Origin: Actinotalea sp. C106
GTDB lineage: Bacteria; Actinomycetota; Actinomycetes; Actinomycetales; Cellulomonadaceae
Direction: 5' to 3'
Assembly (NCBI RefSeq): GCF_023630195.1
Contig: NZ_JALPKN010000004.1
Location: forward strand, 1 to 33,399
Length of the DNA stretch: 33,399 nt
Under the pieces are notes generated by a model, which saw only the letters and a list, made by a program, of their open reading frames with translations, was not told where the DNA came from and ran no database searches. Below, piece after piece: positions 1 to 33,399 of the stretch (the first letter of the stretch is position 1; the number at the start of each line of letters is the position of its first letter). Position numbers and translations under genes: made by a program.

Positions 1-1227
1 AGCCGCCCCGGCCCCCTCGGCGGCGAGCTCGGTGCTGGTCAGGGCGCGGACCCGCGGTGCACGACGCCGGACTGCCTCGCGCGGGGCCACGAGGGGATGA
101 GCCCACCCGGCGGTGACCCACCGCTGTGCCACCGAGGAACGGACGTGCCCACCGACGAGCAGCGCGGCGCCCTCGAGGGTGCTGCGCAGCGCCAGGACCT
201 CACGCACGTGGGGGTAGGGGGCCCGGGGCTCGGCGTGCAGGGGGTCGGCCTCGTCCCAGCACACCACCAGGCCCAGGTCGCGGACGGGGGCGAAGGCCGC
301 AGCCCGGGTGCCGATCACGATCCGGGCCGCTCCGCGTGAGCACGCGAGGAAGGCCCGGTAGCGCGCGGCGGGACCGTCGTCGGCCACCAGACGGACCCAG
401 CCGCCCTGCTCCCCGGGCTGCCACGGCAGCAGACCCTGCGCCACGAGCGCCTGCTCGAGGACGATCACGTCGGCTACCGAGGGCACCACGAGGAGAGCAC
501 CGCGGCCTCCGGCGAGGGCGGCGGTCACGACCTGGGCCAGCTCCGCGGCCCAGCCCGTGCCGGAGGACGCGGGAAGGGCGGTCCACACAGCACGTGGCGC
601 CTCACCTGCGGCGACACGACGCAGGAGGGCCGTGCCACCGGTGTACGCCTCCCACGACGAGGCCAGGTCGGTGGATCCGCTCTGCTCGTGGGTCGCATGC
701 CCCTCCACCTCCACCTGCACCTGGCCGGAGGGCCGGCCCTCGGCGGTCGCCGTCGTGCGGGCGGACGGCCCGGCCGCCCAGACCTCCTGCTCCGTCCGGG
801 CGTGCCGAGGCGGCACGGCGAGCCGGATCACGTCCGACCGGGTGCCCGCGTACCGCCGGGCGACCGCGTCGACGAGCTCGCGGACCTGGGGGGTGAGGAC
901 GACCTCGGCCGAGACGACCTTGCGCAGCGGCGCCAGCTCGCCCGCGTGCTCGGCGTCGTCGCGGCGCTCGAGGACCAGGCCGTCGACGTCCTGGTGACCG
1001 AAGCGCACCTTGACCCGGGTGCCTGGTTGGGCAGCCTCGTCCAGGGAGGCCGGGACCGCGTAGTCGAACGGGTGGTCGAGGTGGGGCTGCGGCCGGTCGA
1101 TCGCGACAGAGGCCACGGGCCGCACGGTGGCCAGCGGGCCAGGGGCCCGGGGTCGTGCTCGTCGGACCTTGGGTGCGGGCAGACCGGCCAGGGTCGGCTG
1201 GTCCTGCGTCCCGCTCCCCTCTCTCAC
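1..1227 (-). CDS. priA: PriA, replication restart protein (primosomal protein N'), 3' end outside window
   Basis: The minus-strand frame is open for 409 codons from a GTG at 1227 to the left window edge, so the C-terminal part, including the zinc-binding region, is missing. The start is well fixed because an in-frame TGA lies five codons upstream. The N-terminus has the PriA 3'-DNA-binding signature (DHPFDYAVP, then PGTRVKVRFG). The helicase core is degenerate: at the Walker A position it reads ALPASSGTGWAAELA with no GKT, while a DEAD-like WDEADPLHAEPRAPYPHVRE remains. Loss of the ATPase motifs is typical of actinobacterial PriA, which is thought to lack helicase activity and to act as a DNA-structure-binding primosome factor. 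It follows metK by 86 bases and ends the conserved gmk-rpoZ-coaBC-metK-priA run. Confidence 0.9.
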   Translation of the reverse strand, partial: MREGSGTQDQPTLAGLPAPKVRRARPRAPGPLATVRPVASVAIDRPQPHLDHPFDYAVPASLDEAAQPGTRVKVRFGHQDVDGLVLERRDDAEHAGELAPLRKVVSAEVVLTPQVRELVDAVARRYAGTRSDVIRLAVPPRHARTEQEVWAAGPSARTTATAEGRPSGQVQVEVEGHATHEQSGSTDLASSWEAYTGGTALLRRVAAGEAPRAVWTALPASSGTGWAAELAQVVTAALAGGRGALLVVPSVADVIVLEQALVAQGLLPWQPGEQGGWVRLVADDGPAARYRAFLACSRGAARIVIGTRAAAFAPVRDLGLVVCWDEADPLHAEPRAPYPHVREVLALRSTLEGAALLVGGHVRSSVAQRWVTAGWAHPLVAPREAVRRRAPRVRALTSTELAAEGAGAA

Positions 1228-1313
1228 GGCGTCATCCCATCACGTCGCGCCGACACACGGTCCCGGCTGGGCGTGAGCCCTGCGCGCACCCGCCCGGAGT
1301 TCGGTCGAGCGGG

Positions 1314-2516
1314 TCAGGACAGCGCGTCGTGCAGGTCGAGCACGCGGTCGGTCCGCTCCCAGGTGAAGTCCGCGAGCTCGCGGCCGAAGTGCCCGTAGGC
1401 GGCGGTGCGAGAGTAGATCGGGCGCAGCAGGTCGAGGTCGCGCACGATGGCCCCCGGGCGCAGGTCGAAGACCTCCTTGATGGCGGCGGTGAGACGGGCC
1501 ACCGGGACGGTCTCGGTCCCGAAGGTCTCGACGTAGAGGCCGACGGGATGGGACGCGCCGATCGCGTAGGCCACCTGCACCTCGCACCGACGGGCCAGGC
1601 CCGCCGCGACGACGTTCTTCGCCACCCAGCGCATCGCGTAGGCGGCCGAGCGGTCCACCTTGGACGGGTCCTTGCCCGAGAAGGCGCCGCCCCCGTGCCG
1701 GGCCATCCCGCCGTAGGTGTCCACGATCACCTTCCGGCCGGTGAGCCCTGCGTCGCCCTGGGGCCCGCCGATGATGAAGGTCCCGGTCGGGTTCACCAGC
1801 AGCCGGAACCCGGTGGTGTCGATGCCGACCTCCTCGAGCACCGGCGCGACGACGTGCTCGGCGATGTCCGGGGCCAGGGTGCCGTCGAGGGAGACGCCGG
1901 GGTCGTGCTGGGTGGAGAGCACCACGGTCTCGAGCCGCACCGCACGGTCGCCGTCGTAGCCGATGGTGACCTGGGTCTTGCCGTCGGGGCGGAGGTACCC
2001 CAGGGTCCCCTCCTTGCGCACGTGGGCGAGCCGCTCGGCGAGCCGGTGCGCGACCCAGATGGGCAAAGGCATCAGCGAGGGCGTCTCGTCGCTCGCGTAG
2101 CCGAACATGAGGCCCTGGTCGCCAGCGCCCTGGGCCTCGATCGGGTCGAGGACCTCGGTGCCCTGGCGAGCCTCCCAGGCGACGTCGACGCCGGCGGCGA
2201 TGTCAGGGGACTGCTGGCCGATCGAGACCGAGACCCCGCAGGACCGCGCGTCGAACCCGATGGTCGAGGAGGTGTACCCGATCCGCTGGAGGACGTCTCG
2301 GACCACCTGCGGGATCTCCACGTACGCCTCGGTCGTCACCTCACCGGCCACGTGCACCAGGCCGGTGGTGACCATCGTCTCGACGGCCACCCGGGCCGCG
2401 CGGTCCTGGGCGAGCATGGCGTCGAGGATGCCGTCCGAGATCTGGTCGCAGACCTTGTCAGGATGCCCCTCGGTGACCGACTCGGAGGTGAACAGGCGCA
2501 GATCGCTGGAGCTCAT
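1314..2516 (-). CDS. metK: S-adenosylmethionine synthetase
   Basis: Makes S-adenosylmethionine from methionine and ATP in the cytoplasm. The 400-residue protein has the expected family length and all hallmark motifs: [14 protein letters not shown] near the N-terminus, [12 protein letters not shown] in the ATP-binding middle part, and the P-loop-like [19 protein letters not shown], followed by a C-terminal domain ending in [11 protein letters not shown]. An in-frame GTG at 2522 would add two residues. I chose the ATG at 2516 because a TAGGCT hexamer ends six bases before it, which would put the transcript start on the A of the ATG. There is no Shine-Dalgarno sequence, consistent with a leaderless message. 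It lies 70 bases after coaBC and before priA. Confidence 0.96.
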
Positions 2517-2522
2517 CCGCAC

Positions 2523-2528
2523 AGCCTA
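2523..2528 (-). promoter_or_regulatory. Candidate -10 hexamer TAGGCT of a leaderless metK transcript
   Basis: On the minus strand TAGGCT is followed by exactly six bases (GTGCGG) and then the metK ATG. Actinobacterial -10 elements of the form TAnnnT placed this way commonly give leaderless mRNAs. No good -35 is visible 17 to 18 bases upstream. The same TAGnCT-N6-ATG arrangement precedes aroQ and the satD-like gene. Confidence 0.45.
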
Positions 2529-2586
2529 GCCAGGACGTGCACGCACGCGGTGACGTCCACAGGATGAACCGCAGACGTGCGGGTGC

Positions 2587-3801
2587 TCAGGCGGGCAGCA
2601 GTGCCACGACCGCGTCCCACACGGCGCCGGCCACCTCGTCCTTGGATCCTGCTGCGGACCGGACCGCGGTGCCGTCGGAATCCAGGACCGTGACCTCGTT
2701 CGTCACCTCGCCGAACCCGCGCCCCTCGCCGACGGCGTTGACCACCAGCAGGTCCGCGCCCTTGCGACGCGCCTTCTCGCGGCCGTGGGACAGCACGTCG
2801 CCCGTCACGTCCCCCGTCTCGGCGGCGAAGCCCACCACCACCTGGCCGGCGCGCAGCCGGTCCCGGGCGAGCTCGGCGAGCACGTCGGGATTGGTCGTGA
2901 GCTCGATCGGGGGTGGGCCCGAGGACCCGGTCTTCTTGATCTTGTGCTCGGAGAGCGCGACCGGACGGAAGTCCGCGACGGCAGCGGCCATCACCACGAC
3001 ATCAGCCTCGGCTGCGGCGCTGCGGACGGCGGTGCGCAGCTCGGCCGTCGTCTCGACCGGGACCTGGCGCACACCGGCCGGGAGCAGGCCGAGCACCTCG
3101 GGACCGATGTTCGCACCGACCAGGGTCACGTCGGCGCCCCGGAGATGGGCCGCGCGAGCGAGGGCGACACCTTGCCGGCCGCTCGACCGGTTGCCCAGGA
3201 AGCGCACCGGGTCCAAGGGCTCGCGGGTCCCTCCGGCGGAGACGACGACCGTGCGTCCGGAGAGGTCCTGGACCGTGGGCCGGACGAGCGCGAGTGCCGC
3301 CGCGGCAATCTCCTCGGGCTCAGGGAGGCGACCGGGACCGGTGTCGGCCCCGGTGAGCCTGCCCGAGGCCGGCTCCAGCACGTGCACCCCGCGGCTACGC
3401 AGGGTCGCGACGTTGGCCACGGTGGCCGGGTGCCCCCACATCTCGGTGTGCATCGCCGGGGCCAGCAGGACCGGGCACCGTGCCGTGAGCAGGGCAGCGG
3501 TCAGCAGGTCGTCGGCCCGGCCCGTCGCGGCGCGCGAGAGGAGGTCGGCCGTGGCCGGGGCCACCACGACGAGCTCGGCCCCCTTGCCGAGACGCACGTG
3601 GTCGACCTCCGTGACACCCTCGAAGACCTCGGTGGTCACCGGTTGGCCCGAGAGGGCCTCCCAGGTCGCGCGACCGACGAACTCGAGCGAGGCCCGGGTC
3701 GGCACCACGCGCACCTCGTGCCCGGCCTCGGTCAGCTGCCGCAGGAGCAGCACGGCCTTGTAGGCCGCGATCCCCGCGCTGACACCGAGCAGGATCCGCA
3801 C
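2587..3801 (-). CDS. coaBC: Bifunctional phosphopantothenoylcysteine decarboxylase / phosphopantothenate-cysteine ligase
   Basis: Catalyses two successive steps of coenzyme A synthesis. CoaB couples 4'-phosphopantothenate to cysteine and CoaC decarboxylates the product using FMN. The 404-residue protein has the usual fusion order. The N-terminal flavoprotein half (about 1-185) starts ILLGVSAGIAAYKA, has the catalytic-histidine segment VDHVRLGK and a PAMHTEMW motif where many bacteria have PAMN. The C-terminal ligase half starts at SGRTVVVSAGGTREPLD, then RFLGNRSSGRQG and HKIKK. The CoaC flap reads SGRLTGADTGPGRLPEP and lacks the cysteine found in E. coli Dfp (ACGDIGPGR). It starts at an ATG 13 bases after rpoZ and is probably cotranscribed with it. 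Confidence 0.95.
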   Translation of the reverse strand: MRILLGVSAGIAAYKAVLLLRQLTEAGHEVRVVPTRASLEFVGRATWEALSGQPVTTEVFEGVTEVDHVRLGKGAELVVVAPATADLLSRAATGRADDLLTAALLTARCPVLLAPAMHTEMWGHPATVANVATLRSRGVHVLEPASGRLTGADTGPGRLPEPEEIAAAALALVRPTVQDLSGRTVVVSAGGTREPLDPVRFLGNRSSGRQGVALARAAHLRGADVTLVGANIGPEVLGLLPAGVRQVPVETTAELRTAVRSAAAEADVVVMAAAVADFRPVALSEHKIKKTGSSGPPPIELTTNPDVLAELARDRLRAGQVVVGFAAETGDVTGDVLSHGREKARRKGADLLVVNAVGEGRGFGEVTNEVTVLDSDGTAVRSAAGSKDEVAGAVWDAVVALLPA

Positions 3802-3814
3802 GGGTGCCGTCCGG

Positions 3815-4078
3815 TCAGGAGTCGGTCGGCTGCACCGTGAGCAGACCCGAGTTGATCTCGCGCATCGCGATCGACAGCGCCTTCTCCTGGTGGCGGGCCT
3901 CGACGAGGGGCCCGACGTACTCGAGCAGTCCCTCGTTGAGCTGCGAGTAGTACGCGTTGATCTGACGCGCCCGCTTGGCCGAGTAGATCACCAGCGCGTA
4001 CTTCGAGTCGGCGGCCGCGAGCAGCTCGTCGATGGGGGGGTCGGTGATGCCCTCGGGGGCGGCGACGGTTCCGGACAT
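3815..4078 (-). CDS. rpoZ: RNA polymerase omega subunit
   Basis: Small 87-residue subunit that helps fold and assemble the beta' subunit of RNA polymerase. The sequence fits the family: [30 protein letters not shown], then a helix containing [13 protein letters not shown], and the C-terminal motif [19 protein letters not shown] lies eight bases before the ATG. Position between gmk and coaBC is the conserved actinobacterial arrangement. The 122 bases between it and gmk contain short GC-rich inverted repeats but no promoter I can call with confidence. Confidence 0.95.
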
Positions 4079-4200
4079 GTCAGCACTCCGTGGTCGGTGG
4101 TGGGGGGCCGGGACGGCCGTGGACGGCGTTCCCTGGGTCGGTGTGGCGCCGTTCGGCGGGACTCCACCGGAGACGCCAGGCCCCGGTCAACCAGGTGATC

Positions 4201-4827
4201 CTACCGCCTCGGCAGGCCCATCACCTCGACGAGCTCGTCCGTGGCGCGTTGGACCTCGTCGTTGACGACCACGTGGTCGAACTCGCTGGCGGCGGCGAGC
4301 TCGACCTTCGCAGTCGCTAGTCGACGCTCGCGCTCGGCCTCGTCCTCGGTGCCGCGACCCACCAGTCGCCGCTCGAGCTCCTCCCAGCTGGGGGGCGCGA
4401 GGAAGACGAACCGAGCCTCGGGCATGGCGGCACGCACCTGCCTCGCTCCCGCGAGGTCGATCTCGAGCAGGGCAGGCCGACCGGCCGCGAGGCGCTCGAG
4501 AACGGGACCCCGCGGGGTGCCGTAGCTGTTGCGGCCGTGCACGACGGCCCACTCGAGGAGCTCGCCCTCGGCGACCATGCGCGCGAAGGCCTCAGGCCCG
4601 ACGAAGTGGTAGTGCACGCCGTCGACCTCGCCCGGGCGGGGCGTCCGTGTCGTGGCCGACACCGACAGCCACACCTCGGGGTACCGCGCACGGATGTCCG
4701 CCGAGACGGTCCCCTTGCCGACGGCTGTCGGTCCGGCGAGGACCGTGAGCCGCGCGGGCCCGTCCTCCTCGGCCAGCAGACCCCGCTCGGGGACCGTCAA
4801 GTCGTTCTCTGCGATGTGTCGTGGCAC
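4201..4827 (-). CDS. gmk: Guanylate kinase
   Basis: Phosphorylates GMP to GDP with ATP. The 208-residue protein has the P-loop GPTAVGKGT near residue 32, the GMP-binding segment [19 protein letters not shown], then [16 protein letters not shown] and the lid region [18 protein letters not shown]. The ATVGKG-type P-loop with T in place of the usual S is common in actinobacteria. The GTG at 4827 is the longest start and adds a roughly 25-residue tail before the core; a shorter start is possible. It begins nine bases after mihF, so the two are probably cotranscribed. Confidence 0.94.
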
Positions 4828-4836
4828 GTGTCGTGG

Positions 4837-5148
4837 TCAGCCGAACCGCTCGACCAGGGCCTGCGCCTGGTGCGGACCCAGGCCACGGAGCCGACGGGTC
4901 TCGGAGATGCCGATCTCGGCCATGATCGCGCGGGCCTTGATCTTGCCGACGCCCGGCAGGGACTCGAGCAGGGCGGAGACCTTGAGCTTGCCGATCACGT
5001 CATCGGTGCGGCCCTGCTCGATCACCTCGGCGAGGGAGCCCTGGGAGTACTTGAGGCGGTTCTTCACCTCAGCTCGTGCCTGACGGGCGGCAGCAGCCTT
5101 CTCGAGGGCTGCGGCACGCTGCTCGGGGGTCAGCGGGGGTAGGGCCAC
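4837..5148 (-). CDS. mihF: Integration host factor, actinobacterial type (mIHF)
   Basis: A 103-residue nucleoid protein with no sequence relation to HU or E. coli IHF; in actinobacteria it binds and bends DNA and is needed for growth. A basic helix (about 10-35, EKAAAARQARAEVKNRLK) is followed by a helix-two-turn-helix-like segment ending LPGVGKIKARAIMAEIGISETRRLRGLGPHQAQALVERFG. The GTG start at 5148 has AAGG 9 to 12 bases upstream. It lies between pyrF and gmk as in mycobacteria and Streptomyces. A TTGCCG-N18-TAGGTT promoter candidate upstream would give it its own transcript apart from the pyr operon. Confidence 0.93.
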   Translation of the reverse strand: MALPPLTPEQRAAALEKAAAARQARAEVKNRLKYSQGSLAEVIEQGRTDDVIGKLKVSALLESLPGVGKIKARAIMAEIGISETRRLRGLGPHQAQALVERFG

Positions 5149-5191
5149 GCGGGGTCACCTTCTTCGCAGAGGGGCATGGCGGTCGGGGTCG

Positions 5192-5221
5192 AACCTAGCG
5201 ACCTGAGGCGGTCGTCGGCAA
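5192..5221 (-). promoter_or_regulatory. Candidate vegetative promoter of mihF-gmk-rpoZ
   Basis: On the minus strand TTGCCG (5216-5221) is separated by 18 bases from TAGGTT (5192-5197). This is a plausible primary-sigma promoter for an actinobacterium. It would start transcription about 37 bases upstream of the mihF GTG, between the pyrF stop and mihF. It was recognised by eye only. Confidence 0.4.
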
Positions 5222-5245
5222 CGCGAGATCCTCGGACGCCGCAGG

Positions 5246-6156
5246 TCAGCGCACCGCGACGGCCACCTCGTCGGCCGCGCGGCGCGCTGCGTCGAGGAGG
5301 TGACGTGGGTCGGGCCCGGCGCCCAGCACCGCTCGCGAGGTCGAGGCGAGGACGCCGTGGCGAGCCGCTCCGAAGACCTGGGCGATCTCTGCCGCCCCGG
5401 CGCCCTGGGCACCCACCCCCGGGGCGAGCAGCGGGCCGCGCACCTGCTCGAGGTCCATCTCGAGCCGGTCGGCGGCACTCCCGACGGTCGCGCCCACCAC
5501 GAGCCCGACCGACCCGAGGGCCGCGCCCGTGCGCGCCGTCTCAGCGGCGTTGAGCTCGGCTGCGGCGCGCGCGACGGTCCTGGCCACCGCACTGCCCCCG
5601 GCGGCGTACCCCGTCGGGAGGACGGCGTGCTGCACCTCGGCCCCCTCGGGGTTCGAGGTGAGCGCCAGGACGAACAGACCGCGACCGGTCCGGGCCGCGA
5701 CCTCGACCGCCGGGCCGAGCGAGCCGAACCCGAGGTACGGGCTCACCGTGAGCGCGTCGCAGGCCAGGGGCGCCCCCTCGGCCAGGTACGCATCGGCGTA
5801 CCCGGCCATGGTCGAACCGATGTCGCCGCGCTTGGCGTCGAGCACCACCTGGGTCGTCCCGGCTCCACGCGCAGCCGCGAGGACCTCCTCGAGCACCGCG
5901 ATGCCCGCGGACCCGTGGCGCTCGAAGAAGGCCGACTGCGGCTTGAGCGCTGCCACCCGGCCCGCCAGGGCCTCGACCACGGTCATCGCGAAGGACCTGA
6001 GCCCGGTCGCGTCGTCGGGCAGCCCCCAGGCCGCGAGGAGACCGGGATGCGGGTCGATGCCCACGCACAGCGGTCCGTGCTCGGCCATGGCCCGGCCGAT
6101 CCGCTGACCGAAGGTCGTGGTCGGCGTGCCGTCCGCGGTCGACGACGGGTCGGTGG

Positions 6157-6160
<4 letters not shown>
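5246..6160 (-). CDS. pyrF: Orotidine 5'-phosphate decarboxylase (long, actinobacterial type)
   Basis: Last step of de novo UMP synthesis: OMP to UMP plus CO2. The 304-residue protein is longer than the E. coli form and belongs to the second OMPDC subgroup. It has [12 protein letters not shown] near residue 30, the substrate-lysine segment [14 protein letters not shown], and the catalytic D-K-D motif [14 protein letters not shown] near residue 105. [14 protein letters not shown] and the phosphate loop [12 protein letters not shown] follow. Its GTG start overlaps the carB stop as GTGA (6157-6160), so it is translationally coupled as the last pyr gene. A gap of 97 bases separates it from mihF. 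Confidence 0.95.
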
Positions 6161-9509
<3,349 letters not shown>

Positions 9510-9510
<1 letters not shown>

Positions 9511-10700
9511 CAGTGGTTCTCCTCGGTGGTGGTGCTGGTGGCCATGAGCTCGACGAAGCGGTCGAAGAGGTAGCCGGCGTCGTGCGGGCCGGCGGCGGCC
9601 TCGGGGTGGTACTGGACGGAGAAGGCCGGTCGGTCGAGGCACTCGAGGCCCTCGACCACCTGGTCGTTGAGGGCCACGTGGGACACGACGACGCGGCCGT
9701 ACCGTCCGTCGTCGTGCGGGGCGGTGGACTCCTCCTCGATCGGGGCGTCGACCGCGAAGCCGTGGTTGTGGGCGGTGATCTCGACCTTGCGCGTCCGCCG
9801 GTCCAGGACCGGCTGGTTGACCCCGCGGTGGCCGTAGGTGAGCTTGTACGTGCCGAAGCCCAGGGCGCGCCCCAGGAGCTGGTTGCCGTAGCAGATGCCG
9901 AAGAAGGGGATCCGGCGGTCGAGGACGTCGCGGAGCAGCTCGATCTCGTGGACGGCGGCCGAGGGGTCCCCCGGACCGTTGGAGAAGAAGACGCCGTCGG
10001 GCTCGAGGGCGAGCACCTGCTCGGTGGTCGCGGTCGCGGGCAGCACGTGGGTCCGTACCCCTCGCTCGGCGAGGCGCTGCGGGGTCATCGACTTGATCCC
10101 GAGGTCCAGGGCGACGACGGTCGCGACAGGCTCGGCCCCGCTCGCGGGCCCACGGACGGGCTCGACCGTGTAAGGCTCGGCGATGGTCACCTCGCCGGCG
10201 AGGTCCGCCCCCGACATCGCCGGGGCCGAGCTGACCTCGTCGAGCAGGTCCTGCTCGGCACGCCGACGGCCCGAGGCGTCCAGGAGGGCCGGACCGGAGA
10301 AGATGCCTGCCCGCATGACCCCCCGCTCACGCAGGTGGCGGGTCAGGGCTCGGGTGTCGATGTCGCTGATGCCCACGACCCCCTCGTCGGCGAGACCCTC
10401 GGCGAGGGTCCGCGTCGAGCGCCAGCTCGAGGGCCGGATCGCGGGATCGCGCACCACGTAGCCGGCGACCCAGATGCGGGTCGACTCGGGGTCCTCCTCG
10501 TTCACGCCCGTGTTCCCGATGTGGGGGGCCGTCATGACGACGATCTGGCGGTGGTACGAGGGGTCGGTGAGCGTCTCCTGGTAGCCGGTCATGCCGGTGT
10601 TGAAGACGATCTCACCGACCGTCGAGCCCTGGGCCCCGAAGGCGAGGCCGGTGAAGGTCCGGCCGTCTTCGAGGACCAGGACGGCGGTCTGGTCGGTCAT
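9510..10700 (-). CDS. carA: Carbamoyl phosphate synthase, small (glutaminase) subunit
   Basis: Hydrolyses glutamine and passes ammonia to CarB. The 396-residue protein has the N-terminal CPSase domain ([16 protein letters not shown], then [21 protein letters not shown]). A class I glutamine amidotransferase domain follows, with [27 protein letters not shown], the nucleophile elbow [18 protein letters not shown] with its cysteine, GHRGVNQPV, and the final histidine-glutamate pair in [12 protein letters not shown]. The ATG at 10700 overlaps the preceding gene's stop by four bases (ATGA), so the downstream end of the PH-like gene and carA are coupled. Confidence 0.97.
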
Positions 10701-11263
10701 GGCTGCTCCTCGGTCGAGGCGACGGGGGTCGTGGGGGTGCCGACGGTAGGCACCAGGGAGGTGAGGGCTGCGGTGAGCGCCTCGCGGTCGGCCCGACGTC
10801 GGGTTCGCAGCCCGGTGTCGAGCAGGGCGGGCCCGCGGTCGGCCGTGCCGGGCACCTCCCAGGTGAGGACCACGAGGCCCTCCCCGCCGACGTACTTGCC
10901 GGCGATGCCCGGGGCCCGCCCCACGCCATGGACCTGCGAGGCCGGGACGAAGACGTCCGTGGCCCCACGGCGGGCGAGGAGCACCCCGGCCTCGTGCACG
11001 CTCACGGTCGCGGCGGCGCGGACCCCGAGGTCGTGGGCGACCACGCGGTCGAGCCAGTCCCCCGCCATCGTGCTCGAGACGTAGATGACCTCGATCGGGG
11101 GGCACCGCAGGGCTCCCCGATCGGCCTCGGTGGGGATGAGAGGGGGCGCGGGCACGGCGGCGCCGGTGCGCGCCTCACGCCGACGCCATCCCCACCTCAT
11201 GGCGAGCAGGATCCCGACGAAGAGGACGGCGAGGACCGCGATCGAGGACTGGGTGGTGGTCAC
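10697..11263 (-). CDS. Single-pass membrane protein with PH-like domain, in the pyr operon
   Basis: A 188-residue protein with one N-terminal transmembrane helix (about 6-24, [19 protein letters not shown]), a basic stop-transfer segment WRRREAR, a short Pro/Ala linker and a cytoplasmic beta-rich domain (about 55-165, [24 protein letters not shown] to [12 protein letters not shown]). It occupies the slot of M. tuberculosis Rv1382, an uncharacterised membrane gene conserved between pyrC and carA in actinobacteria. The GTG start overlaps the pyrC stop (GTGA, 11260-11263) and its stop overlaps carA (ATGA), so it is an integral operon member. Its role is unknown. The position suggests a link to pyrimidine or carbamoyl-phosphate metabolism, but this is inference from context only. 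Confidence 0.85.
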
Positions 11264-12600
11264 GGCAGGACCTCCCCGTCCCGGACGGGCTCGACCGCGC
11301 GACCGTCGAGCACCGTAGGACGGCCCCGCAGGAAGGTCGCGCGGACCTGGCCGACGAGCTCGCGGCCGCCGTAGGGGGTGTTCGCGCTTGCGCTCGCGAG
11401 ACCTGCCGGGTCCACGGTCCACCGGGCCTCGGGGTCCACGAGGGTCAGGTTGGCGGGCTCGCCGACCTCGAGCGGTCGCCCGTGGGCCTGCTCGCCCTGG
11501 TCGATCCGTCCGATCCTGGCCGGGGCGCTCGAGAGCACCCGGGCGACGTCGGCCCAGTCCATGCGTCCCTCGGCGACCATGACGCTCGTGACGATCGCCA
11601 GCGCCGTCTCGAGGCCGGTCATGCCGAAGGCGGCGGCCGCCCACTCGCAGTCCTTATCCTCGCGGGTGTGCGGGGCGTGGTCGGTCGCGACGATGTCGAT
11701 GGTCCCGTCGGCGAGCCCGGCCCGGACCGCCTCGACGTCGGCGTCCGTGCGCAGCGGCGGGTTGACCTTGTAGAGCGGGTCGTAGGTGCGTGCCAGCTCG
11801 TCGGTCAGCAGCAGGTGGTGCGGGGTGACCTCGGCCGTGACGGGGATCCCCCGGGCCTTGGCCCAGCGGATGATCTCGACCGAACCGGCCGTGGACAGGT
11901 GGCACACGTGCAGGCGGGAGCCGACGTGCTCGGCGAGGAGCACGTCGCGGGCGATGATCGCCTCCTCGGCCACCGCCGGCCAGCCTGCGAGTCCGACCTC
12001 GGCCGAGACGACTCCCTCGTGCATCTGGGCGCCCTGGGTGAGCCGAGGCTCCTGGGCGTGCTGGGCGACGACGCCGTCGAAAGCCTTGACGTACTCGAGG
12101 GCGCGGCGCATGAGCACCGGGTCGTCGACGCAGTGGCCGTCGTCGGAGAAGACGCGGACGCGGGCCGCGGAGTGCGCCATGGCCCCGAGCTCGGCGAGAT
12201 GGGTGCCGGCCAGGCCGACGCTCACCGCCCCGACGGGGTGCACGTCGACCCACCCTGCGTCCCGGCCGAGCCGCCAGACCTGCTCGACGACCCCGGCCGT
12301 GTCGGCCACGGGCGAGGTGTTGGCCATCGCGTGCACAGCCGTGAACCCGCCCAGGGCGGCGGCGCGGGTGCCCGAGGCGACGGTCTCGGCGTCCTCCCGG
12401 CCCGGCTCACGCAGATGGGTGTGCAGGTCGACCAGGCCGGGCAGGGCCACGAGCCCCGCGGCCTCGACCACCTCGGCGGAGGCAGCCCGGTCGTCCTCGG
12501 CGGCCGCGGCACCGAGGGCCAGGACCCGGCCCTCCCCGAGGAGGATGTCGGTCGGGGCGCCGCCCAGGGGGCGAGCACCACGCAGCAGGTACGTCGTCAT
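11260..12600 (-). CDS. pyrC: Dihydroorotase (class I)
   Basis: Cyclises carbamoyl aspartate to dihydroorotate. The 446-residue amidohydrolase has the metal-binding HxH motif in [16 protein letters not shown] (about residue 58). The carboxylated-lysine region is [16 protein letters not shown], further metal histidines lie in [13 protein letters not shown], and the catalytic aspartate is in [12 protein letters not shown]-terminal segment [13 protein letters not shown] completes the fold. The ATG overlaps the pyrB stop as ATGA (12597-12600). The length fits the long type I enzymes of Gram-positive bacteria. Confidence 0.96.
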
Positions 12601-13583
12601 GCGAGCGTCTCCCTCTCCTGGGCGAGCAGCAGGTACAGCACGGCCATCCGGACCGCGACCCCGTTGGCGACCTGCTCGAGGATCACGGCCCGGGGTGAGT
12701 CAGCGGCCTCGGCCGAGATCTCGAGCCCGCGGTTCATGGGGCCCGGGTGCAGCACGATCGCGTGGTCGGGCAGCATCCGCAGCCGTCGGGAGTCCAGGCC
12801 GAAGGACCGGGTGTACTCGAGCGGACTGGGGAAGAACCCCGTGGCGCCCGTGCGGTCACCACCCATCCTCTCCCGCTGGACCCGGAGCATCATGATCGCG
12901 TCCGGCTGCTGGTCGGCCAGCACGGCGTCGAGGTGGTACGAGATCGAGCACGGCCAGGCCTCGGCGCCCACGGGCACCAGGGTCGGGGGTGAGACGAGGG
13001 TCACCTCAGCACCGAGCGTGTGCAGCAGCTGGACGTTCGACCGCGCGACCCGGGAGTGCAGCACGTCCCCGACGATCGCGACCCGCAGGCCGGCGAGGTC
13101 GTTCCCGACGCCGTCGGGGTTGGCCGTCGTCCCGGTCAGGTGCCGACGGATCGTGTAGGCGTCGAGCAGGGCCTGCGTGGGGTGCTGGTGGGTCCCGTCC
13201 CCCGCGTTGACCACCGAGGTGCCGACCCAGCCCGAGTGGGCCAGCCGGTGCGGGGCGCCCGAGGCGGGGTGGCGGATGACCACGGCGTCGGCCCCCATGG
13301 CCTGGAGGGTCTGGGCGGTGTCCTTGAGGGACTCGCCCTTGGAGACGCTCGAACCCTTGGCGGCGAAGTTGATGACGTCGGCCGAGAGCCGCTTGGCCGC
13401 CGTCTCGAAGGAGATGCGCGTGCGGGTCGAGTCCTCGAAGAAGAGGTTGACCACGGTGCGTCCGCGCAGGGTCGGCAGCTTCTTGATCTCGCGGGCCTGG
13501 GTCGCCGCCATCTGCGCGGCCGCGTCGAGGACCTCGATGGCCGTCGTGCGGTCCAGGTCCGCAGCGCTGAGCAGGTGCCTCAT
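12597..13583 (-). CDS. pyrB: Aspartate carbamoyltransferase, catalytic subunit
   Basis: First committed step of pyrimidine synthesis: aspartate plus carbamoyl phosphate to carbamoyl aspartate. The 328-residue protein carries the carbamoyl-phosphate loop [13 protein letters not shown] (about 48-60) and [28 protein letters not shown], the aspartate-domain motif [10 protein letters not shown], and [12 protein letters not shown] follow. No regulatory pyrI gene is present, as expected in actinobacteria where PyrR regulates the operon. The ATG overlaps the pyrR stop by four bases (13580-13583). Confidence 0.97.
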
Positions 13584-14197
13584 CGCGCTCCCCCGTCGAT
13601 CCGCACCGAGTCGACGCCGTCGGTCTCGACCAGTCGGACCCGCACCTTCTCGGCGAGGGAGGTGGGCAGGTTCTTGCCGACGTAGTCAGCGCGGATCGGC
13701 AGCTCGCGGTGGCCCCGATCCACCAGGACGGCGAGCTGGACGGCGCGGGGACGGCCGAGGTCGTTGAGGGCGTCGAGGGCGGCCCGGATGGTGCGCCCCG
13801 AGAAGAGCACGTCGTCCACGAGCACGACGACGCGGTCGTCGATGCCCGCCGCGGGCAGGTCCGTGGCCCCGAGTGCGCGGGTCGGGTGCTTGTGCAGGTC
13901 GTCGCGGTACATGGTGACGTCGAGGGAGCCGGCCACCGCGGTGGGGTCCAGACCGGGCTCGACCTCGGCGAGGCGAGCCGCGAGCCGCTGCGCGAGCGGC
14001 AGGCCCCGGGTCGGGATGCCCAGGAGGACGAGGTCGGCGGCGCCCTTGTTGCGCTCGAGGACCTCGTGGGCGATGCGGGTCAGGGCCCGGGCGATCTCGG
14101 GCTGGCCGAGGACCTCGGCGCCCGCCGCCTCGCCACCGGAGCCACCGACGGGCTCAGCAGGAGGGACGGCATCGGGCAGAGCAGGGCCAGAGGACAT
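13580..14197 (-). CDS. pyrR: PyrR, pyrimidine operon regulator / uracil phosphoribosyltransferase family
   Basis: RNA-binding regulator that responds to UMP and often also has uracil phosphoribosyltransferase activity. The 205-residue protein has a roughly 25-residue low-complexity N-terminal extension, then the PRTase fold: [46 protein letters not shown] and the PRPP-binding motif [22 protein letters not shown], ending [21 protein letters not shown]. The ATG at 14197 is fixed by a strong AAGGAGG Shine-Dalgarno sequence seven bases upstream. It is the first gene of the pyr operon and is preceded by an RNA hairpin resembling its own binding site, which indicates autogenous translational control. 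Confidence 0.96.
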
Positions 14198-14204
14198 CTG
14201 GCGA

Positions 14205-14230
14205 CCTCCTTCCCCGCCTCACAGGACGGG
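14205..14230 (-). promoter_or_regulatory. PyrR-binding loop adjoining the pyrR Shine-Dalgarno sequence
   Basis: The minus-strand transcript reads CCCG-UCCUGUGAGG-CGGGG (14230 to 14212) and then AAGGAGG (14211-14205), seven bases before the pyrR AUG. The core UCCUGUGAGGC fits the PyrR-binding consensus ARUCCNGNGAGGYU in the UCCNGNGAGGY part. CCCG and CGGG form a stem closing the loop, and CC/GG form the upper stem. With UMP bound, PyrR held here would block ribosome access. Translational repression by PyrR has been described in Mycobacterium smegmatis. No terminator/antiterminator pair is visible. Confidence 0.7.
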
Positions 14231-14391
14231 TCGTTAAAGGATGTCTGACGCCGTGAACACTAACGCACGCGCCCCGGTACGACCGCCCAGGCCGGAGACC
14301 ACCAGGCCCTAACGCGCAGCCCTCATGCCTCCCGAGGCGTCGCCGGAGGGCTCAAGGGCGCGCCGATGTCCCGATTGCGCCGTTCTGGCAC

Positions 14392-14397
14392 GATACT
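14392..14397 (+). promoter_or_regulatory. Candidate -10 hexamer GATACT of a leaderless GGDEF-EAL transcript
   Basis: GATACT matches TATAAT at four of six positions and ends exactly six bases before the GTG at 14404. No Shine-Dalgarno sequence precedes that GTG, so the message may start at the start codon. No convincing -35 is visible. Confidence 0.35.
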
Positions 14398-14403
14398 TCC
14401 CTT

Positions 14404-16677
14404 GTGCCTCCTCTCGCCCCACCGACCCTGACGATCATCCAGTGCGTCGTCGCGGGCCTCATCGCGGGCCTGTGCATGCTCCACCTGGGCTGGTGGCGGG
14501 GCGAGCTCCGACGGTCCGGGGCGGGCTGGACCTTGGTGTGGACCGCGGCGCTCGCGGTGCTGTGCCTGGCGAGCGGTCTCACCGGGGTGGTCACCCCCGG
14601 CACCGGCACCGAGGCCCTGCTGCTGGTGCGGTTCTGCGCCTTCGCCGCTGCGGTGGTGCTCGCCCTGCCCGCGATCCGCGCCCTGACCGACGGGCCAGGG
14701 GTCCGCAGCCTCGCCCTGGGCACCCTCGCCTGGTACGGCACCGCCGTGGTGCTCTGGTCGACCACGGACCTCGTCTACACCCACACGATGCTCGACGGGG
14801 TGCCCGCGTACGGCCCGTTCGCCCCTGCCGTGGAGCTGCTGCCCGTGGCCGTCGTCGGGGTGTACGTCGCGGTGGCGGTGCGCTCCCAGCCGATGACCCT
14901 CGTCGGCGCGGTCGTGACGATCGCCGGGTTCACCTCGGCCCTGATGCTGCTGGCCTCTTCCCTCCGTCCCACGAGCCCCACGACCGAGCTGCTCGCCGGG
15001 CTCTGGGTGCTCCCCCTGGTCGGCGGGCTCCAGGTGCTCGCCACGACGCGCATCGCGGCGGTGCGTCGCGAGGCGATCCGGCACGCGACCCGACGGGACG
15101 CCCTCGCCCGGGTCGCGAACGCGGCGTGGTACCTGCGCAGCCCCGAGGCGATCCTCGAGCGGGCCAGGGACGAGTGCCGCGTGGTCCTCGAGGACCCGAC
15201 GATCGAGGGCACCCTGCGCCCCCTGGCCCGCGAACGCTTCGTCGCCGAGTTCGGGCCGGCCGACGGCCACGAGCAGGACGCGGACGCGCGCGCCTTCCAG
15301 CGCGACCTGGCGCGGGTGGTCTCCGGTGCTGCCGAGCGGATCAGCCTGACCGACCGGCTGAGCCACGCGGCGTTCACCGACTCCCTCAGCGGGCTGCACA
15401 ACCGCCCCGCGCTGGACCGCCGGCTCGCCCAGGCCCTCGAACGGGCCAACGTCGAACGGTCCCGTGTCACCCTCCTGTTCTGCGACGTGGAGGGCCTGCG
15501 CAGGGTCAACCACCGGCGAGGCCGGCGCGGCGGCGACGACGTGCTGGTCTACGCCGCCGCGCACCTGGAGGCCGTGGCCGGGCAGCTCGGGTACGTCGCA
15601 CGGCACGGCGGGGACGAGTTCGTCGTCCTGGTCGAGCGCGCCGGCTCCGACGCGGACCTGCGCACCCTCGCGCACCGGCTGCGCGACGGCTTCAGCCCCC
15701 CGGGGTCCGACGTCCTGGGCCCACGCCTCGCCGTCGGGGTCGCCACCTGGCAGCCCGGGGACCTCGTCGACCCGGACGCCCTCCTGCGCGACGCGGACCT
15801 GGCGATGCTCGAGGCCAAGCGGTCCCACGCGGGAGTCGCCCTCTACGACGCCGATCTGCGCACCAAGGTCGCAGCCCAGCTCCAGCTGCGCCGTGAGCTC
15901 GAGCAGGGGCTCGGTGAGCGGGAGATCATCGGGTACTTCCAGCCGCTGAGCGACGCGGTGACTCTGGAGGTCACGAGCCTCGAGGTGCTCGCGCGGTGGT
16001 GCCGGAAGGGCACGGTGCTCCCGCCCGCCGAGTGGTTGCCCTTCGCCGAGGAGAGCGGCCTGATCGTCGAGGTCGGGCGACAGGTCTTCCGGGCGGCCCG
16101 GGAGGGCATGGAGCGCTTCGACCTGCCCGTCGCGGTCAACGTGGCGGCCCGCCAGCTCGACGAGCCGGACTTCGTCACCCACGTCGAGGAGTCCTGGGGC
16201 ACCGACGCGTGGGACCGGCTCACGATCGAGGTGACCGAGAGCGCCCTGCTGTACGACGCCGAGCACGTGCGGGGCTCGCTCGAGGCCCTGGCCGAGCGCG
16301 GGGTGCGGATCGCGATCGACGACTTCGGGACCGGCTACAACTCCCTGTCCCGTCTCGGCGAGCTACCGCTGCACGTGCTCAAGATCGACCGGACCTTCGT
16401 GCAGGAGGTCCGCAGCCCCGAGGGGGCCGCCGTGCTGAGAGCCATCATCGCCCTGGCCGAGGCGCACGGGCTCGACGTGGTCGCCGAGGGGGTCGAGCAC
16501 GCCGACGAGCTCACGGCGCTGGTCGAGATGGGGGTGCGCACCGTGCAGGGCAACATGCTCGGGGCGGCGCGGGCGGGGCTGCCCATCCGCGGTGCCCGCG
16601 CGGAGTCCGCCCGCACCTCACCGGCCGCGGTGCACCTCGCGGCCGTCCACCGGGTGCGGCCCTCGACGACGGTCTGA
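14404..16677 (+). CDS. Membrane-bound GGDEF-EAL protein (cyclic di-GMP synthase/phosphodiesterase)
   Basis: A 757-residue protein with about seven N-terminal transmembrane helices between residues 8 and 213, a linker region (about 215-320), a GGDEF domain (about 325-480) and an EAL domain (about 490-725). The GGDEF signature is intact (RHGGDEF, 400-406) with the upstream metal residue in FCDVEG (D361). No RxxD inhibitory site is seen before it. The EAL domain reads EVL (527-529) and keeps N579, E612 in TES, DDFGTGYNSL (639 on), LKID near 659-662, AEGVE (694-698) and Q715. Its closing motif QGNMLG departs from the usual QGYxF. Both activities therefore look possible. It is the only plus-strand gene here and stands alone between pyrR and nusB. 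Cyclic di-GMP control of the nearby type IV pili is plausible but inferred. Confidence 0.92.
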   Translation: MPPLAPPTLTIIQCVVAGLIAGLCMLHLGWWRGELRRSGAGWTLVWTAALAVLCLASGLTGVVTPGTGTEALLLVRFCAFAAAVVLALPAIRALTDGPGVRSLALGTLAWYGTAVVLWSTTDLVYTHTMLDGVPAYGPFAPAVELLPVAVVGVYVAVAVRSQPMTLVGAVVTIAGFTSALMLLASSLRPTSPTTELLAGLWVLPLVGGLQVLATTRIAAVRREAIRHATRRDALARVANAAWYLRSPEAILERARDECRVVLEDPTIEGTLRPLARERFVAEFGPADGHEQDADARAFQRDLARVVSGAAERISLTDRLSHAAFTDSLSGLHNRPALDRRLAQALERANVERSRVTLLFCDVEGLRRVNHRRGRRGGDDVLVYAAAHLEAVAGQLGYVARHGGDEFVVLVERAGSDADLRTLAHRLRDGFSPPGSDVLGPRLAVGVATWQPGDLVDPDALLRDADLAMLEAKRSHAGVALYDADLRTKVAAQLQLRRELEQGLGEREIIGYFQPLSDAVTLEVTSLEVLARWCRKGTVLPPAEWLPFAEESGLIVEVGRQVFRAAREGMERFDLPVAVNVAARQLDEPDFVTHVEESWGTDAWDRLTIEVTESALLYDAEHVRGSLEALAERGVRIAIDDFGTGYNSLSRLGELPLHVLKIDRTFVQEVRSPEGAAVLRAIIALAEAHGLDVVAEGVEHADELTALVEMGVRTVQGNMLGAARAGLPIRGARAESARTSPAAVHLAAVHRVRPSTTV

Positions 16678-16686
16678 GCTCGATGT

Positions 16687-16740
16687 GCTGAGGCCAGGTG
16701 CGCTCAGGCCAGGTCTGCTCAGGCCAGGTGCGCTCAGGCG
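16687..16740. repeat. 15-bp tandem repeat, about 3.6 copies, between convergent genes
   Basis: Units GCTGAGGCCAGGTGC, GCTCAGGCCAGGTCT and GCTCAGGCCAGGTGC at 16687, 16702 and 16717 are followed by a partial unit GCTCAGGCG (16732-16740) that runs into the nusB stop codon. The array fills nearly the whole gap between the GGDEF-EAL gene and nusB. It probably arose by slippage. A role in transcription termination is possible but no clear hairpin is formed. Confidence 0.8.
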
Positions 16741-17150
16741 AGCAGCGTGGGCTTGAGGTCCACGAGTCGACCGAGCAACCCGTTGATGTAGGTGGGTGAC
16801 TCGTCGGTCGACAGCGACCGGGCGAGCTCGACGGCCTCGTCGACCGCGACGGCGTCGGGGACCTCGTCGTTGAAGAGGACCTCCCACGCGCCGATGCGCA
16901 GGACCGCGCGGTCCACCGCTGGCATGCGCTCGAGGGTCCAGCCGTGGGCGTAGGTCGAGAGGTACTCGTCGATGCGCGACTGCTCTGCCAGGACCCCCTC
17001 GACCAGGTCGACCGAGTACTGGGGCAGGGAGGCCTCGGTGCCGGGCTGGGCGATGCGAGCCGCGAGGATCTCGATCGGGGCGGCCCCGCGCTGGTCGGCC
17101 TCGAACAGCACGTCGACCGCGCGCTTGCGCGCCTTGCTGCGGGCGCTCAC
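16734..17150 (-). CDS. nusB: Transcription antitermination factor NusB
   Basis: A 138-residue all-helical protein that binds boxA RNA with NusE (ribosomal protein S10) to antiterminate rRNA transcription. Family motifs are clear: SARSKARKRAVDVLFEADQRG at the N-terminus, DEYLSTYAHGWTLERMPAVDRAVLRIGAWEVLF in the middle, then VAVDEAVELARSLSTDESPTYINGLLGRL. The GTG start at 17150 is one base after the efp stop, so the two are cotranscribed in the conserved actinobacterial efp-nusB pair. The stop codon lies inside the last copy of the 15-bp repeat. Confidence 0.96.
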   Translation of the reverse strand: MSARSKARKRAVDVLFEADQRGAAPIEILAARIAQPGTEASLPQYSVDLVEGVLAEQSRIDEYLSTYAHGWTLERMPAVDRAVLRIGAWEVLFNDEVPDAVAVDEAVELARSLSTDESPTYINGLLGRLVDLKPTLLA

Positions 17151-17151
17151 C

Positions 17152-17715
17152 TCAGTCGTTCACACGGCCGAGGTACGACCCGTCGCGGGTGTCGACCTTG
17201 ACGCGCGTCCCGCCCTCGACGAACAGCGGGACCTGGATCTCGGCGCCGGTCTCGACGGTCGCGGGCTTGGTCCCGCCGGTCGAGCGGTCGCCCTGGAGGC
17301 CCGGCTCGGTGTAGGTGATCTCGAGGACCACCGAGGGGGGCAGCTCGACGTACAGCGGCGTGCCGTCGTGGGTCGCGACCATGGCCTGCTGGCTCTCGAG
17401 GAGGTAGCTGGCGGCGTCGCCCACCGTGGCCTCGGAGACGTTGATCTGGTCGTAGGTCGAGACGTCCATGAAGACGTAGTCGGCGCCGTCCTTGTACAGG
17501 TACTGCATGTCGCGCTTGTCGACGTTGGCCGTCTCGACCTTGGTGCCGGCGTTGAAGGTCTTGTCGACGACCTTGCCCGACAGGACGTTCTTCAGCTTGG
17601 TCCGCACGAACGCGCCGCCCTTGCCGGGCTTGACGTGCTGGAACTCCACGACGGTCCAGAGCTGCCCGTCCAGGTTGAGGACGGTGCCGTTCTTCAGGTC
17701 ATTGGTCGTGGCCAC
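17152..17715 (-). CDS. efp: Translation elongation factor P
   Basis: Binds stalled ribosomes and promotes peptide-bond formation at polyproline stretches. The 187-residue protein has the three beta-barrel domains: [18 protein letters not shown] with the domain I tip loop [14 protein letters not shown], then [17 protein letters not shown], and the C-terminal signature region [13 protein letters not shown] to [14 protein letters not shown]. The GTG at 17715 (MATTNDL) is chosen over longer in-frame extensions because it matches the family N-terminus and has AGGAAG seven bases upstream. A likely -10 (TACACT, 17885-17890) would give a leader of about 160 bases. Confidence 0.96.
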
Positions 17716-17860
17716 AGTGGATCTTCCTGTCGAGTTCTGAGGGGCGAGCCTCGCGTCGCACCCGGGGCGCCCGGTCGGTGGACGCGCAGGTCGGTGAACA
17801 GGCGGGTCTGCTGACCAGCCCTGTCCGTGGACCGGCGGCCCCGGGTCATGGCTCCGGCGG

Positions 17861-17919
17861 GCCCGCGCGGGCGGACCGCCGTCCAGTGTAGCCGTCCGGG
17901 CACCCCGGCCCGCGCGGGC
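17861..17919 (-). promoter_or_regulatory. Candidate efp -10 element flanked by two identical 12-bp palindromes
   Basis: On the minus strand TACACT (17885-17890) is a good actinobacterial -10. The perfect palindrome GCCCGCGCGGGC occurs at 17908-17919 upstream and again at 17861-17872 downstream, with centres 47 bases apart. The upstream copy also lies 15 bases after the stop of the preceding membrane-protein gene and could instead be part of its terminator. No matching -35 is visible. Confidence 0.35.
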
Positions 17920-17933
17920 TGCTGCCGTCGCGT

Positions 17934-18479
17934 TCAGCCGGTGACGAGAAGGCGGGCGACCGCGCCGACGGCCACGGCCCACAGCATCGAGGCGAGGGTC
18001 CCGATGACGAAGCGCTCGGAGGTCTCGGGGTGCTGCCGGATCTCGGGGTAGCGTCCCAGGCCCTTGACGGCGATGACGAAGGCGATCCCGGCGGGGTACC
18101 CGGCGACGAGGCAGGCGGTCACCGCGAGCCGCTCGAGCACGCCGATCCAGGTGCCCCCGCGCAGGGTCGAGGGGCTCGCGGGGTGAGGGCCTGGGTCCGG
18201 GGTCTGCTCGGCGGCGGGTGCGAGATCGGGTTCCGTCGTGGGCTCGGCGGGTGCCAGCAGTCCCTCCTCAGGCAGCCCCTCCTCAGGCAGGCCCTCCTCA
18301 GGCGGCTCCGGCTCGCCGCCCTGCCGCGCCTCCGGGCCGAGGGCCTGCGTGGTCGGCTCCTGGCGGGCGTCGTGCGACCTGGCCGCGACGCGAAGCACCG
18401 CAGCGGTCAGGGGCCAGCCGCCGAGGGCGCTGAGGGCCAGCGCGACCAGGACCACCAGGACCACGAGGGCGTCGTTCAT
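17934..18479 (-). CDS. Small membrane protein paired with SatD-like gene (DUF3307-like C-terminus)
   Basis: A 181-residue protein with an N-terminal transmembrane helix (about 5-30), a hydrophilic Pro/Glu-rich linker of about 70 residues with three PEEGL repeats, and two further hydrophobic helices (about 112-140 and 158-180). The C-terminal pattern [38 protein letters not shown] and [15 protein letters not shown] resembles the C-terminus of DUF3307 membrane proteins, which I recall are often encoded next to satD. The ATG overlaps the satD-like stop (ATGA, 18476-18479), so the two form a coupled pair. The function is unknown. The family link is by eye and needs a profile search. Confidence 0.75.
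18258..18302 (-). repeat. In-frame 15-bp tandem repeat (three copies) encoding PEEGL
   Basis: Three 15-bp units, differing only at the fourth plus-strand base (CAGTCCCTCCTCAGG, CAGCCCCTCCTCAGG, CAGGCCCTCCTCAGG), sit in the linker of the membrane protein and encode PEEGL three times. The varying base is a third codon position, so the protein repeat is exact. Copy number may vary between strains, changing linker length without a frameshift. Confidence 0.85.
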
Positions 18480-19087
18480 GCGTCTCCTTCGGCGAGCAGC
18501 CGTGCGGCGGCGGGTCGGACCGCGAGCTCCTCGGCCCACAGCGCGGTACGCAGGCGCTGGCTGACGGCCTGCTGGGTGATGCCGAGGCGTTCGGCGACGG
18601 CGTCCTGGGTCGCGTCACCGAGCGCGGCGAGGGTGTCGATGACGGCCCAGCCCTGCTCGGTGCGCCGCGCCATGATCGCACCGACGAGGGTCAGCACCGC
18701 CTCGCAGTCCGCCCCGGCCGGCGCGTGGGTGGCCTCGACCGCGATCGGGACGGGGCGGGTCCGGCTCTTGGCCCGCTCGACCGCCTCGCGGGCCAGCACG
18801 AAGGCGGGGCCCGAGCCTGCGCGCGCCGCCGCCGGCAGGGGCTCGTCGACAGCTCCGGCCCCGAGACCCACGGTCCACTCCCCCAGGCGCAGCACCTCGA
18901 GGGCGGTCTCGACGGCGAGGCGCGGGTCGTCGAGCACGGCCTGGACCTCGTCGCCCACGGTCCGTTCGAAGGGACGCACCACGCCGGGAGCGTCACGCAC
19001 GACGCGGTCCTCGAGATGCCCGAGCAGCCGATCCACGCGGTCCCCCACGCGTCGACTGCCTTGCTGGTCGATCGTCAGGACGAACAT
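18476..19087 (-). CDS. SatD-family protein with C-terminal helix-turn-helix
   Basis: A 203-residue protein. The first roughly 115 residues follow the SatD pattern: a beta strand with IDQQGSRR (ITGDIIGSR in relatives), TVGDEVQAVL (LGDEFQ), a glycine-rich strand WTVGLGAGAVDEPL and SGPAFVLAREAVERAK. The C-terminal part (about 155-195) is a helix-turn-helix, ATQDAVAERLGITQQAVSQR, so the protein probably binds DNA. The family's function is not established. The ATG at 19087 has no Shine-Dalgarno sequence and lies six bases after a TAGTCT -10, so translation probably starts at the first base of a leaderless message. It overlaps the downstream membrane gene by four bases. Confidence 0.8.
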   Translation of the reverse strand: MFVLTIDQQGSRRVGDRVDRLLGHLEDRVVRDAPGVVRPFERTVGDEVQAVLDDPRLAVETALEVLRLGEWTVGLGAGAVDEPLPAAARAGSGPAFVLAREAVERAKSRTRPVPIAVEATHAPAGADCEAVLTLVGAIMARRTEQGWAVIDTLAALGDATQDAVAERLGITQQAVSQRLRTALWAEELAVRPAAARLLAEGDA

Positions 19088-19090
19088 GGA

Positions 19091-19123
19091 ACAAGACTAG
19101 AGGCTTGTCTGGGGAGAAACAAG
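19091..19123 (-). promoter_or_regulatory. satD-like promoter overlapped by inverted ACAAG half-sites (candidate operator)
   Basis: On the minus strand TTGTTT (19117-19122), a 17-base spacer and TAGTCT (19094-19099) form a good primary-sigma promoter that starts on the A of the satD-like ATG. Three half-sites alternate in orientation along the plus strand: ACAAG 19091-19095, CTTGT 19104-19108 and ACAAG 19119-19123. They form two inverted pairs with spacers of 8 and 10 bases that cover the -10 and -35. The HTH of the SatD-like protein is the obvious candidate binder. Confidence 0.55.
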
Positions 19124-19125
19124 CC

Positions 19126-19578
19126 CTAAGCGTTGTGCGCGAGACGTCCTGCGACGGCTCCGAGAGCCAGCCGGTAGGAGTCGAGGCCGAACCCGGCGAC
19201 GGTCCCGGTCGAGACGGCGGCGACGACGCTGGTGTGCCGGAACTCCTCGCGGGCGGCGGGGTTGGAGAGGTGGACCTCGACGAGCAGCAGGCCCGAGGTG
19301 GTGACCTGGGCGGCGGCGTCCCGCAGGGCGTAGGAGTAGTGCGTGAAGGCCGCGGGGTTGAGGACCACGTGAGCCCGGGAGTCGACGGCCTCGTGGAGCC
19401 AGCCGACGATCTCGGACTCGTCGTCGGTCTGGCGCGTCTCGGCCTCGAGGCCGAGCTCGCGGGACCATCCGTCGACGGCCGCGGCGAGGTCGGCGAGGGT
19501 CGCGGAGCCGTAGACCTCGGGCTCGCGGACGCCGAGCCGCCCGAGGTTGGGTCCGTTGAGGACGAGCACGCGAGTCAT
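19126..19578 (-). CDS. aroQ: 3-dehydroquinate dehydratase, type II
   Basis: Third step of the shikimate pathway, 3-dehydroquinate to 3-dehydroshikimate. The 150-residue protein matches type II enzymes in size and motifs: [19 protein letters not shown] with the catalytic Arg and Tyr, [15 protein letters not shown], the substrate-binding [16 protein letters not shown], and [17 protein letters not shown] with the catalytic His. The middle motif lacks the histidine of the common QSNHEG form, a variation I believe occurs in other actinobacteria. The ATG at 19578 has no Shine-Dalgarno sequence but has TAGGCT six bases upstream. It follows aroB by 49 bases. Confidence 0.94.
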
Positions 19579-19584
19579 GGCGCG

Positions 19585-19590
19585 AGCCTA
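19585..19590 (-). promoter_or_regulatory. Candidate -10 hexamer TAGGCT of a leaderless aroQ transcript
   Basis: TAGGCT on the minus strand is followed by CGCGCC and the aroQ ATG, the same arrangement as at metK. The -35 region is weak. It would allow aroQ to be expressed independently of aroCKB. Confidence 0.4.
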
Positions 19591-19627
19591 GAGCAGCACG
19601 GGCGGGCCCCGGTCGGCGTGACCGGAC

Positions 19628-20776
19628 CTAGAGCATCACGGCCGTACCGCCGGCCTCACGGCTGACCTCGGCGTAGGCCGCGGCGAGCAGGGACGGGTCG
19701 GGGCCCTCGAGCCGGCTGGGGCGGGCGACGTCGTCCAGGACGACGAAGCGCAGCAGGTCCCCGCGGGTCTTCTTGTCGCGGCGCATCGCGCTCTGGAGCT
19801 GCTCCCAGCGGTCCCCGCGGTAGGTGGTGGGCAGACCGACGGCGGTGAGGATCGCGCGGTGCCGGTCGACGACCTCGTCGGACAGGCGTCCCGCGAGCCG
19901 GGCGAGCTCGGCGACGTAGACCATGCCGACGGCGACCGCGGCCCCGTGCCGCCACTGGTAGCGCTCGACGAGCTCGATGGCGTGACCGAAGGTGTGCCCG
20001 TAGTTGAGGATCTCGCGCAGGCCGGACTCGCGCAGGTCCTGCCCGACGACGTCGGCCTTGACCTGGACCGCACGTTCGATGAGCTCGCGGAGCACGGGGC
20101 GCACCTCCTCGGAGAGCTCGGGGGCGGTCAGGGCGGCGGCGTGCTCCTCGACGAGCTCGAGGATCTGTGGGTCCGCGATGAACCCGCACTTGATGACCTC
20201 GGCGAGGCCGGCGGTGCGGTCGTGCACGGGCAGGGAGTCCAGGCTCGCGAGGTCGCACAGCACACCGGCAGGCGGGTGGAAGGCCCCGACGAGGTTCTTG
20301 CCCTCGGCGGTGTTGATGCCGGTCTTGCCCCCGACGGCGGCGTCGACCATCGCGAGCAGCGTGGTCGGCACGTGGATGACGCGGATCCCGCGGAGCCAGG
20401 TCGCGGCGACGAAACCCGCGAGGTCGGTGGTCGCTCCCCCGCCGAGCCCGACGACGGCGTCGCTGCGGGTGAAGTCCGCCTGGCCCAGCACCTGCCAGCA
20501 GAAGGCGGCGACCTGGGCGTGCTTGGCCTCCTCGGCCTCGGGGATCTCCGCGAGGAAGGCCTCATACCCCTGGGCCACGAGGTCCTCGCGCACCGCCTCG
20601 GCCGAGGTGGCCAGGGCTCCGGGGTGGATGACCAGGACGCGCTGCACGCCGGGGCCGAGCAGCCGCGGCAGCTCGCCGAGCAGGCGGTCCCCCACGACGA
20701 CGTCGTAGGGGGCGTCCCCGGAGACGGTCACCACGGTGGGGGCGTCGGCGGGGGGCGTGGTCGGGCTGTCGGTCAT
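19628..20776 (-). CDS. aroB: 3-dehydroquinate synthase
   Basis: Second shikimate step, converting DAHP to 3-dehydroquinate with NAD and a divalent metal. The 382-residue protein has VVGLGGGATTDLAGFVAATW, HVPTTLLAMVDAAVGGKTGIN, then LAEVIKCGFIAD and the metal-binding LNYGHTFGHAIE with RHGAAVAVGM. A C-terminal RRDKKTRGD segment completes the fold. The ATG overlaps the aroK stop as ATGA (20773-20776), so the two are translationally coupled. Confidence 0.97.
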   Translation of the reverse strand: MTDSPTTPPADAPTVVTVSGDAPYDVVVGDRLLGELPRLLGPGVQRVLVIHPGALATSAEAVREDLVAQGYEAFLAEIPEAEEAKHAQVAAFCWQVLGQADFTRSDAVVGLGGGATTDLAGFVAATWLRGIRVIHVPTTLLAMVDAAVGGKTGINTAEGKNLVGAFHPPAGVLCDLASLDSLPVHDRTAGLAEVIKCGFIADPQILELVEEHAAALTAPELSEEVRPVLRELIERAVQVKADVVGQDLRESGLREILNYGHTFGHAIELVERYQWRHGAAVAVGMVYVAELARLAGRLSDEVVDRHRAILTAVGLPTTYRGDRWEQLQSAMRRDKKTRGDLLRFVVLDDVARPSRLEGPDPSLLAAAYAEVSREAGGTAVML

Positions 20777-21333
20777 GCGATCTCCTCGCGGATGCGCTGG
20801 GCGACGTCACCGGGGCGCATCCCGTCGGTCACCACGCGGAGGTTGGCGACGCGCTCGTAGATGGGGCGGCGGGCCTCCATGAGGGCCTGCCACTGGGCGC
20901 GCGGGTTGCCCAGCAGGAGGGGGCGCGCGGTGTTGAAGCCGACCCGCGGGGCGGCGTGGGCGAGGCTCACGTCGAGGAAGACGACGAGCCCGCCGGCCTC
21001 GCGGTACTCGACCAGCCCCTGCTCGGCGCGCGGGTCGAGCACCGCGCCGCCGCCGAGGGCGAGGACGCCGTCGTGCTCGCGCAGGGCGGTCAGGACGGCG
21101 TCGAGCTCGAGCTCGCGGAAGTGGGGCTCGCCCTCGTCGACGAAGATCTCGCGGATGGGCTTGCCGGCGCGCTGCTCGACGTCGTTGTCGGTGTCCCGGC
21201 CGTGCACGCCGAGGGTCAGGGCCAGGGCGCGGGCGACGGTCGACTTGCCCGAGCCGGGCGGGCCGATGAGGACGGCGCGGGGACGCAGCGTCGGGGTCGC
21301 CCCCTCCAGGCCGTCCCCGTGGGGGGCGCTCAT
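20773..21333 (-). CDS. aroK: Shikimate kinase
   Basis: Phosphorylates shikimate at the 3-hydroxyl with ATP. The 186-residue protein has the P-loop [18 protein letters not shown] (about 21-38), the shikimate-binding [18 protein letters not shown] with the substrate arginine, [11 protein letters not shown], and the lid segment [16 protein letters not shown], ending with RRPIYERVA. The ATG at 21333 overlaps the aroC stop by four bases, which supports this start over the much longer open frame that continues into aroC. A roughly 18-residue N-terminal tail precedes the core. Confidence 0.95.
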
Positions 21334-22550
21334 CGCTGCAGCTCGGGGATCGCGTCGAGGTAGGCCTGGTGGTTGCGGGCGACCTCGGCGACGCTGTCCC
21401 CGCCGAACTTCTCGATCACTGCCTCGGCGAGGACCAGGGCGACCATCGCCTCGGCGACGACGGCCGCGGGGGGCACCGCGCACACGTCCGAGCGCTGGTG
21501 GATGGCCTGGGCGGTCTCCCCCGTGCTGACGTCGACGGTGCCCAGCGCGCGCGGCACGGTCGAGATGGGCTTCATCGCGGCCCTGACCCGGAGCACCTCG
21601 CCGTTCGACATGCCGCCCTCGACGCCGCCCGCGCGGTTGGTGCGGCGTCGGATGAGGCCGGTCTCGGGGTCGCGCTCGATCTCGTCGTGGGCCTGCGAAC
21701 CACGGCGCTGCGCGGTGCGGAACCCGTCGCCGATCTCGGCCCCCTTGATGGCCTGGATGCCGAGCAGGGCTGCGGCGAGCCGTGCGTCGAGCCGCCGGTC
21801 CCAGTGCGTGTAGCTGCCGAGGCCGGTCGGGACGCCGTAGGCGAGCACCTCGACGACGCCGCCCAGGGTGTCGCCGTCCTTCTGGCACTGGTCGATCTCG
21901 GCGACCATGGCAGCGGAGGTCTCGGCGTGGAAGCAGCGCACCGGGTCGGCGTCGAGGGCGGCGAGGTCCTCGGGGGTCGGCAGTACGGCGTCCTCAGGGG
22001 CGCCGACCGGACCGATGGCCACGACGTGGGAGACCAGGCGCAGGCCGACGGCCTGCTCGAGGAAGCGGGCCGCGACGGTCCCGAGGGCCACCCTGGTCGC
22101 GGTCTCCCGCGCCGAGGCTCGCTCGAGCACCGGCCGGGCGTCGGGGAAGCCGAACTTGCGCATGCCGACCAGGTCCGCGTGACCGGGCCGGGGGCGGGTC
22201 AGCGGCCGGTTGCGGGCCACCTCGCGCTCGTCGCCCGTGCCCGCGTCGACCAGCAGCCGCTCGGGGTCGACCGGGTCGGCCGACATGACGTCGACCCACT
22301 TGGGCCACTCGGTGTTGGCGATCTCGATGGCCATCGGGCCGCCCTGGCTCACGCCGTGCCGCAGGCCAGCCAGCACGCGGACCTCGTCCTGCTCGAACTT
22401 CATCCGGGCGCCCCGCCCGTACCCCAGCCGCCGTCGGGCCAGGGCCGCCTGGACGTCGGCGGTCGTGACCTCGACCCCGGCCGGCAGGCCCTCGATGATC
22501 CCCACCAGGGCGGGACCGTGGGACTCCCCGGACGTCAACCAGCGCAGCAT
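21330..22550 (-). CDS. aroC: Chorismate synthase
   Basis: Last shikimate-pathway step, EPSP to chorismate using reduced FMN. The 406-residue protein begins [21 protein letters not shown] and carries the signature segments [49 protein letters not shown] and the C-terminal [18 protein letters not shown]. The ATG at 22550 has GGGAGG eight bases upstream. The open frame continues upstream but the family N-terminus fixes this start. It is the first gene of aroC-aroK-aroB and follows a large hairpin that separates it from the pilus genes. Confidence 0.97.
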
Positions 22551-22577
22551 GGCGTCATCCTCCCACGGGGCCCGGAC

Positions 22578-22620
22578 GCACCTCGGCCCGCGTCCGGGCT
22601 GCGGACGCGGGCCGAGGTGC
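22578..22620 (-). terminator. 19-bp perfect hairpin after pilO, probable transcription terminator
   Basis: Arms GCACCTCGGCCCGCGTCCG (22578-22596) and its exact complement (22602-22620) flank a five-base loop. The hairpin lies 30 bases after the pilO stop and 27 bases before the aroC start. There is no U-tract, which is common for actinobacterial terminators. It probably ends the pilus operon and insulates aroC. Confidence 0.75.
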
Positions 22621-22650
22621 TGCGATGTGCTCGTCGAGCTGGTGCTGGGC

Positions 22651-23463
22651 TCAGGACCCCGCGACCGGCGCGAACGGGTTGCGGTCGCTCGACGGCAGCT
22701 CGGCAGACGGCGACTCCGTCGGCTCTTCACCCTCGACCGGCTCGTCGCTGGGGGTCGCGGCCGCCTGGTCGGTGAGCACGTAGATGTTGCCGTCGATGGT
22801 GGCCTCCAGGTCGCCCGCGGCCGTGGCGGGACGACCCCCGGAGGCCTCGGCGGCCTGCTGCGTGGTCGTGTTCAAGGCGGTCACCAGGAGCAGCCGGTCG
22901 GTGCCCTCCTGGGCACCCTCGAGGAAGGCTGCGACGTCGGCGTAGGTGCCGACGACGGTGAGGGAGACCGGGATGGCGACGAGGCGGGTGGCCGGCTCGG
23001 GCTCGGCGGGTGCGGCCGCCGCGTCGGGGTCGGCGGTGATGTCCTCACCCTCGGGCTCGGTCGTGTCCTCGGTCTCGGCCGGGGCCGTGGCGACGGGCGT
23101 GGCCACCGGTACCTCGAGGGTCGCGGCCGGACCAGGGCTGACCCCGACGATGGTCACCTTGTACGTCGTCGCCATCTCCTCGAGCTCACGCAGATACCCG
23201 GGGAGGGCCGCGGCGACGGGGATCTGGGCCTGCAGGCCGGCGAGCTCGGCCTTGTAGGTGTCGATCTCGGCGAACTGCTTCTCGAGGGTGGCGAGCTGGA
23301 GGCGGAGGGTGTCCTCACGCGCCTGCTCGTCCACGATGTAGTCGCGGGTCTCCTGGGTCTCGGCGAGCTTGGGGGTCACGGCGAGGAACCAGGTCCCGAC
23401 GAGGATCAGCAGGCTCAGCACCACGGTGCCGATGACCCACGTCCGTGCGGAGGAGGTACTCAT
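22651..23463 (-). CDS. pilO: Type IV pilus assembly protein PilO-like
   Basis: A 270-residue bitopic membrane protein. One transmembrane helix near residues 9-29 ([20 protein letters not shown]) is followed by a coiled-coil (about 35-80, [20 protein letters not shown] on), a ferredoxin-like part interrupted by an acidic Ala/Pro/Glu-rich insert (about 118-160), and a C-terminal acidic tail. PilO pairs with PilN to link cytoplasmic PilM to the outer part of the pilus machine. The ATG is one base after the pilN stop. Long low-complexity segments are unusual compared with proteobacterial PilO but topology, coiled coil and gene order support the call. Confidence 0.85.
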
Positions 23464-23464
23464 G

Positions 23465-24157
23465 TCAGCTGGTCTCCTCGTCGATGAAGCGCTGGGCGTA
23501 GGCGTCCTCGGTGATCTGCACCGTGCCCGACAGCTGGTAGTACACGCCGGACTCGTCGGTGATCTGCGCCGAGGACAACCACGGGTCGGTGAACCCGGGC
23601 ACCTCGGCGAGCTGCTCGATCCAGTCGGCGGTGTCCGGCAGGGTGAGCGACCGAGCCGTGAACGTGAGGGTCCCGACGTTGGGCGCATGGAGCGGGTCGG
23701 TCGGGGCCGTCGGTGGCGTCGTGGGGGTCGCCGCGTTGACGCCGAAGGTGTCGAAGCTGACCCCCGCCGGTGCGGTCGCGGCCACCGCAGCCAGGTACGG
23801 GCGCCACAGCACCTCGGTGGACATGCCGAGCTCGCGCGCCTCGGTCGTCTCGGAGAGCTGGCCCAGCACGCGGGGCACCTCGGCGTACTGGGCCTGCTCG
23901 GCGAGCAGAGCCTGGTTGGTGTCCTGCAGCTCGGTCAGCTCGTTCTGCGCCTGGGTCGCGGAGAACGAGGCCCAGACGAAGAGCATCCCGGCGACGAGGA
24001 TCACGATCAGGACGCTGATGCCGAGCCAGGTCTTGACGCGGCCGAGCTGACGCCCGGCCCGCACCTCGGGGGGCAGCAGGTTGACCTGCGGCAGTCCGGG
24101 AGCGCCCGGGACGGCTGCGCGGGTGTGCACCGGGGCTGGTGCGGCGGTGGTGGTCAC
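23465..24157 (-). CDS. pilN: Type IV pilus assembly protein PilN-like
   Basis: A 230-residue bitopic membrane protein. The N-terminal cytoplasmic tail contains the PilN signature VNLLPPEV (about residue 25), which in other systems docks into PilM. One transmembrane helix follows (about 45-65, LGISVLIVILVAGMLFVW), then a short coiled coil (QAQNELTELQDTNQALLAEQ) and an extracytoplasmic domain. The GTG start overlaps the pilM stop (GTGA, 24154-24157). It forms the M-N-O alignment subcomplex with its neighbours. Confidence 0.88.
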   Translation of the reverse strand: MTTTAAPAPVHTRAAVPGAPGLPQVNLLPPEVRAGRQLGRVKTWLGISVLIVILVAGMLFVWASFSATQAQNELTELQDTNQALLAEQAQYAEVPRVLGQLSETTEARELGMSTEVLWRPYLAAVAATAPAGVSFDTFGVNAATPTTPPTAPTDPLHAPNVGTLTFTARSLTLPDTADWIEQLAEVPGFTDPWLSSAQITDESGVYYQLSGTVQITEDAYAQRFIDEETS

Positions 24158-25215
24158 GCGGCAACTCCAAAGGCCAGGCCGACGGGGATCGCCAGCAACG
24201 AGCTCGAGGACGGCAGATTCCGCTCGGCGGCACCGGACACCTTGAGCGTCGCGAGCGGGTCGCCGAAGGCCACGGGGAGCCGGCTGGCCGTCGACAGGTA
24301 CTGCCCGAGACCGGGAAGAAGACCACCGCCTCCGGTCAGCAGCGCGACGTCGATGCCCGCGCCGGGGTTGTTCCCCGCGTAGTACACGAACGTGTTGCGG
24401 ACCGCCTCGACCAGGGTGCGGGTGACCTCACCGACCGCGGCAGCACCGGCGGAGAGCTCTGGTGCGACGGAGTAGCCGATCCCGATCTCGGTCTTCAGGT
24501 GCTCGGCCTCGGGACCGGCGATCTGCATCTGGCCAGCCAGGGCATCAGTGACGTCCTGGCCGCCCGAGGGCAGGGTGCGGGCGAAGCGGGGGATGCCGTG
24601 CGCGGAGATGATCACGTTCGTCGTGCGGGCGCCGACGTCGACGAGGGCGACGACCTTCTGGGCGTGCTCGCCCCGCGCCATGGCGCGCAGGAGGGCGAAG
24701 GCGTTGAGGTCGACCATCTGAGGGTGCAGGCCCGCGCTCTCGGCGGCCATCACGTTGGATCGCACGGTCTCGCGCGAAGCTGCGACGAGCATGCCCTGGA
24801 CCGTCCGTCCCGAGGTCCCGACGTACTCACCGACCGGGTAGTAGTCGAGCAGCGCATCCTCGACCGGCATCGGCAGGAGCTCCTGCACGTGGAAGGGCAG
24901 CGAGGCGCGCAGCTGGTGCATCGGCAGCCACGGCAGGTCGAGCTCACGCACGATCACGCGGGGGTTGCCCACGCCCAGCACGACGTCGCGGGTGCTGAAC
25001 TTGGCCCGGCGCCACAGGTCACGCAGGGCCGAGGCCACGGTCTCGGGCTCGGCCACCTCGGCGTCCAGCACCGCACCGGCCGGCAGGCCGACCTCGGCGT
25101 ACCTCACCAGCGTGGGCTGGTGCTTGCCCGTGGGGCCGCCCGGTCCGAACTCGAGCTCGGCCGCCCTGACGGCGGTCGACCCGATGTCGAGACCGACCAC
25201 TCGCGATTTCCCCAT
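24154..25215 (-). CDS. pilM: Type IV pilus assembly ATPase-fold protein PilM
   Basis: A 353-residue actin-like cytoplasmic protein that binds the PilN tail. The actin-fold signatures are visible: phosphate-1 VVGLDIGSTAVRAAEL at the N-terminus, phosphate-2 VVALVDVGARTTNVIIS near the middle, and the adenosine motif DVALLTGGGGLLPGLGQYLS. LPFHVQELLPMPVEDALLDY is characteristic of PilM. The ATG at 25215 is preferred to a much longer open frame reaching upstream into the prepilin peptidase gene, because the family starts here and GGAGAG precedes it. It is the first gene of pilM-pilN-pilO and is preceded by a FliA-like promoter element. Confidence 0.94.
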   Translation of the reverse strand: MGKSRVVGLDIGSTAVRAAELEFGPGGPTGKHQPTLVRYAEVGLPAGAVLDAEVAEPETVASALRDLWRRAKFSTRDVVLGVGNPRVIVRELDLPWLPMHQLRASLPFHVQELLPMPVEDALLDYYPVGEYVGTSGRTVQGMLVAASRETVRSNVMAAESAGLHPQMVDLNAFALLRAMARGEHAQKVVALVDVGARTTNVIISAHGIPRFARTLPSGGQDVTDALAGQMQIAGPEAEHLKTEIGIGYSVAPELSAGAAAVGEVTRTLVEAVRNTFVYYAGNNPGAGIDVALLTGGGGLLPGLGQYLSTASRLPVAFGDPLATLKVSGAAERNLPSSSSLLAIPVGLAFGVAA

Positions 25216-25259
25216 GGATTCTCTCCGCCTCTGATGGTTGTCCAGCGCGCATGCAGATT

Positions 25260-25290
25260 CCTTATCGGTGCATGGCGGCGCATTCTTGAG
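25260..25290 (-). promoter_or_regulatory. Candidate FliA/WhiG-type (sigma-28) promoter of pilMNO
   Basis: On the minus strand CTCAAG (25285-25290) is separated by 15 bases from ACCGATAA (25262-25269). The -10 matches GCCGATAA at seven of eight positions. The leader to the pilM ATG would be about 40 bases. The element matches the one before pilA in both sequence and spacing. I recall that FliA-dependent promoters in motile actinobacteria such as Actinoplanes have a CTCA-type -35. Confidence 0.6.
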
Positions 25291-25301
25291 GGAAACCACC
25301 C

Positions 25302-25317
25302 GACGGCGTGAGCCGTC
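25302..25317 (-). terminator. Small hairpin between prepilin peptidase and pilM, possible terminator
   Basis: GACGGC and GCCGTC (25302-25307, 25312-25317) pair around a four-base loop. On the minus strand the stem is followed by GGGTGGTTTCCC, with only a short T-run. It lies between the prepilin peptidase stop and the pilM promoter candidate, where a partial terminator would make sense. Confidence 0.4.
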
Positions 25318-25364
25318 ACGTCGGACGGATGCCGAGACCTCGGCGCCATGCCTTGAGCTCGGCG

Positions 25365-26186
25365 CTAGAGGATCAGCCCGAGGTAGGCCGACCAGAGCGC
25401 CTCGCCCCAAGCGATCCCGATCGCCGCCCCGGCCACCATCCAGGGGCCGAAGGGGATCCCGGACTTGCGCCCGGCACGTCCGGTCAGCACCAGTGCGACG
25501 GCGAACACGCCCCCGACGAGGAAGGCCGAGAAGGCCCCGATGACCAGGGCACCCCACCCCAGCCAGGCGAGGTAGAGCCCGAGCACGCCGGCGAGCTTGA
25601 CGTCCCCGAACCCCATGCCGCGCGGGTAGACGATGAGGAGCAGGAAGTAGAAGACGAAGAGGATCGCCCCGCCGAGGCCTGCGCGCAGCAGGCTGCCCCA
25701 GTCCCCCGTCCCCCAGGTCGCCAGCCCGAGGAGCGCGGCGGCCACGCCGTAGGACGGCAGCACGATGGCGTCGGGCAGCCGGTGCACGTCGATGTCGATC
25801 AACGTGAGCGCGAGCCCGATCGCCGCGAGGTAGAAGAAGGCGGGCAACGCCCACACCCCAGGGACGTCGACACCGAAGCGCGCCGTGACCAGCACGAAGA
25901 GCGCGGCCGTGGTGATCTCGACGAGCGGGTAGCGGGGCGAGATGCGCGCGTCGCAGTCGCGGCAGCGTCCGCGCAGCCACACCCAGGACAGGACCGGGAC
26001 GTTGTCGCGGCGCCGGATCGGGTGCTCGCACTGCGGGCACGCGCTGGGCGGCGAGACGATCGACTCGCGGCGGGGCACGCGCCACACCACGACGTTGAGG
26101 AAGGACCCGATGAGCAGGCCGAGCACCCCCGCCACGACGTAGACAGCGGTGAGCATCGGCCCGCTCACGGCCGGCAGGTCGGTCAT
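25365..26186 (-). CDS. pilD: Prepilin peptidase / N-methyltransferase (type IV leader peptidase)
   Basis: Membrane aspartyl protease that cleaves class III leaders after glycine and N-methylates the new N-terminus of pilins. The 273-residue protein has about eight transmembrane helices, GSFLNVVVWRVPRRES after the first, and the cytoplasmic zinc motif CPQC...CRDC (about 50-80). The two catalytic aspartates lie in LIDIDVHRLPD and GMGFGDVKLAG. The Cys motif implies the methyltransferase domain is present. The ATG lies one base after the PilX-like gene. Its substrates would include PilA and the three minor pilins here. Confidence 0.95.
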   Translation of the reverse strand: MTDLPAVSGPMLTAVYVVAGVLGLLIGSFLNVVVWRVPRRESIVSPPSACPQCEHPIRRRDNVPVLSWVWLRGRCRDCDARISPRYPLVEITTAALFVLVTARFGVDVPGVWALPAFFYLAAIGLALTLIDIDVHRLPDAIVLPSYGVAAALLGLATWGTGDWGSLLRAGLGGAILFVFYFLLLIVYPRGMGFGDVKLAGVLGLYLAWLGWGALVIGAFSAFLVGGVFAVALVLTGRAGRKSGIPFGPWMVAGAAIGIAWGEALWSAYLGLIL

Positions 26187-26187
26187 C

Positions 26188-27792
26188 TCAGGGGATCTCC
26201 TGGTACCCGTCCAGCGAGGCCTGGATGGACGTGGGCGGCGCGTTCCACTTCTGGCCGAGGCCAGAGTTGCACTGCGTGACCGTGATCTTGGACCAGGCGT
26301 CGTACTTGTCACCGAGCGAGGCGCAGCGGCCCCAGTGGTCGCGGAACGTGTAGGAGTCACCGTAGTTGCCGGTGTCGGCGTACCGGGTCCACTTCTGGTT
26401 GTTGGCCGCCCCGTTGCACGCGCTCGTGAGGGTCACGTAGCCGCCCTCGGTGTTGGGTGAGACCAGGCACCACCGGTCAGAGGTGCTGCCCTGGTTGTAC
26501 ACGTAGATCTGCTGCGCCGCGGCGATCCCGACCTTGTCCGGTGGCTCGGAGTAGTACCACTTGTGGTTCCAGTCCAGCCGGGAGCCACCCGAGGGGTCCT
26601 GCTTGCAGGGGTACACGATCATGAACGCCTTACCCACCTGCCTGTCGGTCACGTCGAAGCAGCGTCCGAACTCGAGGTAGTTGACGATCTGTATCGTGCT
26701 CGCGCCTGCCGGACCGGCGCCCACGCGGGGGTCAGGGTTGAAGGAGCCCCACTCGTTGTTGTTCGCCGCCTGGTTCCAGACATGCAGGTAGCGGCCGCTC
26801 ACGACGTCGGAGCGCACCCCGCTCGAGAGCCAGAAGTTGCTGTACCCGTTGGAGATCGGACTCTGCTGGCCCCGCCAGATGGCGCCGCCTTCCCAGCTGA
26901 AGAGCTGGTTCCAGCGAGAGGCCGACGTCTCGGGCACGCACACCTGGAGAGTCGCGAGCACGGGCGTCGTGCCGTTCGGGCTACCCGTCACGCACAGCGG
27001 CTCCTGCCCGGTTCCCGGAACCGTCGTGCTGGCCAGCTTGATGCGGTAGTCCGCGTCATACAGCCAGAGCTGGTGCACGTCGTCGGTCCCGCAGGTCACC
27101 GCAGGCACGTACTTCACGTACGCCCCGACGGTCGCCGACTCCGCCTCCAGGCAGAAGCGGTCCGGCGTGAAGGCCGCACGGCTGTCATAGCTGTAGATCA
27201 GCCCGCCGGGAATGTTGTTGTTCGTGATCTGGAACTCGTAGACGACCTGGACGGTGCGGTTGCCCGCGTCCGCACTCATCCCGGCGACACCCTCACCGAC
27301 ACCTTCGGAGGTCACCAGCGCGTACGTGGGGTCCCCCGACGGGCCCGAGCCCGGGGTGCAGCCCATCGCGTGGCTCGCGAGCCACGCGTCGGGGCGCCCG
27401 GTCGGGTCCTCGAGGTAGTACCGCACGGTCGCGGCGTAGCGCAGGCCGTCACCCGCACCGCCCACCGGCCCTTCGGCGGTGCACGGCAGCTTGTTCGTGT
27501 CGCCGTAGACGGTGTTGGTCACGTCGGGCGGCGCGTCGGCAGTACGGATCTGGCCGACGACGGCGTTCACGCCGGCCTCGGCAGCGAAGACCGTCTGGCT
27601 GCTGGTCCTGGCGAAGGACGTCGGGACCAGCTGCGAGAGCAGCACGCCGAGCAGCAGGATGCTGAGCATCGCCGTGAGCATGATCGCGATGAGCGTGGTC
27701 ACCATGGCCATGCCGGAGTCGTCGTGCCGGACGGCACGACCCATCCCGGCGCGACGCAGCGCACGCTCGGCGGCGGGGGGCAGAGGGATCAC
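26188..27792 (-). CDS. PilX-like minor pilin with C-terminal ricin-B-like beta-trefoil repeats
   Basis: A 534-residue protein. The basic leader ends at Gly27, followed by a PilX-type hydrophobic helix (about 28-52, MAMVTTLIAIMLTAMLSILL) and the PilX-like VFAAEAGVNAVV segment. From about 205 to 520 it holds repeated lectin-like units, each with a CLxxx/CVT/CFDV/CLVS/CASL start and an aromatic end: HQLW (240-243), RWNQLFSW, NHKWYY, NNQKWTRY and GQKW (513-516). These QxW motifs and paired cysteines mark ricin-B-type beta-trefoils, probably two. The start chosen is GTG 27792, which overlaps the PilW-like stop by four bases and has TGGAG five bases upstream; a GTG at 27816 would add eight residues. 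A lectin on a minor pilin suggests glycan binding at the pilus tip, which is inferred. Confidence 0.85.
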   Translation of the reverse strand: MIPLPPAAERALRRAGMGRAVRHDDSGMAMVTTLIAIMLTAMLSILLLGVLLSQLVPTSFARTSSQTVFAAEAGVNAVVGQIRTADAPPDVTNTVYGDTNKLPCTAEGPVGGAGDGLRYAATVRYYLEDPTGRPDAWLASHAMGCTPGSGPSGDPTYALVTSEGVGEGVAGMSADAGNRTVQVVYEFQITNNNIPGGLIYSYDSRAAFTPDRFCLEAESATVGAYVKYVPAVTCGTDDVHQLWLYDADYRIKLASTTVPGTGQEPLCVTGSPNGTTPVLATLQVCVPETSASRWNQLFSWEGGAIWRGQQSPISNGYSNFWLSSGVRSDVVSGRYLHVWNQAANNNEWGSFNPDPRVGAGPAGASTIQIVNYLEFGRCFDVTDRQVGKAFMIVYPCKQDPSGGSRLDWNHKWYYSEPPDKVGIAAAQQIYVYNQGSTSDRWCLVSPNTEGGYVTLTSACNGAANNQKWTRYADTGNYGDSYTFRDHWGRCASLGDKYDAWSKITVTQCNSGLGQKWNAPPTSIQASLDGYQEIP

Positions 27793-28418
27793 GGTCGCTC
27801 CAGGAGGTTCTGGCACACCACGGTGTCGGTCGAGGCCTTGGCGCTGTTCCGGGCGACGAAGACCGTGCTGACGTCGGCCCCCGGCGCCGAGTCCGTACCG
27901 CCCTCGCCCGCGCCCGCGTCGAGGGCGACAGCCAGCTGTTGCCGGCTACGCCCGTCACCCACGGGGTACAAGGTGAACGGGGGGTGGACGGTCACGTCGT
28001 TGCGGATGTCGGTCGCGACGGTCCGCCAGCTGCTCCGCGTAGCAGACGGCGTGTCCCGCCAGGTGCGCTGCTGGAGCACACGGTTGGTCGGGTCGAGCCG
28101 CCACTGGGTGCACAGCGGGGCGAGCCCGTCCGGCTGCGACCCGGTCAGGAACTCGACGTAGTGCGACCCGCTGCCCCCCGTCCCCGGGGTGTTGATCGCC
28201 GAGGCGTAGCGGATCTGCCGGTCCATGGTCTGGAAGGCGCTCCGGACAGAGTTGCCCGCGGCCGTGACGTCCTGGGACCGCGACGTGCTGCGGGTCATCG
28301 TGATCAGCCCGCCGAAGAAGACGGCCAGGACGACCGTGAAGATGCCCATCGACACCAGGAGCTCGATGAGGGTCATCCCCTCATCACGGGACCGGAGGCG
28401 AGCGCGCAGGTGGTCCAT
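27789..28418 (-). CDS. PilW-like minor pilin
   Basis: A 209-residue pseudopilin. The leader MDHLRARLRSRDEG is cut after Gly14, and the mature protein starts MTLIELLVSMGIFTVVLAVFFG with the conserved Glu at mature position 5. The rest is a soluble domain with FQTMDRQIRYASAI, typical of PilW/PulJ-type minor pilins, and two well-separated cysteines. The ATG overlaps the stop of the upstream PilV-like gene by one base (TGATG), and its own stop overlaps the PilX-like gene. It probably belongs to a tip-priming complex with the two neighbouring minor pilins. Confidence 0.88.
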   Translation of the reverse strand: MDHLRARLRSRDEGMTLIELLVSMGIFTVVLAVFFGGLITMTRSTSRSQDVTAAGNSVRSAFQTMDRQIRYASAINTPGTGGSGSHYVEFLTGSQPDGLAPLCTQWRLDPTNRVLQQRTWRDTPSATRSSWRTVATDIRNDVTVHPPFTLYPVGDGRSRQQLAVALDAGAGEGGTDSAPGADVSTVFVARNSAKASTDTVVCQNLLERP

Positions 28419-30262
28419 CACTTGTTCCTGAAGGTGTAGCTCACGGTCACGGTCTCCGAACGCAGCTGGGACAGCGGGCCGGCGCCCTCGAGGGTGTAGG
28501 TGAACGAGCAGGTGCGGATCCCGTCCGTGTTTCTGATGTCTGGCAGCGCGACCTGGATCTCGCCCTGACCGAGACGGGTCTGGGCCGGGAACGTCCCGCA
28601 CGTCGCGGGGAGGGACTCGTAGCGCACGGTCACGCCGGTTGCCGTGGAGAAGGTGGTCGGAGCGTCGTTGAGCCCGACCGGGAAGTTGACCGTCCGGTTG
28701 TCCGCCTGCTCCCCGTAGCTGTCGGCCCCGGCGACGGGCACCACGCGCAGGGTCACGCTCTTCGGGTCGGACGTGCCCCCACCGTCACGGGAGACGACGT
28801 ACCGGAACGTGTACTCGCCGACCACGTTGCGGGGCGGGCTGTACTGGACGTCGAGACTCCGGTTGCTCGTCCCGGACGCCGACGTGCTCGTGTAGGTGGT
28901 GCCCCCGACGCGGAGGGTGCCCGCCGTGGGGCGGGGCCCCACGATGGTGATGCCGAGACCGGACCGGTCGTCGATCCCGGTGAGGAGCGTGTCAGTCAGA
29001 GAGGTCCAGACGTCGGCGCTCGAGGCCCGTGCGTCCACCACGATCGTGTGGTCCTGCGTGGCGAGGGACTCGATCAGGATGTTGACCTGGGCCGGGGTGC
29101 TGATCTGCCCTGAGGCGTCGGTGTACGTGTACTGGAAGGAGTCCGAGCCGCTCTCGACGTTCGGGGTGTACGTCACGGTGAGCCCAGAGGTCGTCACCGT
29201 GCCGCTCGTGGGCTGGGCGGTGATCTGGATGCTCGCGGGTGTGCCGTTGTCGTTCGCGAGGACGCCGAGCGGTGTCCCGGTACCGGACCGAACCCGGAAG
29301 GAGTCGTTGGTCACCAGGGGCTTGACGTACACGCGGACCGTCGCGGGATCGGACTGCCGACCAGCCCGGTCCTTGATGCGGTACGTGAACGGGTAGATCC
29401 CCGAGCCGGTCGCGGGCGCCGTGTAGCTGACCACGCCGTTGCTCGCGACCGAGATCGTCCCCTGGCCTGGAGCGGGGTAGGTGACGGGCAGGACGGGGTT
29501 GGAGGTCACCGGGCCGATCACGTCGTTGTCGAGCACGGCGATCGCGATGGTCTCGCCGTGCAGGGCCTCGGCGAAGTCCTCGACCGCGACCGGCTCGACG
29601 ACCTGGTTCCAGGTGAGGTCGCCCGAGCGGTCGATCAGTCCGCTCAGCTGGTAGGTGCACAGCCCGTCCCCGCACTCCCCCGCGGTGGGGGCCCAGGTGA
29701 CGACGGTGGTGACACGCAGGAGGCGGACCATCCCAGCGGGCGTGCTCTCCTCGGGGAGGGCGTCGGCCACGCCGGGAAGCTTGGTGCAGGTCTGGTCGGG
29801 GGCCAGGACGTCGCTCTTGCGGTAGCAGATCCCGATGAGGGTGGTGGCGCGGTAGCGCTGGCCCGAGTGGGTCACGTCGTCTCTGAGGGCAACGGCCGGC
29901 CGGACGGCGGTCGGCGTCGGGTCCCAGATCGGGTACGTGTCCGCCAGCCCCTCGACCCCGAGCCCGGACAAGCGGGCCCACTCGGCCTCGACGTCCGCCT
30001 GAAGACGGCCGGCCGCGAGGGCCGAGCTCGTGGTCCCCAGGCTCGCGACCGGGTTCACCGCGTAGGCCTTCTCCATGGCCTCATTGGCGACCGCGACGGC
30101 GTTCTGGGACCGCTGCAGGTGGCTGGTGGTGCGGGTGCCCTCGATGAAGAAGTACAGCGCTGCCGTGGCGACGATACCCAGCAGGATGAGCGAGACGATG
30201 ACCTCGATCAGCGTGAAGCCGGCGTCGGCGGGTGCGCGCCGATCTCGCTTGCTGCGGTTCAT
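28418..30262 (-). CDS. PilV-like minor pilin with four Ig/cadherin-like domains
   Basis: A 614-residue protein, several times longer than a normal minor pilin. The leader ends at Gly15 and is followed by FTLIEVIVSLILLGIVATAA with Glu20 as mature Glu5. A pilin-like region with paired cysteines runs to about 215. Then come four beta-sandwich repeats at about 222-313, 316-397, 403-508 and 512-612. They share features of cadherin-like or tandem-95 adhesin domains: VLDNDV and VLANDNG, GTISV/GTVTT, VSYTAP/VTYTP, YPFTYRIKD/DSFQYTYTD, and a closing SDPATVRVYV or STPAQVNILI. This would place a rod of extracellular domains on a pilus subunit, suggesting an adhesin. SD-like AAGGAC precedes the ATG. pilA lies upstream, separated by a terminator-like hairpin. 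Confidence 0.88.
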   Translation of the reverse strand: MNRSKRDRRAPADAGFTLIEVIVSLILLGIVATAALYFFIEGTRTTSHLQRSQNAVAVANEAMEKAYAVNPVASLGTTSSALAAGRLQADVEAEWARLSGLGVEGLADTYPIWDPTPTAVRPAVALRDDVTHSGQRYRATTLIGICYRKSDVLAPDQTCTKLPGVADALPEESTPAGMVRLLRVTTVVTWAPTAGECGDGLCTYQLSGLIDRSGDLTWNQVVEPVAVEDFAEALHGETIAIAVLDNDVIGPVTSNPVLPVTYPAPGQGTISVASNGVVSYTAPATGSGIYPFTYRIKDRAGRQSDPATVRVYVKPLVTNDSFRVRSGTGTPLGVLANDNGTPASIQITAQPTSGTVTTSGLTVTYTPNVESGSDSFQYTYTDASGQISTPAQVNILIESLATQDHTIVVDARASSADVWTSLTDTLLTGIDDRSGLGITIVGPRPTAGTLRVGGTTYTSTSASGTSNRSLDVQYSPPRNVVGEYTFRYVVSRDGGGTSDPKSVTLRVVPVAGADSYGEQADNRTVNFPVGLNDAPTTFSTATGVTVRYESLPATCGTFPAQTRLGQGEIQVALPDIRNTDGIRTCSFTYTLEGAGPLSQLRSETVTVSYTFRNK

Positions 30263-30302
30263 CGTCCGTCCTTCAGTGGTTGTGCGATGCCGACGTACGC
30301 GG

Positions 30303-30333
30303 GATGGGCCGGGGCCGTCGGCCCCGGCCCATC
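30303..30333 (-). terminator. 14-bp perfect hairpin after pilA, terminator or attenuator
   Basis: Arms GATGGGCCGGGGCC (30303-30316) and its complement (30320-30333) flank a three-base loop, starting 12 bases after the pilA stop. No U-tract follows. It would let the major pilin be made in excess over the downstream minor pilin genes, either by partial termination or by stabilising the pilA mRNA 3' end. Confidence 0.7.
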
Positions 30334-30344
30334 ACCACGTCAGC

Positions 30345-30761
30345 TCAGGAACAGACCGACGTGCCCGACGGCTGCAGCCCGCCCTTGTCGCTGTCGTAGG
30401 CCCAGGCCTGCGTGCCGGGCTGTGCAGCACTGGCGCGAGAGGCGATGAGGCAGAAGCCGGTCGCACCCGAATCCAGGGTGTAGGCGATGGTCGTCTGGGG
30501 GTCCTTCGTCGCGTTGAGAGCCAGGAAGGCCGCGTTGTCCGCGGGATACGCCTGCTTGTCGACGAAGTTCGTCTCGACCGCGGTCGCGGCGGTCCGGAGG
30601 TCCGACTTCATCGAGGCGTCGACCGCGGACTTGCGCTGGTTGAGGAAGACCGGGATCGCGATCGCCGCGAGGATGCCGATGATGATCATGACGACGAGGA
30701 GCTCGATCAGGGTGAAGCCCTGGTCCTTCTCCTCGATGGACTTGCGGATGCGAGCAATCAC
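30345..30761 (-). CDS. pilA: Type IVa major pilin
   Basis: A 138-residue prepilin. The 15-residue leader MIARIRKSIEEKDQG is cut after Gly15. The mature N-terminus FTLIELLVVMIIIGILAAIA, IPVFLNQRKSA is a textbook type IVa helix with Glu at position 5. The soluble domain contains TNFVDKQAYPADNAAF and ends with two cysteines (GFCLIAS and SVCS) that can form the C-terminal disulfide. Mature length is 123 residues. The GTG at 30761 has AAGGAGAG just upstream. It has its own FliA-like promoter, a roughly 90-base leader with a hairpin, and a hairpin after the stop, all consistent with high independent expression. Confidence 0.95.
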   Translation of the reverse strand: MIARIRKSIEEKDQGFTLIELLVVMIIIGILAAIAIPVFLNQRKSAVDASMKSDLRTAATAVETNFVDKQAYPADNAAFLALNATKDPQTTIAYTLDSGATGFCLIASRASAAQPGTQAWAYDSDKGGLQPSGTSVCS

Positions 30762-30799
30762 GAGATGCTCTCCTTCGGTGTCAGGACGAATGGTGTGAG

Positions 30800-30818
30800 G
30801 AATCGGGCGGGCCGATTC
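30800..30818 (-). other. Hairpin in the pilA mRNA leader
   Basis: GAATCGG (30800-30806) and CCGATTC (30812-30818) pair perfectly around a five-base loop, 39 bases before the pilA start. With the predicted start site near 30850 it would sit in the middle of the leader. It could stabilise the message or bind a regulator. It does not match a cyclic di-GMP riboswitch. Confidence 0.5.
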
Positions 30819-30857
30819 GGACCTGCGGGGTACTGCGCTTCCTGCCTTGCATCTGCT

Positions 30858-30886
30858 TCATCGGGCGCGCGCCCGGGCACCTTGAG
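30858..30886 (-). promoter_or_regulatory. Candidate FliA/WhiG-type (sigma-28) promoter of pilA
   Basis: On the minus strand CTCAAG (30881-30886), 15 bases and CCCGATGA (30858-30865) repeat the element seen before pilM with identical spacing. The spacer contains a 14-bp palindrome, CGGGCGCGCGCCCG (30862-30875, overlapping the -10). Transcription would start near 30850. Confidence 0.55.
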
Positions 30887-30935
30887 CCTTTCAGGCCATT
30901 TCGCGGGATCTTCACCCGTTAGGCCGAGCGTCCTG

Positions 30936-32165
30936 CTACTCGATGAGCTCGAAGATGTTGAAGATGGGCAGGTAGAGCGCGATGATCATGGTTCCCACGA
31001 TGCCGCCGAGCACGGCGATCATGATCGGCTCGATCATCGCCGTCAGCTGCTCGGTCGTCGCCTCGACCTCCTGGTCGTAGAAGTCGGCGATCTTCGCCAG
31101 CATCGTGTCCAAGGCGCCCGTGTCCTCACCCACGGCCATCATCTGCACCACCATGGGCGGGAACACGCTGTGCTGGGACAACGGGCCCGTGAGGGACTCA
31201 CCGCTGCGCACCGACTCTTGGATGTCCCGGGTGGCGTGCTCGATGACGATGTTGCCGCTCGTCGCCCCGACGATGTTGAGGGCCTGCAGGATCGGCACAC
31301 CGGCATGGATCATCGTGCCGAAGTTCCGGGTGAAGCGGGCGACCGCGATCTTCTGGAAGAGCTTGCCGAAGATCGGCGCCCGCAGCTTCCACGGGTCGAC
31401 CTTCTCCCGCACCGACTGCTTGTGCTTGTTCTTGCTCCACCAGACAGCGAAGAGCACCAGCCCCACGAGGATGATCGGGCCGCCGATCTTCATCCACTCC
31501 GACAGCACCACGAGGATCTGCGTGGGCAGCGGGAGGGTGCCGCCAAGGTTGGCGAACATGTTGGCGAAGATGGGCACGATGAACAGCAGCATCCCGACCA
31601 CGGCGAGGATCGCGATCACGAACACGACCACGGGATAGGTCATCGCGGACTTGACCTTGCCGCGCAGCTTGACCTCGGCCTCGAAGTTCTCTGCGATCGA
31701 GACCAGCACCCGGTCGAGGAAGCCACCGACCTCACCGGCCTTGATCATGTTGACCATGAGGGGCGGGAACACCGCGGGGTGCTTCTGCAGCGCGACGGAC
31801 AGCGCGATGCCCGTCTCGACGTCGCCGCGCACCTGGGCGACGATCTTGGCGAGGGGCTTGCTCTCGGTCTGGTCCGCGAGGATCGACAGCGCCCGCAGGA
31901 TCGACAGACCCGAGTCGATCATCGTCGACAGCTGCCGGGACAGGATCGCCAGGTCCTTGAGCGTGATCCGGTCGGACATCCCCGGGATCTTGATCTCGGT
32001 CTGCAGCCCACCGGTGCTGACCTCGTTGAGGGAGATGGGCGCCATGCCCATGGTGCGCAGGCGCGTGACGACGGCGGCCTGGCTGTTGGCCTCGATCCTG
32101 CCCTTGACGATCTTGCCGCCGTTGTCACGAACGGCGTACTCGAAGACCTTGGTCTCGGTGGCCAT
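30936..32165 (-). CDS. pilC: Type IV pilus inner-membrane platform protein PilC
   Basis: A 409-residue polytopic membrane protein of the GspF/PilC family that couples the PilB and PilT motors to pilin assembly. It contains two copies of the family domain: LSRQLSTMIDSGLSILRAL, then GEVGGFLDRVL, followed by FTRNFGTMIHAGVPILQAL, then GEDTGALDTML. Each is followed by membrane helices (VVVFVIAILAVVGMLLFIVP, PIMIAVLGGIVGTMIIALYL). The N-terminal cytoplasmic region begins VFEYAVRDNGGKIVKGRIEA. The ATG at 32165 lies one base after the pilT stop, so the two are cotranscribed; an in-frame upstream start would run into pilT. Confidence 0.95.
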   Translation of the reverse strand: MATETKVFEYAVRDNGGKIVKGRIEANSQAAVVTRLRTMGMAPISLNEVSTGGLQTEIKIPGMSDRITLKDLAILSRQLSTMIDSGLSILRALSILADQTESKPLAKIVAQVRGDVETGIALSVALQKHPAVFPPLMVNMIKAGEVGGFLDRVLVSIAENFEAEVKLRGKVKSAMTYPVVVFVIAILAVVGMLLFIVPIFANMFANLGGTLPLPTQILVVLSEWMKIGGPIILVGLVLFAVWWSKNKHKQSVREKVDPWKLRAPIFGKLFQKIAVARFTRNFGTMIHAGVPILQALNIVGATSGNIVIEHATRDIQESVRSGESLTGPLSQHSVFPPMVVQMMAVGEDTGALDTMLAKIADFYDQEVEATTEQLTAMIEPIMIAVLGGIVGTMIIALYLPIFNIFELIE

Positions 32166-32166
32166 G

Positions 32167-33399
32167 TCAGGCTCCCATCCCGGCATAGCCGGCCGAGGTC
32201 GGATCGGCCTGCATGGCCGCGGTCATGCCCTGGCCCACGCTCGAGGTCCGGCCCACGAGTCGGTTGAAGTCCTCCACGTGGTGGCACTTCTCGAGGCCGG
32301 CCTCGTAGGTGATCTTGTTCGCGCGGACCAGGTCGGCGATGTGCTGGTCCATGGTGTGCATCCCGAGCTTGGCCCCGGCCTGCATCGCGGAGTAGACCTG
32401 GTGGGTCTTGCCCTCGCGGATGAGGTTGCGGATCGCGGGGGTCGCGATCATGACCTCGGTGGCGACCGCACGCCCTCCCCCGACCCGCTTGCACAGGGTC
32501 TGGCAGACGACGCCCTGCAGCGCGCTGGCCAGCTGGGTGCGGACCTGGGACTGCTGGTGGGAGGGGAACACGTCGATGACACGGTCGATGGTCTGCGCGG
32601 CGTCCTGCGTGTGGAGGGTCGCGAAGACGAGGTGACCGGTCTCGGCCGCGGTGAGGGCCACCGAGATCGTCTCCAGGTCACGCATCTCGCCGACCATGAT
32701 GATGTCCGGGTCCTGGCGCAGCACGTGCTTGAGCGCGTTGGCGAAGGAGAGCGTGTCCGCCCCGACCTCGCGCTGGTTGATCAGCGACTTCTTGTGGCGG
32801 TGCAGGAACTCGATCGGGTCCTCGACCGTCATGATGTGGTCGTTGCGGGTCCGGTTGGCGAGGTCGACGATGGCCGCCAGGGTCGTCGACTTGCCCGACC
32901 CGGTCGGGCCGGTCACGAGGACCAGGCCGCGAGGCATGCCCGCGAAGTTCGCCACCGACGCCGGCACGCCCAGGGTGTCGAGGGGCTTGATCTCGTAGGG
33001 GATCATGCGGAACGCCGCACCGACCGAGTCGCGCTGCTTGTACATGTTGACGCGGAACCGCGAGACCCCGCGGACCGCGTAGGCGAAGTCCAGCTCGAGG
33101 TGCTGCTCGAAGGTCTCGCGCTGCTTCTGGCTCAGTACCGCGTAGAGGCTGCGCTGCAGCGACTCGGCGAGCAGCACCGGGAAGTCCTCGAGCGGCCGCA
33201 GGCCCCCGTCGAGCCGGACCATCGGCTGGGCGCCCGAGGTGAGGTGCAGGTCGGAGGCCCCCATGTCGATCATCATCCGCAGGGCGTCGTCCAGGTCGAG
33301 GTCGCCCTCGTGCACGACCTGAGCCAGACCCACCCGGGCGCTGCGCTCAGGCCCGCGCCCGGCGGCGGGAGGACGCGGGGGGGCCCCGGCAGCGGTCGC
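32167..33399 (-). CDS. pilT: Type IV pilus retraction ATPase PilT, 5' end may lie outside window
   Basis: Hexameric ATPase that powers pilus retraction and twitching. Motifs: MGASDLHLTSGAQPMVRLDG, Walker A VTGPTGSGKSTTLAA, Asp box MTVEDPIEFLH, Walker B PDIIMVGEMRDLETIS, His box VFATLHTQDAAQTIDR and the C-terminal region HQVYSAMQAGAKLGMHTMDQ. The first visible start is a GTG at 33333, but no Shine-Dalgarno precedes it and the frame stays open for 22 more codons, encoding a Pro/Ala-rich stretch, to the window edge. The true start may therefore be outside. The AIRNLIREGKTHQ region and MDQHIADLV separate it from PilB, which is not in the window. Confidence 0.92.
   Translation of the reverse strand, partial: ATAAGAPPRPPAAGRGPERSARVGLAQVVHEGDLDLDDALRMMIDMGASDLHLTSGAQPMVRLDGGLRPLEDFPVLLAESLQRSLYAVLSQKQRETFEQHLELDFAYAVRGVSRFRVNMYKQRDSVGAAFRMIPYEIKPLDTLGVPASVANFAGMPRGLVLVTGPTGSGKSTTLAAIVDLANRTRNDHIMTVEDPIEFLHRHKKSLINQREVGADTLSFANALKHVLRQDPDIIMVGEMRDLETISVALTAAETGHLVFATLHTQDAAQTIDRVIDVFPSHQQSQVRTQLASALQGVVCQTLCKRVGGGRAVATEVMIATPAIRNLIREGKTHQVYSAMQAGAKLGMHTMDQHIADLVRANKITYEAGLEKCHHVEDFNRLVGRTSSVGQGMTAAMQADPTSAGYAGMGA

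Follow-up and report, generated by a model that had tools for sequence, protein, structure and literature searches.

The window analyzed here, 33,399 nt in length, is an entire contig (C444) of Actinotalea sp. C106, a soil actinobacterium, and carries a pil locus on its minus strand together with a plus-strand gene for a GGDEF-EAL protein (Table 1). The pilN gene is named by its position, and the ricin-B-lectin domain protein encoded inside the operon could possibly be a pilus tip adhesin. The true start of pilT probably lies outside the window, as the gene of a sister locus (L070) starts about 165 codons further upstream.

Table 1. Genes and predicted promoter elements of the pil locus, and the GGDEF-EAL gene, by position in the window.
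Feature	Position	Strand	Remarks
GGDEF-EAL protein (c-di-GMP turnover)	14404..16677	+	homology, NCBIfam
pilO	22651..23688	-	PF04350
pilN (between pilM and pilO)	23460..24326	-	no Pfam match
pilM	24154..25215	-	ATG start at 25215; PF11104, 142.5 bits
pilM operon promoter (predicted)	25262..25290	-	CTCAAG-N15-ACCGATAA; -35 CTCAAG 25285-25290, -10 ACCGATAA 25262-25269
pilD, prepilin peptidase	25365..26360	-	PF06750 + PF01478
Ricin-B-lectin domain protein	26188..27816	-	PF00652
Minor pilin-like protein (N_methyl)	27789..28601	-	
Minor pilin-like protein with Ig-like (Big_9) domains	28418..30262	-	
pilA, major pilin	30345..30761	-	GTG start; PF07963; TIGR02532 prepilin motif
pilA promoter (predicted)	30858..30886	-	CTCAAG-N15-CCCGATGA; -35 CTCAAG 30881-30886, -10 CCCGATGA 30858-30865
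pilC, inner-membrane platform	30936..32186	-	PF00482
pilT ATPase	32167..33399	-	PF00437; cut by contig end

The two predicted promoters, which match each other in their boxes and in exact spacing, were found where the preliminary description had placed them; they end 46 nt upstream of the pilM start and 96 nt upstream of the pilA start. Within the window, no gap of the pil locus is longer than the two that they occupy (about 150 and 174 bp, measured between ORF ends), also as described. The joint pattern had a mean of 0.00 occurrences in 100 dinucleotide shuffles of the window with spacers of 14-16 allowed, and across the genome (3,618,467 bases, 661 contigs) the strict form has exactly 2 matches, the pilM and pilA sites, so that the clustering of this pattern before flagellar genes that had been envisaged was not seen.

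Compared by eye with the sigma-28 consensus GCCGATAA, as given in passages of PMC8325347, the -10 boxes agree at 7 of 8 (ACCGATAA) and 6 of 8 (CCCGATGA) positions, and the likeness to sigma-28 first proposed for them is borne out. At the -35 box, where a TAAA would be placed at N15, the sites have CAAG (2/4 by eye), and their best TAAA-like match, TCAA (3/4), lies at N17; CTCAAG is the -35 variant common to most pil sites of the relatives. We thus claim only that the pil sites would be promoters working like the sigma-28 class, and not classical sigma-28 promoters.

A looser pattern, CTCAAG-N14..16-NYCGATR, gave 10 genome-wide matches, and its reversed form gave 2. Judged by scripts and by eye, four of the ten lie within genes and six close to gene starts; besides pilM and pilA the latter precede a PP2C-like gene (by eye), a gene cut at a contig end that by eye resembles LuxR-type genes known from congeners, a gene matching a metallopeptidase marginally, and a gene of no assigned kind. 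With TMAA-N15..18-CCGATNA there were 12 matches in the genome, 2 of them the pil sites.

The strict pattern was read off the two pil sites themselves, which makes its genome-wide uniqueness partly circular; conservation in relatives serves as an independent test. Scoring matches to 12 consensus positions with a threshold of at least 11/12, and with the window included among the loci, we found pilM preceded by a site in 31 of 38 loci and pilA in 25 of 34, and random windows of the same loci reached the threshold in 44 of 4560 cases, a background of 1%. Sites also precede pilT (25/32 loci) and pilB (5/29), and a sister genome has a third site, scoring 11/12, between pilB and pilT; since the window stops within the part of pilT that encodes its N-terminal extension, such a site in our strain would be on another contig. 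The conserved sites keep a similar distance to the start codon across many genera, and several pilA sites use CTCAAG-N14. In congeners, sites also stand before rsiG-like, bldC, LuxR-type and GGDEF-EAL genes, the last as CTCAAG-N15-NCCGATA; the GGDEF-EAL gene of the window has no such site upstream, its best match reaching only 9/12.

The boxes could conceivably be a bipartite site bound by a transcription factor, or have been paired by chance, and besides the circularity noted above, looser matches in genomes without WhiG would suit this: CTCAAG-N15-NCCGATR has 1, 5, 4 and 2 genome-wide matches in the WhiG-negative G026, G027, G029 and G030 and 0-14 in 19 WhiG-positive genomes, so that such counts, taken by themselves, do not point to WhiG in particular. 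Conservation far above background at a similar start-codon distance in many genera, a -10 close to the known one of sigma-28, and the recurrence of the sites before the same further genes in congeners make such an explanation very improbable.

The FliA/WhiG-family sigma gene that the preliminary description had suggested looking for was found, and with it a second one. The sigma factor encoded on contig C159 scores 362.4 bits with NF004935 ('sigma factor WhiG'), above the cut-off of 343, and its best PDB match is S. venezuelae WhiG (6pfj_A, 332.8 bits), the best FliA reaching 155.8; its gene adjoins rpsB by eye. WhiG is best known for its role in Streptomyces sporulation, while the Cellulomonadaceae are a family of unicellular bacteria. 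A diverged FliA-type sigma is encoded on contig C133 beside flagellin. Positions at which 21 WhiG and 8 flagellar sigmas differ include E266Q, M272L and H273R in region 4.2.

Given two sigmas of one family, either might serve the pili. In the flagellar stretches of eight genomes (our own and 7 congeners) we counted 32 CTCA-N17-CCGAT sites and 1 with N18, whereas 14 such pairs with N18 and 0 with N17 were counted in the pil loci of the 7 congeners. The flagellar class of the genus is CTCA-N17-CCGAT, usually with T or C after CTCA, and the two pil sites of the window, having N18 and AG after CTCA, are not of this class; by sequence, the flagellar clusters carry a sister motif, pilus sites being mostly N18 with CTCAAG. 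That flagella might do without a sigma-28-type promoter was also considered, and was dropped when a motif-free dyad count put CTCA-N17-CCGAT on top. In the flagellar clusters of the 7 congeners TMAA-N14..19-CCGAT matched at just 3 intergenic positions, all from 2 genomes, and SigB-type, sigE-type and TTGAC-type promoters gave 1, 1 and 0 matches in the same regions.

These counts bear on whether the pil promoters are shared by the two sigmas, WhiG being the dominant one and the one-base spacer difference a mere bias. Among sense-strand CTCA-CCGAT pairs in all 38 pil loci 11 have N17, against 56 with N18, which together with the N14 spacers of several pilA sites favors such sharing; the near-complete division by spacer in the congeners speaks against it, and we consider it rather unlikely, although it is compatible with our preferred explanation and its odds overlap with those of the latter. 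As an observation on the promoters themselves, the N17 pairs in pil loci and the diverged -35 of one genome (G012, CTCATC) count against a full split between pilus and flagellar promoters.

Alternatively, the FliA-type sigma could drive flagella and pili as a common motility program. Both promoter types have CTCA and CCGAT, both sigmas belong to the FliA/WhiG family, and WhiG-like flagellar sigmas of Actinoplanes direct pilus and flagellar genes according to passages of PMC8325347. However, the spacer and flanking bases differ consistently in the 7 congeners, and pilM sites are kept in genomes that lack FlhA (G016, 12/12; G022, 11/12; G019 and G012, 10/12). In G022 the FliA/WhiG model matches just two proteins, a WhiG-type one of 248 bits and a weak one of 106 bits that is probably the principal sigma; this genome thus keeps its pilM site with neither FlhA nor a second FliA-type sigma. 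Counting against WhiG is G012, in which WhiG, PilM and the RsiG-like gene are all present but the pilM site is diverged (CTCATC-N15-GCCGATAG) and the pilA site reaches 9/12.

Co-occurrence was examined in 39 relatives, our own genome included, with counts not corrected for relatedness. PilM is present in 28 of 29 relatives with WhiG and in 0 of 10 without, as compared with 24 of 27 with FlhA and 4 of 12 without; PilM tracks WhiG more closely than FlhA. RsiG or an RsiG-like protein accompanies WhiG in all 29 and is found in none of the 10 others, and by genus all three are present in 11 of 21 and absent in the other 10. Three genomes (G021, G035 and G036) have FlhA but neither PilM nor WhiG, which also weighs against a common program run by the flagellar sigma; we regard that as improbable. 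An exception to the pairing of WhiG and PilM is G004, a genome in 550 contigs where WhiG and the RsiG-like gene occur but PilM does not. In a class-wide sample of 246 genomes, with WhiG-type sigmas called at E<=1e-54, such a sigma was found in 52 of 68 genomes with PilM and in 43 of 178 without, 21 of these 43 belonging to one family; the remaining 16 of the 68 indicate that pili elsewhere use other sigmas. The pil sites thus most likely belong to WhiG. Of the earlier proposal that the pili are under a motility sigma factor, assignment to the sigma-28 (FliA/WhiG) class is supported, and assignment to the flagellar sigma is not supported.

WhiG is accompanied by a protein, encoded on contig C277, that resembles RsiG. 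It falls below the gathering score of the Pfam RsiG model PF22802 (18.1 vs 27 bits), the member from G016 just passes (27.2 bits), and 20 of 23 members match at E<=1, the best at 1.9e-6. In alignments the c-di-GMP motif E(X)3S(X)2R(X)3Q(X)3D, of which an RsiG has one copy or two, is missing from the C277 protein, copy 1 keeping only R and D and copy 2 being lost; we therefore call it RsiG-like and not RsiG. A profile of the family matched true RsiGs at E 0.0074 with a probability of only 5%, and against PDB sequences its alignment profile found only unrelated or designed proteins. RsiG is an antiparallel coiled coil made of two long helices. The structural model of the C277 protein (pLDDT 73.7, helices 16-51 and 90-133) had RsiG as its top Foldseek match at a non-significant E of 0.8, RsiG chains ranking 1 and 3 at E about 1; the best 50 matches listed by VIA-align were common two-helix hairpins with no RsiG among them, which does not count against an RsiG fold. 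CTCAAG stands upstream in all 21 RsiG-like loci with a recognized core, and our own gene has a poor site, CTCAAG-N14-GTCGACAA, at 10/12. WhiG appears, from these comparisons, to be paired with an altered RsiG that has lost the c-di-GMP-sensing signature.

From these observations we infer, with a probability of roughly 0.8, that WhiG drives the pil promoters and the separate FliA-type sigma the flagellar ones, the RsiG-like protein being a probable anti-sigma with feedback. RNA polymerase with WhiG would read CTCAAG at -35 and NCCGATRR at -10. The pilM operon would be switched on by a transcript starting near 25255 and pilA by one starting near 30851, in each case about 7 nt downstream of the -10; WhiG promoters in relatives may also precede pilT and, in variant form, pilB. 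The flagellar genes would be read by the diverged FliA-type sigma from the sister promoter with one base less between its boxes. The RsiG-like protein would probably act as anti-sigma of WhiG, and expression of its gene from a weak WhiG-type promoter would give negative feedback. More tentatively, and at somewhat less than even odds, Cellulomonadaceae and their neighbors may have an RsiG subfamily, with E-x6-W-R-R-L-x-R-A-R-L-D in its first helix, that has lost the c-di-GMP signature and is c-di-GMP-blind or binds another ligand, forming an autoregulated WhiG pilus switch in which the one-base spacer difference insulates pilus (WhiG) from flagellar (FliA) promoters.

WhiG control of pili is already known from Rubrobacter radiotolerans, where, as passages of PMC8325347 describe, a (RsiG)2-(c-di-GMP)2-WhiG switch controls type IV pili and WhiG promoters within the pilus cluster provide an experimental precedent. 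Compared with that account, our strain likewise has an RsiG-related protein and a pilus cluster with several transcription units under predicted WhiG-type promoters, and in congeners the predicted regulon also takes in c-di-GMP turnover genes; unlike Rubrobacter it has CTCAAG at a wider spacing where Rubrobacter has TAAA-N15, an RsiG-like protein without the c-di-GMP signature, and flagellar genes with their own sister promoters. The same passages cite FliA-family control of zoospore pili and flagella in Actinoplanes missouriensis, which resembles the present case in using FliA/WhiG-family sigmas for both; RsiG is described there as absent, and in our strain two promoter classes separate pili from flagella. 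As in the WhiG-RsiG sporulation switch of Streptomyces, the orthologous sigma lies beside rpsB and has an RsiG-related partner, but the predicted targets are pilus and not sporulation genes, and the RsiG-like protein is shorter and has neither E-S-R-Q-D motif. Among papers listed by searches of the open-license PMC library, no title or abstract besides PMC8325347 joined WhiG with type IV pili, or either with Cellulomonas or Cellulomonadaceae. What is new is the spread to Cellulomonadaceae, the spacer split and the altered RsiG.

If WhiG serves the pili throughout much of the Actinomycetales, as has been suggested for Rubrobacter, a deep-branching genus, its original role may well have been pilus control, and sporulation may be the derived one. 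The RsiG-like protein would show a second-messenger switch rewired, the ligand site lost and the partner kept, and the paired promoter classes would allow a ready test of how cross-talk between two paralogous sigmas is avoided.

Both promoter elements are present in the window as the preliminary description gave them, and a scan of the whole genome (3.62 Mb, fragmented, with the window an entire contig of it) using CTCAAG-N15-NCCGATRA returned two matches, both in this pil locus. By Pfam assignment the minus strand carries pilT, pilC, pilA, two genes for minor pilin-like proteins, one for a ricin-B-lectin protein, pilD, pilM, an ORF placed where pilN would be expected, and pilO; next come the genes for chorismate synthase, shikimate kinase and dehydroquinate synthase. 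The ricin-B-lectin protein is possibly a sugar-binding pilus tip. The window's pilT is still open at the contig end; the pilT of the sister locus L070, from the sister genome, has a long N-terminal extension, and by eye CTCAAG-N15-GTCGATAA lies 48 nt upstream of its open frame, between pilT and the presumed pilB. A search of named genomes gave PilM homologues at 15 loci. Actinotalea soli matched at 97%, 12 loci from Actinotalea, Cellulomonas and Demequina at 53-82%, and the other two, more distant and from different phyla, at 25-29%. This marks the source as an Actinotalea-like member of the family Cellulomonadaceae.

Table. Coordinates of the features discussed
Feature	Location	Strand	Remark
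GGDEF-EAL gene	window, 14404-16677	+	preceded by a WhiG-type site in congeners, but not in the window or the sister genome
pilM promoter site	window, 25262-25290	-	
Ricin-B-lectin domain protein	window, 26188-27816	-	inside the pilus operon amid minor pilins
pilA promoter site	window, 30858-30886	-	
RsiG-like gene	own genome, C277:14415-14804		190 bits to the RsiG-like profile
Second RsiG-match protein	G025:C1:418869-419321		two RsiG matches; beside flagellar genes

The promoter pair of the window is real and conserved. PilM was searched in 59 genomes, our own included, and matched in 39, from which 37 loci were fetched; of the remaining two matches, one is our own locus in the window and the other, in G051, is only partial and was not used. 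Sites were scored over 12 positions (CTCAAG, CCGAT and a final A/G) with a spacer of 14-16, taking the best site at most 166 bp before the start. With the window included, the pilM site is perfect in 20 of 38 loci and scores at least 11 in 31, and the pilA site is perfect in 18 of 34 and reaches at least 11 in 25, while equal-size random windows from both strands of the same loci, true sites left in, scored at least 11 in 44 of 4560 cases and at least 10 in 172. Lower pilM scores were 10 (G012, G019, G053, G032), 9 (G040, G046) and 8 (G057), and the nine pilA regions below 11 include that of G003, whose perfect site, 132 nt upstream of pilA, falls beyond the scored stretch. Scores of at least 11 were also found before pilT (25/32 loci, two shortened by contig ends) and pilB (5/29), for which the chance level is higher because the scored regions are larger; upstream of pilB a variant with a CTNCAG-like -35 and GCCGATAG recurs. 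The G012 locus (L077) has diverged pil promoters, with CTCATC-N15-GCCGATAG before pilM, in a genome that keeps WhiG, the RsiG-like protein and PilM, and so offers a natural test of sigma specificity.

Flagellar genes are preceded by a different arrangement. Contig C133 carries fliF, fliD, flagellin, a FliA-type sigma gene and flgK. Among spaced word pairs in the flagellar clusters of seven congeners, counted with no motif set in advance, CTCA-N17-CCGAT was the top pair (17 regions, 7 genomes). When CTCA/CCGAT pairs were counted at spacers of 10-25, the flagellar stretches of eight genomes (our own L067 and L069 included) gave 32 at N17, one at N18 and at most seven at any other spacing; the pil loci of seven congeners gave 14 at N18, none at N17 and at most four elsewhere. 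The base after CTCA is T or C in 27/32 flagellar sites and A in 12/14 pil sites, and that after CCGAT is C or G in 32/32 and A or G in 13/14, respectively. On the sense strand of all 38 pil loci the counts were 56 (N18), 11 (N17) and 13 (N14), and the split is therefore strong, not absolute.

The genome encodes two candidate readers. A protein on contig C159 exceeds the NCBIfam WhiG equivalog cut-off (362.4 vs 343) and passes the FliA/WhiG subfamily model as well; the flagellar-type sigma on C133 falls below both cut-offs tried, FliA/WhiG (168 vs 189.6) and FliA (152.7 vs 201). WhiGs from 21 genomes and flagellar sigmas from eight differ at 39 positions, three in region 4.2, each state being shared by at least 90% of WhiGs and by all flagellar sigmas; judged from the sequences, these positions may set promoter specificity. 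The flagellar-type sigma is still present (154-158 bits) in three congeners that lack FlhA (G004, G012, G016).

Among 39 genomes, our own included and with kinship uncorrected, WhiG and PilM occur together in 28, WhiG alone in one (G004), PilM alone in none and neither in 10. For FlhA and PilM the figures are 24 with both, three with FlhA alone, four with PilM alone and eight with neither, and for WhiG and any RsiG or RsiG-like protein 29, 0, 0 and 10. By genus, WhiG, PilM and RsiG/RsiG-like are all found in 11 of 21, and none of the three in the other 10. In a class-wide sample (246 genomes per search, the sets assumed identical; kinship again uncorrected), where WhiG-type was taken as E≤1e-54 (95 genomes, of which 93 also exceed the curated cut-off), PilM and WhiG-type co-occur in 52, with 16 PilM alone, 43 WhiG-type alone and 135 neither; 21 of the 43 belong to one family, f37, presumably Streptomyces. 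PilM and FlhA co-occur in 17, with 51 PilM alone, 14 FlhA alone and 164 neither. The preliminary description had suggested that pilus production is under a motility sigma; its promoters stand, and the sigma that uses them is most likely WhiG, not the flagellar one.

PF22802 finds full RsiGs in six order-level relatives; all six carry the strict E-S-R-Q-D motif at least once, and five of them carry it twice. Ten nearer genomes give weak matches to it (21-27 bits). Nine of the ten weakly matching proteins, once extracted, aligned as a single family, and a profile from seven RsiG-like members matched in our own genome and in 29/59 genomes overall, including all 19 of the genus. One G025 protein fits both profiles (49.8 bits PF22802, 65.5 bits RsiG-like); PF22802 matched 20 of 23 members at E≤1 (best 1.9e-6), and none of 10 other Pfam families listed matched more than two of the 23. 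Compared with RsiG, the first helix in the nine aligned members keeps the motif R and D (9/9), has R for Q (9/9) and a non-serine for S (8/9), and the second motif is lost. The structure predicted for our own protein contains two long helices (pLDDT 73.7), and the two S. venezuelae RsiG chains take Foldseek ranks 1 and 3 (E 0.8 and 1.2, not significant). In G025 a second protein with RsiG matches lies near flhA (at 421538) and is a candidate anti-sigma of the flagellar sigma.

Upstream of RsiG-like genes (25 loci, the core found by pattern in 21), an exact CTCAAG lies 136-166 nt from the core in 21/21, and sites score at least 10 in 19/21 and at least 11 in 9/21, the chance of a 10 exceeding the 3.8% of the shorter windows because the best site was taken within 300 bp. 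Two of the four loci without a recognised core were scanned and scored 9 and 10, both with CTCAAG; further loci scored 12 (G032), 11 (G022), 9 (G025) and, without CTCAAG, 10 (G038). Our own RsiG-like promoter is poor. Neither this, nor the G038 miss, nor the matches in WhiG-negative genomes given next, shifts the balance between the explanations.

Across 23 genomes CTCAAG-N15-NCCGATR gave 122 matches (0-14 per genome; reversed control 5), and since four WhiG-negative genomes had 1-5 each, part of the 122 is background, which the reversed control understates. Twenty matches were picked by inspection, not at random, for their recurring spacers or their location, so they illustrate a regulon and do not measure it: by script and eye, five precede a BldC-like gene, five a LuxR-type gene, five a large membrane protein gene (four alike) and five no clear gene. 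One of each kind was tested, giving a hit over the NCBIfam BldC model (L134, 98 bits), PF00196 (L139) and GGDEF plus EAL domains (L145). The bldC sites of six congener loci (L132-L137, the gene seen in five) share a conserved ATGTCCGGTTT-like spacer, which suggests that a second regulator binds inside the promoter; L138, from another family, has such a site too, with no gene found by script.

The spacer of the R. radiotolerans consensus we take to be N15. According to PMC8325347, 12 mapped promoters of that organism match TAAA-N15-GCCGATAA with at most two mismatches; three of them belong to the pilus cluster, and five precede DGC/PDE genes. The same paper describes Actinoplanes as lacking RsiG, with WhiG-like flagellar sigmas serving both pili and flagella. 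Our system is an arrangement of the same type, found elsewhere in the phylum, and unlike R. radiotolerans it has a changed -35 and spacer and an RsiG-like partner without the c-di-GMP signature. Given that a GGDEF-EAL enzyme antagonises RsiG in Streptomyces, according to PMC13232838, the GGDEF-EAL gene near the pil cluster is worth testing.
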